Source: Prevotella sp.
Lineage (GTDB): Bacteria; Bacteroidota; Bacteroidia; Bacteroidales; Bacteroidaceae
Reading direction: 5' to 3'
NCBI GenBank assembly: GCA_017960525.1
Contig: JAGCZA010000084.1
Span: 1-64,000, forward strand
Length of the DNA stretch: 64,000 bases
The translations under genes and the position numbers were made by a program. The notes under the pieces were generated by a model. That model saw nothing but the letters and a program-made list of their open reading frames with translations, was not told where the DNA came from and made no database searches. Positions 1 through 64,000 of the stretch are shown piece by piece (position 1 is the stretch's first letter; the number at the start of each line of letters is the position of its first letter).

Positions 1-1031
1 GCACAATCAGCACCATCAGCACCATCAGCACCATTCTGACCGTCTACACCGTCAGCACCATTCTTTCCAACAGCTGACACGTAGTTGCCATTAGCATCGG
101 TATAGATATCACCATTCAGATACCAGAAACCATCGACACCGATTGTCCAAACACCGGCATCCTTACCATTCTGACCGTTCTGACCGTCCTGACCGTTCTG
201 ACCAGCAGGGCCTTGAGGACCTTGAGGACCCATAGCACCCGTCTTACCGTCGCGACCAATAGCCACATATTCGGTCTTCACGCCATCCTGATACCAGAAA
301 CCATCGGAACCGATAGTCCACTGAGTACCATTCTTACCATCCTGGCCATCCTGTCCAACAGCCTTATAGTCGGTCTTCTTGCCGTTATCGTACCAATAAC
401 CGTCTGTACCGATGGTCCATACGTGATAGTCCTTTTCCTCCAAAGCCTTGACACGATCCTGCAACTCCTTAAGAAGGTCAGCGTTGTCCTTAGCCTGAAC
501 CTCCAAGGTGCTGATGGTCTGCTGCATAGTAATCAGCTGGTCATTCCAAACCAGAATCCAGTCAGTAGCTTCTTTGATGCTCTGCTGCAGCGGCTCGAGG
601 TTGCAAGTGCAACTCTTGATGCTGCTTGCGAGGTCGTATGCCTGCTGTGCCAGAGTCTGAGCTTCGATGATAGCCTGGTTGATGGCATCAATAGAATCAG
701 CCACATTGATGAGAGATCCGTCCGGCTGGCTGAGGACACCGTCGATTGCATCGATAGCGGCCTGCAAATCAGCAACAGCCTGTCCACCACCCAGAGGTGC
801 ATAGAGTTTGTCAGCCTGCTCCTTGGTAAGCCAGTCCTTCAGTTCACACTGGCAGCTCTTAATAGTGGCCTTCCAGTCCTCGAGTGCTTTCACTCGCTGC
901 TCAACACCACTAATCTTACCGCTCAGGTCTACGTACATGTCGTCCTCGTAGTCCTTACAAGAGACAAATGACCCCACAGCCGACACTAATAGCGTCGCCA
1001 TGAGAAAAGCGTTAATAATTTTCTTTTTCAT
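1..1031 (-). CDS. Collagen-like lipoprotein, DUF4988/PL29-N-like (partial, runs off the window)
   Basis: The frame opens with ATG at 1031 and stays open for 343 codons to the window edge, so the C-terminus is missing. The N-terminus (MKKKIINAF...) has a hydrophobic core and a lipobox-like FVSC at residues 22-25, so it is probably a surface or periplasmic lipoprotein. Residues 35-195 are rich in short helical, coiled-coil-like segments. Then come three copies of a WTIGxDGxWYxxG motif (about residues 200, 237 and 293), separated by Gly-X-Y collagen-like runs (GQDGQDGKNG, GPQGPQGPAG). This arrangement resembles Bacteroidales proteins annotated as DUF4988 or PL29 lyase N-terminal domain. No enzyme domain is visible in the part present, and the ligand is unknown. 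The last full codon (3-5) is TGT, where the GAD repeat would predict GGT. Confidence 0.8.
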   Translation of the reverse strand, partial: MKKKIINAFLMATLLVSAVGSFVSCKDYEDDMYVDLSGKISGVEQRVKALEDWKATIKSCQCELKDWLTKEQADKLYAPLGGGQAVADLQAAIDAIDGVLSQPDGSLINVADSIDAINQAIIEAQTLAQQAYDLASSIKSCTCNLEPLQQSIKEATDWILVWNDQLITMQQTISTLEVQAKDNADLLKELQDRVKALEEKDYHVWTIGTDGYWYDNGKKTDYKAVGQDGQDGKNGTQWTIGSDGFWYQDGVKTEYVAIGRDGKTGAMGPQGPQGPAGQNGQDGQNGQNGKDAGVWTIGVDGFWYLNGDIYTDANGNYVSAVGKNGADGVDGQNGADGADGADC

Positions 1032-1240
1032 TTGAATTAAAAAATTAGTTATAATTAAACATATTATAATATCTTATCTTCCCTTTAATATAATAAGGTG
1101 TATTCCTCACACTTCCCTCTCGGATATGACATCAGCACAAGCCTTTTCCACATAATCCGCGACAAAATTAGGAATTTTTTTAGAAATACCAAAAGAAAAA
1201 ACATTTTTTTTTACTCTAAGGGCAAATTTTTACCAAACTT

Positions 1241-1272
1241 TTTGACTTTCATCATTATTTTTACTATCTTTG
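1241..1272 (+). promoter_or_regulatory. Bacteroidota promoter for the TonB receptor gene
   Basis: TTTG at 1241-1244 and TATCTTTG at 1265-1272 are 20 bp apart, matching the -33 TTTG / -7 TAnnTTTG consensus of the phylum. Transcription should start near 1279, about 27 bp before the ATG at 1306. The rest of the 1032-1305 gap is AT-rich. I see no credible gene in it. Confidence 0.75.
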
Positions 1273-1305
1273 TGGCCAAAAATGTAACATTAACCCGAAA
1301 AATCT

Positions 1306-3834
1306 ATGAATAGAAAACTGAAACTTTTCGTGATGGTGCTATTTGCAGCCCCCACTTTGCAGGCTCAGGAGGCCGATTCTTTGGCCCTTGACCTACAAAG
1401 TGAGCAGGCCTACACCTTCACCGAGGCGCAGTTGGGCGAGGATGACGACGTGACCCAAAACGTCACAATCATCTCCTCCAACCGCAACGCCTATGCCAGC
1501 GAGGTAGGCTACCGTTTCTCGCCTGCCAGGTTCAAATTCCGTGCCTTCGGCTCGAAGTACAACGACATCTACATCAACGGCAACCCCGTGAACGATGCCG
1601 AGCGTGGTGAGTTCCGCTACAGTTTTGTCGGCGGTCTGAACAACCAGACGCGCTCTCAGGAGGCAGCTCTTCCTTTTGAGGACAACAACTTTATGATGAG
1701 CGGTATGGGCGGAAGTAACAACTACAATTTCCGCCCGTCGTCGATGGCTACTGGCCAACGTGCATCGATAGCCGGGGCCAACCGTAACTACAACGTGCGC
1801 GCCATGTACACCTACAATACGGGCGTGATGCAGAACGGCTGGGCCTTCTCAGGGGGCCTGACCTACCGTTGGGGCAATGGCCTGGGCTTTGTCGACGGCA
1901 CGTCGTACAACTCTCTCTCCTATTTCTTTGGTGCTGAGAAACTGCTGAACGAACAGCATTCGCTTTCGCTCGTCACCTGGGGCAACCCCACTGAGCGTGG
2001 CACCCAGGCCGCCTCGACCGACGAGATGTACTGGATAGCCAACGACCGTCTGTACAACTCGGTATGGGGCTATCAGGACGGGAAGAAGCGTAACTCGCGC
2101 ATCGTGAAGGACTTCGCCCCGGCAGCCCTGTTCACCTGGGACTGGAAGATTGACGAATCTTCGCGCCTGACCACCACACTCCTGGGCAAATACGCGATGT
2201 ACAGCAGTTCGAGGCTCAACTACAACAACAGTTCGAACCCCGCCCCCGACTACTACAGCGGCATGCCCAGTTACTACTTTGACGTTTACGAGCCTTATGA
2301 CGGCGACCGCGACGAGACGGCTATGCGAAACTGGCAGGCCGCCTACAACTTCCTCTCTGCCTCGAAGGAGAACCGCCAGGTGCAGTGGGACCGCATGTAC
2401 TACGCCAACCGCATGGCCAGTCTGCAGGGCAGCGATGCCATGTACTATCTACAGCGCTACCACGACGACCAGTTGTCGCTCTCGCTGGCCAGTTATCTGC
2501 AGAAATCCCTGAGCCAGAACACGCAGTTGCATGCCGGCGTACAACTCTCCACCAATAAGGGCATGCACTACCAGACTATGGACGACCTGCTCGGAGCCAC
2601 CTCGTTCCACAACGTGAACACTTACGTGGTGAAGAACTACGGCGAGGACGGACAGGAGGCACAGTACGACCTGAACAACCCCAACCAGGAAGTGAAGGAG
2701 GGCGACCGTTTCGGCTACGACTACAACATCTTCGTGAACAAGGCCCAGGCCTGGGCCGGTATTTCCACCGACCTTGGGCGTGCCCACATCTTTGTGAACG
2801 GCCGTCTGGCTGGCACTACCATGCAGCGCGAGGGCAAGATGCGCAACGGTTTGGCTCCTGAGAACAGTTATGGCAAGAGTGGCACCGCCCGCTTCCTCGA
2901 TGGTGGCGGCAAGGCTGGCCTGCATTTCAACCTGGGCGCCGGCCACGCTTTTATGATGGGTGCTGGCTACGAGTTGAAGACGCCTGCGGCACGCACCGCT
3001 TTCCAGGCAGCCCAAGTGAACAACGACTTCGTGCGCGGCCTGAAGAACGAGAAGGTACTCTCCGTGGAAGGCGGCTACCAGTTGTCAAACAGTTGGCTGA
3101 AACTCAACATCAACGGCTACTACAGCCATCTAAACGACGTGACCGAGCAGTCGATGTACTATATGGACGACCGCCGCTCGTTCACCTACGTCTCGCTCAC
3201 TGGCATAGAGAAGGAATACTACGGCGTGGAAGTGGGTGCCAACATCAAACTGACGAGTTGGCTCAACGCCAAACTGTTGGGCACTATCAGCGAGGCCAAA
3301 TACATCAACAATCCTGACGTAGCCTATATGCTTTCCGAAGACGGCCGCACCTATTACGACCGCGTTCACGCCGAGGGTATGCGCGAGGGCTGTACCCCGC
3401 TATCGGCCTTCAGCCTCGACCTGGCCTGCCACACCCACGGATGGTACATCGACCTGATTGGCAACTACTACGACCGCATCTACCTCTATTATACGCCTGT
3501 GACGCGCTATGAGGGCCGCCTGAAATACAACAATGAGGGCACCGAGAAAGACTACTCCAGTCTGCCCGAACAGGCCAAGGGCCACGGCGGCTTTATGCTC
3601 GACGCCAGCATAGGCCGGAGCAAATACTTGAAGAATGGCAACCGCATCGGTTTCAACCTGATGCTCACCAATATCCTGAACAATATGAAAATTGTCACCG
3701 GCGGACGCGAGCAGAGCCGCACCGACGTGGACGAGAACGGTGAGTCCATCCGTACCTATTCGTTCCAGAACAGCCCGTACAAGTTCTATGCCAACGGCAT
3801 CAACGGTATGTTCATCGTGACGTACTACTTCTGA
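1306..3834 (+). CDS. TonB-dependent receptor-like outer membrane protein
   Basis: 842 residues. A signal peptide covers about residues 1-20 and is cut after LQA. About residues 50-170 look like a TonB plug (a Y-ING-PVND segment). The remainder is alternating aromatic beta-strands typical of a 22-strand barrel, and the protein ends in an aromatic residue (VTYYF), as outer-membrane barrels do. It heads a same-strand run with a DUF5689 lipoprotein, an Rpn-type nuclease and a repeat lipoprotein, so it is likely the importer of a surface uptake system. No SusD gene is present. The substrate cannot be read from sequence. Its promoter is at 1241-1272. Confidence 0.85.
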   Translation: MNRKLKLFVMVLFAAPTLQAQEADSLALDLQSEQAYTFTEAQLGEDDDVTQNVTIISSNRNAYASEVGYRFSPARFKFRAFGSKYNDIYINGNPVNDAERGEFRYSFVGGLNNQTRSQEAALPFEDNNFMMSGMGGSNNYNFRPSSMATGQRASIAGANRNYNVRAMYTYNTGVMQNGWAFSGGLTYRWGNGLGFVDGTSYNSLSYFFGAEKLLNEQHSLSLVTWGNPTERGTQAASTDEMYWIANDRLYNSVWGYQDGKKRNSRIVKDFAPAALFTWDWKIDESSRLTTTLLGKYAMYSSSRLNYNNSSNPAPDYYSGMPSYYFDVYEPYDGDRDETAMRNWQAAYNFLSASKENRQVQWDRMYYANRMASLQGSDAMYYLQRYHDDQLSLSLASYLQKSLSQNTQLHAGVQLSTNKGMHYQTMDDLLGATSFHNVNTYVVKNYGEDGQEAQYDLNNPNQEVKEGDRFGYDYNIFVNKAQAWAGISTDLGRAHIFVNGRLAGTTMQREGKMRNGLAPENSYGKSGTARFLDGGGKAGLHFNLGAGHAFMMGAGYELKTPAARTAFQAAQVNNDFVRGLKNEKVLSVEGGYQLSNSWLKLNINGYYSHLNDVTEQSMYYMDDRRSFTYVSLTGIEKEYYGVEVGANIKLTSWLNAKLLGTISEAKYINNPDVAYMLSEDGRTYYDRVHAEGMREGCTPLSAFSLDLACHTHGWYIDLIGNYYDRIYLYYTPVTRYEGRLKYNNEGTEKDYSSLPEQAKGHGGFMLDASIGRSKYLKNGNRIGFNLMLTNILNNMKIVTGGREQSRTDVDENGESIRTYSFQNSPYKFYANGINGMFIVTYYF

Positions 3835-3868
3835 TTGAACATTGAACATTGAACATTGAACATTGAAG
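3834..3868. repeat. Heptanucleotide tandem repeat (ATTGAAC)
   Basis: Four exact copies of ATTGAAC and one ATTGAAG, in phase. It begins on the last base of the TonB receptor stop codon and ends just before the next ATG (3872). It belongs to a set of 7-bp-period repeats at gene junctions in this window. Confidence 0.95.
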
Positions 3869-3871
3869 ATT

Positions 3872-4771
3872 ATGATTAGCAAGATAACGAACAGGCAATG
3901 GCTGATAGGTTTATCATTTGTCATTTGTCAATTGTCATTTTTGACCTCCTGCCAGGGCGACTGGGACGAGCCGTCGTTCTCTGAGCCTCCCTACGGCAAC
4001 AGCAGCATCAGCGACGAGGGTATCATCAGCATTAAGCAGTTGAAGACACAATACCCCAACGTGTTCGCATCGACCGACCAGAACGCCCAAATCACCGAAG
4101 CCATCAAGATTCGCGGCCGTGTGACAGGCAACGACCTGGGGTCGAACCTCTACAAGCAGTTCACCCTGCAGGACGAGACCGGCGCCATCATCGTGGCTGT
4201 GAACCAGAGCGGTATGCACGGCTTCCTGGCCGAAGGACAGGAAATCATCATCGACCTGAAGGACCTCTACATCGGCGGCTACCGCAAGCAGCCGGAGATA
4301 GGGCAGCCCTACAACGGCACCTCCATCGGGCGCATGAACAAAGAGCTGTTCCAGAAGCATTACAAGTATGTGGGACAGCCCAATGCCAACGCCATCCAGC
4401 CCATCGAGCTGACTGCCAACGAGCTGAAGAACTGGGACAAGGATGAGAACTGCGGCAAGCTCATCAAGCTGATGGGCGTGTCATTCGTTCCCGTGGACGG
4501 TCTGGGCACCTTCGCCCCTGACACCACGGTCGACAAGACCGTCTCGCTCGTGGGCGGCTGCGTGAACCGCTCCATCAACGAACTCACTGAATCGCAGTTC
4601 GTAGTGCGCACCAGCACCTACGCTAAGTTCGCCGCCAAGAAACTGCCTTACGACGAAGTGAACAAGCGTCCGCTGAAGTGCAACCTCACCGGCATTGCCA
4701 CCCGCTACAACAACACGTGGCAGTTGCTCATCCGCAAGGATAGCGACATAGAAGTATTGTCAGAACAATAA
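3872..4771 (+). CDS. DUF5689 domain lipoprotein
   Basis: 299 residues from ATG 3872. A longer TTG start at 3863 lies inside the heptamer repeat and is less likely. The signal peptide ends in a lipobox-like LTSC, so this is a lipoprotein. The rest matches DUF5689 as I know it: an OB-fold-like region (IRGRVTGND, then QDETGAIIVAV) that in Bacteroidales sits downstream of TonB receptors. The function is unproven. Secreted OB-fold proteins often bind nucleic acid or glycan. The codons of the signal peptide core (about 3905-3945) are themselves TCATTTG-type heptamer repeats. The neighbours suggest a partner of the receptor upstream. Confidence 0.8.
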   Translation: MISKITNRQWLIGLSFVICQLSFLTSCQGDWDEPSFSEPPYGNSSISDEGIISIKQLKTQYPNVFASTDQNAQITEAIKIRGRVTGNDLGSNLYKQFTLQDETGAIIVAVNQSGMHGFLAEGQEIIIDLKDLYIGGYRKQPEIGQPYNGTSIGRMNKELFQKHYKYVGQPNANAIQPIELTANELKNWDKDENCGKLIKLMGVSFVPVDGLGTFAPDTTVDKTVSLVGGCVNRSINELTESQFVVRTSTYAKFAAKKLPYDEVNKRPLKCNLTGIATRYNNTWQLLIRKDSDIEVLSEQ

Positions 4772-4783
4772 CCCTACATCTTT

Positions 4784-5740
4784 ATGGCAGATAAGAAAAA
4801 GGCACTTCAAGAAGCTTCGGGATATATGATACTTACAGGCCGTGAGCGTTATATCAATCCCTATACTGACTTTGGCTTCAAGAAACTCTTTGGCACCGAA
4901 ATGAACAAAGACCTGCTGATGAGTTTTCTCAATGCGCTGCTTTCTACTGGCAGGAACAAAATCACTGAAATCCAGTATCTGAACAGCGAGAATCTGGGGG
5001 CTGGGCAAGATGAGCGCCGCTCTGTTTTTGATGTGTATTGCCAGACAAAGAACGGCAGCCGGTTCATTGTGGAGATGCAAAAGGCAGAACAGGCATATTT
5101 CAAGGACCGCAGTGTCTATTATGCCACCACGCCAATTCGTCAGCAAGCGCCGAAGGGGAAATGGGACTACCATTTAGAGAATGTCTACACAGTAGGCATA
5201 CTCAATTTCGTGTTCCCCAATAACGAGTATCCCGCCGACAGCTACCGGCACGAGATAAAGCTGAAGGATGTCGAGGACAACCACATCTTCTACGACAAGC
5301 TGACTTTCGTATATCTTGAAATGCCAAAATTCAGAAAGTCCGAGGACGAGTTGGAGACAATGTTCGATAAGTGGATGTTTGTGCTCCAGAATCTCTCCCG
5401 GCTGCTTGAGCGCCCCAAGGCCCTGCAAGACCGCATATTCAAGAAACTTTTCAAGGAGGCCGAAATTGCCCAATACGATGAGGTGGAGCTTCAGCAGTAT
5501 GAATCGAGTCTGAAGGAATACTGGGACTACACCAGCGCTATGGACACCGCCTACATGAAAGGTGAGAGGAAAGGCCGGGAAGAAGGCCGAGAAGAAGGCC
5601 GGGAGGAAGGCCGAGAGGAAGGCCGGCTAAAGGAAAAGGCCGAAACCGTCCAGAGACTGAAGAATATGGGTCTTAACACGGAGCAGATAGCACAAGGTGC
5701 TGGTCTGACGATAGAGGAAGTGACCTCTTTATTATCATAA
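4784..5740 (+). CDS. Rpn family recombination-promoting nuclease / PD-(D/E)XK transposase-like protein
   Basis: 318 residues from ATG 4784. The opening RYINPYTDFGFKKLFG is the hallmark of the PDDEXK_2 / Rpn family (YhgA-like putative transposases). A nuclease core follows: D in SVFDVYCQ, then the E-Q pair of FIVEMQKAE. A helical region and a low-complexity EGREEGRE tail come next, and the end is a small helical motif (LNTEQIAQGAGLTIEEV). Family members promote recombination or act as nucleases. Many behave as mobile or selfish genes. It sits between a DUF5689 gene and a functionally related lipoprotein gene, so it may have inserted into an older operon. Confidence 0.9.
   Translation: MADKKKALQEASGYMILTGRERYINPYTDFGFKKLFGTEMNKDLLMSFLNALLSTGRNKITEIQYLNSENLGAGQDERRSVFDVYCQTKNGSRFIVEMQKAEQAYFKDRSVYYATTPIRQQAPKGKWDYHLENVYTVGILNFVFPNNEYPADSYRHEIKLKDVEDNHIFYDKLTFVYLEMPKFRKSEDELETMFDKWMFVLQNLSRLLERPKALQDRIFKKLFKEAEIAQYDEVELQQYESSLKEYWDYTSAMDTAYMKGERKGREEGREEGREEGREEGRLKEKAETVQRLKNMGLNTEQIAQGAGLTIEEVTSLLS
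5571..5626. repeat. 12-bp in-frame tandem repeat in the Rpn gene
   Basis: Units of AAGGCCGRGARG repeat about 4.7 times and encode the EGRE repeat of the nuclease tail. The period is a multiple of three, so copy-number change would alter tail length without breaking the frame. Confidence 0.9.
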
Positions 5741-5772
5741 GTAGAACTAACAACTAAAAACAAACAAAGAAT

Positions 5773-7941
5773 ATGAAAAAGTTATTTAGCAAATTGATGT
5801 TGGTGGCCCTGGCGGCCATGACATTTGTGGCTTGTGAGGATGTGCCCGAACCTTACGACATTCCAGGTACGGGCACCAACGTTCCTGGCACCGTGACCGA
5901 GATTGAGGGCGGCACCGGCTCTGGTACTGTAAGCGACCCCTACAACCCCATTGCCGTGCTGAACTATGGCAAGACGCTGGCCTCCGGCGAAGAGTCTGCC
6001 GACTATATCTACGTGAAGGGCAAGGTGGTCAGCATCAAGGAGGAATTCACCACACAGTATGGTAACGGTACCTTCTACATCTCTGCCGACGGTACTGCCG
6101 CCCACCAGTTCTATGCCTATCGCGTGCTCTATCTGGGCAACAAGAAGTTTGCCGAGGGCGACACGCAGATTAAGGTTGGCGACGAGGTGGTGGTCTGTGG
6201 CAAGATTACCAACTACAACGGCACCATCGAGACGGCCCAGAACAAGGGCTTCCTCTATGCCCTGAACGGCGAGAACCGTGGTGGCGAGCCCAAGCCGGCC
6301 ACACCCGCTGCCGATCCTACAGGCGACGGTACACTGGCCAACCCCTACAACGTGTCGGGCGTGCTCAACTACATCTCCACCTTAGGCACCGCCGAATCAC
6401 CAAATCAGGTCTATGTGAAGGGTAAGATTGCCTCCATCACCGAAGAGTTCAACACTCAGTACGGCAACGGCACCTTCTACATCAGCGACGACGGCGAGGA
6501 CGGCAACACATTCTACGTCTATCGTGTGCTCTATCTTGGCAACAAGAAGTTTGCCAATGGCGACACGCAGATAAAGAAGGGCGACGAAGTCATTATCTGC
6601 GGCAACGTGGTCAACTTCAAGGGCAACACGCCTGAGACCGTGCAGGGCAAGAGTTTCCTCTACAGCCTGAACGGCAAGAGCGCCGGCGGCGACACACCCA
6701 CTCCCACAGGCGAGGCCAAGGGCAGCGGCACGCAGGCCGATCCCTACAATGTGCCTGGCGTATTGCAGTACATTGCCACTCTGGGCAGCGATGTGGAGAG
6801 CCCTGCACAGGTGTATGTTAAAGGTAAGATCTCGCAGGTCAAGGAGGAGTACGGCACTCAATTTGGCAACGGCACCTTCTACATCAGCGATGACGGCGAG
6901 GCCAGCAACGAATTCTACGTTTATCGCGCCCTCTACTTGGGCAACAAGGAGTACACCGCCGGCAAGACGCAGATTAAGAAGGGCGACGAGGTCATCATCT
7001 GCGGCAATGTGGTGAACTTCCGAGGCAACACGCCGGAGACAGTGCAGAAGAAAGCCTTCCTCTACTCGCTGAACGGCGTTACCGACGACGGCGGCAGCAC
7101 CCCACAGCCTACTGGCGAGGCCAAGGGCGACGGCACAGAAGCCAACCCGTTCAACAGCGTGGCCGCCAACGCCTACGCCAGCGCACTGGCATCGGGTGCT
7201 GAGAGCGACCGCGACGTCTACATCGCCGGCAAGGTGGTCTCTGTCAAGGAGCAATACGGCACACAGTATGGCAACGCCACCTTCTACATCAGCGACGACG
7301 GCACCACCACCGACCAGTTCTACGTGTTCCGCGCCCTCTATCTCGGCAATGTGAAGTACACCAGCGGCGACCTTCTGCAGAAGGGCGACGACGTGGTCAT
7401 CTGCGGCCGCGTGACCAACTATATGGGCAACACGCCTGAAACCGCGCAGGGCAAGGCCTGGCTCGTCTCGCTGAAGAGCAACGGCGGACAGGGTGGCAAC
7501 GACAATCCTGGCGGCAACGACAACCCCGGCGGAGAGGTCAGCGGCAACACCACGACCATCGACTTCAGCACACAGGGCTATGACAACGCACAGGACATCA
7601 GCACCGTGACACTCGTCGACGGCACCACGCTGACCTTCAGCGCAGGCTCGAACAAGAACGGCCCGAAGTACTACAACACCGGCACGGCCATCCGCATGTA
7701 CCCCAACAATTCGGTGGCTGTATCGGCCAAGAAGAAGATTGCCAGCATCGCCATCACCTGCTCGGCCAACAACGCCGAAGGTCAGGTGACGGCCAGCCCA
7801 GGCTCTGTCGCAGTCAGCGATATGACAGTCACCGTCAGCGGCATAGGCGCCACGGCGACGACCATCACCAACGCCCACACAGGCACGGGAGCCGCCTCGC
7901 AGCTGCGCATCAGCTCGATGGCCATCACTTACGCCGAATAA
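5773..7941 (+). CDS. Lipoprotein with four OB-fold-like repeats
   Basis: 722 residues. The signal peptide ends with FVAC (Cys 21), so it is probably a lipoprotein. Four repeats of about 130 residues start near residues 52, 184, 316 and 452. Each opens with a GxGTxxxPYN motif and contains YVKGK, QYGNGTFYIS, the YLGNK pair and GDEVxICG. The alternation of strands resembles the OB fold of DUF5689-type proteins. A Gly/Asn-rich linker (GGNDNPGG, near residue 580) leads to a C-terminal beta-sandwich of about 125 residues. It probably acts on the cell surface with the TonB receptor upstream, binding a polymer. No catalytic motif is seen and the function is unknown. Confidence 0.8.
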   Translation: MKKLFSKLMLVALAAMTFVACEDVPEPYDIPGTGTNVPGTVTEIEGGTGSGTVSDPYNPIAVLNYGKTLASGEESADYIYVKGKVVSIKEEFTTQYGNGTFYISADGTAAHQFYAYRVLYLGNKKFAEGDTQIKVGDEVVVCGKITNYNGTIETAQNKGFLYALNGENRGGEPKPATPAADPTGDGTLANPYNVSGVLNYISTLGTAESPNQVYVKGKIASITEEFNTQYGNGTFYISDDGEDGNTFYVYRVLYLGNKKFANGDTQIKKGDEVIICGNVVNFKGNTPETVQGKSFLYSLNGKSAGGDTPTPTGEAKGSGTQADPYNVPGVLQYIATLGSDVESPAQVYVKGKISQVKEEYGTQFGNGTFYISDDGEASNEFYVYRALYLGNKEYTAGKTQIKKGDEVIICGNVVNFRGNTPETVQKKAFLYSLNGVTDDGGSTPQPTGEAKGDGTEANPFNSVAANAYASALASGAESDRDVYIAGKVVSVKEQYGTQYGNATFYISDDGTTTDQFYVFRALYLGNVKYTSGDLLQKGDDVVICGRVTNYMGNTPETAQGKAWLVSLKSNGGQGGNDNPGGNDNPGGEVSGNTTTIDFSTQGYDNAQDISTVTLVDGTTLTFSAGSNKNGPKYYNTGTAIRMYPNNSVAVSAKKKIASIAITCSANNAEGQVTASPGSVAVSDMTVTVSGIGATATTITNAHTGTGAASQLRISSMAITYAE

Positions 7942-7953
7942 GCCCCTTCAAAC

Positions 7954-8038
7954 TTTGGACGAATCTAACTGGTAGTTTGGACGAACCAAACTCCCAGTTT
8001 GGTTCGTCCAAACTTTAGGATTGGTTCGTCCAAAATTC
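7954..8038. repeat. 22-bp-period array of the TTTGGTTCGTCCAAACT repeat
   Basis: Four units start at 7954, 7976, 7998 and 8020, exactly 22 bp apart. The first two read TTTGGACGAA, the last two TTTGGTTCGTCCAAA (the fourth with one change at its first base). Each full unit is a small inverted repeat, TTTGG-5-CCAAA. The same sequence recurs at 39945-39962 and 50684-50756. It fills the gap before the aminopeptidase P gene. Confidence 0.9.
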
Positions 8039-8072
8039 CACCCCCCTTTTTGCACCAACAAAACACAGCAGT

Positions 8073-9890
8073 ATGAACAGCACCATCAGCCAACGACTGG
8101 CCGACCTGCGCGACGTGATGCGCCGCGAGCATCTGGCAGCCTTCATCTTCCCCAGCACCGACCCCCACCAGGGCGAGTACGTGCCCGACCACTGGAAAGG
8201 GCGCGAGTTTATCAGCGGCTTCAACGGCTCGGCAGGCACCGCCGTAGTCACGCTCAACGCGGCTGCCTTGTGGACCGACAGCCGCTACTTCATTGCCGCC
8301 GAGGAACAACTGCGCGGCACGGAATTCCAGCTGATGAAGCTGAAGATTGAGGGCACGCCAACCATCGCCGAGTGGATTGGTGCCCAACTCTCAACCCTCA
8401 ACCCCCAACCCTCAACAGAAGTGGGTGTCGACGGGATGTGCTGTTCGGCCAACTATGTGAAAGAACTGACCACCGAACTGCGCAAGGCGGGCGGGCTGAC
8501 GCTGCGCACCAATCTGGACCCACTGGCACAGACGTGGTACGGCAGGCCGCCCATTCCCACAAACCCCGTCGAAATCTACCCGATGGAATACGCCGGCGAG
8601 TCGGCACGCGACAAAATCTCACGCCTGCGCCAGGCCCTCCACCGCGAACACGCCGACGGTATGCTTATGGCTTCGCTCGACGACATCGCCTGGACGCTCA
8701 ACCTGCGCGGCACCGACGTGCACTGCACACCCCTCTTCGTCTCCTATCTGCTCATTTCGTCGACCGACACCACTTTATATATATATAAGGAGAAACTCAC
8801 GCCCGAAGTCGCCGCCTATCTCCAGCAGGAGGGTGTGAAAATCGATGACTACGCCAACGTAGGGAAAGGCTTGGACGCTTACTTCGAGTACAGCATCCTG
8901 CTCGACCCCGACGAGGTGAACCACACACTCTTCAACCGGGTGAAACGCGGCGGCAGCAGCACCCGCAGCGCGGTAGAGATAGTGGAGGCCGAAAGCCCCG
9001 TCAAGCGGATGAAGACGGTAAAGAACACCACGGAGATTGCTGGTTTTCGGCGCGCCATGCTGAAGGACGGCATCGCGATGGTGCGCTTCCTGAAGTGGCT
9101 CGACGAGGCCGATGTCAGCCGTGAAAGCGAACTTTCCATAGACCGCAAACTCACGTCGCTGCGGGCCGAACAGCCGCTTTTCCGCGACATTTCCTTCGAC
9201 ACCATCGCGGCCTACGGCGAGCATGGGGCCATCGTCCACTACGAGCCGACGCCCGCAACCGACATCCCGCTGCGCCCCGAGGGGCTGCTCCTGCTCGACA
9301 GCGGGGCGCAGTTCCTCGACGGCACCACCGACATCACGCGAACCATCGCCCTGGGGCCGCTCACCGACGAGATGCGCCACGTCTATACGCTGGTGCTCAA
9401 GGGTCACATCCAGATAGAACTCTGCAAGTTCCCGTCGGGCAGCAGCGGCACGCAAATCGACATCCTGGCCCGCCAGTATATGTGGCGCGAAGGTCTCTCC
9501 TATCTGCACGGCACAGGCCACGGCGTGGGCACCTATCTGAGCGTGCACGAAGGGCCTCACCAGTTCCGTTTGGAGTGGAAGCCGGCACCGCTCGTCGCCG
9601 GCATGACCATCACCGACGAGCCGGGCATCTATCTGCCCGGACGCTTTGGCGCACGCATCGAGAACACGCTGCTCATCACGCCCTATATGGAGACGGAGTT
9701 CGGCCAGTTCCTGCAATTCGAGCCGCTCACGCTCTGCCCCATCGACAAGCGTCCCATCGACGCCGCAATGCTTCTCCCGGAAGAACGGCAGTGGCTCGAC
9801 GACTACCACCAGACGGTCTACGACCGCCTTTCGCCCCACCTCGACGACGACGAGAAGGCCTGGCTGAAAAAGGCCTGCGCCCCACTTTAA
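8073..9890 (+). CDS. Xaa-Pro aminopeptidase (aminopeptidase P, M24B)
   Basis: 605 residues, the three-domain long form of aminopeptidase P. Two creatinase-like N-terminal domains (about 1-130 and 165-310) precede the pita-bread catalytic domain. The five metal ligands are visible: D409 (LLLDSG), D420 (TTDITR), H483 (GTGHGVG), E516 (TDEPGIY) and E530 (ARIENT). It removes N-terminal residues ahead of proline. There is no signal peptide, so it should be cytosolic and finish peptides made by proline-specific enzymes such as the DPP IV encoded downstream. Residues around 108-115 (LNPQPST) come from a CAACCCT heptamer repeat inserted in frame. Confidence 0.95.
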   Translation: MNSTISQRLADLRDVMRREHLAAFIFPSTDPHQGEYVPDHWKGREFISGFNGSAGTAVVTLNAAALWTDSRYFIAAEEQLRGTEFQLMKLKIEGTPTIAEWIGAQLSTLNPQPSTEVGVDGMCCSANYVKELTTELRKAGGLTLRTNLDPLAQTWYGRPPIPTNPVEIYPMEYAGESARDKISRLRQALHREHADGMLMASLDDIAWTLNLRGTDVHCTPLFVSYLLISSTDTTLYIYKEKLTPEVAAYLQQEGVKIDDYANVGKGLDAYFEYSILLDPDEVNHTLFNRVKRGGSSTRSAVEIVEAESPVKRMKTVKNTTEIAGFRRAMLKDGIAMVRFLKWLDEADVSRESELSIDRKLTSLRAEQPLFRDISFDTIAAYGEHGAIVHYEPTPATDIPLRPEGLLLLDSGAQFLDGTTDITRTIALGPLTDEMRHVYTLVLKGHIQIELCKFPSGSSGTQIDILARQYMWREGLSYLHGTGHGVGTYLSVHEGPHQFRLEWKPAPLVAGMTITDEPGIYLPGRFGARIENTLLITPYMETEFGQFLQFEPLTLCPIDKRPIDAAMLLPEERQWLDDYHQTVYDRLSPHLDDDEKAWLKKACAPL

Positions 9891-9920
9891 CCGAATAGCA
9901 ACCCATTAACAATCAGAACA

Positions 9921-10697
9921 ATGAAAGAGATAATGACGAAAGTATTGTTCGTGGCAGCACTTCTGCCATTCATGCTGGCCTGCACCGGCGGACAGACGGG
10001 AACCTCAGGCAGCACCGCACCAACCGACAGCGTCTGCTTCAACTTCGAGGACGACCAGATTGTCTGCAACATCAAGGCCGACGTGCCATCGCCAGAGCTG
10101 GCTTTGGCCGTGGGCGAATGGCTCGACGAGCAGTTGGGCGGCTGCTACGACGGCGACGCCCGCGATATGCAGGCACTCATCGACTTCTACGGCCACGCCT
10201 GGAGCGACACGCTCCGCAATGCCGCAGAGGAAGTGCTCGGCATGATAACCGAGTTCGACGCCACGATGGAGAAGGATTACGAGACAGACCGCTTCGTCAC
10301 CTATACGCTGAACACCTGCCTGGGGCTGGGCGGCGCCCATCCCACCAGCTCCGTCATAGGGGTCACCTTCCGCAAGAGCGATGGCCGCCGGCTGGACTGG
10401 GACATTGTGCGCAACTATTTCGGCTATCGCATCAAGGAAATCATCAAGGACAAACTGACCGATTACTTTGAAGTCGGCACCGATGAAGAGCTGGAAGAGT
10501 GTCTGTTCGAGATTCCTGCTTACAACATCCCCCTACCCCAGACGCCTCCCTTCTTCACCGAAAATGGTGTGTCATTCATCTACCAGCAATACGAAATATC
10601 CGCCTACGCCTACGGCATGCCCAACGACGTCATCCCCTACGACACCATCCACCCCCTGCTCACCGGCCAGGCCAAACGCCTCATCGAGGGATTGTGA
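9921..10697 (+). CDS. RsiV/DUF3298 family lipoprotein
   Basis: 258 residues. The short signal peptide ends in a lipobox-like FMLAC, giving a probable lipoprotein. The start could be ATG 9921 or ATG 9933. The C-terminal half carries the DUF3298 signature (VSFIYQQYEISAYAYGMP, then a proline-rich end), known from RsiV-type and lysozyme-binding proteins. The N-terminal half has the companion DUF4163-like pattern. No transmembrane or sigma-binding segment is present, so it is not an RsiV anti-sigma factor itself. It is probably a surface or periplasmic binding protein. The hairpin at 10704-10733 follows its stop. Confidence 0.8.
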   Translation: MKEIMTKVLFVAALLPFMLACTGGQTGTSGSTAPTDSVCFNFEDDQIVCNIKADVPSPELALAVGEWLDEQLGGCYDGDARDMQALIDFYGHAWSDTLRNAAEEVLGMITEFDATMEKDYETDRFVTYTLNTCLGLGGAHPTSSVIGVTFRKSDGRRLDWDIVRNYFGYRIKEIIKDKLTDYFEVGTDEELEECLFEIPAYNIPLPQTPPFFTENGVSFIYQQYEISAYAYGMPNDVIPYDTIHPLLTGQAKRLIEGL

Positions 10698-10703
10698 ACC
10701 ATT

Positions 10704-10733
10704 CAGACTAATGGCAGTTATGTGATTAGTCTG
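10704..10733. terminator. Inverted repeat after the DUF3298 gene
   Basis: CAGACTAAT (10704-10712) and ATTAGTCTG (10725-10733) form a perfect 9-bp stem with a 12-nt loop just after the stop at 10697. No clear T-run follows, so termination activity is an inference. Confidence 0.5.
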
Positions 10734-10752
10734 ACAATTAATGGCAATGTGT

Positions 10753-11847
10753 ATGAAAAGAAAATTATTCTGTGAGAGGTTCTTGAATGGTTGGAGACGT
10801 GTCTTCTTCCTGCTGCTATTTCTATCTGGGGCGTTTGATCTGTATTCTCAGATATACAGTTCCTTAATCTCAGATATGGTTCATAACGACAAGTATCTGT
10901 ATATGGCAACGGAAAAGGGGCTTGTGGTGATGGACAAAAAGACACTTAAGCAAGAAATTCACGTCAAAGGCGATGTGCTGAAGGAAGCCCCGTCATCTTT
11001 ATTCTTGAGGGGCGACACGCTCTGGGTAGGGCAAAGAGGCAGTTGGATTACAAAATTCTGCGGTGACAGTTCGTACTCGTTCCGAGTGACTGGCTTGAAC
11101 TTCTGGTGTGAAGGCGGAGCTCCAAGTATAATTCGTGTCGGGCCTCAGAACGAACTTATTATGGCCATCATAAGCTTTCTCATCAGGGTTGAGAATGAAT
11201 GTGTTGAGGAAGATTATATGTTGTCACCTCATCTGTTTACAGAAGATTTTATTACTGGCATGGAATTCGACTCCACAGGAGCACTATGGATTTCAAATAA
11301 AGTAAGTGAAAAAAAATTCGTATTGTGCCGCTATACCAAGGAGGGCGGAGTGGAGTTCATTCCAACTGAATTCGATCGTTTAAACACGTTGGAAGTAGAT
11401 GGCGATGACAACATCTGGCTTGCCAGCGACTTCTGTGTGACAAAATACGACGGAACCCATTTCCCAATTATTTTGAGGACAGGCTCTTCGCCCATTGAAG
11501 AAATACAATTCGACAAACAAGGCGTACTGTGGATTCTTTGCAGAGACGGCATGCTGAAATCATTCGACGGAGAAACTTGTACAGACTTTTCTTTTCCATT
11601 GAGCAGCAAGGAACAATTTAGACGGATGGATGTCGACGACAGCTACATCTACATATCCACCAACAAACGGTTACTGATATTCCACGACGGTGAGTTCTCT
11701 AACGTGGAAGTGGTTTCTGAATCTTCTGCCATTGAGGATGTGCAACTCTGCAAGGACAGCCGTATGCCAGAGCGCATTTATAATCTCGCAGGACAAAGAG
11801 TTGGAGCAACATACAAGGGAATAAAGATAAACAAAGTAATACGATGA
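10753..11847 (+). CDS. Secreted propeller-like protein, copy 1 of a tandem pair
   Basis: 364 residues from ATG 10753. That start is preferred over ATG 10741 because it aligns with the start of the downstream paralog (both MK-K-LFC-RF). The signal peptide ends near LYSQ. The body shows repeated GxLWISN, DNIWLASD and GVLWILCRDG motifs, as in two-component regulator propeller blades, but there is no kinase or transmembrane domain. The C-terminus carries IYNLAGQRV followed by KGIKINKVI, a tail common on secreted Prevotella proteins and reminiscent of type IX sorting domains. The role is unknown. Confidence 0.75.
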   Translation: MKRKLFCERFLNGWRRVFFLLLFLSGAFDLYSQIYSSLISDMVHNDKYLYMATEKGLVVMDKKTLKQEIHVKGDVLKEAPSSLFLRGDTLWVGQRGSWITKFCGDSSYSFRVTGLNFWCEGGAPSIIRVGPQNELIMAIISFLIRVENECVEEDYMLSPHLFTEDFITGMEFDSTGALWISNKVSEKKFVLCRYTKEGGVEFIPTEFDRLNTLEVDGDDNIWLASDFCVTKYDGTHFPIILRTGSSPIEEIQFDKQGVLWILCRDGMLKSFDGETCTDFSFPLSSKEQFRRMDVDDSYIYISTNKRLLIFHDGEFSNVEVVSESSAIEDVQLCKDSRMPERIYNLAGQRVGATYKGIKINKVIR

Positions 11848-11875
11848 AGAAGATTTTAACTTTTGGGGTGGCCCT
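11844..11875 (+). repeat. Duplicated first 32 bp of the dpp4 gene
   Basis: These 32 bases are identical to the first 32 bases of the DPP IV gene at 12919-12950. Here they encode only MKKILTFGVAL and then stop. The ATG overlaps the stop of propeller copy 1, and the stop (TGA) overlaps the start of copy 2 as ATGA. This marks the junction of a tandem duplication. Confidence 0.95.
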
Positions 11876-12922
11876 ATGAAAAAAAGATTATTCTGTAAGA
11901 GATTTTTGGGCGGTTTCCTCCTGATATTATTACTTTCAGGAACGATTAACCTATATTCTCAAAATATGACCCATGACGAAAAATATCTGTATAGAGCAAC
12001 GTCTAAGGGTCTTATGGTGATTGACAAGCAGACTTACGAGCAGAAGGTGTACGTCAAAGGCGATGTACTGATGGACACTCCTTCGTCTTTATTCTTGAGG
12101 GGCGATACGCTCTGGGTAGGGCAACGAGGCAGTTGGATTACAAAACTCTGCGGTGACAGTTTGTACTCGTTTAGAGTGGAGGGAATAGATGAATTCTATT
12201 CTGGTGGATCTCCACAAATAATCTGCATCGGGCCTGATGGTGACCTATTTATGGCTATGTTAGACCATCTTATCAGGGTTGAGGATGAGTATGCGGTGGA
12301 AGAACTTTGGATTCCAACAGCAGTTTTAGAGGAGGAAATTACCGGTATGGATTTTGACTCCAAAGGAACACTTTGGATTACAAGCATGGGAAGTGTAAAA
12401 GAGTCTGCACTATGTCGATATACAAAGGAGGGCGGTTTGGAATTTGTCACTACAGATTTCGGCAGTTTCAGAGCGTTGGATATTGATGAAAATGACAACA
12501 TCTGGCTTGCCAGTAATTACTGTGTGGTAAAATATGATGGAAACAATTTTTCAAGCATATTGAGGACAGGGTCTCTTATTGAAAAAATAAGATTCGACAC
12601 TCAAGGCGTGCTGTGGATTCTTTGCAGAGACGGCGTGCTGAAATCATTCGACGGCAATAATTGTACAGACTTTTCGTTTACATTGGAAAACAAGGAACAC
12701 TTTCGACGGATGGATGTCGATAACGACTGCATCTACATATCCACCAACAAACGGTTACTGATATTCCACGACGGCGAGTTCTCTAACTTGGAAGTGTCTT
12801 CTGCCATCGAGGAGGTGCAACTCTGCAAGGACAGCCGTATGCCAGAGCGCATTTATAATCTCGCAGGGCAAAGAGTTGGAGCAACATACAAGGGAATAAA
12901 GATAAACAAAGTAATACGATGA
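11876..12922 (+). CDS. Secreted propeller-like protein, copy 2 of a tandem pair
   Basis: 348 residues, a paralog of the gene just upstream with the same blade motifs (GTLWITS, DNIWLAS, GVLWILCRDG) and an identical C-terminal tail (IYNLAGQRV...KGIKINKVI). The 5' two thirds differ at many positions, but the last 130 bp or so are almost identical to copy 1, which suggests local gene conversion. It starts directly on the duplicated dpp4 fragment and probably relies on translation through it. Its own stop overlaps the dpp4 start as ATGA at 12919. The function is unknown. A propeller may serve protein or glycan binding outside the cell. Confidence 0.75.
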   Translation: MKKRLFCKRFLGGFLLILLLSGTINLYSQNMTHDEKYLYRATSKGLMVIDKQTYEQKVYVKGDVLMDTPSSLFLRGDTLWVGQRGSWITKLCGDSLYSFRVEGIDEFYSGGSPQIICIGPDGDLFMAMLDHLIRVEDEYAVEELWIPTAVLEEEITGMDFDSKGTLWITSMGSVKESALCRYTKEGGLEFVTTDFGSFRALDIDENDNIWLASNYCVVKYDGNNFSSILRTGSLIEKIRFDTQGVLWILCRDGVLKSFDGNNCTDFSFTLENKEHFRRMDVDNDCIYISTNKRLLIFHDGEFSNLEVSSAIEEVQLCKDSRMPERIYNLAGQRVGATYKGIKINKVIR

Positions 12923-15126
12923 AGAAGATTTTAACTTTTGGGGTGGCCCTTCTGCTGGCAGCCACCCAGGTATGGGCTGGCAAGAGCCTGCAATTGACCG
13001 ACATTACTGGCGGAGCCTTCCGCGAACAGACGCTGGCGGCTGTGGAGCCGATGGCCGACGGCGAGAGCTACACCCAAATCAGCAGCGACAGACGGCAGAT
13101 AGTGAAATACTCGTTCCGCACGGGCAAGCAGACCGCCGTGCTCTTCGACGCGCAAACGGCACGCGGGCCGAAGGTGGAGCTCGTGGACGGCTACATCATG
13201 AGTCCCGACGGCAAGACGATGCTCATACAGACAGAGACGAAAAGCATCTACCGACGCTCGTTCACCGCCGTCTACTACCTCTTCAGCATCGCCAACAACA
13301 AACTGGAACCGCTCAGCGACGGCGGACCGCAGCAGACGCCCATCTTCTCGCCCGACGGCACTCAGGTGGCCTTCGTGCGTGACAACAACATCTTCCTGGT
13401 GAAACTGCTCTATGGCAACGCCGAGAGCCAGGTGACCAAGGACGGCAAGTTCAACGAGGTCATCAACGGCCTGCCCGACTGGGTGAACGAGGAGGAGTTT
13501 TCCTTCAACAGTTCGATGGTGTTCTCAGCCGACTCGCGCCAGATCGTGTGGGTGCGCTACGACGAGAGCCAGGTCAAGGAGTACTCAATGTCCCTGTTCA
13601 AGGGACTGAAGCCTGAGCGCGAGGAGTACAAGACCTACCCCGGCTTCTACACCTACAAGTACCCGAAGCCCGGCGAACAGAACGCGAAGGTCCAGGTGAT
13701 GAGTTACGACATCAAGAGCCACCAGACGCGCACGATGCAACTGCCCCTCGACGCCGACGGCTACATCCCCCGCATCAAAATGACCAGCGACCCGCAGAAG
13801 GTGGCCGTCTTCACCCTGAACCGCCACCAGGACGACCTGAAAATCTATATGGCCAACCCGCTCTCCACCCTCTGCCAGCTGGTCATCGACGACAAGGTGG
13901 ACAAGTACATCAACGAGGACGTGTTTGCCCAAGTGAAGATAACCGACCACAACATCGTCCTCACCAGCGAGCGCGACGGCTACAACCACATCTACCTCTA
14001 CAACCTGAACGGCCAACAGCAGCGCAAGGTGGGCGACAGCCACACCATCGTCACCAGCGTCTATGGCTACGACGAATCGTCGGGCGACCTTTACTATGCC
14101 GCCCTGAACGGCAACCCTACCAACCAAAAAGTGTACGTCAGCCACAAAAACGGAAAGACCGATTGTCTGACACCAAAGGACGGATGGAACACTGCCATCT
14201 TCTCACGCGACTTCAAGAACTTCATCTGCACTTGGAGCGACCTGAACCACCCCTCCGTCTATACGCTGTGCAACAATCAGGGCAAGGTGCTGTCTACCAT
14301 CATTGACAACAAGAGGCTGGCCGACGAGTATTCCTCATACGGGATGGGCACCAAGGAACTTTTCTCCTTCACCACATCTGAGGACATTAAGCTGAACGGC
14401 TGGATTGTCAAGCCTGCCAGTTTCGATGCCAACAGGAAATATCCCGTGGTGATGTACCAGTACGGCGGCCCCGGCAACCAGCAGGTGCGCAATGCTTGGG
14501 GCGTCGGCATGAACGGACAGGGAGCCATCTTTGAACAGTACTTGGCACAGCAGGGCTACATCTGCGTCTGTGTGGACAACCGTGGCACCGGCGGGCGTGG
14601 CGCCGAGTTCGAGAAGTGCACTTATCTGCGCTTGGGCGAACTGGAGGCGAAAGACCAGGTGGAGACCGCCCTGTGGCTGGGCCGGCAGAGTTACGTCGAC
14701 AAGGAGCGCATCGCCATCTGGGGTTGGAGTTACGGCGGATGGAACACGCTGATGTCGATGTCCGAGGGTCGCCCGGTGTTCTGCTGCGGCGTAGCCATAG
14801 CCCCGCCCACGTGCTGGCGCTACTACGACACCATCTACACCGAGCGTTTCATGCGCACGCCGCAGGAGAACGCACAAGGCTACGACGAGGTGTGCCCCAT
14901 CGCTCGCGCCGACAAGCTGCACGGTGCCCTGCTGCTCTGCCACGGACTGGCCGACGACAATGTGCACTACCAGAACACGGCGGAATATGTCGAAGCACTG
15001 GTGCAGGCCGACAAGGATTTCCGCCAACTGGTCTACACCAACCGCAACCACAGCATCTTCGGCGGCAACACCCGCAACCACCTTTTCCGCCAGTGCGTGA
15101 ACTTCTTCAACGACAATCTGAAATAA
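12919..15126 (+). CDS. Dipeptidyl peptidase IV (S9B serine peptidase)
   Basis: 735 residues, the usual length for bacterial DPP IV. A signal peptide ends near VWAG. The N-terminal eight-bladed propeller (about 70-470) includes the DWVNEEEF segment that carries the substrate-binding Glu pair. The alpha/beta hydrolase domain has the nucleophile Ser604 in GWSYGG, an Asp at 679/680 in GLADDNVHY and His711 in NRNHSIFGG. The enzyme releases X-Pro dipeptides in the periplasm, as in the Porphyromonas homologue. Copies of its first 32 bp and its last 140 bp or so occur elsewhere in the window (11844-11875 and 18057-18192). Confidence 0.95.
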   Translation: MKKILTFGVALLLAATQVWAGKSLQLTDITGGAFREQTLAAVEPMADGESYTQISSDRRQIVKYSFRTGKQTAVLFDAQTARGPKVELVDGYIMSPDGKTMLIQTETKSIYRRSFTAVYYLFSIANNKLEPLSDGGPQQTPIFSPDGTQVAFVRDNNIFLVKLLYGNAESQVTKDGKFNEVINGLPDWVNEEEFSFNSSMVFSADSRQIVWVRYDESQVKEYSMSLFKGLKPEREEYKTYPGFYTYKYPKPGEQNAKVQVMSYDIKSHQTRTMQLPLDADGYIPRIKMTSDPQKVAVFTLNRHQDDLKIYMANPLSTLCQLVIDDKVDKYINEDVFAQVKITDHNIVLTSERDGYNHIYLYNLNGQQQRKVGDSHTIVTSVYGYDESSGDLYYAALNGNPTNQKVYVSHKNGKTDCLTPKDGWNTAIFSRDFKNFICTWSDLNHPSVYTLCNNQGKVLSTIIDNKRLADEYSSYGMGTKELFSFTTSEDIKLNGWIVKPASFDANRKYPVVMYQYGGPGNQQVRNAWGVGMNGQGAIFEQYLAQQGYICVCVDNRGTGGRGAEFEKCTYLRLGELEAKDQVETALWLGRQSYVDKERIAIWGWSYGGWNTLMSMSEGRPVFCCGVAIAPPTCWRYYDTIYTERFMRTPQENAQGYDEVCPIARADKLHGALLLCHGLADDNVHYQNTAEYVEALVQADKDFRQLVYTNRNHSIFGGNTRNHLFRQCVNFFNDNLK

Positions 15127-15135
15127 GAGCAGAAT

Positions 15136-16380
15136 ATGAATCAAGGAATATTGTCACGTTTCACTTTAGACAGGGTGGCCACCGCTGCTGTGGCGATATG
15201 GCTGGCAGCCCAGATAGTGTGCATCATTGTTTTCTGGGGTCAGCCGCAATACAGTGATGCTGACATCTACCAGACATTTGCATACGACTGCTATTGCCGA
15301 GGGATGTGGTATCCTATGGAGGAGCAACTGTACGAAGCCTTTATCTTCAACCCCGGCTATGTGAACTTCCTCGTCTTGCAGTTGCACCTCTTTGGTTCGT
15401 TTCTCTATAACGGCATCATCGGCCTTGTGCTGAATGTCGCCCTGCTATTCTCCATCAGGGCAATTGTTGGCAGTTTGGTCGGTGACAGGGCCAAGCAATG
15501 GGCCACCGTGTTCTTCTGCCTCTTGTCAAGCAATTGGTTTTTCGTTGTCCTCACGCTGACTGACTTGCTGTATGCAACCTTACTGTACGTCGGTCTTATG
15601 CTGATTCAGAAGAGACAAGGCCTGCTGGTTGCTTCCGCCTTGCTTATGTGCTATGCCAATTACATCAGGCCACTCTTCCCCATCTTCATCATCCCCATCC
15701 TGCTATATATGCTTTACAAGCATTTCGGATGGAGGCGAATTGCCGTCTACGTAGGCTCGTATGCCGTTTTCTCAGCATTGCTTACTTTTGCAGTCTTGAA
15801 CAACACATCCGCCCAAGGCAGCGCTGGCGGCACGACCCTTGGCTTCAATCTGGCGATGGGAGCAAACGACAAGATGAACGGCACGATGAACCACGCCGTC
15901 TTCGAGGAGGGCAACTACGGATATGTGGAAGGGCGGATGACAGCCTACGAAATGGACGCTTTTTGGAGGGATGGTGCCATCGGGTGGATTAAGAGCAACC
16001 TTCCCAAGTACTTGCTCTATGCCCCAGTAAAATTCTTCAGGCTGTGGTGGGGCGACTATTACCCCTACGGACCTCTCTACGGAGAGCAGATGATGGACGA
16101 GAGCACGTCGAAAGCCGATGTCGTGGGGAGGGCACTAAGAGTGGTCGGTTTCTCCCTCGTCTACTATGTCGTGATGGTGCTGTTCCTGGTCGCACTATGG
16201 AAACTGAGGAGGCGCCTGTTCGGTTATTGGGGCATCTTCCTCATCCCTGTCATATTGGGGTCGGCCATGCACATGGTGCTCTATGGCGCGCCAAGATACC
16301 ACTATCCCTATATGCCCATCGTGATAATGTATGCGTCAATGGCAGTACTGTCTTTTGAAAAGAAAAATTTCCTCCCCTGA
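15136..16380 (+). CDS. Polytopic membrane protein, GT-C glycosyltransferase-like
   Basis: 414 residues with about nine to ten hydrophobic helices and no signal peptide. An acidic motif (YSDADIYQ) follows the first helix, where GT-C enzymes of the PMT/ArnT type keep their catalytic Asp, and a large extracytoplasmic loop (about 230-290) holds GFNLAMGAND. These fit a transferase that uses a polyprenyl-phosphate sugar as donor. It starts 9 bp after the DPP IV stop and is followed by UbiA and HAD genes that could make such a donor. The family call is by pattern only. A flippase or another membrane function is possible. Confidence 0.65.
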   Translation: MNQGILSRFTLDRVATAAVAIWLAAQIVCIIVFWGQPQYSDADIYQTFAYDCYCRGMWYPMEEQLYEAFIFNPGYVNFLVLQLHLFGSFLYNGIIGLVLNVALLFSIRAIVGSLVGDRAKQWATVFFCLLSSNWFFVVLTLTDLLYATLLYVGLMLIQKRQGLLVASALLMCYANYIRPLFPIFIIPILLYMLYKHFGWRRIAVYVGSYAVFSALLTFAVLNNTSAQGSAGGTTLGFNLAMGANDKMNGTMNHAVFEEGNYGYVEGRMTAYEMDAFWRDGAIGWIKSNLPKYLLYAPVKFFRLWWGDYYPYGPLYGEQMMDESTSKADVVGRALRVVGFSLVYYVVMVLFLVALWKLRRRLFGYWGIFLIPVILGSAMHMVLYGAPRYHYPYMPIVIMYASMAVLSFEKKNFLP

Positions 16381-16400
16381 ACTACAGAAACCGGAAAGTC

Positions 16401-17318
16401 ATGAACAACACTACATACTTGTCCAGCCGCCCCCAATGGCTTAACATTCTCCATCTGTTGCGTCCTAGGCAGTGGGTGAAGAATTGCTTCGTCTTCCTGC
16501 CAATGTTTTTCGACGGGCGCATCACCGACTTGCAGTCGCTGGCCGGGGGTGTGGTGGGCTTTGCCTCGTTCAGCCTTGCCGCCAGTTCAGTCTATTGCCT
16601 CAACGACGTGCTCGATGCAGAGCAGGACCGCGCCCACCCCGTCAAATCTGCCCGCCCCATAGCGGCAGGCATACTGAAAAAGCAAGTTGGCGTAGCGGTT
16701 GCCTTGGCGTGTGCGGTTGGTGCTTTCCTACTGTGCCTGCTGCTACCTAATTGGCTTGCTGTCCTACAGGCAGCGGGCATCGTGCTGCTTTATCTGGCCA
16801 TCAACGTCCTCTACTGCTTCAAGTTGAAGCACATCGCCGTGATTGACGTCTTCATTATTGCCACAGGTTTTGTCCTGCGTTTACTCTATGGCGGAGTGGC
16901 GGGCGGCGTCAGTCTGACCCATTGGATAGTTCTGATGACATTTCTGCTGGCTCTCTTCCTGGCTTTTGCAAAGAGGCGCGATGATGTGGGCATCTATATT
17001 CAGACAGGACAGGCACCCAGAGAGAACGTCGTGCGCTACAACCTGGCTTTCATGGACCAGTCGCTGGGCATTGTCGCCACCATGACTATGATGTGCTATA
17101 TCCTCTTCACGGTCAGCCCCGATGTCGTGTCGCGTTTCGGAAGTTCCTATCTTTACCTAACGTCGGTGTTTGTGCTCGCTGCCATCATCCGCTATCTACA
17201 GCTCACCATAGTTGACCATCTGAGCGGCAGTCCCACAAAAATAGTCTTTGGTGACAGATTCATCCAGCTCTGCATCGTGGGCTGGATTCTGTCCTTCATC
17301 TTGATTATCTATCTCTGA
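16401..17318 (+). CDS. UbiA prenyltransferase, decaprenyl-phosphate phosphoribosyltransferase-like
   Basis: 305 residues, eight to nine membrane helices. The first Asp-rich motif is NDVLDAEQDRAHPVKSARPI, whose HP-K-RPIA ending is typical of the subfamily containing mycobacterial DPPR synthase (Rv3806c), which transfers 5-phosphoribose from PRPP to polyprenyl phosphate. The second motif region (about 190, KRRDDV) is also present. The HAD phosphatase gene starts one base after the stop, as expected if the 5-phosphate is removed next. The likely product is polyprenyl-phosphoryl-ribose (or a derivative) for the membrane transferase upstream. The lipid and sugar are inferred, not shown. Confidence 0.85.
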   Translation: MNNTTYLSSRPQWLNILHLLRPRQWVKNCFVFLPMFFDGRITDLQSLAGGVVGFASFSLAASSVYCLNDVLDAEQDRAHPVKSARPIAAGILKKQVGVAVALACAVGAFLLCLLLPNWLAVLQAAGIVLLYLAINVLYCFKLKHIAVIDVFIIATGFVLRLLYGGVAGGVSLTHWIVLMTFLLALFLAFAKRRDDVGIYIQTGQAPRENVVRYNLAFMDQSLGIVATMTMMCYILFTVSPDVVSRFGSSYLYLTSVFVLAAIIRYLQLTIVDHLSGSPTKIVFGDRFIQLCIVGWILSFILIIYL

Positions 17319-17319
17319 A

Positions 17320-17931
17320 ATGATTATGAACCGACGCAGCATAGCGGTTTTCGATTTCGACGGGACACTGACCACGAAGGACTCGTTTTTGAAGTTTATC
17401 AAGTTCACACACGGCCTGCCATCGCTGGTTCTGGGCCTCATCATCCACCTTCCCTTTGTGTTGGCAATGAAGCTGCGCCTCTGCTCCAATGAGTTTGCCA
17501 AGCAACGGATGTTCGCCTATTTCTACAAAGGCATGGATTATGAGCGGTTTTGCGCTTACGGCCGCGATTTCGCTGCCTGCATAGAGTCTTTCTCCCGCAA
17601 AAAAATGGTGGAGAAACTACTGAACCACCATACCAAGGGCCACCGCGTCTACATTGTCAGTGCCAGCATGGGGGAATGGATTGACCCTTGGGCCGCCAAG
17701 CTGGGTGTAGACAGAGTGGTGGCCACCCGCGTAGAGACAGACGCAGACAACCGTCTGACGGGCAAGTTCGCCTCTCCCAATTGTTATGGGCCAGAGAAAG
17801 TAAGGCGATTTCTGGAAGTTGAGCCAGACCGCAGCTCGTACCTTCTCTATGCATACGGCGACAGTCAGGGAGACAAAGAGATGATAGACTGCGCAGATTT
17901 TGGAACCTATTGCTCATCTGCGGGCAGATAA
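17320..17931 (+). CDS. HAD-IB family phosphatase
   Basis: 203 residues. HAD motif I is FDFDGTLT (about 9-16), motif II the Ser of VSASMGEW, motif III the Lys of GPEKVRR and motif IV YGDSQGDKEM. A helical cap lies between motifs I and II. The SerB-like IB subclass acts on small phosphate esters. Next to the UbiA gene it could remove the 5-phosphate of polyprenyl-phosphoribose. The end (GTYCSSAGR) looks shortened or altered compared with family members, and the stop codon sits exactly where the mosaic of copied sequence begins, so a rearrangement may have clipped the last residues. The start could also be ATG 17326. Confidence 0.85.
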   Translation: MIMNRRSIAVFDFDGTLTTKDSFLKFIKFTHGLPSLVLGLIIHLPFVLAMKLRLCSNEFAKQRMFAYFYKGMDYERFCAYGRDFAACIESFSRKKMVEKLLNHHTKGHRVYIVSASMGEWIDPWAAKLGVDRVVATRVETDADNRLTGKFASPNCYGPEKVRRFLEVEPDRSSYLLYAYGDSQGDKEMIDCADFGTYCSSAGR

Positions 17932-18060
17932 ACATTTGTGCGCCCTTTTCTTGCACGTTTCGCGGAAAAGCATTATCTCTGCAAGTGAAAAGCACGCCAC
18001 AACAAGTGGATGGGCGCACAGGAGAAGGACCCCGCGAAGTGAAAGTACAAGACCTACGGC
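17931..18060 (+). pseudogene. Copied fragments of the GH105 gene and its promoter
   Basis: 17931-17985 resembles 19460-19511 (the GH105 promoter region, including a 17-bp exact block TTTTCTTGCACGTTTCG) at roughly 80 percent by eye. 17992-18060 is nearly identical to the GH105 coding segment 19790-19858, with one visible change (TGG to TGA) that would stop the frame. The two pieces are collinear but lack the 280 bp or so between them. This is a rearrangement scar, not a functional gene. Confidence 0.85.
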
Positions 18061-18192
18061 GGAATATGTCGAAGCACTGGTGCAGGCCGACAAGGATTTC
18101 CGCCAACTGGTCTACACCAACCGCAACCACAGCATCTTCGGCGGCAACACCCGCAACCACCTCTTCCGCCAGTGCGTGAACTTCTTCAACGA
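18057..18192 (+). pseudogene. Copied 3' end of the dpp4 gene
   Basis: About 136 bp that match dpp4 14977-15112 with one or two differences, beginning at a short microhomology (ACGGCG) shared by the GH105 and dpp4 fragments. Similarity ends at AACGA, a few codons before the dpp4 stop. Together with the true dpp4 end, it gives direct repeats flanking the 15.1-17.9 kb cassette. 18193-18310 is AT-rich with no gene seen. Confidence 0.9.
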
Positions 18193-18310
18193 GAAATTGG
18201 CCTCCAGACAGGATACCAATTTCCCGTTTATTACAATATACAAACTGCTGAAAAACTGGATTTTACGTTTCTTTTGGTTTATTCTTAGTTTATTAAATTT
18301 ATTGGTAATA

Positions 18311-18342
18311 TTTGACAATTTGGCTTTTTTTGCATAATTTTG
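18311..18342 (+). promoter_or_regulatory. Promoter for the TPR lipoprotein gene
   Basis: TTTG at 18311-18314 and TAATTTTG at 18335-18342 with a 20-bp spacer, matching the phylum consensus. The predicted start site, near 18349, lies 23 bp before ATG 18372. Confidence 0.75.
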
Positions 18343-18371
18343 CAAGCAAAAAGCCAAATGGGTCAAAGACC

Positions 18372-19268
18372 ATGAATACCAAAAGAATCAAATCTGTCGG
18401 CACAATTAGTGCCATCTGCTTCTTGCTTTTACTGACCGCCTGCTCAGGCGGCACCGACGGTGAGGCGATGCGCCGCGAACTGCTCCGCGCCAGGGAAATG
18501 AACCAGAACTATGTGCCCTTCACCACTCATGATTCGCAATCCCCTGACTCCGTAATGAAGGCCGTGGTGGCCTACTACGACCGCCACGGGACGGCCAGCG
18601 AGCGCATGGAGGCCCGCTACCTCCTGGGCTGCGTCTACCGCGACTTGGGCGAGGCACCGCAGGCTTTGCAATGCTATCACGATGCCGTCAGGGACTCCAC
18701 CGACGACTACCGACTCCGGATAAAGGTCTATGGCCAGATGGCCGAACTGTACGACGCCCAGAACCTCCCCGGCGACGAGATTGCCGCGATGCGGAAAATA
18801 CAGCAGTACGCACTCCTGGAGCACGACAGCCTGATGTACATTCGAGCCCTGGAACTGATGACCAAGCCCTACTACAAACTGGGCGACACGGCCAAGGTCA
18901 TAGAGACCGTATGGGAGGCCCACCGCCTCTATACTGAAGCGGGCGACAGCCAAAAGGCCGCCAACGCCTTCGCCACCCTCGCCCACATCAAGGTGAAAAG
19001 GGGCCAACTGGACGAGGCCGACAGCCTGCTGAGGGAGTTTGAAACCAAGACGGGCCTGTTCGACAGCCGTGGGAACATCCGGCGGGGCCACGAAATGTAC
19101 TACTACATCAAGGGCAACTACTACCTTCAGGCCGGCAAGACCGACTCCGCAGAGACCTTCTTTCGCAAACTCCTCCCCGTTCCGAAAGACTTGCTTTCCC
19201 TGGACGCTGATGCCTACAGAGGCCTGCTCGCCGTCTTTCAGAAGCGGAAAATTCCGTTTAATCCGTGA
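18372..19268 (+). CDS. TPR-repeat lipoprotein, probably C-terminally truncated
   Basis: 298 residues from ATG 18372. Upstream in-frame starts fall inside the promoter. The signal peptide ends LLTACSGG, so it is a lipoprotein. Residues 60-285 form about six TPR-like helical pairs (ARYLLGCVYRDLGEAPQALQ is the clearest). In Prevotella, proteins of this kind are often N-terminal parts of longer TPR sensors that continue into a membrane helix, a coiled coil and a regulator domain. Here the frame ends abruptly in KRKIPFNP, encoded by an ATCCGTTTA-type nonamer repeat that is foreign to the TPR pattern. The gene is therefore likely cut short, possibly a pseudogene. Confidence 0.7.
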   Translation: MNTKRIKSVGTISAICFLLLLTACSGGTDGEAMRRELLRAREMNQNYVPFTTHDSQSPDSVMKAVVAYYDRHGTASERMEARYLLGCVYRDLGEAPQALQCYHDAVRDSTDDYRLRIKVYGQMAELYDAQNLPGDEIAAMRKIQQYALLEHDSLMYIRALELMTKPYYKLGDTAKVIETVWEAHRLYTEAGDSQKAANAFATLAHIKVKRGQLDEADSLLREFETKTGLFDSRGNIRRGHEMYYYIKGNYYLQAGKTDSAETFFRKLLPVPKDLLSLDADAYRGLLAVFQKRKIPFNP

Positions 19269-19346
19269 AATCCGTTGTTTTTATAATTTGTCACGCCCTT
19301 GTCAATAACATTGCCTTTTGCGGGGTATTTGGCGGTCAGGGCGGAG

Positions 19347-19402
19347 ATAAAACTAATGGGTCGACGTAATTTATGTAAATTACGACGTGCTTTTAGTTTT
19401 AT
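19347..19402. repeat. Large two-stem hairpin
   Basis: Outer arms ATAAAACTAA (19347-19356) and TTAGTTTTAT (19393-19402) and inner arms CGTAATTTA (19365-19373) and TAAATTACG (19376-19384) are both perfect. They are separated by two internal loops of exactly 8 nt and closed by a 2-nt tip. It lies in the gene-free stretch 19269-19537, after the truncated TPR gene. Confidence 0.9.
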
Positions 19403-19433
19403 GTACGGGCATCGATGGTTTTTGCTCCGGCGT

Positions 19434-19455
19434 CCACCATATTTATATATGGGGG
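19434..19455. repeat. Second hairpin in the same gap
   Basis: Arms CCACCATAT (19434-19442) and ATATGGGGG (19447-19455), 9 bp with one mismatch and a 4-nt loop. Together with the 56-nt hairpin upstream it may be an end of a degenerate mobile element. No transposase gene is nearby. Confidence 0.7.
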
Positions 19456-19478
19456 GATGACATTTGTGGTTCGTTTTC

Positions 19479-19509
19479 TTGCACGTTTCGGGGAAAAACA
19501 CTACCTTTG
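19479..19509 (+). promoter_or_regulatory. Promoter for the GH105-DUF4861 gene
   Basis: TTG at 19479-19481 and TACCTTTG at 19502-19509, with a 20-bp spacer. ATG 19538 lies 28 bp downstream. A decayed copy of this promoter is present at about 17950-17983. Confidence 0.75.
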
Positions 19510-19537
19510 CAGCAACAATGACGAAACGACAAGGACT

Positions 19538-21946
19538 ATGAATAGACTACTAATTGCGTTAGCGCTGCTCCTGACGGCATTGCCTTCAGAAGCGAAAAGG
19601 AAGAAACAGCCGGTGGCAGCAAAACCTGTGCCTACCATCGACATCATCACCCGTGTGAACGACTACTGGCAGCAGCACCATTCGCCCAATGTGCGCTCGT
19701 TCTGGGACGAGGCCGCCTACCACACGGGCAATATGGAGGCCTACCGTCTGCTGGGCACCGCCCGCTGGCTGGCCTACAGCGACGCCTGGGCACGCCACAA
19801 CAAGTGGATGGGCGCACAGGAGAAGGACCCCGCGAAGTGGAAGTACAAGACCTACGGCGAAGGCCACGACTTCGTGCTCTTCGGCGACTGGCAGATATGC
19901 TTCCAGACGTATCTCGACATTTTGGAAATTGAGAGAGGAGAATGCTCTGGAGGCCATAATTCTGCCCCTGGAACTAATCATATTTCTCATTTCTCACCTC
20001 TCATTTTTAATTATAAGGTGGCGCGTGCCATCGAGGTGATGGACTACGAGGTGCGCCAAACGGCGACCGACTTCTGGTGGTGGGCCGACGCGCTCTATAT
20101 GGTGATGCCCGTCTTCGCCAAACTCTACAAGGCCACGGGCGAGGTGAAATACCTGGACAAACTCTACGACAACTACAAGTGGGCCGACGATCTGATGTAC
20201 GACAAGGACGAGCAACTCTACTACCGCGACGCGAAGTATATCTTTCCCAAAGTGAAGACGGCCAGCGGCGGCAAGAGTTTCTGGGCACGCGGCGACGGCT
20301 GGGTGCTGGCCGGCCTGGCCAAAGTGCTGGCCGATATGCCGAAGGACTATAAGCACCGCCCGTTCTTCGAGCAGCGCTTCCGCGAACTGGCCGAGGGTGT
20401 GGCCCGTGTGCAGCGCCCTGGCGGCTACTGGAGCCGCTCTATGCTCTGCGAGGAGGACGCCCCTGGGCCTGAGACCAGCGGCACCGCCTTCTTCACCTAC
20501 GGTATGCTGTGGGGCGTGAACCACGGTCTGCTGGAGCGCGACAAGTTCGTGCCTGTCATCGAGAAGGCGTGGAACTATCTCACCACCACCGCCCTGCAGA
20601 AGGACGGCAGCGTGGGCTTCGTGCAGCCCATCGGCGAGAAGCCCGACCCGACAAAGACCGTCGATGCCCGCTCGCAGGCCAACTTCGGCGTGGGTGCCTT
20701 CCTACTGGCCGCCTGCGAGCATCTGAGGTATGAGGACGGTTCAGTATGTTGCGATAATATCGCAACAAACGGGACAACAAACGAGACGGCAAACGGGACG
20801 GCTACCGTCACCATCAAGAACGACAGCCCTGAGTTCCGCCAGCAGGTGGTGGAGGTGGAGGCCGCACCGCTGTTCCAGAAGTTAGGCATACAGGGCGGAC
20901 GGCAGTTCATCGTCTTCGACGAGGGCGGGCTGGAGGTGCCCTACCAACTGTCTTACGACGGCAAGGTGCTCCTGGATGCCGGCGTGCGCCCCAAAGGCAC
21001 ACTGACATTCACCGTCAGGAAAGGCACGCCGAAGATCTACCCGACGGTGTGCTACGGCCGCATCTTCCCTGAGCGCAAGGACGACTTCGCCTGGGAGAAC
21101 GACCGTGGTGCCTACCGCGTCTATGGCCCGGCCCTTCAGAAGACGGGCGAGCGCAGTTTCGGCATCGATGTGTGGAGCAAGAACACGCCCGAACTGGTGC
21201 TCGACCAGCGCTACTGGGTGGAGGACGTGGTGATGATGCCGATAGTGGAGAAACTGCGCAAGGAGAACCGCCAGCGCGGCGACTCGCTCTACCGGTTGAA
21301 CTCCTACCACAACGACCACGGCCGGGGTATGGACCTCTACAAGGTGGGGGCGACGCTGGGCTGCGGTACGCCGGCGCTGATGAGCGGTGACAACATCTTC
21401 TACCCCTACTGCTTCAAGACTTACGAAATGCTTGACTTAGGGCCTATGCGTATGACCGTGCGGCTGGACTACAACACCACCGCCATCGAGGGCGACAGCA
21501 TCACCGAGCACCGCATCATCGCGCTGGACAAAGGCTCGAACTTCTGCCGAATGACGGTGTGGTACGACGGAATGACGAAACCGCTGACGCTGGCCTCCGG
21601 CGTGGTGCTCCACTCTGAGGAACGGGAAAGCATCATCGTTGGCAATGACTGCCTGCTCTATGCCGACCCGACGGACAATCCCCGCGTGAACAACTGCCAG
21701 TTGTTCGTGGGCACGCTCTACCCCAATGGCATCAACCATTTAGAGAAGAAACCTTTCCCCCAGCCCTCCAACGGCAACGACGGCCATCTGCTGGGCTTCA
21801 AGTACGACTATCAGGGCGAGCCTTACACCTACTACTTCGGCTCGGCCTGGTCTAAATACGACATTCGCACGATGGATGAATGGCAGGCCCGCACCAACTG
21901 GACGCTGCGCTCGCTACGAAATCCATTGATAGTGAAAAGTGAATAG
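19538..21946 (+). CDS. GH105 (unsaturated rhamnogalacturonyl hydrolase) fused to DUF4861
   Basis: 802 residues from ATG 19538. Upstream in-frame codons lie in the promoter. A signal peptide ends near PSEA. Residues about 25-400 are a six-hairpin GH88/105 barrel: WWWADALYM with its catalytic-type Asp, FWARGDGWVLAGLAKVL, and YWSRSM. A low-complexity linker (about 408-425) with a palindrome and 12-bp repeats leads to a DUF4861 domain (TVTIKND, VPYQLSYDGK, AYRVYGPALQ). The enzyme would remove unsaturated uronic acid from pectin fragments in the periplasm. About residues 131-160 contain a non-family insert with the repeat-derived ISHFSPLIFN. The pectate lyase at 57.9 kb fits the same diet. Confidence 0.9.
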   Translation: MNRLLIALALLLTALPSEAKRKKQPVAAKPVPTIDIITRVNDYWQQHHSPNVRSFWDEAAYHTGNMEAYRLLGTARWLAYSDAWARHNKWMGAQEKDPAKWKYKTYGEGHDFVLFGDWQICFQTYLDILEIERGECSGGHNSAPGTNHISHFSPLIFNYKVARAIEVMDYEVRQTATDFWWWADALYMVMPVFAKLYKATGEVKYLDKLYDNYKWADDLMYDKDEQLYYRDAKYIFPKVKTASGGKSFWARGDGWVLAGLAKVLADMPKDYKHRPFFEQRFRELAEGVARVQRPGGYWSRSMLCEEDAPGPETSGTAFFTYGMLWGVNHGLLERDKFVPVIEKAWNYLTTTALQKDGSVGFVQPIGEKPDPTKTVDARSQANFGVGAFLLAACEHLRYEDGSVCCDNIATNGTTNETANGTATVTIKNDSPEFRQQVVEVEAAPLFQKLGIQGGRQFIVFDEGGLEVPYQLSYDGKVLLDAGVRPKGTLTFTVRKGTPKIYPTVCYGRIFPERKDDFAWENDRGAYRVYGPALQKTGERSFGIDVWSKNTPELVLDQRYWVEDVVMMPIVEKLRKENRQRGDSLYRLNSYHNDHGRGMDLYKVGATLGCGTPALMSGDNIFYPYCFKTYEMLDLGPMRMTVRLDYNTTAIEGDSITEHRIIALDKGSNFCRMTVWYDGMTKPLTLASGVVLHSEERESIIVGNDCLLYADPTDNPRVNNCQLFVGTLYPNGINHLEKKPFPQPSNGNDGHLLGFKYDYQGEPYTYYFGSAWSKYDIRTMDEWQARTNWTLRSLRNPLIVKSE
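20747..20800. repeat. In-frame palindrome plus 12-bp tandem repeats in the GH105 linker
   Basis: TGTTGCGATA and TATCGCAACA form a perfect inverted repeat around a single A (20747-20767). It runs into about three copies of AACGGGACAACA-like units. Together they encode the linker NGTTNETANGTA between the two domains. Confidence 0.9.
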
Positions 21947-21974
21947 TGAAGAATGAATAGAGAAGAGTGATACT

Positions 21975-22817
21975 ATGCAGAAGTTTGCTGACTATATCAA
22001 ACGCATTGAGATTGACGCCCTCTGGAGCGGCAAGAAACACATTGTGTGGGAACTGAACCCACAAGTGAACATACTGAGCGGCATCAACGGTGTGGGCAAG
22101 AGCACCATCCTGAACAAGGTGGTGAAAGGCCTGGCGGCCGGCGGCGAGTTCCCCAGCCACATGCTGAAAGGCGTCAGACTGGAGGTGGTGCCGGAAGATG
22201 CCAAATGGATTCGCTACGACCTGATACGCTCGCTCGACAGCAACCTCACCCAGACGCTCAACGAGGGCGAGGGCTTCCTGCGCCAGGCCCTTTCGGCACT
22301 GGCAGGCGTGGGTGGCGGCTCGCTGCTCGACATCCAACTCTACAACCTGCAGCGCAAGTACCTGGACTATCAGGTGAACATCGGCAACCGCATCATCGAG
22401 CAGTTGCAAGAGGGCAATGCCGAGGCCGCCCAGCAACTGTCGCTCAGGAAGAAACGCTTCCAGGATATGGTAGACGAGTTGTTTGCCGAAACGGGCAAGC
22501 GCATCGTGCGCACCGAGAACGAGATACGCTTCACGCAGATTGGCGAGGTGCTGCTGCCCTACCAACTGTCCAGCGGCGAGAAGCAGATGCTCGCCATCCT
22601 GCTCACCGTGCTCGTGGAGGACGACCAGCCCTACGTGCTCTTTATGGACGAGCCGGAAGTGAGCCTCCACATTGAGTGGCAGAAGCGGCTCATCGACCTC
22701 ATCGTGGAACTGAACCCCCACGTGCAAATCATCCTCACCACCCACTCGCCCGCCGTAGTGATGAACGGCTGGCTGGACCGAGTCACAGAAGTCTCAGACA
22801 TCACATTAGCCCAATGA
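21975..22817 (+). CDS. AAA/ABC-type ATPase, PARIS AriA-like (candidate defence pair)
   Basis: 280 residues. Walker A GINGVGKST (about 37-45), signature LSSGEKQ (about 197-203), Walker B VLFMDEPEVSLH (about 219-230) and H-loop TTHSPAVV identify a single-domain OLD/AAA_15-type ATPase. A predicted coiled helical region lies between Walker A and the signature. The gene overlaps the DUF4435 gene by 4 bp (ATGA), so the two are translationally coupled. ATPase + DUF4435 (TOPRIM-like) is the architecture of the PARIS anti-phage system (AriA/AriB). This ATPase is shorter than classical AriA, so it may be a distinct branch or a housekeeping pair of Bacteroidales. Confidence 0.85.
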   Translation: MQKFADYIKRIEIDALWSGKKHIVWELNPQVNILSGINGVGKSTILNKVVKGLAAGGEFPSHMLKGVRLEVVPEDAKWIRYDLIRSLDSNLTQTLNEGEGFLRQALSALAGVGGGSLLDIQLYNLQRKYLDYQVNIGNRIIEQLQEGNAEAAQQLSLRKKRFQDMVDELFAETGKRIVRTENEIRFTQIGEVLLPYQLSSGEKQMLAILLTVLVEDDQPYVLFMDEPEVSLHIEWQKRLIDLIVELNPHVQIILTTHSPAVVMNGWLDRVTEVSDITLAQ

Positions 22818-23887
22818 GCAAGAGCCTGAAAGACAACATCAACAACCAGTATTTTGAGGCGGCCAACGTCCTGCGGGGCAAGCAGTCGCGCCGCCGCATC
22901 GTGGCCTACGTGGAGAGTTACGACGACATCTACTTCTGGCGCACGGTGCTGGCCCCCTTCGAGGACGAGAAGCGCTACTTCGAGGTGATGCTGCCCTCGA
23001 AGTTGAATCTGACAAGAGGCAAGAAATCGGTGTTGATGAACTTCATCAGTGGTGAGAACAAAGAGACCGTCCCCGCCGCCTCGGAGGAGGTCGGGAAGGG
23101 GGATTCCCCCCTCGGAAAATCAATGATAGCCTGCGTCGATGCCGACTACGACTACCTGATGGAAGGGGCCACGGAGCAGTCGCGCAAGGTGCTGAAGAGT
23201 CCGTATGTCTTCCACACCTACGTCTATGCCATTGAGAACTACCAGTGCTACGCCCCCTCGCTCCACGGGGTGTGCGTGGCCGTGACGCTCAACGACCACC
23301 GCATCTTCGACTTCCAGGACTACTTCCGGCAGTTCTCCGAGGCCTGCTTCCCGCTCTTCGTCTGGTCTGTATGGGCTTACCGCACAGGCCATCACGGGCG
23401 TTTCTCGCTCTCCGACTTCAACCGCGTCTGCGACCCAGGCGGCTTCACCGTGCAGAATCCAGAAGTGTCGATTGCCAACATCAGGCGGAAGGTGGGCACC
23501 AAGGTGCGCGAGTTGCAGCGGCAGTTCCCCGACAACAAGGAGGCCTACCTGAAGGTGAAAGACGACCTGCGCCGCCTGGGCGTGACGCCACAGACCACCT
23601 ATCTCTATATGCAGGGCCACCACCTCTTCGACACCGTCACCGCCCCCATATTAACTAAGGTGTGCAACCAACTGCGACAGGAGCGCCAGACAGAAATCTA
23701 CCACGCCAAAGCACACCGCACGCAGAAGCGCAACGAAATGTCGTGCTACGAGAACTCGCGGCAAGACGTGAAAACGATGCTGAAAAAGAACACCGGCTAC
23801 ATCCTCTGCGACCGTTTCCGCCAACTGCAAGCCGACATTGCCCAGTATCTGTCAAGCATTACGGTGTCGGATATTGACCAGGTCTAA
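22814..23887 (+). CDS. DUF4435 (TOPRIM-like) protein, AriB-like
   Basis: 357 residues from ATG 22814 (overlap ATGA). The DUF4435 signature is clear: VAYVESYDDIYFWR, whose Glu matches the metal-binding Glu of TOPRIM nucleases, then IACVDADYDYL with the DxD pair, then a helical C-terminal half. In PARIS, the DUF4435 protein AriB is the effector nuclease released by the ATPase. A 20-residue segment between the two motifs (about residues 80-98, TVPAASEEVGKGDSPLG) is encoded by a C/G-rich palindromic repeat and looks inserted. The gene ends 4 bp inside the convergent alarmone synthetase gene. Confidence 0.85.
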   Translation: MSKSLKDNINNQYFEAANVLRGKQSRRRIVAYVESYDDIYFWRTVLAPFEDEKRYFEVMLPSKLNLTRGKKSVLMNFISGENKETVPAASEEVGKGDSPLGKSMIACVDADYDYLMEGATEQSRKVLKSPYVFHTYVYAIENYQCYAPSLHGVCVAVTLNDHRIFDFQDYFRQFSEACFPLFVWSVWAYRTGHHGRFSLSDFNRVCDPGGFTVQNPEVSIANIRRKVGTKVRELQRQFPDNKEAYLKVKDDLRRLGVTPQTTYLYMQGHHLFDTVTAPILTKVCNQLRQERQTEIYHAKAHRTQKRNEMSCYENSRQDVKTMLKKNTGYILCDRFRQLQADIAQYLSSITVSDIDQV

Positions 23888-24990
23888 TACTTGTTACCGA
23901 CTTCAAATGAAAGCTTCTGGGCCTGTTCGAACAGTTTCTTGGCGATTGTCTGGTTTTCGGGATTGTATCCGTTGAGCCAGTCGTAAATTTTGCAGAGTTC
24001 GGCAGGGCCGCCACCACGCTTCAGGACATAGACGAAGCAGAGGTTCTGAAGGCCGATGTTCTCTGATAGAATGTCGAGGTCGGTTGTGCCAAGCTGCGAT
24101 ACAGCCAGTCGGTAGGCATCGTCGCTGTGTTCCTCAATGAGCCGGTTCACATCGCCCAGTGTCTCGAAGCCCAACTTCTGGAGCACTCTGAGAAAGGGCA
24201 TCATCGGTACTGGGTACAGTTCGGCTTGGTTGATGCCGGCAATGCGCCGGTTCAGGCGGTCGAAGGGGTGTGCCTCTAAATAGCGGCGGAATGTGTCACT
24301 GTTCAAGTCCACCTCATTCAACTGTCCGGAAGCCTCCAATGCCAACATTTGGCGACGGTAGTCAGTCAGCACGTTGCGCAGCCGGCTGAACTCGTCGTCG
24401 ATGAGTTCCAGCATACCTGCCAGACGGTTGAACTGCCGCTTATATTCACGGGGGATATTCACATCACCTTTATAGGCCGTATCGTGGTCCAGAGTGCTCC
24501 AAACATGCTGTAGGGCGGTACGCATCTGTAACTCAAAAGGTAGTTCGTTGAGCAGGTGCATATCTGGGTCGTTGATGACTGTCTTCGGCAGCCTGCAGAT
24601 GTAATGTAGCGAGTTATAGCCGAAACTGTCCAAGCGGTGCAACTTGCGCTTGTCGACAGAATTGCTCCAGTCCACGCTGAACGTCTCATTGACAATGGCA
24701 GCGACCTTGTCCACGTCAGCGCTATAGAAAGTCACCACACGCAATCCTACAATGTCGGTCACGTTGTCAAGTGTGTTGTATTTGGCTCCCTTCAGTTCCA
24801 GTTTTCCTGCGAGCGATGCTTCGGTCTTTACGCGATGCTCCAAGGTAATTACTGTCACATGCTGTTCTTTTAGAGCCTGACGAAGTGTATCGCTGGCAAT
24901 CTGTGCCAGACGCAGGTAGACGGTCTGTCGCTCATAATACTGCTCCATAAGCATTTCGCCATGTGCATCCAGCATTATATTGTTTTCCAT
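23884..24990 (-). CDS. RelA/SpoT-domain (p)ppGpp synthetase, small alarmone synthetase type
   Basis: 368 residues. The synthetase domain lies at about 40-200: HRVKTEASLAGKLELKG, DIVGLRVVTFY with the catalytic-type Asp, SFGYNSLHYICRLP, and FELQMRTALQHVWSTLDHD with the Q-R-T substrate motif. No HD hydrolase, TGS or ACT domain is present, so it makes but does not degrade alarmone. A helical C-terminal region follows (about 240-368, ending in a VYVLKRGG segment). A separate HD hydrolase gene lies 0.85 kb upstream on the same strand, with a decayed copy of this C-terminal region between them. It may serve stress signalling or act as a toxic synthetase controlled by the hydrolase. Confidence 0.9.
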   Translation of the reverse strand: MENNIMLDAHGEMLMEQYYERQTVYLRLAQIASDTLRQALKEQHVTVITLEHRVKTEASLAGKLELKGAKYNTLDNVTDIVGLRVVTFYSADVDKVAAIVNETFSVDWSNSVDKRKLHRLDSFGYNSLHYICRLPKTVINDPDMHLLNELPFELQMRTALQHVWSTLDHDTAYKGDVNIPREYKRQFNRLAGMLELIDDEFSRLRNVLTDYRRQMLALEASGQLNEVDLNSDTFRRYLEAHPFDRLNRRIAGINQAELYPVPMMPFLRVLQKLGFETLGDVNRLIEEHSDDAYRLAVSQLGTTDLDILSENIGLQNLCFVYVLKRGGGPAELCKIYDWLNGYNPENQTIAKKLFEQAQKLSFEVGNKY

Positions 24991-25033
24991 ATTCTCAAGC
25001 TATGTTCTATAAATTGAAGAAACCACGCGCAGC

Positions 25034-25072
25034 CACTCCCCTCCCATCAAGGGGAGGGGTATGGGTGGGGGC
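25034..25072. repeat. C/G-rich palindromic repeat
   Basis: CCCCTCCC and GGGGAGGGG form a hairpin in the gap between the kinase-like gene (stop at 25110) and the synthetase gene (start at 24990). Related C/G-rich palindromes occur at about 23065-23115, 32779-32813, 32876-32912, 34312-34350 and 55435-55530, several of them inside genes. Confidence 0.75.
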
Positions 25073-25109
25073 TGTAATTGGGTCTACTTTGAAAGTGGGC
25101 TCAATAAGA

Positions 25110-25748
25110 TTATCCGATGTACTGCATAATCAAATCAACGATTTCCTCCTCCGCCTTGCCATCGGCGGCGATGACCAGGTCGTAGTTACGGGTGTCATAG
25201 CGCGAGGTGCCGGTGTACTTCTTCACATAGTTCTCGCGCATCTTGTCCACCTGTTCTATGGTCTTGCGGGCCTCGTCCTCGGTCATGTTCTGCTTGCGGG
25301 ACACACGCTCCACGCGGTACTCCATTGAGGCCTGGATGAGGATGCTCAGGTGGTTGGGATGGTAGCGGAACACGTGGAAGCCGCTGCGTCCAGCCACTAC
25401 ACAAGACTTCTCGACGGCGAGGTCCTGCAATATCAGGGTCTCGGTCTTGAACATCTCGTCGGTGGTCAACAGATCGGGGGCGTCGTCCTTCTTCGGCAGA
25501 TAGTATTCCATACTCATGCCTCCGTCAATTTTCAGGATGCGCTCAACGTCGGCCCACCAGCTGTGTTTGCGGCCCTTCAGCCGCTCAATCTCTGCGGTAG
25601 TGAGATTATATTTCTCCTGCAGAGCCTTGACGACAGCCTTGTCGTAGAAGGGTACGCCCAGTTTTTCTGCCAACAGGCGGCCAACGGTGCGACCGCCACT
25701 TCCCAACTCACGGTTAATCGTGATTACAAATTGTTCGCTCTTGTTCAT
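25110..25748 (-). CDS. Cytidylate kinase-like protein
   Basis: 212 residues from ATG 25748. The longer open frame upstream runs into the neighbour and a decayed fragment, so it is rejected. The N-terminus has ITINRELGSGGRTVGRLLAE, a P-loop variant of the cytidylate_kin2 family, followed by VPFYDKAVV and VVAGRSGFHVFR. These proteins are common in Bacteroidota and are thought to phosphorylate nucleotides or similar small molecules. The true substrate is unknown. It lies between alarmone synthetase and hydrolase genes, so a link to nucleotide signalling is possible but unproven. Confidence 0.85.
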   Translation of the reverse strand: MNKSEQFVITINRELGSGGRTVGRLLAEKLGVPFYDKAVVKALQEKYNLTTAEIERLKGRKHSWWADVERILKIDGGMSMEYYLPKKDDAPDLLTTDEMFKTETLILQDLAVEKSCVVAGRSGFHVFRYHPNHLSILIQASMEYRVERVSRKQNMTEDEARKTIEQVDKMRENYVKKYTGTSRYDTRNYDLVIAADGKAEEEIVDLIMQYIG

Positions 25749-25780
25749 TGTTGTTTTGATTATTGTTGAATAGATGTCAT

Positions 25781-25858
25781 TCAAATATCGCCCTGCTTCA
25801 GCACAAAGACATAGCTGAGGTTCTGGATGCATACGTTCACGGAGAGGATGTCGGGAAC
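25781..25858 (-). pseudogene. Remnant of an alarmone synthetase C-terminus
   Basis: Read on the minus strand from 25858, the bases encode VPDILSVNVCIQNLSYVFVL and then KQGDI and a stop. This aligns with LDILSENIGLQNLCFVYVLK of the intact synthetase gene. It overlaps the end of the HD hydrolase gene in another frame, whose last residues (VFPTSSP) come from the same bases. It suggests a second synthetase copy once stood here. Confidence 0.75.
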
Positions 25859-26445
25859 ACTTGATTAACAAGCTGTTCAAACTCCCTGAAGGCAAAGGTG
25901 TCCTTTAGCTCCCGGAGCGATTCGGCCAGGCCTCGGTAGTGCCACTCGTGGTCTTTGGGTTCTTTGGCGTGGAAGAGATTCCAGAGCTTGTCGCCCTGTT
26001 CGGAATAGTCTCGGGCAATGGCCCTTATGTTCGAGAGTTTGTCACCCAGAGCTACGACTTTGGCATCGCGTGAAGCATGGGCCAGACGGTCGATGGCAGC
26101 CTGCTTGCGTGCGTGCCAGCTGGACAACAGGTACTCACCATCGTCTTCTTCGCTCACGTCCGCTTCGAGGGTGTCACTCTCCGAGGCGACGAGTGAGGCG
26201 ATGCGGTCGCCGAACTCCGTGCGTATCTGCTCCAGGGTCACGTCGGTGTCCTCCACGGTGTCGTGCAGGGCGGCAGCGGCCAGCAGTTCCTGGTCGCGGG
26301 TCATCGTGGCCACAATCGCCACGGCCTCCAAGGGGTGAACGATATAGGGAAAGCCCTTGCCGCGACGCTCTGTGCCGGCATGGGCGCGGACGGCGAACAG
26401 GATGGCGCGGTCCAGCAATGAAGTGTCTAAGGGTTTGTTTGCCAT
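25837..26445 (-). CDS. HD-domain (p)ppGpp hydrolase, small alarmone hydrolase type
   Basis: 202 residues. The HD core is clear: RRGKGFPYIVHPLEAV (first His), AAALHDTVEDTDVT (HD pair and the ED motif) and VALGDKLSNIRAI (distal Asp), as in the hydrolase half of SpoT and in MESH1. There is no synthetase domain. It should degrade (p)ppGpp to GDP or GTP plus pyrophosphate, with manganese. Its stop-proximal residues overlap a synthetase remnant. On the same strand lie a kinase-like gene and a stand-alone synthetase, so hydrolase and synthetase form a split alarmone module. Overlap by one base with the tyrosine phosphatase gene upstream suggests co-transcription. Confidence 0.9.
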   Translation of the reverse strand: MANKPLDTSLLDRAILFAVRAHAGTERRGKGFPYIVHPLEAVAIVATMTRDQELLAAAALHDTVEDTDVTLEQIRTEFGDRIASLVASESDTLEADVSEEDDGEYLLSSWHARKQAAIDRLAHASRDAKVVALGDKLSNIRAIARDYSEQGDKLWNLFHAKEPKDHEWHYRGLAESLRELKDTFAFREFEQLVNQVFPTSSP

Positions 26446-27335
26446 TATTCTGATATCAGGTATTTTTTCCTCAACTGCTGCTGCTCTTCTTTCGAAAAGC
26501 CCAGCAGGTTCTCTATGTATTGCGATAGCGAGCCGTAGCGCTGGTCTATCAGGTCTAGTGTCGACTCGAAGTTCTCGCGGCTCACGCCAATCATGGCACG
26601 CATAAAGGCCACGGCCTCATCGTTTCCGCCCGCATCCCGCACTTTGGCTGTCATCGCCTCCACCTGACGGGCGTAGCTCTGGTTGGAAAGGTCGAAGTCT
26701 TCGACAATCACCTCCCGGCTGGCACCGAGGGCTGCGAGCAGAAATGCCGATGCCCAGCCAGCCCGGTCTTTTCCCTGCGAACAATGCCAGAGCACGCCAC
26801 CTTCAGCACGGAGGACACCACGGAGGAACGCGCCGTAGTAGTGCTGCGCTGTGGAGTCGGTCACGATGATGGGATAGAGCTGACGAGCCATCGACTGCGC
26901 CTTGGGGTTCATGGCATACTTCAGGAGTGTCTCCATCATGCCCTTTTTATCCATACTGGCCATATCTGAACTATCGGAAGAAGCGAAGCCTTCGATGAGT
27001 GCCTTCGGGAGCGTGGAGAGGTGGATATAGCTTACACCGTCGATGATGCGGTCGGGAGCAGCGTTGGCCTCGGCCTCAAGCCGGAAGTCGAACACGTCAG
27101 TCAAATGATACTTCCCCTTCAGCACCACCACGTCGCCGTCGGTGGCTTGCGAGAGATTGCCGCTGCGGACGAGCATTCCCGCACGTACTGTCTGCCCGTT
27201 CTGCATGACGAGTGTGCCTATGTCGCGGGCGTTCTCTATGCCGCTAAAAGCGATGGCACGCTGCGAATGGGCTACTTGGGCGGCAAACGTCATACCAAAC
27301 AAAACAATTGCGGTAGCAAATATTTCATTTTCCAT
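26445..27335 (-). CDS. Secreted tyrosine phosphatase (Y_phosphatase3 type)
   Basis: 296 residues. A signal peptide ends near AHSQ, so it is exported. The phosphatase P-loop is HCSQGKDRAGW (about 184-194), with the HCxxGKDRxG form of the Y_phosphatase3 / lipid-phosphatase group, preceded by IENARDIG and VFDFRLEAE, which supply the usual N-terminal elements. It probably removes phosphate from tyrosine or phosphoinositide substrates outside the cytoplasm. The start codon lies in a GAAAATG heptamer repeat (27319-27340). An alternative start in another frame is possible but would not reach the P-loop. Confidence 0.9.
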   Translation of the reverse strand: MENEIFATAIVLFGMTFAAQVAHSQRAIAFSGIENARDIGTLVMQNGQTVRAGMLVRSGNLSQATDGDVVVLKGKYHLTDVFDFRLEAEANAAPDRIIDGVSYIHLSTLPKALIEGFASSDSSDMASMDKKGMMETLLKYAMNPKAQSMARQLYPIIVTDSTAQHYYGAFLRGVLRAEGGVLWHCSQGKDRAGWASAFLLAALGASREVIVEDFDLSNQSYARQVEAMTAKVRDAGGNDEAVAFMRAMIGVSRENFESTLDLIDQRYGSLSQYIENLLGFSKEEQQQLRKKYLISE

Positions 27336-27352
27336 TTTCCACTCTTCACTTT

Positions 27353-28210
27353 TTAATCCGGCAGGAATTTATCGAACAGTGACAGGAGAGGACCATCTGC
27401 AGAACGTTTCCCGTCACTTAACTTGCTGACAATGAAGGCAATCTTGGTTGCTATGAAAGGATGCAGCTTCCCGATTTCAGCTTCCAGCACTTTCTCGTCG
27501 TCAGTACCGTAATAGACTGGTGCGAACACCTTCCAGTGAGCCTTCAGCGTGTCCACATCCAAGTGGAAGATTTTGTCGGCCCGCTCCGCACTCAGAAAGT
27601 TCGATGAATAGTACATCATGCCAAGATCCCACTCTGGAACGCCGTAGGCAAAGTCGCCCACGTCAATCCAGAGATTACGGCTCCCGTCGGTGATGATATT
27701 GCCGATGTGCAGGTCACCATGCAGACAGGTCGGCGAGGAGGATACGGTGCTCAGGAAACGGTGGAAACGCTCCTTATACGTGTCTGGGAGGTTCACGAGG
27801 CGGTCAATCCATATACCCACCAGTTCCCGCATGTCAGGCAACCGCTTCGTGTCGGCAGGGGTCTGGTGTATCTGCTTGGCGAGCACGGCGAAGCGCTCCG
27901 AGAGCGGAACCAGCTGGTCGGGTTCCTGCGAGATGATGCGGGTGAACGAGCGTTTGGGGCTGATCAGTTCATACTCTGCTCCAAAGCGTGTGCCATCGGT
28001 AATCAGGCGGATGGGCTTCGGCGTGGGCAGACCTATCTCGTAGACAATCTGGTTGATGCGGAACTCCCTGACAGCTGTATCGGCAGCAAGGCTGGGCATA
28101 AAGAGCTTGGCCAGCGTCTTACCGTCTTTATGGTTGTAGGTGAGCGCCGTTCCGCCCTCACCTGTCTGGATATAGTCATTCAGGTTGATTCTCTGCACTT
28201 CTTCGTTCAT
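27353..28210 (-). CDS. Aminoglycoside phosphotransferase-like (APH) kinase
   Basis: 285 residues from ATG 28210. ATP-binding residues (TLAKLF Lys; YELI hinge), the catalytic loop LHGDLHIGNII and the metal-binding LWIDVGDF are all present, as in the APH/choline-kinase fold. The pattern around WDLGMMYYS matches the APH half of the STAS-APH fusion at 38586-39782 (LDLGHAYSAM). So it is more likely part of the same signalling system than an antibiotic-resistance gene. It has its own -7 promoter box (28235-28242) and a 22-bp repeat array upstream. The protein or small-molecule substrate is unknown. Confidence 0.8.
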   Translation of the reverse strand: MNEEVQRINLNDYIQTGEGGTALTYNHKDGKTLAKLFMPSLAADTAVREFRINQIVYEIGLPTPKPIRLITDGTRFGAEYELISPKRSFTRIISQEPDQLVPLSERFAVLAKQIHQTPADTKRLPDMRELVGIWIDRLVNLPDTYKERFHRFLSTVSSSPTCLHGDLHIGNIITDGSRNLWIDVGDFAYGVPEWDLGMMYYSSNFLSAERADKIFHLDVDTLKAHWKVFAPVYYGTDDEKVLEAEIGKLHPFIATKIAFIVSKLSDGKRSADGPLLSLFDKFLPD

Positions 28211-28234
28211 AATTGCATACGTTAAATACGATTG

Positions 28235-28242
28235 CAAAGGTA
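28235..28242 (-). promoter_or_regulatory. -7 promoter box for the APH-like kinase gene
   Basis: TACCTTTG on the minus strand, 25 bp ahead of ATG 28210. No clean -33 TTTG is seen at the expected distance, so the promoter may depend on an activator. Confidence 0.55.
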
Positions 28243-28352
28243 CAACAATTTAAAAAAATAGAAAAATAAATAACGACAAATATTTTTTAACTTAATCATT
28301 CTGTTGAGAAGTATGTAGCCGAAATCTCAACCGCTGGTGTAAAAATTGGTTC

Positions 28353-28440
28353 GCAGCGGTCGCTGCAAAAGTTTGCGGCGGTCGCTGCAAATGTTTGTAG
28401 CGGTCGCTGCAAATGTTTTCCCCGCACGCTGCAAACCGAA
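28353..28440. repeat. Array of four 22-bp units (GCAGCGGTCGCTGC type)
   Basis: Units at 28353, 28375, 28397 and 28419, each exactly 22 bp. The first three read G[CT][AG]GCGGTCGCTGCAAA[AT]GTTT. The fourth is degenerate (CCGCACGCTGCAAA). Each core is an inverted repeat, GCAGCG-GT-CGCTGC. It lies in the gene-free stretch 28211-28577, which otherwise holds only the promoter above. Two helical turns per unit suggests sites on one face of the DNA. Confidence 0.9.
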
Positions 28441-28577
28441 GCGATACGGGTTTCCCCACAGACGAATCAATCGTTAATCCGACGGAATACCGAGGTGCTG
28501 AACGGCAAAGTTCGCCCTGCATCAGCACGCCGTAGTTCATTAATCATTGAAAGATGAGAGTTGAGGTTTTGCGGGCA

Positions 28578-28883
28578 TTATTCCTTGAACTCGAACAGGT
28601 TAATGAAGCCTGTCATGGCAAAGACGGACTTCAAATCGCCGTTCAGTCCTTTCACAAAAACCTTGCTGCCCTTGGGCTTGGCATTTTTGAGTATGGTGAG
28701 GAACAGTCGTAGGCCACTGGAGGATATATACTCCAAATGGGTGCAGTCAAGGATGATGTCCTGACAGGTGCAGTCGTTCAGTGGTTCCAAGTCTTTGGCG
28801 GTTTGTACACTTGCAGCTGTGTCAAGCCGGCCTTGAAAGATGGCGACGAGTGCGCCGCTCTTCTCTTCAATCGTAGTTTTCAT
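28578..28883 (-). CDS. STAS-domain anti-sigma factor antagonist (RsbV-like)
   Basis: 101 residues, a complete single STAS domain: GRLDTAASVQ, DIILDCTHLEYISSSGLRL (the phospho-acceptor Ser lies in the SSS) and FVKGLNGDLKSVFAMTGF. In partner switching, the unphosphorylated form binds the RsbW kinase and frees its client. The kinase gene starts 13 bp upstream in the same direction. The STAS domain at the start of the protein encoded at 38586-39782 has the same YISSSGLR motif. Confidence 0.95.
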   Translation of the reverse strand: MKTTIEEKSGALVAIFQGRLDTAASVQTAKDLEPLNDCTCQDIILDCTHLEYISSSGLRLFLTILKNAKPKGSKVFVKGLNGDLKSVFAMTGFINLFEFKE

Positions 28884-28896
28884 TGTTGTTGGGTTT

Positions 28897-29307
28897 TTAT
28901 TTGAGTTTCTTATTTAGTGTCAAGATATTTTTTCCACCGGTGCGCCGGTAGTTGACAGAGTCCATAATCTGACGAACCAGATGGATGCCGAGACCGCCAA
29001 TAGGGCGCTCCTCGACACTAAGGGTGGTGTCGGCTTCTTGCTGTGCAGTCGGGTCGAATGGAATGCCGCTGTCTCTGATGACAAACTGGAGCTGATGTTT
29101 GCGGAGTTGTGCCTGGATGGTGATGTCAGCTACGGTATCGTGTGGATAGGCATAGTTGATGACATTGACTACGGCCTCTTCAATGGCGAGGTTGAGCTTG
29201 AGGGTTGTTGCCATATCGAGTGCTGCGGCCTGGCACACCTCATCGACAAAAGGTGCGAGTCTGGTGACCTGCTGCACATCGTTCTGGAGTATCAATTCAT
29301 AATTCAT
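28897..29307 (-). CDS. RsbW-like serine kinase / ATP-binding anti-sigma-type regulator
   Basis: 136 residues. N box LNLAIEEAVVNVINYAYP (about 38-55), G1 box RDSGIPFDP and G2 box GGLGIHLV make a HATPase_c_2 domain of the RsbW/SpoIIAB type. Such proteins phosphorylate their STAS antagonist, here most likely the neighbour at 28578. No sigma factor gene is visible in the whole window, so the client may be encoded elsewhere or may not be a sigma factor. It is followed by a receptor and kinases in one minus-strand series. Confidence 0.95.
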   Translation of the reverse strand: MNYELILQNDVQQVTRLAPFVDEVCQAAALDMATTLKLNLAIEEAVVNVINYAYPHDTVADITIQAQLRKHQLQFVIRDSGIPFDPTAQQEADTTLSVEERPIGGLGIHLVRQIMDSVNYRRTGGKNILTLNKKLK

Positions 29308-29341
29308 AGAGGAGTGAAGAGGGAGTGAAAGTGGCCATAAT

Positions 29342-31819
29342 TTATAATTGTATGCCTATACTGGCTATGAACCAGCGGCCCTGTTGCGGTATGAGGTTGG
29401 TGTTCATACCACTACGGTAATAGTGTGTTCCGAACAGATTGTGAATATCAAGTCCTAAAGTGACAGGTGCTATTGCGTATTGTGCTCCGATATTGAGAAT
29501 GGCTCGAGGGGGCATGTCTTTCTGAAGCGTGATATGGCGCATAGCCTCAATAGCCTGCTGGCCGTAGGCTGTTGCCTGTTGGATGTCGCCCTGCTGATAA
29601 TATTGTACAGCTGCGTTAGTGTTGTTTGAGGCCTGTATAAGCTTGACGAGGTCTGTGTTGTAGGTTGTCTGTCGACTTTCGAAGAGCAGATGTCCGTGGA
29701 GTCGTAGCCGTTTGTTGGTCTGCCATCCTACTACAAGGTTGGAGCGCAGTGCGGGCGTGTTGTTGTTGTCATCGATGTCGGGGGAGTAGTATTCCTTGAG
29801 TTCGTTGGGCAGTTCGAGTCCCATAAGGTTTGACTTGAAGGTTTTTGTCCAAGTGAGGTTGAAGTTAAAGGAAAGCGTGGGTGACGGTTGATATGTAGCC
29901 ATAAGTTCGAGTCCGCAAGTCTGGTTCTTACTGACGTTCTCGTAGTCGATGATATGGGTCATGATAAGGTCGGTGGCACGGTTGTAGAAGGCGTTCACCT
30001 CAAAGTTGAGAGCGCGCACCCAGTTGGTTCCTGCAAAGGAGAGTTGTAGGGAGTGGACGCGCTCTGGGGACAAGATGCCTGCCTGACTGGCATCGAGGCC
30101 TTCCATCAGGGTAGACAGGAGGTTGGCCTTTCGGTAGATGTAGGGTGCGTCGACGAAGGACTTGGAGTAGCTGAGCCGGAGGCTCCACTTGGGACGGAGG
30201 AGGATGAGTGCCAATCGTGGCGAGAACTCATTGACCTGGGAGTCATCGTAACGGTCTTTGTAGTCGTAACGCAGTCCGGCATTGGTTATAAATGACAAGT
30301 GATACGAGAACAGTGACAAGTCCCACTGGTGCTTGAGCTGTAGATAGACATTGCCGCTGTTCTCGCTGTCCTTGCCGGCATTGCGCAGCACGGGGTCTTC
30401 AAAGAAAGTCTGCTCGAAGTCATATCCTATCTGGTAGCGTATGTCGTCGAGTTGGAAGTGTCCATACTCTGCACCGAATCCGATGTTGCCTTTATGGTCA
30501 TCGCCTAAAGAGTAGCTGTAGTTGCCTTTGAACTGTGCGCCATAGTCCTGTTCCTGCCCGTTAACATAGCGGGAGATGCCTCCATAGTGTGTAAACACGG
30601 TAGAGATGTCTTCAGGCAGTCCGATGGCCATGCCCAAGGTGGGCATGGGATAGTCGTTGATGGCCTGATAGCGTGTCAGGTCCGACTTGTCGTAGGTGAC
30701 GCTAATTTTAGTTGAGAGTTTGGAATTGGGAGTTGGGAGTTGATAGCTCAGGTTTGCATGGCGTGAGGCTGTGCTGAATCCGGGCTTCAGCCCGTTGTAG
30801 GTGCGGTAGCGGTCGTAGTCGTAGCTCAGTGCCAGCGATGTCATGGAGAATGGTGCGGCGACCTGTGAGAAATGTGTGTCATAGAGGAATTGCAGCCCTT
30901 TCCAGGCTAGCTGTAGTCCGAAGTCGTAGGTGGGTCGGTCTCCGATGTGTCCGATTCGTACCTCATCGAGAGGCATACTATAAGGACTCTCTCCGATGCG
31001 TTCATCAACCACATTGCGCCTTTCACCGCTACTGCGATAGATACTGCCCCAAAGGAGCAAGTCGAGGTCGAAATAGCGTTTGCCGAAAAGGGCGTCGGCC
31101 CTGATCTGTCCGTAGTTGCCAGCCCCTGCCCTGACCTGGAGGCCGTCGACGTCGGCCCCTTGTTTGGTGATGATGTTGACCACGGCAGTCAGGGCCACAC
31201 CGCCATAGAGCGATGATGCCGGGCCTCGCAACACCTCTATCTGCCTGACCTTCTCAAGCGAAATGCTGAAGTCGGGGGCTGCTGTATTGGTGACTTGGCT
31301 GTTCAGGCGGTGGCCGTTGAGCATGATGAGAATCTTCTCTTGAGTATTGCTGTAAATGCCACGCATAGCGATGTTGATGTCGTCGTCGCAGTCGATGAGG
31401 TTCATACCTGGCACGTAGGCTGCCAGCACCTCCTGCAGGTTGCGTCCGCCACAGTCGCGTATCATTTGCTCAGTAATGAGTGTTGTGGGCACAGGCACCT
31501 CGGCCAGGCTCTCAGCCTGACTGGAGGCGGTAGTAATGGTGGCAGTCATACCAGCCTTTATGTCGTTCACCATATCGGCAAAGGCTGGTGGGTCGCTGGA
31601 CGACGGCGTGTAGTAAGGATTCTCCTGAAGCATCTGTGTGGCATACTGTTGGGTGTGTTCCATATCGAAACGGGCCAGATAACTGAGGGCGATGAGACGG
31701 AGCGCATTCTGTCGCTGGTTGCCGTAAAAATTGCCAAGGTCGTGCAACAGCGTGTCACGTGCCTGTTCGATGCGTCCGATGCGATAGTCGCTCTCAGCTT
31801 GTGCGATCACCTCGCGCAT
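29342..31819 (-). CDS. TonB-dependent receptor, separated from its signal peptide by a frameshift
   Basis: 825 codons from the first in-frame ATG at 31819, but this start has no signal peptide. The N-terminal 75 residues or so form TPR-like helices. Then a plug follows (PVPTTLITEQMIRDCG, LIMLNGHRLNS, VLRGPASSLYGGVALTAV), then a barrel ending near IASIGIQL. Upstream, 31820-31917 encodes a good signal peptide that is out of frame by one base, next to a 7-bp repeat (see that entry). A short insert near 30714-30745 (LPTPNSKLS) comes from a TTGGGAG heptamer repeat. The receptor lies inside a regulatory operon, so it may sense rather than only import. The ligand is unknown. Confidence 0.85.
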   Translation of the reverse strand: MREVIAQAESDYRIGRIEQARDTLLHDLGNFYGNQRQNALRLIALSYLARFDMEHTQQYATQMLQENPYYTPSSSDPPAFADMVNDIKAGMTATITTASSQAESLAEVPVPTTLITEQMIRDCGGRNLQEVLAAYVPGMNLIDCDDDINIAMRGIYSNTQEKILIMLNGHRLNSQVTNTAAPDFSISLEKVRQIEVLRGPASSLYGGVALTAVVNIITKQGADVDGLQVRAGAGNYGQIRADALFGKRYFDLDLLLWGSIYRSSGERRNVVDERIGESPYSMPLDEVRIGHIGDRPTYDFGLQLAWKGLQFLYDTHFSQVAAPFSMTSLALSYDYDRYRTYNGLKPGFSTASRHANLSYQLPTPNSKLSTKISVTYDKSDLTRYQAINDYPMPTLGMAIGLPEDISTVFTHYGGISRYVNGQEQDYGAQFKGNYSYSLGDDHKGNIGFGAEYGHFQLDDIRYQIGYDFEQTFFEDPVLRNAGKDSENSGNVYLQLKHQWDLSLFSYHLSFITNAGLRYDYKDRYDDSQVNEFSPRLALILLRPKWSLRLSYSKSFVDAPYIYRKANLLSTLMEGLDASQAGILSPERVHSLQLSFAGTNWVRALNFEVNAFYNRATDLIMTHIIDYENVSKNQTCGLELMATYQPSPTLSFNFNLTWTKTFKSNLMGLELPNELKEYYSPDIDDNNNTPALRSNLVVGWQTNKRLRLHGHLLFESRQTTYNTDLVKLIQASNNTNAAVQYYQQGDIQQATAYGQQAIEAMRHITLQKDMPPRAILNIGAQYAIAPVTLGLDIHNLFGTHYYRSGMNTNLIPQQGRWFIASIGIQL

Positions 31820-31917
31820 ACGCGTCTCGCCTTGCGCCCCTGCGGGGATAAATGATAAATGATAGGGTTATTACCATCATCCATCGGCTGTGCAACAATT
31901 GTTTGATTATCTTCATT
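31820..31917 (-). other. Out-of-frame signal peptide of the TonB receptor; 7-bp repeat switch
   Basis: On the minus strand, ATG at 31917 opens MKIIKQ followed by the hydrophobic MMVITLSF. The next bases hold two copies of TCATTTA (about 31851-31866). With two copies the frame runs on as IIYPRRG and misses the receptor. With one copy it would read SFIPAGAQGETRM and join the receptor exactly, with a good signal-peptidase site at AGAQ. A single sequencing error here cannot be excluded. Confidence 0.8.
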
Positions 31918-31953
31918 GCCTTTTCCCGTTAATTGTCATTTATCATTCCTCAT

Positions 31954-32844
31954 TTAGGCCGAAGGCCGCACGACGGGTATTGTGAAGGTGAATGTAGTTC
32001 CCTTGCCCAAGGTCGAGGTGAACGTCACCTTGCCGCCATGTTTGTTTTCGATGATTTCGCGTGTGATGCCCATCCCAAGCCCTGTGCCCTGTCCGATGGG
32101 CTTGGTGGTGAAGAAGTTTTCAAACAGGTGCTGTTTCACCTCATCGGTCATACCCTCGCCATTGTCGGCTATGCTAATGACGAGTTGGTTGTCTGCGGAA
32201 AGAGCGACGCTGATATTGATTTCAGGCGAGTAGCCTTCAGGGGCAGCTTGTGACATACGCCAAACGGCATAGAAGGCGTTGTTCGTCACGTTCAGCACGG
32301 CCCGGCTCAGGTCTTGCGGAATAACCATCACGGGTGGCATCCCCTCCTGATACGTTTCGTGCAGGGTGACATTGAACCCCTGATGACTAGCTCGCATGGC
32401 ATGGTACGACAGGCGCACATACTCCCTCACAATACGGCATACGTCAGATGGTATACGCTCATTCTCCTTGCCTCGCGAAATGAGCAGAATGCTCTGAATG
32501 ATGCTCACGGCGCGCTCGCTGTTCTCCACAATCTGCTGCATGTTCTCCTTCAGGCTGTCCACAATGTCGGTGAGGTCTTCGCGGTCAGTATCGGAAAACA
32601 GTTTAGCATTGTCTTCCACAATGGCTGTCAGGTCGCTCAGGAGCCGTTCTGACATCTTCGAGAAGTTGATGACAAAGTTCAGGGGGTTCTGTATCTCGTG
32701 GGCAATGCCGGCACTAAGCATTCCGAGCGATGCCAACTTCTCTTGTTGCTGTAACTGCTGCTTTAATTGGCCAATCTCCAAGCCCCCTAAGTTAGGAGGT
32801 TGGGGGTCTGAACGACCTACATTAGTTGCTTTATTATTTTCCAT
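31954..32844 (-). CDS. Soluble histidine kinase
   Basis: 296 residues, no membrane segment. After about 40 residues with a coiled coil (QLKQQLQQQEKL), the H box is GIAHEIQNPLNFVINF (His near 50), a typical HisKA. The HATPase has N box NVTNNAFYAV, G1 IADNGEGM, F box FFTTKP and G2 GTGLGMGI. It is a full kinase without its own sensor, and probably works with the His-less receptor encoded just upstream, whose helical dimer region is similar. The N-terminal segment DPQPPNLGGLE is encoded by a C/G-rich palindromic repeat. Confidence 0.95.
   Translation of the reverse strand: MENNKATNVGRSDPQPPNLGGLEIGQLKQQLQQQEKLASLGMLSAGIAHEIQNPLNFVINFSKMSERLLSDLTAIVEDNAKLFSDTDREDLTDIVDSLKENMQQIVENSERAVSIIQSILLISRGKENERIPSDVCRIVREYVRLSYHAMRASHQGFNVTLHETYQEGMPPVMVIPQDLSRAVLNVTNNAFYAVWRMSQAAPEGYSPEINISVALSADNQLVISIADNGEGMTDEVKQHLFENFFTTKPIGQGTGLGMGITREIIENKHGGKVTFTSTLGKGTTFTFTIPVVRPSA
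32779..32813. repeat. Palindromic repeat inside the histidine kinase gene (inverted partner at 32876-32912)
   Basis: AGCCCCCTAAGTTAGG and GGGGGTCTGAAC recur in inverse orientation 63 bp away, just upstream of the kinase start. About 31 of 35 positions match by eye. The pair can fold into a long hairpin over the start codon of the kinase gene. Confidence 0.85.
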
Positions 32845-32875
32845 AACTCTATTTTAATAATTAGTTTTGAGCCTT

Positions 32876-32912
32876 GTTCAGACCCCCATCGCCCTAACTT
32901 AGGGGGCTAAGG
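32876..32912. repeat. Inverted partner of the palindromic repeat
   Basis: GTTCAGACCCCC...CTAACTTAGGGGGCT, the reverse complement of the element at 32779-32813. It spans the gap between the two kinase genes and touches the last codons of the upstream one. Confidence 0.85.
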
Positions 32913-35597
32913 AGAAAACGTAATGGTAAACTCTGTATATTCGTCCTTAACGGACTGCACACTGATGTCTCCGCCGTGGTTCTGTATAATCTCACGGCTT
33001 AGGTACAGGCCTACGCCTGCCGCCTCGTCGGTGGTCTTGGTAGTGAAGAAAGGATCGAATATCTTGCTGAGAATCTTTTCTTCGATGCCGATGCCGTTGT
33101 CGCGGATTTTCAGTATATACTTTCCTTCATTCACGGTGGCTGTAAGAGAAACTTCTGGGGTGAATTGCTGTTTCCGCGCCTTCTTCACCACAGCATAGAC
33201 AGCATTGCCCAACAGGCTCATCATCGTCTTGCTGAGCAGGTCGGGATTGCCATGCAGCGGCATCGCACTGTCGGTGAGTGTGAATGTCGTGCGGATATGA
33301 TACTGCTCTATTTCCTTGGCGAAGTAGTTGGCAATCATTTCCTTGTCCTGTCGGAGTACTGGCAGCAAGTCCATATCAACATAGCCTCCCGTGCGGTCTT
33401 TCAGCATCTCTTCCATAGCCTTCAGCGTGCGGGTGGTGTTCTGGCCATACTGGTCTACGTTCTGCAGATTCTCAGTCAGCATGTCCAGCACGTCCAAGGT
33501 GTCCTCATAGTCGTCGGCATTGAAGCTGTCCTTATTGTTGTCAATATTCTCCTTGAGGTCTTTCAGCAGGTCGTTAGACATCTTCGAGAAGTTGATGATA
33601 TAGTTCATCGGGTTCAGGATGCGGTCGATGAGTCCCTCCGTCAGCTTACCCACCGTAGCCATCTTCTCTTGGCGAATCAGCTCATGCTGGGCATTGCGAA
33701 GGTCGGCGGTACGCTCCTCAACGATGTGTTCCAGCTTGATTTTGTCTTTCTGAAGCCGCTTCAGACGATAGCGGAAGAGCTGCCAGACGATGTAGGCAAG
33801 GATGATGATGTAGAGCACCATCATATACCAGCGTATGAAGAGCGGATAGGCGATGCTAAAATCAATGGAGGCTACGTCAGAGAGTTCACCGTTGGCCAGT
33901 TGGGCCTGCACACTAAGGGTGAACGAGCCATACGGCAGGTTCAGGAACTCTACATCCTGCTTCTCTGTCCATGCGCTCCACTGACTGCTGTTAAGTCGGT
34001 ATCGGTACAGCGTCTTTCCTGAGAGTGGCGCAAAGTCGAGGGCATAGAAGAAATGCAGATGGCCCTCGTCGCTGCCCAACTTTGGCAACTCTTTGGGCAT
34101 TGTGCCATAGCCGCCCCAAAGCACACTGTCGCTGCCCATTGTGATGCAGCGGAAACGCAATGTGCGGCAGTCGGAAAGTTTGGCGAGCTGCTTCTTGTCG
34201 GTATCAACGATGGCAATCACCTCATCGCCACCTATCCACAATTGGTCACCATGTTGGTATTGTGCCGTTATCTCAATGTCACTTAGGGGTTTCAGCAGAT
34301 TATCCATATCGAGATGCTCCCCTTTAGGGGTCGGGGGCCGCTCTCCTACGGTCTTACCGTGAACGTTCTGCAGGAAGAGACCGCCCTTGGCATCCTTCCA
34401 AATGTCTGTTACCAACTGCAAGTCACTGACTCTCGTCCGCTGCCGAGGACTGCCAATTCCCTCGAACTGATAGAGCCACACGCCGTCAGGCTCTCCTGCA
34501 TACACCTTGTCGCCATCTACCAGCAGGGCTGTAGTGGCATTGGCAGTAAGCCGGCTGATGCTACCGCCTGGAGCTACTCTGTAGATGCCGCTGGAGGTCG
34601 CAGCGAGCAAATAGCCTCCACTGTGGCACAGCGTCCAACAGATGTTGTTGATGTCGGGAATGTGCTGGAGCTTTCGTGCGCTGACGCTGTAGAGGCCGTT
34701 GGTGCTGCCTACGTAGATTTTCCCGTCGAAGGCAGTGATGGCATGAACCTCGCCAGCAAGTCCGTCCTTAGCCAAGAGGTAGCTATAGACCGACGGCATT
34801 TCAACGGCAAAGAGTCCGTGAATCGTGGCTCCCCATAGCACACCATGACCGTCGTAAGCGACGTAGGCCACCTGATTGGAGCAAAGGCCGTTGGCCTCAG
34901 TAATCGTATAGAGTTCGCGCCCTTGGTCGTCACAAATAATCAGACCGCCGTTCTTCTTCACCTTCACCTGAAGGCCACCGTCTATCTGCTCTGTTTGGGT
35001 AATACCTTCCAGAAAGGTGATTTCGCTATTGGCTTTCAGAGCGTCTACCGACAAAACATCCGGCTCTACTCCAGGCTGGAGATCAGCATTCGTTCTCTTT
35101 TCCATCGCTATACTATCCCCGCCTACCACCTTATATATATTATTATCGCTGGCCACGAACTGTAATGTCCCGTCGTCCTCAAAGATTTCCGCCACCTCGC
35201 CTTCGAACAAGCCCTGCCCTATCGGCTGCATAAACAGTTCGCCGTTGGCACGGCACTCGAGACGGGCAAAAAAGTTAAAGCCTCCCACCCAGACTGTGTT
35301 CTTGCTGTCACGATATACCACGGTGACACGACTAATGTCGGGGGTGTAAAGTATGCGCCACTGTGAACGGTCGTAGTAGAGCAGTCCTTCGAAATTGGCA
35401 ACAAACACGGAACCGTCCTCGCCCGTCTCAATGTCGTATGAACGGTTATGTCCGCCATATTCCGCCGCAGTATAGTTACGGATATGGGGAATACCCTGCG
35501 CCCTTACGGGGCAAATGAGAAATGAGAAATGAGAAATGAGAAATGCTGCGCACAGCATCACCCTCCGTAACCATCCGATTGTTGTTCTTTCTGTCAT
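32907..35597 (-). CDS. Propeller sensor with degenerate histidine kinase (His replaced)
   Basis: 896 residues. A signal peptide (core FLISHFSFLI, itself heptamer-derived) is followed by a periplasmic region of two-component regulator propeller blades (about 40-490), a Y_Y_Y domain (about 500-590), one membrane helix (about 600) and a HisKA-HATPase module. The H box reads GLIDRILNPMNYIINF where the sister kinase has GIAHEIQNPLNFVINF, so the phospho-accepting His is Asp (codon GAC). HATPase boxes (LLGNAVYAV, IRDNGIGI, FFTTKT, GVGLYL) remain. It is probably a pseudokinase receptor that acts on the neighbouring kinase. The segment GERPPTPKGEHLD is repeat-derived. Confidence 0.9.
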   Translation of the reverse strand: MTERTTIGWLRRVMLCAAFLISHFSFLICPVRAQGIPHIRNYTAAEYGGHNRSYDIETGEDGSVFVANFEGLLYYDRSQWRILYTPDISRVTVVYRDSKNTVWVGGFNFFARLECRANGELFMQPIGQGLFEGEVAEIFEDDGTLQFVASDNNIYKVVGGDSIAMEKRTNADLQPGVEPDVLSVDALKANSEITFLEGITQTEQIDGGLQVKVKKNGGLIICDDQGRELYTITEANGLCSNQVAYVAYDGHGVLWGATIHGLFAVEMPSVYSYLLAKDGLAGEVHAITAFDGKIYVGSTNGLYSVSARKLQHIPDINNICWTLCHSGGYLLAATSSGIYRVAPGGSISRLTANATTALLVDGDKVYAGEPDGVWLYQFEGIGSPRQRTRVSDLQLVTDIWKDAKGGLFLQNVHGKTVGERPPTPKGEHLDMDNLLKPLSDIEITAQYQHGDQLWIGGDEVIAIVDTDKKQLAKLSDCRTLRFRCITMGSDSVLWGGYGTMPKELPKLGSDEGHLHFFYALDFAPLSGKTLYRYRLNSSQWSAWTEKQDVEFLNLPYGSFTLSVQAQLANGELSDVASIDFSIAYPLFIRWYMMVLYIIILAYIVWQLFRYRLKRLQKDKIKLEHIVEERTADLRNAQHELIRQEKMATVGKLTEGLIDRILNPMNYIINFSKMSNDLLKDLKENIDNNKDSFNADDYEDTLDVLDMLTENLQNVDQYGQNTTRTLKAMEEMLKDRTGGYVDMDLLPVLRQDKEMIANYFAKEIEQYHIRTTFTLTDSAMPLHGNPDLLSKTMMSLLGNAVYAVVKKARKQQFTPEVSLTATVNEGKYILKIRDNGIGIEEKILSKIFDPFFTTKTTDEAAGVGLYLSREIIQNHGGDISVQSVKDEYTEFTITFSP

Positions 35598-35627
35598 AGC
35601 GGTAGCAAAGGCTTAATTCATAATTTC

Positions 35628-37223
35628 TCACTTCTCATTTCTCATTTTCTTATACGGTATTCCCTTTCCCACGTAGTAGTTCCATTCCTCCTGCGTGAAA
35701 TCGCGCTTCACGTTCTGGCGCAGACGCTGGGCAATCTTAGGTAGTGAGATAAGATACTCTGTGACAGTGCCGTTTTGCTCGCCCGTCCAGATGTAGTTCT
35801 TGTCGGTGCTGAAGATGAAGTCGGTGAGCCAGCTGCCCGACTGGAACAGCGTGATGGGCTTTATCTGCTGGTCGTCAGTCATCCAGAACAGTAGTTTGCC
35901 ATCATAGCTGGATGAATAGAGCCGTTTGCCGTCAAACTTCAATTTCGTCACCTGTGAGAGGTGCCCTACGAGCTTACGTATCTTGCCGCTGTCGTCTGTC
36001 AGCCAGATGATGCCATCGTACATGCCGTAGGCTGCCAGATGCTCGTTCTTGCTGCTGGCAAAGGCTGTGACTTGTCCTTCCACTCCCGTTCTCTCGTCAG
36101 TCATGTCGTCGAGGCTGTTCACCAGGTGCATGCCGCCACGATTGTCGAAGAGCAGGGGCTTGTAGTCACGTCTGCCACTATAGATGATGCGGAATGGCAG
36201 ACGGCGCGTACCAATGATTCTGTCGGTGGCTGTGTCGAGAAGCGCCACGCTGTTCTCACCGATGATGAGCAGTTGCCCGCCATCGTTCATACCTTGCAGA
36301 CTAAATGGTTTGTCAACGTTCTCAACAGATATGACCCGTGATGAAAAGTCATTCGTTGAATGTGTCGTCCTGTTTCCATCGATGATGACCAAGTGGCCGG
36401 TATTGCTGATGGCATAGCCTTTACCGTTCTTAGCGGCGAACACATCGCGGAAACAGTATTGCCTATCTCTCATCAGACGGTTAGTGGAAATCTGGTCGCC
36501 TTGCATCGTATGGGCAAATACCTCCCCGTAGGTGCTCACAGTCAGCAGTTCGCCACTACCCGGAAGAATGTCGATGCGGGAGATGCTGCCGTTATGACTG
36601 CTCCAGCTGCGGCGGCTGCCTGCCGACTGTGTCAGGGCCTGGAAAACCGACGGGGTGTAGAGGTCGCCGCCGTAGTCGCTGGTGTAGAGATAGGAAGCGT
36701 AGGCCAGCATATTGCCCATCTCCTTGTCACCTGTCTGGTAGATGGAATAAGACTGCGAGCCGAGGGTGCGCCCCAGTGAGATATAGTTCAGCGTGTCGGC
36801 CACCAACTTGGCATATTCGGCTTGCTGGCGCTGACGGTCGGCCTCGCTACGCTGGCGCTCGGCCATCTGATAGGCAGTCATAGCCTCAGTAGCCGAGCTT
36901 TCTGCTATTCCCCGAGCTTCGATAGCCTTCTGCCGCTCTGCCTCTGACAGGAGCCTCATCTCCTTGGCAATCTCCGACTGGCGGATAGCTTCCTGGCTGC
37001 GCTCCTCAGAGAGAGCCTGCTGGCCGTAGGCAATCTCTTCCATCTGTTTGCTCACACGACGGTCCACCGCCGACCGCTGCTCCTGTTCGCGCAACAAATT
37101 TAGCTGCGCCTCCAACTCACTAATGCGCTCACGGTCGCCAAGATAAGAATAAAGCCCTACTGCCACCGATGACAGTAGCAGACCTCCCAATACCACTATG
37201 ATGGCCTTTTGTTTATCCATCAA
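35628..37223 (-). CDS. Membrane-anchored coiled-coil WD40-like protein
   Basis: 531 residues. One N-terminal membrane helix (about 6-27), a long charged coiled coil (about 33-140, rich in ER, EA and RQ), then a WD40-type propeller (about 190-500; GHLSQVTKLKFDG and YDGKLLFWMTDD are the clearest blades). A short C-terminal tail ends KMRNEK. The coil-propeller arrangement resembles scaffold parts of signalling proteins with WD40 repeats. No enzyme motif is seen. It lies between the kinase genes and the RsbU-like phosphatase gene, so it may link sensor to phosphatase. Confidence 0.85.
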   Translation of the reverse strand: MMDKQKAIIVVLGGLLLSSVAVGLYSYLGDRERISELEAQLNLLREQEQRSAVDRRVSKQMEEIAYGQQALSEERSQEAIRQSEIAKEMRLLSEAERQKAIEARGIAESSATEAMTAYQMAERQRSEADRQRQQAEYAKLVADTLNYISLGRTLGSQSYSIYQTGDKEMGNMLAYASYLYTSDYGGDLYTPSVFQALTQSAGSRRSWSSHNGSISRIDILPGSGELLTVSTYGEVFAHTMQGDQISTNRLMRDRQYCFRDVFAAKNGKGYAISNTGHLVIIDGNRTTHSTNDFSSRVISVENVDKPFSLQGMNDGGQLLIIGENSVALLDTATDRIIGTRRLPFRIIYSGRRDYKPLLFDNRGGMHLVNSLDDMTDERTGVEGQVTAFASSKNEHLAAYGMYDGIIWLTDDSGKIRKLVGHLSQVTKLKFDGKRLYSSSYDGKLLFWMTDDQQIKPITLFQSGSWLTDFIFSTDKNYIWTGEQNGTVTEYLISLPKIAQRLRQNVKRDFTQEEWNYYVGKGIPYKKMRNEK

Positions 37224-37251
37224 TCATTTGCCATTTATGTCGAAAGCCGCA

Positions 37252-38418
37252 TTACAGCCTCTTGACCACTAACATCGTTATATCATCGCTCTGTTCAGCA
37301 TTGCCCACAAAGTCCCTGATGCCAGTCTTGACGGCTTCAATAATCTGCTGGCAGGAAGCATCGGCCTGCTGGCGAAGGATATTGTCCAGGCGGTCAGGGC
37401 CGAACTCCTGGAATGCAGCATCTGTGGCTTCAGTCACGCCATCGGTAAACATCACCAGCGTGTCGCCCTGTTCCAGTTGAATGGTGGCCTCCTGGTATTC
37501 CAAATTGTCAAACACTCCTGCAATGGTGTTCTCTGACAAGGGCAGTTCGCTGATGGTGCCGTCTTTCCGTAACAGGTGTGGTGGATTGTGGCCGGCATTG
37601 CAGTAACTGACAAGGCCAGTCTTGATGTCGTAGATAGCGTAGAACACGGTGACGAACATATTGTCCACCGAATAGGCAGCCAAGAGGCGGTTCGACTCTG
37701 TCATACACTCTGCGGAACTGAGGCCTTGCGCTCCCTTCGAGCGGATAATGGTGCGACTGACGGCCATGAACAGTGCGGCAGGGATGCCCTTGCCGCAGAC
37801 ATCGGCTATCACAAGGGCGATGTGGCTGTCGTCGATACGGAAAAAGTCGTAGAAGTCGCCGCCGATGTCCTTGGCTGCCTCCATCAAGGCATAGATGTCC
37901 ACCTTGTCGCTGTCTTCTGGGAATGGCGGGAACACACGCGGCAGGATATACTGCTGGATGTCGCGGGCCGTGGTCAGGTCGTTCTTCAGCGACTCCAACT
38001 GGGCATGCTCCTTCTGTGACTCATGCACAAAGTTGATTTGGGCGATGGCCTTCTCGATTGTCAGGCTCAGGTCGTCCATATCGATGGGTTTCGTGGCGAA
38101 GTCGAAGGCACCGTTGTTCATTGCCTCGCGTATGTTCTTCATATCGCCGTAGGCACTCACCATAATGACGCGCAGCGCGGGGTTGCGCATCTCGTTCACC
38201 TTGGCCAACAGGGTGAGACCATCCATCTCGGGCATATTGATGTCAGAGAGAATAATCTCAATGTCTGGGTTGTTATACAGAATGGAAAGGGCCTCCAAGC
38301 CGTTGTGGGCGAAAAAGAACTCATACTCGCCATTACGGATCTTGCGCCTGAAGTACTGTCTCATCAGCAACTCCAAGGGGGCCTCGTCGTCAACACTCAA
38401 AATCTTTATTGCTGCCAT
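37252..38418 (-). CDS. Response regulator fused to PP2C phosphatase (RsbU/SpoIIE type)
   Basis: 388 residues from ATG 38418 (ATG 38442 is also possible). The REC domain (about 1-125) has the VDDE acidic pair, the phospho-accepting Asp in LSDINMPEMDG, and the SAYG and KPID ends. A short coil leads to a PP2C/SpoIIE domain (about 175-388) with GGDFYDFF, DVCGKGIPAALF, TDGVTEATD and QSDDITML metal ligands. It should dephosphorylate STAS proteins when its REC domain is phosphorylated, so it joins the kinases to the STAS/RsbW switch in the same series. Confidence 0.95.
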   Translation of the reverse strand: MAAIKILSVDDEAPLELLMRQYFRRKIRNGEYEFFFAHNGLEALSILYNNPDIEIILSDINMPEMDGLTLLAKVNEMRNPALRVIMVSAYGDMKNIREAMNNGAFDFATKPIDMDDLSLTIEKAIAQINFVHESQKEHAQLESLKNDLTTARDIQQYILPRVFPPFPEDSDKVDIYALMEAAKDIGGDFYDFFRIDDSHIALVIADVCGKGIPAALFMAVSRTIIRSKGAQGLSSAECMTESNRLLAAYSVDNMFVTVFYAIYDIKTGLVSYCNAGHNPPHLLRKDGTISELPLSENTIAGVFDNLEYQEATIQLEQGDTLVMFTDGVTEATDAAFQEFGPDRLDNILRQQADASCQQIIEAVKTGIRDFVGNAEQSDDITMLVVKRL

Positions 38419-38517
38419 ATACTCAAATTCTTTATTTACCACGAATTACACGAATTGCTGCACACAACATTTGGCTGCAAAAGTTTATCGCTGTTGTTTT
38501 GCAGATTCTTGCATCAG

Positions 38518-38585
38518 TAGTGAAATTAGCGTAATTAGCGGTCATCAAGTTATTAGTGAAATTAGTGTAATTAGCGGTTGTCAAA
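38518..38585. repeat. Two 36-bp units built from 9-bp repeats
   Basis: TAGTGAAATTAGCGTAATTA occurs twice, 36 bp apart, each with internal AATTAGCGT-type nonamers. It fills most of the gap between the phosphatase gene and the STAS-APH gene stop (38586). The rest of the gap (38419-38517) shows no gene. Confidence 0.85.
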
Positions 38586-39782
38586 TCAATCTACAGTCCA
38601 TTCGCTGAAGGTCTTGCAGACGTCAAGGATATAGTCCTGGCGGTTTCCGATGCGTTCGGCAAAAAGATTTTTGCACTCATTGACCACGGCTTCGGGGAAG
38701 GAGTCTGACAGGGCCAGCCAGCTGAAATTGCGCACACACGATACCACCTCTATCTGTGCCTTACGTCGTTTGGCCACATCGGAAGGCAGCCCCTCTAAAT
38801 AGTAGTCAATGGCACGCCTCCACGTTGACAGGCCCAATTCGCGTGGCATACCGATAATCTTGTCGTAGTCGCCCACTAAGGTCACCATCGCCGAATAGGC
38901 ATGGCCCAGGTCGAGCATCGGGTGCCCGTAGCCCACCTCACCCATGTCTATCAGCATCAGTTCCCCTTCCTGCACCATCGCGTTTTTCGTCTGCAAGTCG
39001 AGGTGCAGCAAACGGTTGGCATTGGGAATGGCGTCGACGATGCGCAACATCAGATCGATGCTCTCCTGTGGGAAGTAGCGGCGTATGTGGAGAATCTGCT
39101 GCCGCTCGCGCTCGATGGCACAGGGCACGCTGCTCCCACTGGGAACCTCGATGGCATGCAACTGACGAAACAGGTCGGCGAATTTTTTCGCGAACTCGTC
39201 TATGCGCCCGGGCTCGCGCTTGATGCAGGCACTCAGCGTGTCGGCCTGTAGCAGTTCGTAGACCAGGCCATACTGGCTGCCCACACGCACCACATCAAAA
39301 GAGATGGCGGTGGGCATACCCAGGACAAAAGCTTCCTTTGACATGGTAATCTCTCGGCGCACCTCGTCGATGGTTGTGCCCTCGCGAAACACTTTGATGA
39401 TGGTGTCACCGTTCAGGCGGTAGACGGTGCCGACACCGCCCACTCCGATGATTTCGCAGCCATCCACAGTGAACTGCCGCAGAGCGCGTTCCACGTTCAT
39501 AATCTTTGTAAAACCCGTAGTGTCCAGCACATCATAGACCACGGGCTGTACCTCTACTATGCGAAAATCCTTATAGCGCTTGGCCAGTCCGAGCAATATG
39601 CGCAGGCCCGAACTCGAAATATAGTCCAGCTGCATAGCATCGCATGTTAGTCGGGAAATACCAGTTGCGCCAGCCAGAGCACGCTCGATATCGGCACTGG
39701 CCTGGGCTGATGTGGCAGTGTCAAGTCGTCCCGCAAGTATCAGCGTTGCATTGTCATTCTCTTTCCTGATGTCGATATTCAT
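38586..39782 (-). CDS. STAS domain fused to an APH-like kinase
   Basis: 398 residues. Residues 1-105 are a STAS domain (GRLDTATSAQASADI, LDYISSSGLRILLGL), then a linker and an APH-type kinase (about 110-390): GTVYRLNGDTIIKVF (ATP lysine), VYELLQAD hinge, LHLDLQTKNAM catalytic loop with Asp, and LMLIDMGEVGYGHP metal Asp. The catalytic loop lacks the usual HGD and reads HLD. The fusion of an RsbV-like antagonist to a kinase is unusual and suggests that the STAS state is read by, or controls, the kinase. It is the first gene of the minus-strand series. Confidence 0.9.
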   Translation of the reverse strand: MNIDIRKENDNATLILAGRLDTATSAQASADIERALAGATGISRLTCDAMQLDYISSSGLRILLGLAKRYKDFRIVEVQPVVYDVLDTTGFTKIMNVERALRQFTVDGCEIIGVGGVGTVYRLNGDTIIKVFREGTTIDEVRREITMSKEAFVLGMPTAISFDVVRVGSQYGLVYELLQADTLSACIKREPGRIDEFAKKFADLFRQLHAIEVPSGSSVPCAIERERQQILHIRRYFPQESIDLMLRIVDAIPNANRLLHLDLQTKNAMVQEGELMLIDMGEVGYGHPMLDLGHAYSAMVTLVGDYDKIIGMPRELGLSTWRRAIDYYLEGLPSDVAKRRKAQIEVVSCVRNFSWLALSDSFPEAVVNECKNLFAERIGNRQDYILDVCKTFSEWTVD

Positions 39783-39832
39783 AGTCCTGTGTCTTAATTA
39801 TTAATAAAGCTGTTTACGTTGGTTTGCGAGTG

Positions 39833-39840
39833 CAAAGATA
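39833..39840 (-). promoter_or_regulatory. -7 promoter box for the signalling series
   Basis: TATCTTTG on the minus strand, 51 bp ahead of ATG 39782, with no clear -33 TTTG. It would drive the genes from 39782 down to about 28578, all on one strand. Confidence 0.6.
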
Positions 39841-39944
39841 GTACATTTCTCGAAAAAAAAATGACTTCAGAGCGTTAAACTTATGAAAAGAGAACAAAGA
39901 CGTGCGATAAGGCATAGTTTAACCAAGTAATAATCTTATTCCAT

Positions 39945-39962
39945 GTTTGGTTCGTCCAAACT
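39945..39962. repeat. Single copy of the TTTGGTTCGTCCAAACT repeat
   Basis: GTTTGGTTCGTCCAAACT stands alone in the gap 39841-39983. The same unit forms 22-bp arrays at 7954-8038 and 50684-50756. Nothing else is seen in the gap. Confidence 0.9.
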
Positions 39963-39983
39963 CAAAGGACGCTTAGAGCCATT

Positions 39984-40100
39984 TCATTTCCTGTACATTT
40001 CGACAAGCATATAGACAAACAACCCCACCAGAATCGCATAGCCCACAGCGAGGAGCGAGGCGAGCACGGGGTCCGCGATGAAAAAATCGGTTATGGTCAT
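39984..40100 (-). CDS. Small membrane protein of 38 residues
   Basis: ATG 40100 to stop 39984-39986. The product begins MTITDFF, has one strong hydrophobic helix (VLASLLAVGYAILVGLFVY) and ends EMYRK, so it should span the membrane once. A TATCTTTG box (40131-40138) lies 30 bp upstream, which argues for real expression. No family is recognised. It is divergent from the AraC-type gene. Confidence 0.6.
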   Translation of the reverse strand: MTITDFFIADPVLASLLAVGYAILVGLFVYMLVEMYRK

Positions 40101-40130
40101 TTTTGTCTATTGTTAATTTGTTTATGTTTG

Positions 40131-40138
40131 CAAAGATA
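40131..40138 (-). promoter_or_regulatory. -7 promoter box for the small membrane protein
   Basis: TATCTTTG on the minus strand, 30 bp ahead of ATG 40100. An upstream TTG is present but at a short distance. Confidence 0.5.
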
Positions 40139-40157
40139 TGGAAAAGATATGAAACAA

Positions 40158-40214
40158 GGTGTCGCTATGCTCAAAAAGGTGTCGCTATGCGGCGAATTAG
40201 GTGTCGCCATTCGA
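40158..40214. repeat. Three GGTGTCGC direct repeats
   Basis: GGTGTCGCTATGC at 40158 and 40178 and GGTGTCGCCATTC at 40200, spaced 20 and 22 bp, followed by an inverted half site GCGACA. It lies between the divergent small-protein gene and the AraC-type gene and may bind a regulator. Confidence 0.8.
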
Positions 40215-40272
40215 CGCGCAGCGACATTTTTTATCATTTTGTGCATAATTTTGAATGAACAATTAAAAAATA

Positions 40273-40327
40273 TACCCATTTAGGTTTATTATTAAGAAAA
40301 AATGCTTATCTTTGTACCCGTTTAGGT
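40273..40327 (+). promoter_or_regulatory. Promoter and paired operator of the AraC-type gene
   Basis: TATCTTTG at 40307-40314 is the -7 box. Two copies of TACCC[AG]TTTAGGT (40273-40285 and 40315-40327) flank it, 42 bp apart or four helical turns. The copies lie near the -33 region and the start site, as for a regulator that controls its own gene. Confidence 0.7.
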
Positions 40328-40339
40328 AAATAAGATGCA

Positions 40340-41431
40340 ATGAGAGAGATGCAGTTTTCCGCCGTCGTTATGATGGTAATGATGTGTTCGGCGCTTATTG
40401 TGCTGATGCCCGACCGGGTGCAACGTGACACGGTCATCAACCGGTCGCGCTGGCTTATGGTCGGCGCACTGGGGCTGATTGGGGCGCAGTTCCTCGTGCA
40501 GTACATCACGGAGTTGCGCACAATGGGCGTGACGCAGGCCGTTCTGGCGAACCTGGCGTTCTTTGTCCCCGCCTCGTCGCTGATGAACCTGACCATCCTG
40601 AACCTGCAACGGCAGGGACGTCTCACCCGAATTGAGCAGTGGGGATGGACGGGCGTGACGTTGGTGGTCATCGCTGGTCTTGCCATTGCGGTGGCTACTG
40701 ACGGGCGGCCCATAGCCCAACTGTCAGAGCGCGTGCTATTGACTGAGATAGGTATGAGCTTTGTCTATGCCATTATGCAGGCCTACTACGGCTTCCTGCA
40801 GTTCCGCGAACTGCAGCGCATGCAGGATGTCATCGAGAACTACTACGATCGTGATCGTAAGGGGCTGACGCAATGGATGAAGCACGCCATATCCATCAAC
40901 GGGCTGCTGGCCTTCTTAGTGCCCCTGTTCATCTTCGGCCCGAACATTGTCATCACGATCTTTGCCCTCATCTTCTTCTGGGGCATCTTTATGATGTGGT
41001 TCAGCTTTGTGCGCTACTTTACCAGCAACGCCCTGAACCGAGTGCGCGAGGCTGAGGAGAGTGTACGGAAGAGCAGCAAACAGAAGCAGGAGGGCGGCAC
41101 ACTCGCCCCTGAGACTATGCGAAACGTGAACCACGCCGTAGAGCGGTGGCTGGATAGCGGCGCCCACTTGAAGGCAGGCATCACCAGCCCCGTAGCCGCC
41201 GAGACCATAGGAATTCCCCGCTACCAGCTGACGGCTTGGGTGAAGGCATCGGGCTATCAGTCGTTCACCAAATGGATTATCGCCCAGCGCGTAGAGGAGG
41301 CCAAGCGCGTATTAAAGGAACACCGCGACTGGACCACCGAGGCCGTGGCCGACCACTGCGGCTTCAACCGCACCCACTTCCACAAAATCTTTAAGCAGCA
41401 CACGGGCGTGTCGCCGTCGGAATACGCCTGA
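40340..41431 (+). CDS. Membrane-anchored AraC-type regulator
   Basis: 363 residues. About six to seven hydrophobic helices (1-235) precede a C-terminal AraC helix-turn-helix pair (about 280-360; AAETIGIPRYQLTAWVKASG and VADHCGFNRTHFHKIFKQHT, ending GVSPSEYA). This plan, a membrane sensor joined to an AraC domain, is common in Bacteroidota. It probably senses a membrane or envelope signal and regulates nearby genes such as the downstream GH3 gene, and perhaps itself through the paired sites at 40273-40327. The ligand is unknown. Confidence 0.9.
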   Translation: MREMQFSAVVMMVMMCSALIVLMPDRVQRDTVINRSRWLMVGALGLIGAQFLVQYITELRTMGVTQAVLANLAFFVPASSLMNLTILNLQRQGRLTRIEQWGWTGVTLVVIAGLAIAVATDGRPIAQLSERVLLTEIGMSFVYAIMQAYYGFLQFRELQRMQDVIENYYDRDRKGLTQWMKHAISINGLLAFLVPLFIFGPNIVITIFALIFFWGIFMMWFSFVRYFTSNALNRVREAEESVRKSSKQKQEGGTLAPETMRNVNHAVERWLDSGAHLKAGITSPVAAETIGIPRYQLTAWVKASGYQSFTKWIIAQRVEEAKRVLKEHRDWTTEAVADHCGFNRTHFHKIFKQHTGVSPSEYA

Positions 41432-41488
41432 ATCACAGTCCAAATGGGGACAGACGGGAGCATCGACATCAATTAACTAAATAATATT

Positions 41489-44440
41489 ATGAAAAGAACA
41501 ATTGCTATTGCCCTGTGCGCAATGTTGGTGGCTGTACCAGCACTGGCACAGAAAAAGAGCGCCCTCTCATTCGATGCTTACGAATGGGACTTTGGTACTG
41601 TCAATGCGGCAGCTGGCGCAATTTGCCACACGTTTACGTTCAAGAACCAGTCGAAGGCCGATGTGAAGGTCGGCAGCGTGAACCCCAGCTGCGAGTGTAT
41701 CTCGGCTGTAGTGCCCGACAAGGCGGTTGCTCCGGGGAAGACAGCCGAGGTGATGGTGGTGTTCCTGCCTGCCAAGTCGGTTGGCAAGAGCTTCCGTAGC
41801 GTGGAATTATTGGATGCCAACGGCAAAACCCTCGGTGCCCTGTCCATCAAGGCAGTGGTGACCGAAGGCGGGACGGTGACGCAATACCCCTACCAAGACA
41901 CCAAGCTCACGTTTGCCGAGCGCGTGGAGAATCTGCTCTCACTGCTGACACCAGAGGAGAAGGTGGGACTGATGATGAACAAGTCAGTCTCCATTGACCG
42001 CCTCGGCATCCCCTCCTACAACTGGTGGAGCGAGGCATGCCACGGCGTGCGACAAGGTGGCTACACGGTCTATCCGCAGCCCATCGGCATGGCGGCAGCC
42101 TTCAATCCGCAACAGGTGTATGATGTCTTCTCGACCGTCTCAGACGAGGCCCGTGCCAACTGGAACCGTACCGACCACAACGCCCCGAAGCTGTACAACG
42201 TTCCAATGGGCGTGACCTACTATCCCGGCAATCCCGAACTGACCTTCTGGTGCCCCAACGTGAACATCTTCCGTGATCCCCGCTGGGGACGCGGACAGGA
42301 GACCTGCGGCGAAGACCCCTACCTCAATGCTGTGCTCGGCGTGCAGACCGTGCTCGGTATGCAGGGTAGTGACGACAAGTATTTTAAGACCCACGCCTGT
42401 GCCAAGCACTATGCCGTGCATAGCGGCCCGGAGCCTCTGCGCCACACGTACAATGCCTCTGTGTCGATGCGCGACCTCTGGGAGACTTACCTCCCGGCTT
42501 TCAAGGCATTGGTGAAGAAAGGCAATGTGCGCGAAGTGATGTGCGCCTATAACCGCTATGAGGGCGTACCTTGCTGCACCAGCGACCGTCTGCTGGTTGA
42601 CATTCTCCGCCGCAAGTGGAACTACGACGCCATCGTGCTCACCGACTGCGATGCCATTAACAACTTCTATAACAAAGGGCAGCACGAGACGCATCCCGAC
42701 CCGCTCTCAGCCTCGGTGGATGCTGTGCTCAACGGTACCGACCTGGAGTGCGGCAAGGTGTTTATGGTGCTGACTGAGGCCTTAGACAAAGGTCTCATCA
42801 AGGAAAGCACCCTCGACTATCACCTGCGCAAGACGCTCTATGGCCGCTTCGAGTTAGGTATGTTCGACCCTGCCGAAATGCTCCCGTGGGCAAACCTGAA
42901 GTCCGAGGTCATCAGCAGCGAGGCCAACAACGACCTGGCCACACAGGCTGCCCGTGAATCAATGGTGCTGCTTGAGAACAGCAAGGGCGTGCTCCCTCTC
43001 TCCAAGAGCCTGAAGAACATCGCCGTCGTGGGGCCTAATGCCGACGACGTGGAACTGCTCAACGGCAACTACGGCGGCACCCCGACCAAGGAGCACCAGC
43101 ACTCGCTGCTCGAAGGCATCCGCAACGCCGTGCCGGGTGCCAACGTCTTCTACAAGAAAGCCTGCGAGCTGGCCGACGGCGAGACCACCATCCACCATCT
43201 GCAGGACTTCAACGACGGCAAGGGCGTGCTGGTGGAGTTCTGGAATTCGGAGAAGTCGCCCTTTGAGAGTGAAGATATCAATCCCGTCAAGACGGGCTAT
43301 TACAACGAACTGAACTTCTCGACCTTTGGAGCCTGGGGCTTTGCCGAAGGTGTCAGCAACGAAAATATCGCTGTCCGCATTAGCGGCAAGTACAAGGCTA
43401 CCTTCACCGGCGAAATGAAGTACACGCTTGCCACCGACAACGGCTACACTCTCAAGGTGAACGGCCAAGTGGTGGAAGAGGCCAAGGGTGGCGGCAGACG
43501 TGGCTTCGGCTTTGGCCGTCGTGTAGAATACAAGTCGTTCCCTGTGGAGCAAGGCAAGGACTATAATATTGTCATCGAATACCGCCGTGGCAACGGACAG
43601 TTTGCCATGCTGCGCGGCGACATCTGCGAGCGCAAGCCCGTCGTGTTCGACGACCTCGCCCAGGAGGTGAAAGATATGGATGTCATCATCATCATCGGCG
43701 GCATTTCAGCACGTATGGAGGGCGAGGGCGGCGACAAGCAGGACATTGAGCTGCCTGCTGTTCAGCAGCGTCTCGTCAGGGCGATGCACGCCACCGGCAA
43801 GCCAGTCGTCTTCGTCAACTGTTCCGGCTCTGCCATAGCTTTCGGCAGCGTCGAGGGCCAGTACGACGCACTCCTTCAGGCATGGTACCCTGGCCAAGGT
43901 GGTGCAAGGGCATTGGCCGATGTGCTTTTCGGCGACTACAACCCCAGCGGAAAGCTCCCCGTCACCTTCTATCGCTCTAACAACGACCTGCCCGACTTTC
44001 TTGACTATTCAATGGAGAACCGCACCTACCGCTACTTCCGTGGGGAGCCTCAGTATGCTTTTGGCTACGGACTGAGCTACACCACATTTGCCTACGGGAA
44101 AGCCAAACTTTCGCGCACTTCGATGAAGGCCGACGGCAAGGTGACGCTTACCGTGCCTGTCACCAATACCGGCAGTCGCGAAGGATCGGAGATTGTTCAG
44201 GTCTATGTCAAGGCACTCGACTACCCAGAAGCACCCGTCAAGTCGCTCAAGGGGTTCCATAAACTCACTTTGGCTGCCGGCCAGACGGCCCAGGCCACCG
44301 TCACTCTCGACGGCGAGGCCTTTGAGTACTACGACCCCTCCATCGACGAACTCTCCACCCGTCCAGGCCACTACCAGATTCTCTATGGCAGCTCTTCCCG
44401 TGACAGGGATCTCCAGTCTGTTGACTTTGAAGTGAAATAG
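41489..44440 (+). CDS. GH3 beta-glycosidase (xylosidase/glucosidase type) with N-terminal DUF1573 and PA14
   Basis: 983 residues. Signal peptide to about 20. DUF1573-like domain (about 24-125; WDFGTV, CECISAVVP). The GH3 catalytic barrel (about 140-420) has the nucleophile-type Asp386 in VLTDCDAI, plus KHYAVHSGPE. The second GH3 domain is split by a PA14 insert (about 570-700; YTLATDNGYTLKVNG), and a fibronectin-like end (about 880-975) follows. The likely substrate is a beta-xyloside or beta-glucoside, exported. The DUF1573 fusion to GH3 is unusual. The upstream membrane AraC regulator may control it. Confidence 0.9.
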   Translation: MKRTIAIALCAMLVAVPALAQKKSALSFDAYEWDFGTVNAAAGAICHTFTFKNQSKADVKVGSVNPSCECISAVVPDKAVAPGKTAEVMVVFLPAKSVGKSFRSVELLDANGKTLGALSIKAVVTEGGTVTQYPYQDTKLTFAERVENLLSLLTPEEKVGLMMNKSVSIDRLGIPSYNWWSEACHGVRQGGYTVYPQPIGMAAAFNPQQVYDVFSTVSDEARANWNRTDHNAPKLYNVPMGVTYYPGNPELTFWCPNVNIFRDPRWGRGQETCGEDPYLNAVLGVQTVLGMQGSDDKYFKTHACAKHYAVHSGPEPLRHTYNASVSMRDLWETYLPAFKALVKKGNVREVMCAYNRYEGVPCCTSDRLLVDILRRKWNYDAIVLTDCDAINNFYNKGQHETHPDPLSASVDAVLNGTDLECGKVFMVLTEALDKGLIKESTLDYHLRKTLYGRFELGMFDPAEMLPWANLKSEVISSEANNDLATQAARESMVLLENSKGVLPLSKSLKNIAVVGPNADDVELLNGNYGGTPTKEHQHSLLEGIRNAVPGANVFYKKACELADGETTIHHLQDFNDGKGVLVEFWNSEKSPFESEDINPVKTGYYNELNFSTFGAWGFAEGVSNENIAVRISGKYKATFTGEMKYTLATDNGYTLKVNGQVVEEAKGGGRRGFGFGRRVEYKSFPVEQGKDYNIVIEYRRGNGQFAMLRGDICERKPVVFDDLAQEVKDMDVIIIIGGISARMEGEGGDKQDIELPAVQQRLVRAMHATGKPVVFVNCSGSAIAFGSVEGQYDALLQAWYPGQGGARALADVLFGDYNPSGKLPVTFYRSNNDLPDFLDYSMENRTYRYFRGEPQYAFGYGLSYTTFAYGKAKLSRTSMKADGKVTLTVPVTNTGSREGSEIVQVYVKALDYPEAPVKSLKGFHKLTLAAGQTAQATVTLDGEAFEYYDPSIDELSTRPGHYQILYGSSSRDRDLQSVDFEVK

Positions 44441-44457
44441 GTGAGGCGGTGGCCGTT

Positions 44458-46629
44458 TTACAATGCTATAGGAACAACAAGCTTGAAAGTAATGTTCCGC
44501 CCCATATTGTAGACGCCGCGCCGACCGGTTACAATGTTCTCGTCGGCGTACTTCAGGCGGCTCAAGTGGTTCTGGTAGGCTTTGTCCAGGAGGTTGTCGG
44601 CTGTGATGTAGAGTTCGGCCACTTTCTTTCCTTTCATCTGTATGTCTGTGCCTGCCGAGAGGCCGAGCAGGGCATAGCCAGGTGTCACGGTCTCTGTGTC
44701 GTCGGCACTATAGATGTGCGTCTGCTTCAGGTAACAGTCGAGGTTGGCAGCAATATAGAAATTGTTGAGCAGCGAGCGATGGAAAGGGTGCTGGTCGTGG
44801 TGGTGGGCGACGGTGCTGTGCGAATGGTGGGTCAGCTCCCATTTCAGTTCCGACGACCAATGGGGTGCCGGCGTGAAAGGCAAGTATTTGGTGTCGGCGG
44901 GCTGGTGCAACAACTGTGCGTCGACGTATGAGAATGCGTTGGAGAAATGGATGGAGTGGATGGGATGGAAGTCGGCACCAGCTTCGAAGCCCAGCAGGCG
45001 GGCATCGCCCTGAGTGTATGCGTAGGTGAGATATCCGGGTTCGATGACCTCCGGCAATCGGTGGGTGAAGATATAGTTGTCAATGCGGTTGGCGAAGAGT
45101 GCCACCTGTGCCGACACGTAGCGTGAGGTGAAGTCGAGCCCGAGGTCGGCCTGCAGACTGTATTCTGCCTTGAGCTGCTGCGCCCCTAATTCGTAGCGGA
45201 TGCTGCCCTCGTGAACGCCGTTGGAGGCCAGTTCACTCATATTGGGTGTGCGGAAACCGCGAGCGAGGTTCAGTCGCAGGTTGAAATGCTCATTGATGTT
45301 GCAGACGGCACCCAGGCTGCCCGTCAGTCCATTGAAATGGCGGGCAAAGTCAGCAAATCGCAAATCGCCATCCTCCATCAGCTCATCGCCGTGCAGTCGG
45401 CGATGGTCATAGCGCATGCCGCCGTTCAGCGTCCATCGTTCTCCAAGTGTTTTCGTAGCGGTGGCATAGAGTCCGAAGTCGAAGAGGCGGTAGTCAGGGA
45501 TGAGATATTCCTCACCCTCGTTGCCCGATTTCTGATACATACCGCCGATGCCCGTCGAGAGTTTCCAGCCGTTCCAAGGGTTGGTCACATAGCGCAGGTC
45601 GTAGGTCAGCGTATGCAGTTTGAAAAACAATTCATATTCGTCTTCACTCTCCTCAAACTCCTGTCGGCGGTTCTGCTGGTAGCCGAAAGTGGCCTTGAGA
45701 TAGCCCGAGGTGAGATTCAGCGAGTTGTCCCATACGGCCTTGTAGTGCTTTACTTGCTGGAAGGGCAGGGTCTTACTGTAGGTTTGCGCATTTTCAGTAT
45801 TACGCTCCAAATCGCCTGTCTCTGGGTCGCGCTCGCCTTCGACGATGCCAGGAGTCAGGTGATAGGCAGTCCAGGTGAGCCGGGAGTGTCCCCACGCCTT
45901 GTTCAGGCCGAGCATCAGCCTGCCCGCCCGCTCACGAAACTGCGAACCGGGCACATAGCCGTCGTACTTGTTCTTATAGGCATGGGCCATCTTGTCGCTG
46001 AAGCTGGCATCCCAGACAAAGCCCTTCTGGTTGCCGGCCATCGAGAGGTTGTAGCTGAAGAGTCCGTTGTTGGTCTGATACTCCGTGCTGACGTTGGCAC
46101 TCATTTCGCCTTCGCCTAATGTGGGCTTGGTGTGCAGGATGACCACGCCGGCCATTGCGTCCGAACCGTACATCAGCGAAGCAGGGCCTTTCAGGATTTC
46201 TACTGAGCCGACGCTGCTGCCGTCGACCTCGACTCCGTGCTCGTCGCCCCATTGCTGCCCTTCTTGCCGCACGCCTTCGCTCAGCACCACGACACGATTA
46301 TAGCCCAGTCCCCTGATGATGGGCTTCGAGATGCTTCCGCCGGTTGTCAGCTGGCTGACTCCCGGCTGGTGGGCGATTGCGTCGATGATATTGGCCGATG
46401 CCGTAGCGCGTAGCGTCTGTGACGAAATGACACTCACGGGTGCTGTGGCGTATTTCAGCTTTGTGTCTCCCGTCACTCCTGTCACCGTCAGTTCATTCAG
46501 CCGCAGATGTCGGAAGAACACGTCAGTAGAATCTTCCTCGTGATGGTGTTCTTGTCCTGCCATTGCCGTGCAAATACACAGCAATGGCAGAATGATATCT
46601 ATGGCTTTCAATCTATGCTTCCGGATCAA
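44458..46629 (-). CDS. Histidine-rich TonB-dependent receptor, possibly for zinc or another metal
   Basis: 723 residues. A signal peptide (cut near AMAGQ) is followed by EHHHEED, a plug (VSVISSQTLRATASANIIDA, IIRGLGYNRVVVLSEGVRQ, ILKGPASLMYGSDAM) and a barrel whose late loop holds THHSHSTVAHHHDQH. Such His clusters are typical of receptors for zinc (ZnuD type), nickel or copper. The DEHGVEVDG segment adds to this. It overlaps the acyl-CoA dehydrogenase gene by 17 bp and is the last gene of that series, so the two are probably co-transcribed. The metal call is an inference. Confidence 0.85.
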   Translation of the reverse strand: MIRKHRLKAIDIILPLLCICTAMAGQEHHHEEDSTDVFFRHLRLNELTVTGVTGDTKLKYATAPVSVISSQTLRATASANIIDAIAHQPGVSQLTTGGSISKPIIRGLGYNRVVVLSEGVRQEGQQWGDEHGVEVDGSSVGSVEILKGPASLMYGSDAMAGVVILHTKPTLGEGEMSANVSTEYQTNNGLFSYNLSMAGNQKGFVWDASFSDKMAHAYKNKYDGYVPGSQFRERAGRLMLGLNKAWGHSRLTWTAYHLTPGIVEGERDPETGDLERNTENAQTYSKTLPFQQVKHYKAVWDNSLNLTSGYLKATFGYQQNRRQEFEESEDEYELFFKLHTLTYDLRYVTNPWNGWKLSTGIGGMYQKSGNEGEEYLIPDYRLFDFGLYATATKTLGERWTLNGGMRYDHRRLHGDELMEDGDLRFADFARHFNGLTGSLGAVCNINEHFNLRLNLARGFRTPNMSELASNGVHEGSIRYELGAQQLKAEYSLQADLGLDFTSRYVSAQVALFANRIDNYIFTHRLPEVIEPGYLTYAYTQGDARLLGFEAGADFHPIHSIHFSNAFSYVDAQLLHQPADTKYLPFTPAPHWSSELKWELTHHSHSTVAHHHDQHPFHRSLLNNFYIAANLDCYLKQTHIYSADDTETVTPGYALLGLSAGTDIQMKGKKVAELYITADNLLDKAYQNHLSRLKYADENIVTGRRGVYNMGRNITFKLVVPIAL

Positions 46630-48346
46630 TAGCTTTAAATGATTCTAAATCCTCAACCTTGAAAGCCTTGATGTAGGCGGCCTTTCCGATGATGTCTTCC
46701 TCGGCCATACGGACGTAGACGTTGGCGCTCTTCTCGAATAGTTCGGGGGCCTCGTTGGCGTCGCGGATGATGAGCAGGCTCATCACCAGTTCGCAGGTCA
46801 TATCGTAGAGGCGGCGGGCCAGGAAGTCGAAGGCATCCTGGTTGTCCAGGGCCTTGGCGGCGGCGATGGCCTCCTCGTAGAGGGGGATGAGGGCCTCGAC
46901 GCGGGCCTTGAGGGCTGCCAGGTTTACTGCGCAATTTGCGCAGTCTACGGAACTGGACATGTCCTTGATGTTCTGGAGCATAGTGCCGTTGCCGATGTAG
47001 CGGATGGCGGCGACCACCTGCAGCTGGGTCGTTCCCTCATAGATACTGAAGATGCGGGCGTCGCGGTAGAGGCGCTGGCTCTTGTACTCCATAATGAAGC
47101 CCGAGCCGCCGTGTATGCTGATGGCATCGTAGGCGTTCTGGTTGGCGTACTCCGAGTTCATGCCCTTGGCCAGCGGGGTGAAGGCATCGGCCAGGCGCTG
47201 GTACTTCTTCAGTTCCTGCTTCTCCTCAGGGGTGAGTTTGCGGTCGCGCTCGATGTCCTCCAAGCACTTGTAGATGTCGACGTAGCAAGCCGTCTGGTAG
47301 AGCAGTGAGCGGCCGGCGTCGAGTTTTGCCTTCATACGGGCCAGCATATCGTAGACAGGCGGGAAGTTGATAATCTTGTCGCCGAACTGCTGACGCTCCT
47401 TGGCGTAGGCCAGACCTTCGTTGTAGGCCTCTTGTGAGAGACCTACCGACTGGGCGGCAATGCCGAGACGGGCGCCGTTCATCAGGGCCATTACGTACTT
47501 GATGAGGCCGAGGCGGGTGCTGCCGCAGAGTTCAGCCTTTGCGTTCTTGTAGGTCAGTTCACAGGTGGGCGAGCCGTGGATGCCGAGTTTGTGCTCGATG
47601 TGGCGCACGTCGACGCCGCCGTTGCGCTTGTCGTAGATGAACATCGACAGGCCGCGACCGTCCTTCGTGCCTTCCTCAGAGCGGGCCAGCACGAGGTGGA
47701 TGTCCGAGTCACCATTGGTGATGAAACGCTTCACGCCGTTCAGGCGCCAGCAGTTCTCCTTCTCGTCGAAAGTGGCCTTCAGCATAACGCGCTGCAGGTC
47801 AGAGCCGGCATCAGGCTCGGTGAGATCCATCGACATACCTTCGCCCTCGCAGACACGGGGGATGTACTTCTTGCGCTGCTCCTCTGAGCCGAACTCATAG
47901 AGGGTGTCGATACAGCTCTGTAGGCTCCAGATGTTCTGGAAACCGGCGTCGGCGGCACTTATCAGTTCGCTCAACATTGAGAAGATGGCGTTGGGCAGGT
48001 TCAGCCCGCCGTAGCGGCGAGGCATCGAGACACCCCAAAGGCCGGCCTTGCGGGTGGCGTCGAGGTTCTCGTAGGTCTTGCTGGCGTAAATCATACGTCC
48101 GTTCTCCAGGTGCGGGCCTTCGAGGTCCACGCTCTCGGAGTTCGGGGCAATGATGTTGGCAGCCACGTCGCCGGTGATGTCGAGAATCTGCTTGTAGTTC
48201 TCAATGGCATCGCCAAGGTCAACAGGGGCGTAGTCATATTCCTTTGCATCAGCAAAGCCTTTCTCTTTCAGCTCAACGATGCGAGCCATTAAAGGATGAT
48301 TGAGGTAGAACCCAATCTCTGGGTGGTCACTATAATAGTTTGCCAT
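46613..48346 (-). CDS. Acyl-CoA dehydrogenase, long form
   Basis: 577 residues. Central FAD-binding parts are clear: MDLTEPDAGSDLQRVMLKA, GVKRFITNGD and IHGGSGFIMEYKSQRLYRDA, with the catalytic Glu in IYEGTTQLQ. N-terminal helices precede and about 130 C-terminal residues extend the core. It oxidises acyl-CoA to enoyl-CoA and passes electrons to EtfAB, encoded next to it. Two bases separate its start from the small membrane protein stop. The palindrome at 46926-46944 encodes a CANCA segment unlike the family. Confidence 0.95.
   Translation of the reverse strand: MANYYSDHPEIGFYLNHPLMARIVELKEKGFADAKEYDYAPVDLGDAIENYKQILDITGDVAANIIAPNSESVDLEGPHLENGRMIYASKTYENLDATRKAGLWGVSMPRRYGGLNLPNAIFSMLSELISAADAGFQNIWSLQSCIDTLYEFGSEEQRKKYIPRVCEGEGMSMDLTEPDAGSDLQRVMLKATFDEKENCWRLNGVKRFITNGDSDIHLVLARSEEGTKDGRGLSMFIYDKRNGGVDVRHIEHKLGIHGSPTCELTYKNAKAELCGSTRLGLIKYVMALMNGARLGIAAQSVGLSQEAYNEGLAYAKERQQFGDKIINFPPVYDMLARMKAKLDAGRSLLYQTACYVDIYKCLEDIERDRKLTPEEKQELKKYQRLADAFTPLAKGMNSEYANQNAYDAISIHGGSGFIMEYKSQRLYRDARIFSIYEGTTQLQVVAAIRYIGNGTMLQNIKDMSSSVDCANCAVNLAALKARVEALIPLYEEAIAAAKALDNQDAFDFLARRLYDMTCELVMSLLIIRDANEAPELFEKSANVYVRMAEEDIIGKAAYIKAFKVEDLESFKAIDPEA
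46926..46944. repeat. Palindrome inside the acyl-CoA dehydrogenase gene
   Basis: Perfect 9-bp arms ACTGCGCAA and TTGCGCAGT around a single T. It encodes DCANCAVNL on the minus strand, near the C-terminal extension. Confidence 0.9.
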
Positions 48347-48348
48347 AA

Positions 48349-48528
48349 TTATTTCTTTTTTCTATTGTTTATTGCGTTCATAAGACTTACGCTAATCACA
48401 TAGCCAAATCCCGCACCAATGCTATAACCTAAGGCAGGACTAACGATTCCTTCCAAAAGTGCCTCTATGAGGTACATAAAGATAAGGAGTAAGACAAGAG
48501 TTGCAATATGCCAATATAGTTTTTTCAT
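48349..48528 (-). CDS. Small membrane protein of 59 residues between etfA and the dehydrogenase gene
   Basis: ATG 48528 directly follows the etfA stop (TAA 48529-48531). Its own stop is 2 bp before the dehydrogenase ATG. The product begins MKKLYWHIATLVLLLIFMYL, has a second hydrophobic segment (SPALGYSIGAGFGYVISVSL) and a basic end NNRKKK, so two membrane helices are likely. The base composition is much more AT-rich than its neighbours. No family is recognised. The tight placement in the operon argues that it is real. Confidence 0.7.
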   Translation of the reverse strand: MKKLYWHIATLVLLLIFMYLIEALLEGIVSPALGYSIGAGFGYVISVSLMNAINNRKKK

Positions 48529-49551
48529 TTACTTGCTATTCTGCTTATAATACTTAATCAGCTTTGGAACTACCTCTTCTACAGTACCAATGATTACATA
48601 GTCGGCAATCTTGTTGATAGGAGCATCGGGATCGCTGTTCACAGAGATGATGATACCAGAATCCTGCATACCGGCGATGTGCTGGATTTGGCCGGAGATG
48701 CCGCAGGCGATATAGACTTTCGGATGGACGGTGACACCTGTCTGACCAATTTGGCGGTCGTGGTCGAGCCAGCCGGCATCGACGGCGGCGCGAGAGCCAC
48801 CCACCTCACCGTGGAGCACCTTGGCCAACTGGAACAGCATATCGAAGTTCTCCTTGCAGCCCATACCGTAGCCGCCAGCGACCACGATGGGAGCGCCCTT
48901 CAGGTTGTGCTTGGCGGCCTCCACGTGGTGGTCGAGCACTTTTACGACGAAAGCCTCGGGAGAGACATACTTGCTGACCTCGGGATAAACGACCTCCTTC
49001 TTGCAATCACCTTCGTAGAGAGCCTTTTGCATCACGCCAGAGCGGACGGTAGCCATCTGGGGACGATGGTCGGGATTCACGATGGTAGCCACGATGTTGC
49101 CACCAAAGGCAGGGCGAATCTGATAGAGCAGGCTGTCGTAGTGCTTGCCGCTCTTCGCGTCGTCATACGGGCCAATCTCCAGTTCGGTACAGTCGGCGGT
49201 AAGGCCGCTGGTCAGCGACGACGACACGCGGGGGCCGAGGTCGCGGCCAATGACGGTGGCACCCATCAGGCAAATCTGCGGCTGCTCCTCCTTAAAGAGG
49301 TTCACGAGGATGTCGGTGTGGGGAGCGCTGGTGTAGGGGAACAGGTCAGGGGCGTCGAAGACGAAGAGTTTGTCCACGCCATAGGGCAGAATCTGCTCCT
49401 CCACCTTGTCCTTGATGCCTGTGCCGGCAACGACGGCGTGGAGTTCCACGCCCAGCGTATTGGCCAGTTTGCGGCCCTTGGTCAGCAGTTCCTGGGAGAC
49501 TTCCTGCACCAGGGTGCCTTCTATTTCGCAATATACAAATACGTTGTTCAT
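48529..49551 (-). CDS. etfA: Electron transfer flavoprotein alpha subunit
   Basis: 340 residues from ATG 49551 (MNNVFVYCEIEG). The upstream extension in the same frame lies in the intergenic AT-rich spacer. The C-terminal FAD domain has VVAGGYGMGCKENFD, GGSRAAVDAGWLDHDRQIGQTG, GISGQIQHIAGMQDS and INSDPDAPI-type motifs (here VNSDPDAPI). With EtfB it carries electrons from the acyl-CoA dehydrogenase to the membrane chain. The stop codon directly abuts the start of the small membrane protein. Confidence 0.97.
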   Translation of the reverse strand: MNNVFVYCEIEGTLVQEVSQELLTKGRKLANTLGVELHAVVAGTGIKDKVEEQILPYGVDKLFVFDAPDLFPYTSAPHTDILVNLFKEEQPQICLMGATVIGRDLGPRVSSSLTSGLTADCTELEIGPYDDAKSGKHYDSLLYQIRPAFGGNIVATIVNPDHRPQMATVRSGVMQKALYEGDCKKEVVYPEVSKYVSPEAFVVKVLDHHVEAAKHNLKGAPIVVAGGYGMGCKENFDMLFQLAKVLHGEVGGSRAAVDAGWLDHDRQIGQTGVTVHPKVYIACGISGQIQHIAGMQDSGIIISVNSDPDAPINKIADYVIIGTVEEVVPKLIKYYKQNSK

Positions 49552-49602
49552 ATCTTTTCTTTCTTTGTTTTGTTTGTTGCTGTACAGCAACATACGGGAC
49601 GG

Positions 49603-50445
49603 TTATCCGATGATTTTCTCTTCCAGTAACTCCTTCATCATACCTTCGATGTCAGCGTCAGAGGCGGTGAGGGTCTTGCTTTCCTTTGCCTGGAACACGA
49701 TGTTCTTGATGGCCTTCACCTTAGTGGGACTTCCGGCGAGACCGCATTGGTTCACATCGCCGTCCACATCGGCCACACTCCATTGGTTCAGGACAGCCCC
49801 TCTACAAGCCTCGGGAGCCTCCAATGGGCAATGGTCCCACTTGTGTTTCATCACCAGTTTCGCATTCCTCGGACGACAGGGAGCAGCACTTCCATTCACC
49901 GTGATAACCACAGGGAGCGGCGCCTTTACCGTTTCCACACCGCCGTCGATGACGCGCTTGATGGTGGCGAAACCGTCTTCCACACTCAGCACCTCTTCGG
50001 CATAGGTCACCTGGTTCAAGCCCAGTTTTTGGGCCACCTGGGGACCAACCTGGGCCGTATCGCCATCGATGGCCTGACGACCGCCGATGACGATGTCCAC
50101 ATCGCCAATCTTCTTGATGGCGGTGGCAAGGGCGTAACTGGTAGCCAGCGTGTCGGCACCGGCAAACAGACGGTCGGTCAGGAGCCAGCCCGTATCGGCA
50201 CCACGATAAAGTCCTTGACGGATGATTTCACCTGCACGGGGAGGGCCCATCGTGAGGATTCCTACTGTTGAGCCAGGGTTCTGCTCCTTCAAACGAAGGG
50301 CCTGCTCCAAGGCGTTCAAATCTTCTGGATTGAAGATGGCGGGTAGGGCAGCGCGGTTCACCGTTCCTTCGGCAGTCATAGCGTCCTTACCCACATTACG
50401 GGTGTCTGGCACTTGTTTGGCCAGCACAACAATTTTTAAAGCCAT
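49603..50445 (-). CDS. etfB: Electron transfer flavoprotein beta subunit
   Basis: 280 residues. It opens MALKIVVLAKQVPDT, then NPEDLNALEQALRLKE and DIVIGGRQAIDGDTAQVGPQ, the family signature with the AMP site. It pairs with EtfA, whose gene follows 51 bp downstream. A promoter with the phylum consensus lies at 50534-50564. Confidence 0.97.
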   Translation of the reverse strand: MALKIVVLAKQVPDTRNVGKDAMTAEGTVNRAALPAIFNPEDLNALEQALRLKEQNPGSTVGILTMGPPRAGEIIRQGLYRGADTGWLLTDRLFAGADTLATSYALATAIKKIGDVDIVIGGRQAIDGDTAQVGPQVAQKLGLNQVTYAEEVLSVEDGFATIKRVIDGGVETVKAPLPVVITVNGSAAPCRPRNAKLVMKHKWDHCPLEAPEACRGAVLNQWSVADVDGDVNQCGLAGSPTKVKAIKNIVFQAKESKTLTASDADIEGMMKELLEEKIIG

Positions 50446-50461
50446 ATAAAAATAAAATCAA

Positions 50462-50513
50462 TATTCAATTTTCAATCTTCGATTTCCACTATTCACTTTT
50501 CACTATATCATTA
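50462..50513. repeat. Degenerate heptamer repeats upstream of etfB
   Basis: TTCAATT, TTCAATC, TTCGATT, TTCACTT and TTCACTA follow each other in 7-bp steps (one step differs) in the etfB leader. A similar set (ACTAGTC) sits at about 61010-61045. Confidence 0.75.
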
Positions 50514-50533
50514 GCGAAGCGCAAAATCGGGTG

Positions 50534-50564
50534 CAAAGGTACTGCTTTTTGTTCGATTGGCAAA
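50534..50564 (-). promoter_or_regulatory. Promoter of the etfB operon
   Basis: On the minus strand TTTG at 50561-50564 and TACCTTTG at 50534-50541, spacer 19 bp. The start site is about 80 bp ahead of the etfB ATG, leaving a leader that holds the heptamer repeats. Confidence 0.75.
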
Positions 50565-50683
50565 AGAAAAAAGCAAAAAACGCACATTTTCCCGCTTTTT
50601 GTGCACATTCTCACCACTTTGTGCAGTACTTTTTGGGGCTATGCTCCTGTATCTGTCCGAACATCGTAAAATGAGGCTGAAAA

Positions 50684-50756
50684 TTTGGTTCGTCCAAACT
50701 ATGACTTTGGTTCGTCCAAACTCCTACTTTGGTTCGTCCAAACTCCCAGTTAGATG
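50684..50756. repeat. 22-bp-period array of TTTGGTTCGTCCAAACT (third locus)
   Basis: Three direct copies at 50684, 50706 and 50728, exactly 22 bp apart, followed by CCCAGTTAGAT, which is also the inverted flank of the array at 7954 (ATCTAACTGG). It lies between the divergent etfB and tamB promoters. Nothing else is seen in 50565-50794. Confidence 0.92.
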
Positions 50757-50794
50757 CCTTATAACTCAAAAAGCCAAAAAAGGCGGCTTTTTTC

Positions 50795-50825
50795 TTTGTT
50801 GTTTCATCTAAAACTATTACCTTTG
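50795..50825 (+). promoter_or_regulatory. Promoter of the tamB-like gene
   Basis: TTTG at 50795-50798 and TACCTTTG at 50818-50825, spacer 19 bp. The start site falls at about 50832, on the GTG start codon itself. Confidence 0.75.
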
Positions 50826-50831
50826 CAACCT

Positions 50832-53800
50832 GTGAAGAAAAAACTGAAGGTAGTCATCGCTCTAATGGCTGCGGCATTGCTTTTGCTATTGGCTCTGCCG
50901 CTGCTGCTCTATGTGCCGCCCATACAGCAATGGGCCGTGCAACGGGTGGCGGCCATAGCCTCCGAGGCCACAGGGATGCAGATTTCAGTTGAAAGCGTCA
51001 GCCTGAAGTTCCCGCTCGACCTGGAGGCCGGAGGCGTGACGGTCGTCGCCGCCCCAACGCCGGACAACCCGCGACCTGACACCATCGCCAGCATCGGCAA
51101 TGCGGTAGTGAGCGTCCGCCTGCTCCCGCTTTTCCGTCAGGAAGTGGTGGTGAACGGTCTGGAACTGAACCAGGCGAAGGTGAACACGCTCGACCTCGTG
51201 AGCGATGTGCAGATAGTGGGACAGATGGGGCGGCTCAAAGTCGATCCCAGCAACATCAGCCTGGTTTCAGGACAGGTGGAACTTGGCGATGCGCTCCTAG
51301 CCGATGCCGATGTGAGCGTGGTTTTGAGCGATACTGCCGCCATCGACACTACCGATACAGGCCCGATTCCTTGGCACATCGTGTTCGGACAAGTGGCGTT
51401 GAGCAACACCAATGTCAATATCAGTTTCCCAGGCGATACGATGCGTGTGGCCACCTATTTTGGGGAAGCCTCAGCCAACGGCGGTGACATCGACCTGCTC
51501 TCTGAAACTTATCGCGTGGGCGCGCTCCTGTGGAACAATGGCCGCCTCGCCTACGACCTGGTGAACGAACCGCGACTGGAGCGGGGTCTCGACTACGCCC
51601 ACATCAATATGACCGACATCAACCTGGCCGTCGATTCCATCTATTACCACGACCCCTACACGCGCTTCAACTTCCGCAATCTGGCCTTCAAGGAGCAGAG
51701 CGGGCTGACTGTCAATGACTTGCACGGCCAATTGGCGCTCGACGATAAGGGCATTAAGACCTCCAGCCTTTCGCTCCAGACGCCCTATACGGACATCTAT
51801 GCCCAGGCCGACATAGACTATACTGTGGCCGATTCGGTCGATGCCGGACAATTGCACGTCCTCCTCGATGCCTCAGTAGGCAAGGAAGATATGTTGCTGT
51901 TCATCCCCTCTGAATATCTCACGCCCTCCACCCAACGCCTTATGCCCAATTGGCCGTTGGCTCTCAAGGGGCGCGTAGACGGCAATCTGCACCAGGCCAC
52001 GCTCGACGTGGAGCGGATGGAGTGGCCCACCGCCTTTGCCCTGCAAGCCAGCGGCACCGTGGGCAGGCTGGACAAGCCCGATAGCCTGAATGCTGACGTT
52101 AATCTGAAGGCCAAAGCCTACAATCTGAATAGTCTGATGGCGGCATTCAATGTGTCCAGCCCGTCGTTCCGTGTCCCTAACGGCCTGTCGCTCGAAGGCA
52201 ACGTGCAGGCCGACGGCCCCCGCTATTCCGCCAATCTTACTGCCAGAGAGTCTTCTGGAGCCGTCAGGGCCAAGGTGCATTTCAACCAGCCGACAGAGGC
52301 CTATACCGCCGACATCAACGTGAGCCAATTGAACTTGCAACGTTTCCTGCCCGACGTCAATTGTGCTTTGGAGGGACTTCAATGTTCCCTGCGTGGACGA
52401 GGCACCGACGTGTTCCACAAATCCAGTTGGATTGACGGCAGCGCCACCGTGGAACGTCTCACCTTCGAGGGTCGGCAGTTGGATAGTCTGCTGGCCAACC
52501 TCCATCTGAAGGAGGGTCACGCTATGGCCGATGTGACCAGTCAGAACCGGCTGATTGACGGGACACTATGTGTGGACGCCTTGCTCGAAGGCAAGCCCCA
52601 GCAATTGCGAACCACCATCGAAACCCGGTTGAACCACGTGGACCTCTATGCCTTACAGATCACAGACAAACCGCTCACCATCGGGCTGGACGGCGACTTT
52701 GAACTGACGAGCAACCTGAACAACAGCCACAAACTGAGTGGACTGATGCAAAATATCTGGTTGCGCGACACCATCAGCACCAAGCATCCTGAGAAGTTGG
52801 GTGTGCTGCTTACTGCCCGCCCCGACACCACTTACGCCCGCTTGCAATGCGGCAATTTCATCGTGAAACTGGACGCCAGCGGCCCCTACGACAGATTGCT
52901 GACACAACTGACAACCTTGTCCGACACCGTCCAGTACCAATTGAATGAGCGCATCATCGACCAGCCGCAACTCAAGCGTCTGCTTCCCACAATGCGCCTC
53001 TACGTCACCAGCGGCACGGAGAACCCCCTTGCCCATATACTGAAAGCCTCAAACGACATAGGATTCCGCGACTTGCTGCTCGACCTGAACACCTCGCCGT
53101 TGACGGGCTTGAACGGCAAAGCCCACATCTATGCCCTGACCAGCGGCACCACGCGCATTGACACCGTCGGCCTCACGCTGAAGGACACCGAGCGCGGCCT
53201 TACCTATCAGGCACAGGTGACCAACGGCCCGCGCAACCCGCAGATGGTCTTCAACACCCTCATCGACGGACACATCTATGAGCGTGGCGCACGTGTGGGA
53301 CTGCGATTCTTCGACAAGGACGGACAGAGGGGCTTGCGCATAGGTGCCTCGGCGGCTATGGAGGCAGACGGACTGCGATTCACACTGATGCCCTCACGTC
53401 CAACGCTGGGCTATCGCGAGTTCGCCCTCAACGACGACAACTATCTCTTTGTGGGGCAAGACCTGAAGTTGAAAGCCAAGGTCGACCTTATCGCCGACGA
53501 CGGCACGGGCCTGAAAATCTATTCTGAAGATGAAGACAGCCTCTCGCTTCAAGACCTCACCATCACCTTGCACCACGTGGACCTCGACCAACTGACGGCC
53601 TCGATGCCATTCCTGCCGCGTATCACCGGCCTGCTCGACGGCGACTACCACCTGGTGATGGACCGCCAGCATCAAATTTCCGTGGCCGGCGATATGCAAC
53701 TCCAGCATCTCACCTACGAGGGAAGTGCTATGGGCAGCCTTGCCTCAGAGTTCGTCTATCTGCAACGCGAAGACGAAACCCACGCCATCGACGGCTATAT

Positions 53801-55535
53801 TATGCAGGACGGAAGGCAGATAGCCGCACTACAGGGCAGTTACACCAACAAGAAGGTGAGCGGCGGCAACGAGCACCTCGAAGGGGTGCTCACCTTGGAG
53901 CGCGCACCGCTGGGACTCATCAACGGCTTTGTCCCTGACCAACTGCTGGGTCTGGAGGGATTTGCCGAGGGCGAAATCAATATCAATGGCTCTTTGTCGC
54001 GGCCTCAGGTCGATGGCGAACTGATGCTCGACTCCGCTTTCCTCGTCAGCCAGCCTTACGGTGTGCGCCTGCGCTTCGACAACGACCCTGTGCGCATCCA
54101 GCAGTCGAAACTCCTTTTGGAGAATTTCACGATGTATGCCTACAACGACAACCCGCTCAACATTATGGGCGAGATAGACTTCAGTAATCTTGACCGAATG
54201 ACGATGGACGTGAGGATGCGGGCGCAGGACTTTATGCTCATCAACGCCAAGCAGACGGCCAACTCGCTGGCCTACGGCAAAGCCTTCGTCAATTTCCTGG
54301 CACGTATGAGAGGCCCGATGGACCAACTGCAAATGCGAGGCAGGCTCGATGTGCTTGGCTCCACCGACCTCACTTATCTTATGCTCGACTCGCCCCTCTC
54401 TACTGATAACCAATTGGACGAACTGGTCAAGTTCACCGATTTCAACGACACCACGCAGACCGTCGTACAACGGCCCACGCCCAACGGTCTGAACCTCGAC
54501 CTGAACGTCAGCGTAGACCAGGGTGCCCACGTGAAGTGCGGTCTCAACGTGGACCAGACCAACTATGTGGACCTCTTCGGTGGCGGCGACCTGCGTATGC
54601 GTTACACCGGGGCCGAGGGCCTCCAACTTACCGGGCGTTATACCTTGACGAGTGGTGAGATGAAATACTCGCTGCCCGTCATCCCCCTGAAGACGTTCAC
54701 CATACAGGACGGCAGTTACGTGGAGTTTACGGGCGACCCGATGAATCCCACGCTCAACATCACCGCTACTGAGCGCACCAGGGCCAGCGTGGGCCAGGAA
54801 GGCGGCCAGAGCCGTAGCGTGGCCTTCGACTGTGGTGTGGTCATCACCAAGACACTGGCCGATATGGGCCTGCAGTTCATCATCGATGCGCCTGAAGATA
54901 TGACCGTGGCCAGCGAACTGGGTGCTATGAGCACAGAGGAGAAGGGCAAACTCGCCGTCACTATGCTCACTACTGGTATGTATCTGGCCGATGGCAATAC
55001 GGGCGGCTTCTCTATGAACTCAGCCTTGAGTTCCTTCCTGCAAAGCGAAATCAACAACATTACGGGCAACGCCCTGAAGACGCTCGACCTGAGCATCGGT
55101 ATGGACAACACCACCGATGCCAGCGGGCAGATGCACACCGACTATTCGTTCAAGTTTGCCAAACGCTTCTGGAACAACCGCCTGAAGGTGCAGATTGGCG
55201 GAAAGGTGTCAACAGGCCAGGAGGTGGAGGGCCAGAACCAGTCGTTCTTCGACAACGTCACGATGGAGTACCGCCTCTCGCAGACCGGCAACCAGTACGT
55301 GAAACTTTTCTACAACCAGAACGCCTACGACTGGCTGGAGGGTTACACGGGCGAGTATGGCGGCGGCTTCATCTGGAAACGCAAGATGGACAGTTTCTGG
55401 GACATCTTCCACATCTGGGGCAAACAGACCACGGCCACTCCCATCCCGTCAAGGGAAGGGGGTAGGAATGGGGTCTCACCACGCGACTCCACAGCCACTC
55501 CTCCTACAGGAGGAAGGACGGAAAGGGGCTTATAA
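50832..55535 (+). CDS. tamB: TamB-like translocation and assembly module protein (AsmA/DUF490)
   Basis: 1567 residues from GTG 50832. The in-frame ATG at 50754 precedes the promoter and is rejected. ATG 50864 is a later option. A Lys-rich end and one membrane helix (about 12-28) anchor it in the inner membrane. The rest is long beta-helical AsmA-type repeats. The C-terminal DUF490 domain (about 1250-1510) has LNITATERTRASVG, LKTFTIQDGSY and TGMYLADGN. TamB spans the periplasm and helps lipid or barrel protein transfer to the outer membrane. No tamA gene is adjacent. The last 35 residues or so (from TATPIPSREGG) are repeat-derived. Confidence 0.88.
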   Translation: MKKKLKVVIALMAAALLLLLALPLLLYVPPIQQWAVQRVAAIASEATGMQISVESVSLKFPLDLEAGGVTVVAAPTPDNPRPDTIASIGNAVVSVRLLPLFRQEVVVNGLELNQAKVNTLDLVSDVQIVGQMGRLKVDPSNISLVSGQVELGDALLADADVSVVLSDTAAIDTTDTGPIPWHIVFGQVALSNTNVNISFPGDTMRVATYFGEASANGGDIDLLSETYRVGALLWNNGRLAYDLVNEPRLERGLDYAHINMTDINLAVDSIYYHDPYTRFNFRNLAFKEQSGLTVNDLHGQLALDDKGIKTSSLSLQTPYTDIYAQADIDYTVADSVDAGQLHVLLDASVGKEDMLLFIPSEYLTPSTQRLMPNWPLALKGRVDGNLHQATLDVERMEWPTAFALQASGTVGRLDKPDSLNADVNLKAKAYNLNSLMAAFNVSSPSFRVPNGLSLEGNVQADGPRYSANLTARESSGAVRAKVHFNQPTEAYTADINVSQLNLQRFLPDVNCALEGLQCSLRGRGTDVFHKSSWIDGSATVERLTFEGRQLDSLLANLHLKEGHAMADVTSQNRLIDGTLCVDALLEGKPQQLRTTIETRLNHVDLYALQITDKPLTIGLDGDFELTSNLNNSHKLSGLMQNIWLRDTISTKHPEKLGVLLTARPDTTYARLQCGNFIVKLDASGPYDRLLTQLTTLSDTVQYQLNERIIDQPQLKRLLPTMRLYVTSGTENPLAHILKASNDIGFRDLLLDLNTSPLTGLNGKAHIYALTSGTTRIDTVGLTLKDTERGLTYQAQVTNGPRNPQMVFNTLIDGHIYERGARVGLRFFDKDGQRGLRIGASAAMEADGLRFTLMPSRPTLGYREFALNDDNYLFVGQDLKLKAKVDLIADDGTGLKIYSEDEDSLSLQDLTITLHHVDLDQLTASMPFLPRITGLLDGDYHLVMDRQHQISVAGDMQLQHLTYEGSAMGSLASEFVYLQREDETHAIDGYIMQDGRQIAALQGSYTNKKVSGGNEHLEGVLTLERAPLGLINGFVPDQLLGLEGFAEGEININGSLSRPQVDGELMLDSAFLVSQPYGVRLRFDNDPVRIQQSKLLLENFTMYAYNDNPLNIMGEIDFSNLDRMTMDVRMRAQDFMLINAKQTANSLAYGKAFVNFLARMRGPMDQLQMRGRLDVLGSTDLTYLMLDSPLSTDNQLDELVKFTDFNDTTQTVVQRPTPNGLNLDLNVSVDQGAHVKCGLNVDQTNYVDLFGGGDLRMRYTGAEGLQLTGRYTLTSGEMKYSLPVIPLKTFTIQDGSYVEFTGDPMNPTLNITATERTRASVGQEGGQSRSVAFDCGVVITKTLADMGLQFIIDAPEDMTVASELGAMSTEEKGKLAVTMLTTGMYLADGNTGGFSMNSALSSFLQSEINNITGNALKTLDLSIGMDNTTDASGQMHTDYSFKFAKRFWNNRLKVQIGGKVSTGQEVEGQNQSFFDNVTMEYRLSQTGNQYVKLFYNQNAYDWLEGYTGEYGGGFIWKRKMDSFWDIFHIWGKQTTATPIPSREGGRNGVSPRDSTATPPTGGRTERGL
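55435..55530. repeat. C/G-rich repeats encoding the TamB tail
   Basis: CACTCCCATCCCGTCAAGGG and, about 55 bp later, CACTCCTCCTACAGGAGGAA are palindromic repeat copies. They encode the last residues of the TamB-like protein, past the conserved DUF490 end. Confidence 0.75.
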
Positions 55536-55564
55536 AATATAAACCATAATAATAATAAAAGTAA

Positions 55565-57853
55565 ATGAAAAGAATCTTTACGTTTTTTGCAGCCGCACTG
55601 CTCTGTGTTGCGGCAGGTGCACAGGTCGATGAGACCTTCCAGTTTGTAGATGCCGACGGCAATGTAGTGACCGACGGCTCAGTGATTACCGTCAATACCC
55701 TCAACGAAGAGGGGCAGATGGTCGTTCCCCTCTCGGTGAAAAACGTATCAGGGGCAAAAGCCGCCGTCGGCCTCTACGAGACCATCGACCAAATGCCTGG
55801 CGGCACCTGGCAGACTTGCGCTTTCGGCAGTTGTATGGTGCTCGAAGAGACGGGTTACTCGCCAAAGAGCGTCGTGGCTGACAATTACAATGCCAGCATC
55901 GACACGGAGTGGATACCCGAAACCGACCAGTATGCAACGTGGGAAGCCAAGTTGCAGATACACGTGTTCAACGTGACGATCCAGTCGAAGTTTGGCACTA
56001 TCAACGAGGTGGCGGGCACAGAAATCATAGGCTATGGGCCGACAGTCACCGTCCGCTTCGAGTATAAAGCCCCCGCTATAAAATTGTGGTGGGGCTACAA
56101 CAGCAAGGACGACGAGTATACTGGGCTAGGCACCAGCACCGCTGAGACCTACGACTGCGCTTCCTTCTATTCTGGCACCACGAGTACCGCAGCAGGCAAG
56201 ACCATCCACGCCGTCCGCTTCGCCCTTCCAACTGCAAATGTGAAGGACGTAAAAGTGTGGATTGCCAAAACCAGGCCGACTAAAATTGAAAATGCCCTAC
56301 AGGTGGTTAGTGTGCCAAATCCAGTGAAAGGCATCAACGAGGTGCCACTGACTACCCCCTACAATGTTGGTACTGCGAGTGTCTACGTTGGCTACTCATT
56401 CACCATTACCAGGGTGAGCACTAATGATGACATGTACCCCGTTTGTGTCACAGGCTCCGACCTCAAGAATGCGCTTTGGATCCGCACCTCCACTACACTA
56501 ACCAGTTGGAGCGACCTCAACGGCCAGGGCTTCGGACGGCTCTATCTGCAAATGCTACTTGAGGGCGAGTTCCCATACACCAATGCCGTTTCCATCGCTA
56601 CCGCCAATCTGGGTGAAAGTGTTGCCGCCATTGGTGGAAATATCAAGTTGCAGGTGCCTTTCACCAATGAAGGCTCTGAGGATGTGACTTCCATAGACTA
56701 TACCATTTCCAATGGACAGACAGGCCAGTTGACCTTCGCCAGCCCCATTGCCTTTGGCAGCACCAGGAACGTCACAATCGAGATGGCTGCCGCCAACGAG
56801 GCTGGCCTGCAGTCGCTGAAACTGACTGTCACGAAAGTGAACGGAAAGGATAATGAGTGTGACAAAAAAGACACCAATTTCACTATGGCCACCGTCCTCC
56901 GCGAGGCCCACAAATGTGTGGCCGTCGAAGAATTTACCGGTACAGGCTGCGGCTGGTGCCCACGCGGATATGTAGGTATGATGAAGATGCGCGACAAGTT
57001 TGGCGACAACTTTGCAGGCATAGCCATACACCGTTACGACAGCAGTGACGCTATGTACATCAGCACCTACACCCAAGTGTCATTCACAGGAGCACCTTCC
57101 TGCCGCATCAACCGTGGAGAAGAGATTGACCCATACTACGGTAGCGGAAACGATGTGTTCGACGATGTGAGAGCCGAACTCGCCATCCCCGCCAAAGTCG
57201 ATGTCAGCGTAAAGGGAGAGTGGAACGAAGATTCAACCCAAGTCGTGGCCACTGCAACCATTGAAAGCCTCATACCCAACGGGAACTACAAAATAGAATA
57301 TGTGCTCGTCGCCGACAGCCTCACAGGAACTACCTCCGGATGGAACCAGGCAAACTACTACTATCAGTACAACCGTCGCGAATTGCCGGCAGACCTCGCC
57401 ATCTTCGCCAGCGGAGGCACCTACGGCAAGTCAAGCGTCAAGGGATTGATATTCAACGATGTCGCCATCGCAGTCGCAAAGTCCACACAGACCACCGCTC
57501 CGGGCATCCTCGAACTCGGCGTTCCTACTGAGAACACCTACACCCTGGCTATGCCTACCAAAACCACGCTCTTAAACGCCATCACAAAGAACAACGTCAC
57601 CGTCATGGCACTTGTCATCGATGCCTCCACCAAGCGCATAGTCAATACAGCCAAGTTCCTCATGCCTGGCTATAAGCCCGCCATCAAGGGCGACGTAAAC
57701 GAGGATAGCAAGGTGGACGTGGCCGACATTTCCAGCATCCTCACCGTGATGGCCACCTCTGAAGCGTACAGCAGGCAGGCCGACGTGAACGACGACGGCA
57801 AGGTGGACGTTGCCGACATCGCCAGAGTAATCTCCATTATGGCAGGTGAATAA
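55565..57853 (+). CDS. Omp28-like secreted protein with CGWC thioredoxin motif and dockerin
   Basis: 762 residues. Signal peptide to about 19 (AAGAQ). Residues about 25-430 are beta-rich domains without a known match. About 440-560 is a thioredoxin-like Omp28 region with VAVEEFTGTGCGWCPRGYVG, a CxxC redox motif. The C-terminus is a type I dockerin pair (KGDVNEDSKVDVADISSIL and ADVNDDGKVDVADIARVIS). The protein should be secreted. The dockerin may mark surface attachment or sorting, but no cohesin gene is seen. It probably acts in disulphide chemistry or adhesion. It lies just after the TamB-like gene. Confidence 0.85.
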   Translation: MKRIFTFFAAALLCVAAGAQVDETFQFVDADGNVVTDGSVITVNTLNEEGQMVVPLSVKNVSGAKAAVGLYETIDQMPGGTWQTCAFGSCMVLEETGYSPKSVVADNYNASIDTEWIPETDQYATWEAKLQIHVFNVTIQSKFGTINEVAGTEIIGYGPTVTVRFEYKAPAIKLWWGYNSKDDEYTGLGTSTAETYDCASFYSGTTSTAAGKTIHAVRFALPTANVKDVKVWIAKTRPTKIENALQVVSVPNPVKGINEVPLTTPYNVGTASVYVGYSFTITRVSTNDDMYPVCVTGSDLKNALWIRTSTTLTSWSDLNGQGFGRLYLQMLLEGEFPYTNAVSIATANLGESVAAIGGNIKLQVPFTNEGSEDVTSIDYTISNGQTGQLTFASPIAFGSTRNVTIEMAAANEAGLQSLKLTVTKVNGKDNECDKKDTNFTMATVLREAHKCVAVEEFTGTGCGWCPRGYVGMMKMRDKFGDNFAGIAIHRYDSSDAMYISTYTQVSFTGAPSCRINRGEEIDPYYGSGNDVFDDVRAELAIPAKVDVSVKGEWNEDSTQVVATATIESLIPNGNYKIEYVLVADSLTGTTSGWNQANYYYQYNRRELPADLAIFASGGTYGKSSVKGLIFNDVAIAVAKSTQTTAPGILELGVPTENTYTLAMPTKTTLLNAITKNNVTVMALVIDASTKRIVNTAKFLMPGYKPAIKGDVNEDSKVDVADISSILTVMATSEAYSRQADVNDDGKVDVADIARVISIMAGE

Positions 57854-57887
57854 TAACCATATTTACTAACAATAACACTTTAACGCT

Positions 57888-60047
57888 ATGAAACTAAAAC
57901 ATCTTTTCGCACTCTGTGCAATGGCCGTGGCCACAACCGTGATGGCTCAGGACAAACTCCCAGCCTTCCCTGGTGCCGAAGGCTTCGGACGCTACACCAC
58001 TGGCGGACGCGGAGGCAATGTCTACACCGTGACCAACCTCAACGACTCAGGACAGGGCTCCCTGCGATGGGCACTCTCACAACCAGGCCCTCGCACCATC
58101 GTCTTCAACGTCGACGGAACCATCCATCTCCAGTCTAGCCTCAACATTCCCAGCAACACCACTATCGCCGGACAGACAGCACCGGGTATGGGCATCTGCG
58201 TCGCCGACTTCCCCTTCTCCCTCAAGGGCAGCAACATCATCGTCCGCTATATGCGCATACGACTGGGCAACACCAACGTCCAGATTGACGAAGCCGACGG
58301 ATGGGATGGGTTCGGAGGCTACGAAGGTCGGGACATCATCATCGACCACTGCTCCGTCTCATGGAGCATCGACGAGTGCCTCTCCGTCTATGGCAACATC
58401 AACACCACCGTACAATGGTGCATAGCCGCACAGAGCCTCGTCAACAGCGGGCACTCGAAAGGCGCACATGGCTACGGGGCCATCTGGGGCGGCAGCGGAG
58501 CCTCCTTCCACCACAACCTCCTCGCACACCACTCCTCGCGAGTGCCACGACTCGGAGCCAGACCAGCCACACAGACCGACGAGCGCGTCGATATGCGCAA
58601 CAACGTGTTCTACAACTGGGGCGGCGAAGGCAGTTACGGCTATGAAGGCATGAACGTCAACATCGTCAACAACTACTTCAAGCCAGGCCCAGGCACCACC
58701 TCATCCATGAGCGAACAGAAAATCAGGCGCATCGCAGCCATCGGCATACGAACCAACGACTACGTCGCCAGCAACCCATCCTTTGCAGAAATGCTGCACG
58801 TCTGGGGGAAATACTACATCAGCGGCAACAATAACTCCGCCTATTCCGATGTGAACACGAAAAACTGGGAACTCGGCGTCTACAATCAGATTAACGCCAA
58901 CGGCTGCGACGGCACCTACACACAGGCCACCAAAGACAGTATCAAACTCTCACAGCCCATACCCTTCGTCCACACCACCACCCACACCGCCAAAGAAGCC
59001 TACAACCACGTTGTAGCCTACGCCGGCGCCTGCAAAGGCGGACAATGGGACGCCCTCGACCAGCAGTTCATCAAAGACACCAAAGGCGGCATCGCCACCT
59101 CAACAGGAAGCGGACTCAGCCGAGGCTTCATCAACACCCAGAACGACAATGTCTACATCTTGGACCAGTTCGGCACCGCCTGGCCAACACTTACTGAGGG
59201 CGAGAAATGGACCGACACCGACGGCGACGGTATGCCCGACGAATGGGAGGCCGCCAACGGCCTTAACCCCAACGACCCCGCCGATGGCAAACAGGCCAGC
59301 GCCGAGGGCTATACCAACCTCGAAGTCTATATGAACAGCCTCGTGGCCGACATCACAGCCGCCTGCACCGACGCCACCGTGTTGGGACAGGAAGACGTCC
59401 CCGCCTCCGCCCTTGACTCTCAACCCTCAACCCTCAACAACTACTACGTCATTCAGAACGCCGATGAGCACGTCGGCGCCGGCAAGAGCATAACCGAAGT
59501 CGATGGCATCACAGCCACATTCAGCAGCGAAATCACCGACTGGAAAATCGGAGGCTCAAAAAGCGACGCACGAGAAGTCGACGGCGTACCCCTCTCAGGT
59601 AAGTATGCCCAGTCAAACGCCACCAACGGCGCACCAGTCATCTTCACCACCACCAAAGCCGGCACACTCACCATCTTCCTTGGCGGCGACGTCGCAATCA
59701 CCAAGAAAGTCGTTATGACCGATGAAGAAGACAACGGACTCACCGGCACCATCCTCAGCGACGGCAGGCAGATACCCAGCAACACCAATCCCACCACCGT
59801 CATATCTGCCTGGGACGGCATCGTCTATCAACTTGAAGCCAACAAAACCTACACCTTCAAGTGCACAGGCACCAAATGGCGCCTCGCCGGCTTCCGCCAC
59901 ATCACAGGCCCCGTCACACAAATCACCCTCCCACAGCAGACCGTCCAGAGTGTCCGCAAAGTCTACAATCTCCACGGACAGGAGGTCAGCACACCACAGC
60001 CGGGCAGCATTTACATCATAGGCCGCCGCAAGGTGCTTATCCCGTAA
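57888..60047 (+). CDS. Pectate lyase (PL1-like, PelB family)
   Basis: 719 residues. Signal peptide to about 20 (VMAQ). A right-handed parallel beta-helix follows (about 25-420): PAFPGAEGFGRYTTGGRGG, TIAGQTAPGMGIC, DIIIDHCSVSWSIDECLSVY, HHNLLAHHSSRVPR with the catalytic-type Arg. About 440-480 is a TSP3-like DTDGDGMPDEWE segment. A beta-sandwich (about 520-690) and a C-terminal YNLHGQEV...SIYIIGRRKV sorting-like tail end it. It cleaves pectate by beta-elimination. The GH105 enzyme at 19.5 kb would use its unsaturated products. The DSQPSTLNN insert (about 508) is repeat-derived. Confidence 0.92.
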   Translation: MKLKHLFALCAMAVATTVMAQDKLPAFPGAEGFGRYTTGGRGGNVYTVTNLNDSGQGSLRWALSQPGPRTIVFNVDGTIHLQSSLNIPSNTTIAGQTAPGMGICVADFPFSLKGSNIIVRYMRIRLGNTNVQIDEADGWDGFGGYEGRDIIIDHCSVSWSIDECLSVYGNINTTVQWCIAAQSLVNSGHSKGAHGYGAIWGGSGASFHHNLLAHHSSRVPRLGARPATQTDERVDMRNNVFYNWGGEGSYGYEGMNVNIVNNYFKPGPGTTSSMSEQKIRRIAAIGIRTNDYVASNPSFAEMLHVWGKYYISGNNNSAYSDVNTKNWELGVYNQINANGCDGTYTQATKDSIKLSQPIPFVHTTTHTAKEAYNHVVAYAGACKGGQWDALDQQFIKDTKGGIATSTGSGLSRGFINTQNDNVYILDQFGTAWPTLTEGEKWTDTDGDGMPDEWEAANGLNPNDPADGKQASAEGYTNLEVYMNSLVADITAACTDATVLGQEDVPASALDSQPSTLNNYYVIQNADEHVGAGKSITEVDGITATFSSEITDWKIGGSKSDAREVDGVPLSGKYAQSNATNGAPVIFTTTKAGTLTIFLGGDVAITKKVVMTDEEDNGLTGTILSDGRQIPSNTNPTTVISAWDGIVYQLEANKTYTFKCTGTKWRLAGFRHITGPVTQITLPQQTVQSVRKVYNLHGQEVSTPQPGSIYIIGRRKVLIP

Positions 60048-60056
60048 AAGCCATTA

Positions 60057-60108
60057 CCACAAAAAGCGGATGCAGAGGATTCGGCCCCCTGCATCCGCTT
60101 TCTTGTGG
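60057..60108. terminator. Bidirectional terminator between convergent genes
   Basis: AAAGCGGATGCAG (60063-60075) and CTGCATCCGCTTT (60089-60101) are perfect 13-bp arms, extended by CCACAA/TTGTGG across a 1-nt bulge, with a 13-nt loop. It sits between the stops of the pectate lyase and M48 genes and could end transcription from both sides. Confidence 0.85.
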
Positions 60109-60115
60109 CAGGATG

Positions 60116-60994
60116 TCACTTCTTCGTAGTTTTCTTGGTCGTCGTTGTGGTCTTCTTTGTTGTTGTGGCGGTCTTCGGCTTGTAGTACTTCAGGGCCTCC
60201 GGCATCCAGCCTTGGATGTTCTTGATGCGGGTTTCATCGCTGGGGTGGTCGCTCAGGAACTCAGCCGTCTGGTTGGTCGAAGTGGAGGCCATACGCTGCC
60301 AGAAGGAAGTGGCCACCTGTGGGTCGTAGCCGGCCATTGCGGCGAAGATAAGCCCCATGTGGTCAGCCTCAGTTTCATGGTTGCGCGAATACTTCAGATT
60401 GCCGAAGTTGAAGTTGAGCGAGGCAATGGTCTGGGCAATGGCTTGTGTATTCTGTCCCATACCCAAGGCTCCCGCAACCGCCGTCCCTATCTGCATCATG
60501 CTCTCCTGGCGCATCTGCGTTGAGAGCTGCTCTGCCGAGTGCTTTGCCACAGCGTGAGCTATCTCGTGACCCAGAACGATGGCCAGCGAAGCCTCATCCT
60601 GCGTGACGGGCAGCAGTCCCTCGTAGACCACAATCTTGCCGCCGGGCATACACCAGGCGTTCACCGAATTGTCCTGCACAAGGTTGAACTCCCAGGCGTA
60701 GTTCTGCACCTCTGATGCCAATCCGGCAGACTTCAGATAGTCCACCACGGCATTAGCCAGGTTCTGACCCACGCGTTTCACCATAGCGGTGTTGGTAGAG
60801 TTGGTCGAAGTCTTTGCCGTCTTCATAAACTCCTGGTACTGCTGGCTGGCCAGGCTGAGCACCTCGCCGTCGCTCACCATCAGCGTCTGCTTCCTGCCCG
60901 TGATGGGCACAGTTGATGTGGTGCCGCAACCGACAAGAATGGTTGCCACCAGTGACAAAAGTAAAATCTTAAAGTTCTTCATAACAATACTCAT
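60116..60994 (-). CDS. M48 family metallopeptidase lipoprotein
   Basis: 292 residues. The signal peptide ends ILVGC, so it is a lipoprotein. The start may be ATG 60994 or ATG 60982. The zinc site is VLGHEIAHAVAKHS (HExxH) with the third ligand in ETEADHMGLIFAAMAGYDP. This is the LoiP/YcaL-type periplasmic M48 group that degrades damaged envelope proteins. The C-terminus is a Lys/Thr repeat (TTTKKTTTTTKKTTKK) encoded by low-complexity DNA. It converges with the pectate lyase gene over a shared terminator. Confidence 0.95.
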   Translation of the reverse strand: MSIVMKNFKILLLSLVATILVGCGTTSTVPITGRKQTLMVSDGEVLSLASQQYQEFMKTAKTSTNSTNTAMVKRVGQNLANAVVDYLKSAGLASEVQNYAWEFNLVQDNSVNAWCMPGGKIVVYEGLLPVTQDEASLAIVLGHEIAHAVAKHSAEQLSTQMRQESMMQIGTAVAGALGMGQNTQAIAQTIASLNFNFGNLKYSRNHETEADHMGLIFAAMAGYDPQVATSFWQRMASTSTNQTAEFLSDHPSDETRIKNIQGWMPEALKYYKPKTATTTKKTTTTTKKTTKK

Positions 60995-61052
60995 TTATAA
61001 TATAAAACATTCACTTCTCACTAGTCACTAGTCACTATTCACTAGCGCAGCG

Positions 61053-61520
61053 CTACTTTCTCCCAAAGTCGGCGGGCACCTCTCCCCATTTGCTGGTCTC
61101 CCATTTCACAATGGGGTTGCGGTAGTCGTGGGTGCGCAGCCAGTTTTCAGCACGGGCAATAATCTGATAGAGTTGTTCCGTCTCCGGTGTGCGCTCCAGT
61201 TTCGTCTTGCACTGCCGTTTCTTCACCCACAGGATGGCATTGTAGGAATCACTATAGATGGTTTTCTGCGGCAAACCTTTCTGCCAGCAGAGTGCCAGCG
61301 CATGGACAATAGCCAGAAACTCCCCTATATTGTTAGTTCCACGCATCGGCCCGAAGTGGAACACACGACACGCTGTCTGCAGGTCAATGGCCTGATACTC
61401 CATCGGCCCGGGGTTGCCGCTGCACGCCGCATCAACGGCCCAAGCGTCCACACTCACTTCGGTAGGCAAGGGCAGCATCGTGGCGTGGTGGTAGTCGGGA
61501 GGGGTCTGCACAGTCTTCAT
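61053..61520 (-). CDS. Ribonuclease H family protein
   Basis: 155 residues. The catalytic carboxylates are visible: Asp in VDAACSGNPGPMEYQ, Glu in NNIGEFLAIVHAL, Asp in YSDSYNAILWV and Asp in PADFGRK at the end, the usual DEDD set. This compact form, common in Bacteroidota, lacks the N-terminal hybrid-binding domain. It should cut RNA in RNA-DNA hybrids in the cytosol. A consensus promoter precedes it at 61531-61562. Confidence 0.92.
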   Translation of the reverse strand: MKTVQTPPDYHHATMLPLPTEVSVDAWAVDAACSGNPGPMEYQAIDLQTACRVFHFGPMRGTNNIGEFLAIVHALALCWQKGLPQKTIYSDSYNAILWVKKRQCKTKLERTPETEQLYQIIARAENWLRTHDYRNPIVKWETSKWGEVPADFGRK

Positions 61521-61530
61521 ATTCTGCGTG

Positions 61531-61562
61531 CAAAGTTACGAATAAAGAGTAACATAACCAAA
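61531..61562 (-). promoter_or_regulatory. Promoter of the RNase H gene
   Basis: On the minus strand TTTG at 61559-61562 and TAACTTTG at 61531-61538, spacer 20 bp. The start site lies near the ATG (61520). Confidence 0.75.
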
Positions 61563-61644
61563 TTTATCTCAAAAAAGCTTTATCATATTTACAATTGAAT
61601 AATTAAAAAAAATAAAAAACGAGAAGATTGAAGAATATTTTTCG

Positions 61645-61652
61645 TACCTTTG
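61645..61652 (+). promoter_or_regulatory. -7 promoter box of hpt
   Basis: TACCTTTG, 32 bp ahead of ATG 61685. No TTTG is at the ideal -33 distance; a TTG at 61628-61630 is closer than usual. Confidence 0.6.
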
Positions 61653-61684
61653 CAAACCATTACCAATCATAACAACCGATAACT

Positions 61685-62221
61685 ATGAGCAGAGTAACCA
61701 TTTTAGACAAATCCTTCGAGACCTCCATTCCCGAAGAAGTGATACAGCAGCGCATCAAGGCCGTGGCTGCCCGTATCAATGCCGATTTTGAGGGCAAGAC
61801 CCCACTGTTTCTGGCCGTGCTCAACGGTGCTTTTATGTTTGCCGCCGACCTTATGCGTGAGATTACCATTCCGTGCGAAATCTCTTTTGTGAAGTTGGCC
61901 TCCTACCAAGGCACCACCTCCACAGGGAAGATACGCGAAGTGATTGGCATCAACGAAGACCTCACCGACCGGCACATCATCATCGTGGAGGACATTGTCG
62001 ACACGGGACTCACCATGAAGCGTATGGTCGAGGCCCTGGGTACGAGAAAACCCGCCTCGGTGAGCCTCTGCCCCCTGCTGGTGAAGCCCGACAAACTGGA
62101 GGTGGAACTCGACATCCAGTACGCTGCTATGGAAATCCCCAACGACTTCATAGTGGGCTATGGCCTGGACTACTGCCAGCAAGGCCGTAACCTGCGCGAC
62201 ATCTATACCTTATGCGAGTAG
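61685..62221 (+). CDS. hpt: Hypoxanthine phosphoribosyltransferase
   Basis: 178 residues, normal length. The PRPP-binding motif is IIVEDIVDTGLTMKRM (about 99-114), with the flexible loop FVKLASYQGTTSTG and the base-binding end NDFIVGYGLDYCQQGRNL. It salvages hypoxanthine and guanine with PRPP. It is followed by adk, 119 bp downstream, so the two probably share a transcript. Confidence 0.97.
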   Translation: MSRVTILDKSFETSIPEEVIQQRIKAVAARINADFEGKTPLFLAVLNGAFMFAADLMREITIPCEISFVKLASYQGTTSTGKIREVIGINEDLTDRHIIIVEDIVDTGLTMKRMVEALGTRKPASVSLCPLLVKPDKLEVELDIQYAAMEIPNDFIVGYGLDYCQQGRNLRDIYTLCE

Positions 62222-62340
62222 TGAAACTGCCTCACGTGCCTGGCGAAACGAAAGCGCAGCCTGGCGACTTGATTCCCGATGTCTGGTACAAAGGGAAAGA
62301 ATATAATGTAGAACAAAACCAGATAGAACAAAGAATTAAT

Positions 62341-62913
62341 ATGAAAAACATTGTGATTTTCGGTGCTCCCGGCTCAGGCAAGGGAACCCAGAGCGACAGG
62401 CTCATTGAGAAATACGGATTGGAGCACATCTCCACTGGCGACGTGCTGCGTGCAGAAATCAAGAAAGGCTCGGAGTTGGGCAAGACCGCCCAGGGCTACA
62501 TAGACCAGGGCCAACTCATCCCCGACGAACTGATGGTCAGCATCCTGGCATCGGTCTACGACGGATTCGGACGTGGCCACAAGGGCGTCATCTTCGACGG
62601 CTTCCCCCGCACCATCCCGCAGGCCGAGGCCCTGAAGAAGATGCTGGCAGAGCGTGGCGACAAGGTGGCCGCTATGATTGAACTCGATGTGCCGGAAGAC
62701 GAACTGATGAAGCGCCTCATCTTACGCGGACAGCAGAGTGGCCGTGCCGACGACAACGAGGAAACCATCAAGAAGCGCCTTGTGGTCTACCACAACCAGA
62801 CACAGCCCCTCATCGACTGGTACCGCCAGGAAGGCTTGCACCACCACATCAACGGCCTGGGAGAGTTGGACCGCATCTTCGCCGACATCTGCTCAGTAGT
62901 CGACAACTTATAA
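62341..62913 (+). CDS. adk: Adenylate kinase
   Basis: 190 residues from ATG 62341 (MKNIVIFGAPGSGKGTQ). The frame is open back to 62212, but that part overlaps hpt and has no family match. The P-loop is GAPGSGKGT. The AMP site is HISTGDVLRAEI and VIFDGFPRT. The lid is the short form without the zinc-type insert (GQQSGRADDN). It balances ATP, ADP and AMP. It is followed by recA after 37 bp. Confidence 0.97.
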   Translation: MKNIVIFGAPGSGKGTQSDRLIEKYGLEHISTGDVLRAEIKKGSELGKTAQGYIDQGQLIPDELMVSILASVYDGFGRGHKGVIFDGFPRTIPQAEALKKMLAERGDKVAAMIELDVPEDELMKRLILRGQQSGRADDNEETIKKRLVVYHNQTQPLIDWYRQEGLHHHINGLGELDRIFADICSVVDNL

Positions 62914-62950
62914 TTCGCAAATCGAAAATTCGTAAATCGTAAATAAAAAT

Positions 62951-63982
62951 ATGTCTAAGAAAGAGGAGAGTATGGAGGCACTGAACCCCCAGGAGCAAAA
63001 GTTGAAGGCCTTACAGGCCGCTATGTCGAAGATTGAGAAAGACTTTGGCAAAGGTTCCATTATGCGTATGGGTGACGAGCAGACGGAAAACGTGGACGTC
63101 ATTCCCACCGGTAGCATCGGCCTCAATGCCGCACTTGGCGTGGGGGGCTATCCCAAGGGCCGCATCATCGAAATCTATGGCCCTGAGTCATCTGGTAAGA
63201 CCACGCTGGCCATACACGCCATTGCCGAGGCACAGAAGGCTGGCGGCATCGCTGCCTTCATCGACGCAGAGCACGCCTTCGACCGCTTCTATGCTCAGAA
63301 ACTGGGCGTCGATGTGGACAACCTCTATATCTCCCAGCCCGACAATGGCGAGCAGGCGCTGGAGATTGCCGACCAACTCATTCGTTCCGCCGCCATTGAC
63401 ATCATTGTCATCGACTCGGTGGCCGCCCTCACGCCCAAGAAGGAGATTGAGGGCGATATGGGCGACTCAGCCGTAGGTCTCCACGCCCGCCTGATGAGCC
63501 AGGCCCTGCGCAAGGTGACGGCCACCATTGCCAAGACCAACACCACCTGCATCTTCATCAACCAGTTGCGCGAGAAGATTGGTGTCATGTTCGGCAACCC
63601 AGAGACCACCACGGGCGGCAATGCCCTGAAGTTCTATGCCTCGGTGCGTCTGGACATCCGCCGCGTCACCAGCATCAAGGACGGTGAAAATGTCATTGGC
63701 AACCAAGTGCGTGTCAAGGTGGTGAAGAACAAAGTGGCACCTCCCTTCCGCAAGGCCGAGTTTGAAATCACCTTCGGCGAAGGCATTTCCAAGACGGGAG
63801 AAATCCTGGACCTCGGCGTGGAGTACAATATTATCAAGAAGAGCGGTTCCTGGTTCAGTTATCAGGACTCGAAGTTGGGCCAGGGCCGCGACGCCACCAA
63901 GCAGTTGCTCAAAGACAACCCAGAGTTGTGCGAGGAGATTGAGGCACAAATCTTGCAAGCCATCAGCGACAGCGACAAGTGA
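62951..63982 (+). CDS. recA: Recombinase RecA
   Basis: 343 residues. Walker A is [13 protein letters not shown], Walker [13 protein letters not shown]. The L1 and L2 loops ([39 protein letters not shown]) and [17 protein letters not shown] are all present. It is the full-length central recombinase and SOS co-protease. The short acidic C-terminus (AISDSDK) is normal. It lies in the housekeeping run hpt-adk-recA. A heptamer-like repeat fills the gap to adk (62914-62950). Confidence 0.98.
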
Positions 63983-64000
63983 TTGACAGGGCTACTGTAG

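Follow-up and report, generated by a model that had tools for sequence, protein, structure and literature searches.

In the opa genes of Neisseria, CTCTT pentamers lie within the signal-peptide coding region and their copy number switches expression ON and OFF (PMC3899988, from the portion of the text available), and heptanucleotide repeats such as TAACTGA occur near start codons in Beggiatoaceae, Cyanobacteria, and some Bacteroidetes (PMC4679880, likewise in part). The locus described here is the start of a TonB-dependent receptor gene within 64,000 nucleotides of a Prevotella sp. contig (JAGCZA010000084.1, positions 1 to 64,000; hereafter, the window). As far as the opa account goes, the two are alike in that a short tandem repeat whose unit is not a multiple of three lies in the signal peptide of a surface protein, where its copy number sets the frame; here, however, the unit is a heptamer, present in about four copies and nearly always in frame in our sample, the repeat is one of a dispersed family whose members can also have hairpins and a complementary arm upstream, and no switching was seen. 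With the TAACTGA-type sets, as set out in the available part of PMC4679880, our arrays share direct heptamer repeats, many of them just before start codons, but those sets have one dominant unit and are mostly intergenic, whereas here there are many units, and T-rich arrays encode the cores of signal peptides. The abundance of heptamers and their occurrence near start codons are already in print (PMC4679880, same portion). No description of heptamer-built signal peptides in Prevotella was found among titles and abstracts of the open-access literature (including PMC8040213, on structured RNAs of human microbiomes), and the accessible text of a 2025 review of phase variation (PMC11868660) mentions neither Prevotella, heptanucleotides, nor signal peptides.

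The receptor is encoded on the reverse strand (29342 to 31819) by an open reading frame (ORF) of 825 codons that has neither a start nor a signal peptide of its own. A Plug domain (Pfam, residues 105 to 211, E = 2.7e-15) is followed by about 600 residues, a barrel-sized region, although no barrel family scored above cut-off in searches with Pfam and receptor models. Siderophore, heme, and B12 receptor models match the ORF below their cut-offs (TIGR01785 covers residues 96 to 823), and among solved structures the best match is to the colicin I receptor (2hdf, E = 6.6e-14). The ORF contains no internal stop; upstream, its frame is open only as far as a TAA, and the 16 codons that precede it (PYHLSFIPAGAQGETR) include no ATG, GTG, or TTG, in agreement with the original prediction that the receptor frame lacks a signal peptide. 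A signal peptide with a normal n-region and hydrophobic core, MKIIKQLLHSRWMMVITLSFIIYP, can instead be read from an ATG at 31916 to 31914. Its frame and that of the receptor part at TATCATTTATCATTTATC (31864 to 31847), a heptamer array of 2.6 units (18 bp, delimited by a tandem repeat finder) within the hydrophobic core, in which the doubled TCATTTA occupies 31862 to 31849. The array thus sits inside the signal-peptide coding region with a unit that is not a multiple of three: because 7 equals 1 modulo 3, one, four, or seven units are in frame and two are out, and each one-unit step shifts the frame. Both the break at the doubled heptamer and this arithmetic had been predicted, and both hold.

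We searched 120 genomes of the genus for the receptor and obtained matches at 52 places in 42 of them (this genome included). The 32 relatives examined comprise 29 of the 51 places outside the window plus three loci from metagenome assemblies (Prevotellaceae RUG11225, Prevotella RGIG5177 from sheep abomasum, and Bacteroidales RUG12436), the remaining 22 places falling outside the count. In every one of the 32, an ATG opens a signal peptide that is in frame with the homologous residues, which indicates that the signal-peptide reading in the window is not due to chance. (One of the 22 places outside the count, G033:C111, consists of two adjoining pieces, one of which contains a TAG.) The receptor ORF itself shows a pattern of substitution characteristic of purifying selection: its dN/dS relative to L039 is 0.10, as against 0.07 to 0.16 for pairs of in-frame relatives, values that are rough because dS is 1 or more. 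An ORF that is free of stops and has a dN/dS near 0.10 implies that the break is recent, reversible, or leaky.

The relatives also differ from the window in how the receptor gene begins. Directly upstream lies a histidine kinase gene (31954 to 32844, reverse strand; HisKA and HATPase_c). A kinase end was recognised in 24 relatives (and in the other 8 was not), and in 18 of the 24 the kinase stop codon and the receptor ATG overlap by 4 bases. In the window there is no such overlap, and the end of the kinase is encoded by a hairpin: the protein terminates in RPSA, where many relatives have IKK or similar. Repeat-built signal peptides, all in frame, occur in other relatives of the receptor, with heptamers in L012, L022, L025, L026, and L039 and a longer repeat in L010. 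That of L039 is nearly equal to the signal peptide of a second histidine kinase in the window (32907 to 35597, reverse strand; Y_Y_Y and Reg_prop), so that signal peptides seem to have been exchanged. In L010, the receptor signal peptide is built from a 36-bp repeat, present twice, that includes the palindrome CCCCTCCTTTGGAGGGG, another dispersed-looking palindrome within an export signal.

Heptamer arrays are abundant in this genome. In 367 kb, we counted 75 exact arrays of period 7, versus 18 in order-1 random sequence, whereas period 8 is at the random level (7 versus 7); period 6 is also raised (228 versus 68). Among imperfect arrays scoring at least 10 in 1.08 Mb, there are 112 of period 7, compared to 17, 17, and 26 of periods 6, 8, and 9, respectively, as well as 75 of period 14, a multiple of 7. 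The pattern (TCATTTN)x4 was found in 40 of 150 genomes of the genus (reversed control, 3 of 150) and, across the phylum, in 2 of 198 genomes, this genome being one of them (control, 5 of 198). Within the genome, TCATTTATCATTTA recurs at seven places: the window, four in-frame signal peptides, and two sites just before start codons (assigned by eye). On these sequence comparisons, the window array is a member of a family that is concentrated in the genus and in which about four TCATTT-type heptamers form part of the signal peptides of unrelated exported proteins.

The array in the window is short for this family. Of 59 TCATTT-type arrays, 52 have 3.9 to 4.7 units, three have 3.1 to 3.6, three have 5.0 to 5.3, and the window has 2.6, in a set that was partly fetched by a four-unit pattern and is to that extent biased towards four. 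A search anchored on the cassette tail, and requiring only one unit, yielded nine places in 7 of the 150 genus genomes. Besides the window, these comprise an intergenic array and seven signal peptides, each of them in frame and of four-unit length. L206 carries the window's own tail variant, but with four units. Given that the compared family has about four units, the window copy probably lacks two units instead of having one in excess, and judged by array lengths and tails, a two-unit loss from four is more likely than a one-unit gain. The original prediction, which held that there is one unit too many, therefore stands as regards the frame break but probably not as regards its direction. Gain of one unit as the sole reading is set back by the array lengths and by the tail search, which is independent of count; a single unit is not detectable as an array, such that a one-unit ancestor could escape these searches.

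Members of the family are almost always in frame. We sampled 1.86 Mb from this genome, G032, and G149; the window was given, and the stretches of this genome in C36, C65, C80, C96, and C131 were picked for holding TCATTTATCATTTA (L099 was left out, as it overlaps L057). In this genome, G032, and G149, respectively, 44, 7, and 11 rows were in frame, and the hydrophobic filter retained 19, 3, and 6 of them as in-frame signal-peptide arrays; 44, 6, and 28 rows were not in frame, with an ATG in another frame in 6, 1, and 4. Only one of these last 11 rows, that of the window, was judged by eye to be a signal peptide. Once the ten other rows are set aside by eye, the sample thus holds 29 signal-peptide arrays, 28 of them in frame, the lone exception being the window's (P = 9e-13 under random frames): among these members copy number is not freely variable, and OFF states are uncommon. 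Some rows are less clear-cut, in that L064:18789 and L059:10488 are in-frame genes outside the hydrophobic filter, the G149 row MLADRVRL is doubtful, and L070:1171 is ambiguous, being covered by an antisense ORF roughly as long. No long ORF follows C19:14323 (L213), which was therefore rejected as a second broken gene; L059:10488 was likewise rejected as a startless gene, since a GTG in its upstream array can start it in frame. In the latter region (L059:10488 to 10623), the likely GTG start is formed by an upstream AGTGA-type heptamer array, and a TTCACTA-type array lies in the signal peptide.

Across the genus, 89 loci, mostly fetched by the four-unit pattern and hence biased to at least four units, gave 156 rows, 62 of which were ON, and in 50 of these an in-frame signal peptide has HLSF or HFSF as its core; 67 of the 94 rows that were not ON fell outside inspection owing to an output filter. 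In three pairs of genes matched by eye between genomes (L113/L188, L076/L173, and L112/L170), about four units are kept, which, along with the 28 of 29 arrays in frame, is unlike the behavior of freely switching contingency loci.

More surprising than the frame break is the hairpin-capped cassette in which it lies. The window holds all four pieces of this cassette, read along the reverse strand: a GC hairpin, GGCCTTCGGCC (31967 to 31957), which encodes the last residues of the kinase; an A-rich heptamer arm, AAATGAGGAATGATAAATGACAAT (31955 to 31932), at whose outer end that hairpin sits and which is complementary to the signal-peptide array; the array itself (31864 to 31847); and, at the outer end of the array, a second GC hairpin, CCCCGCAGGGG (31847 to 31837), which codes for P-A-G in the receptor frame and whose tail recurs in seven other signal peptides. 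The upstream arm and the array form an inverted repeat of 12 nt at 100% identity with 73 nt between, or of 16 nt at 88% with 76 nt between. The second kinase is built similarly, its signal peptide containing an in-frame CTCATTT array (35513 to 35545) with a complementary arm at 35616 to 35647 (32 nt, 88%).

Among 72 distinct genes with signal-peptide arrays (28 sampled, 43 fetched by pattern, and the window), a reverse-complement match to the array, at least 12 nt long, lies in the 18 to 165 bases before it in 24, compared to 1, 0, and 1 for direct, reversed, and complement controls. A complementary upstream arm is common but not general, as it is absent from 48 of the 72. The arms are spaced 49 to 86 bases apart in 17 of the 24 genes (range, 29 to 152). 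When hairpins were scored in the 26 genes with an arm match of at least 10 nt, a GC hairpin was present at the outer end of the upstream arm in 10 and at that of the signal-peptide array in 12, as against 12 of 390 control windows; cleavage-site codons may explain part of the excess at the signal-peptide array. These hairpins vary in sequence. Predicted mRNA folds pair the arms in 22 of the 24 genes that have them, as expected of a set chosen for complementary arms, and the window belongs to the remaining two. Because its arms are unpaired in the predicted fold, an RNA switch there was rejected. In Prevotella bryantii, there is no functional Shine-Dalgarno pairing and the start is sensitive to structure (PMC3155529, in the sections available), and in Flavobacterium, initiation is tuned by structure and by an A at −3 (PMC6847099, likewise); by extension, an A-rich arm able to pair over the start could matter. 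Rfam gave no match at E ≤ 1 for positions 31700 to 32100 of the window.

Two other classes of element resemble the cassette. REP-like dispersed palindromes, which accompany RAYT (Y1_Tnp) transposases, are short GC palindromes arranged as inverted pairs that surround the ends of genes; the hairpins here have the same form and arrangement, but with heptamer arrays attached. Mobilization by a RAYT is unsupported: Y1_Tnp matches occur in 87 of 150 genus genomes, but this genome has a single partial match and G032, which has the most (TCATTTN)x4 hits of the genus genomes, has none. In intragenic invertons of gut Bacteroidales, in the accounts available to us, inverted repeats flank a coding segment. 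Here, too, such repeats (12 nt, perfect, 73 nt apart) flank the start segment, a likeness that lies in the repeats themselves.

We favor, with a probability of about 0.55, the reading that the receptor start belongs to a family of heptamer cassettes found dispersed in this genus and that its array, at 2.6 rather than the usual four or so units, has lost two units, leaving the receptor unexported save for leakage. Such a cassette would run, in order, from a GC hairpin through an A-rich heptamer array, a start codon with n-region, and a complementary T-rich array to, often, a second GC hairpin, with the T-rich array encoding the hydrophobic core and the terminal hairpin the cleavage region; about four units would satisfy both the frame (1 modulo 3) and a normal core length. 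The native start of the receptor was presumably replaced by the cassette, since the overlap with the kinase is lost and the kinase end is hairpin-coded, and the signal-peptide arm would then have lost two heptamers (14 bp), probably by slippage, perhaps aided by the inverted arms. Ribosomes starting at 31916 would leave the receptor frame, such that no exported receptor would be made apart from leak. A duplication of a single heptamer, converting a one-unit signal peptide into the present one, fits the arithmetic, and the resulting core, MMVITLSFI, would be short but hydrophobic; with the cassette tails found elsewhere at four-unit length in seven of seven signal peptides, we regard it as improbable. 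Slightly less credible still is an assembly or consensus error: the genome is a draft of 146 contigs, but the tract is only 18 bp, and arrays that are longer than this stand in frame in that draft.

A true contingency locus, in which slipped-strand mispairing alters the heptamer count at a useful rate and turns the receptor ON and OFF, is the strongest of these competitors, though we consider it unlikely. For it speak the unit that is not a multiple of three, its position in the signal peptide of a surface receptor, the intact ORF under apparent purifying selection, and the known analogue in the opa CTCTT repeats (PMC3899988, as available); yet the array has only 2.6 units, 28 of 29 sampled arrays are in frame, about four units persist in the three gene pairs matched by eye, and no second state of the locus was seen. 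Of the ON/OFF phase switch originally proposed, then, what survives is that copy number puts the receptor out of frame, and not that the switch works: the array looks more like a weak point open to mutation than an on/off switch that has been demonstrated, and the locus, if it switches, would work like a contingency locus. Purifying selection on the ORF would also suit a receptor made at low level. CCC-C sequences are prone to +1 slips, and one is present from 31847 onwards (TAT CCC C), where such a slip would enter the receptor frame and leave a usable signal peptide; but CCCC also occurs in the cassette tail of in-frame genes and need not be selected for slipping, which makes this the least probable explanation that we considered.

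Extending the favored reading of a cassette with two units lost, we tentatively suggest, at less than even odds, that in this genus dispersed, hairpin-capped, inverted heptamer elements act as portable gene starts that replace native starts, with the copy number of their arms tuning or abolishing translation and export, and that the window was caught in a broken state. Such an element would supply the A-rich initiation region and the start codon, together with the signal peptide's hydrophobic core and cleavage region, and its arms could pair across the start codon. If the family is as it looks, short tandem DNA repeats are the form in which these gut bacteria build and exchange their export signals; each signal would carry a built-in frameshift risk, and many secreted proteins could quickly lose and regain export. 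Gene callers will miss or shorten genes of this kind.

The receptor was also predicted to be sensory, a designation that rests on its context: two adjoining histidine kinases, in an order kept in L038, whose upstream ORFs match, by eye, the window's WD40-like gene and both kinases. More broadly, in the region from 27353 to 39782 the receptor lies among the two histidine kinases, a response regulator with a SpoIIE phosphatase domain, and STAS, STAS-APH, and RsbW-like genes, likely a partner-switching signalling cluster. Heptamer-like stretches also occur in frame inside the receptor ORF, at 30710 to 30742 (CCCAACT-type, SYQLPTPNSKLSTKISV), a two-residue insertion relative to seven relatives, and at 30284 to 30304 (TATCACTTGTCATTTATAA, encoding FSYHLSFI), where eight residues are absent from four of seven relatives and a similar stretch is present in three. 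A second class of repeat in the window consists of palindromic units (GTTTGCAGCGGTCGCTGCAAAT, TTTGGTTCGTCCAAACTCCGAC, and the like) arrayed with a period of 22 at 28349 to 28418, 7954 to 8034, and 50684 to 50746.
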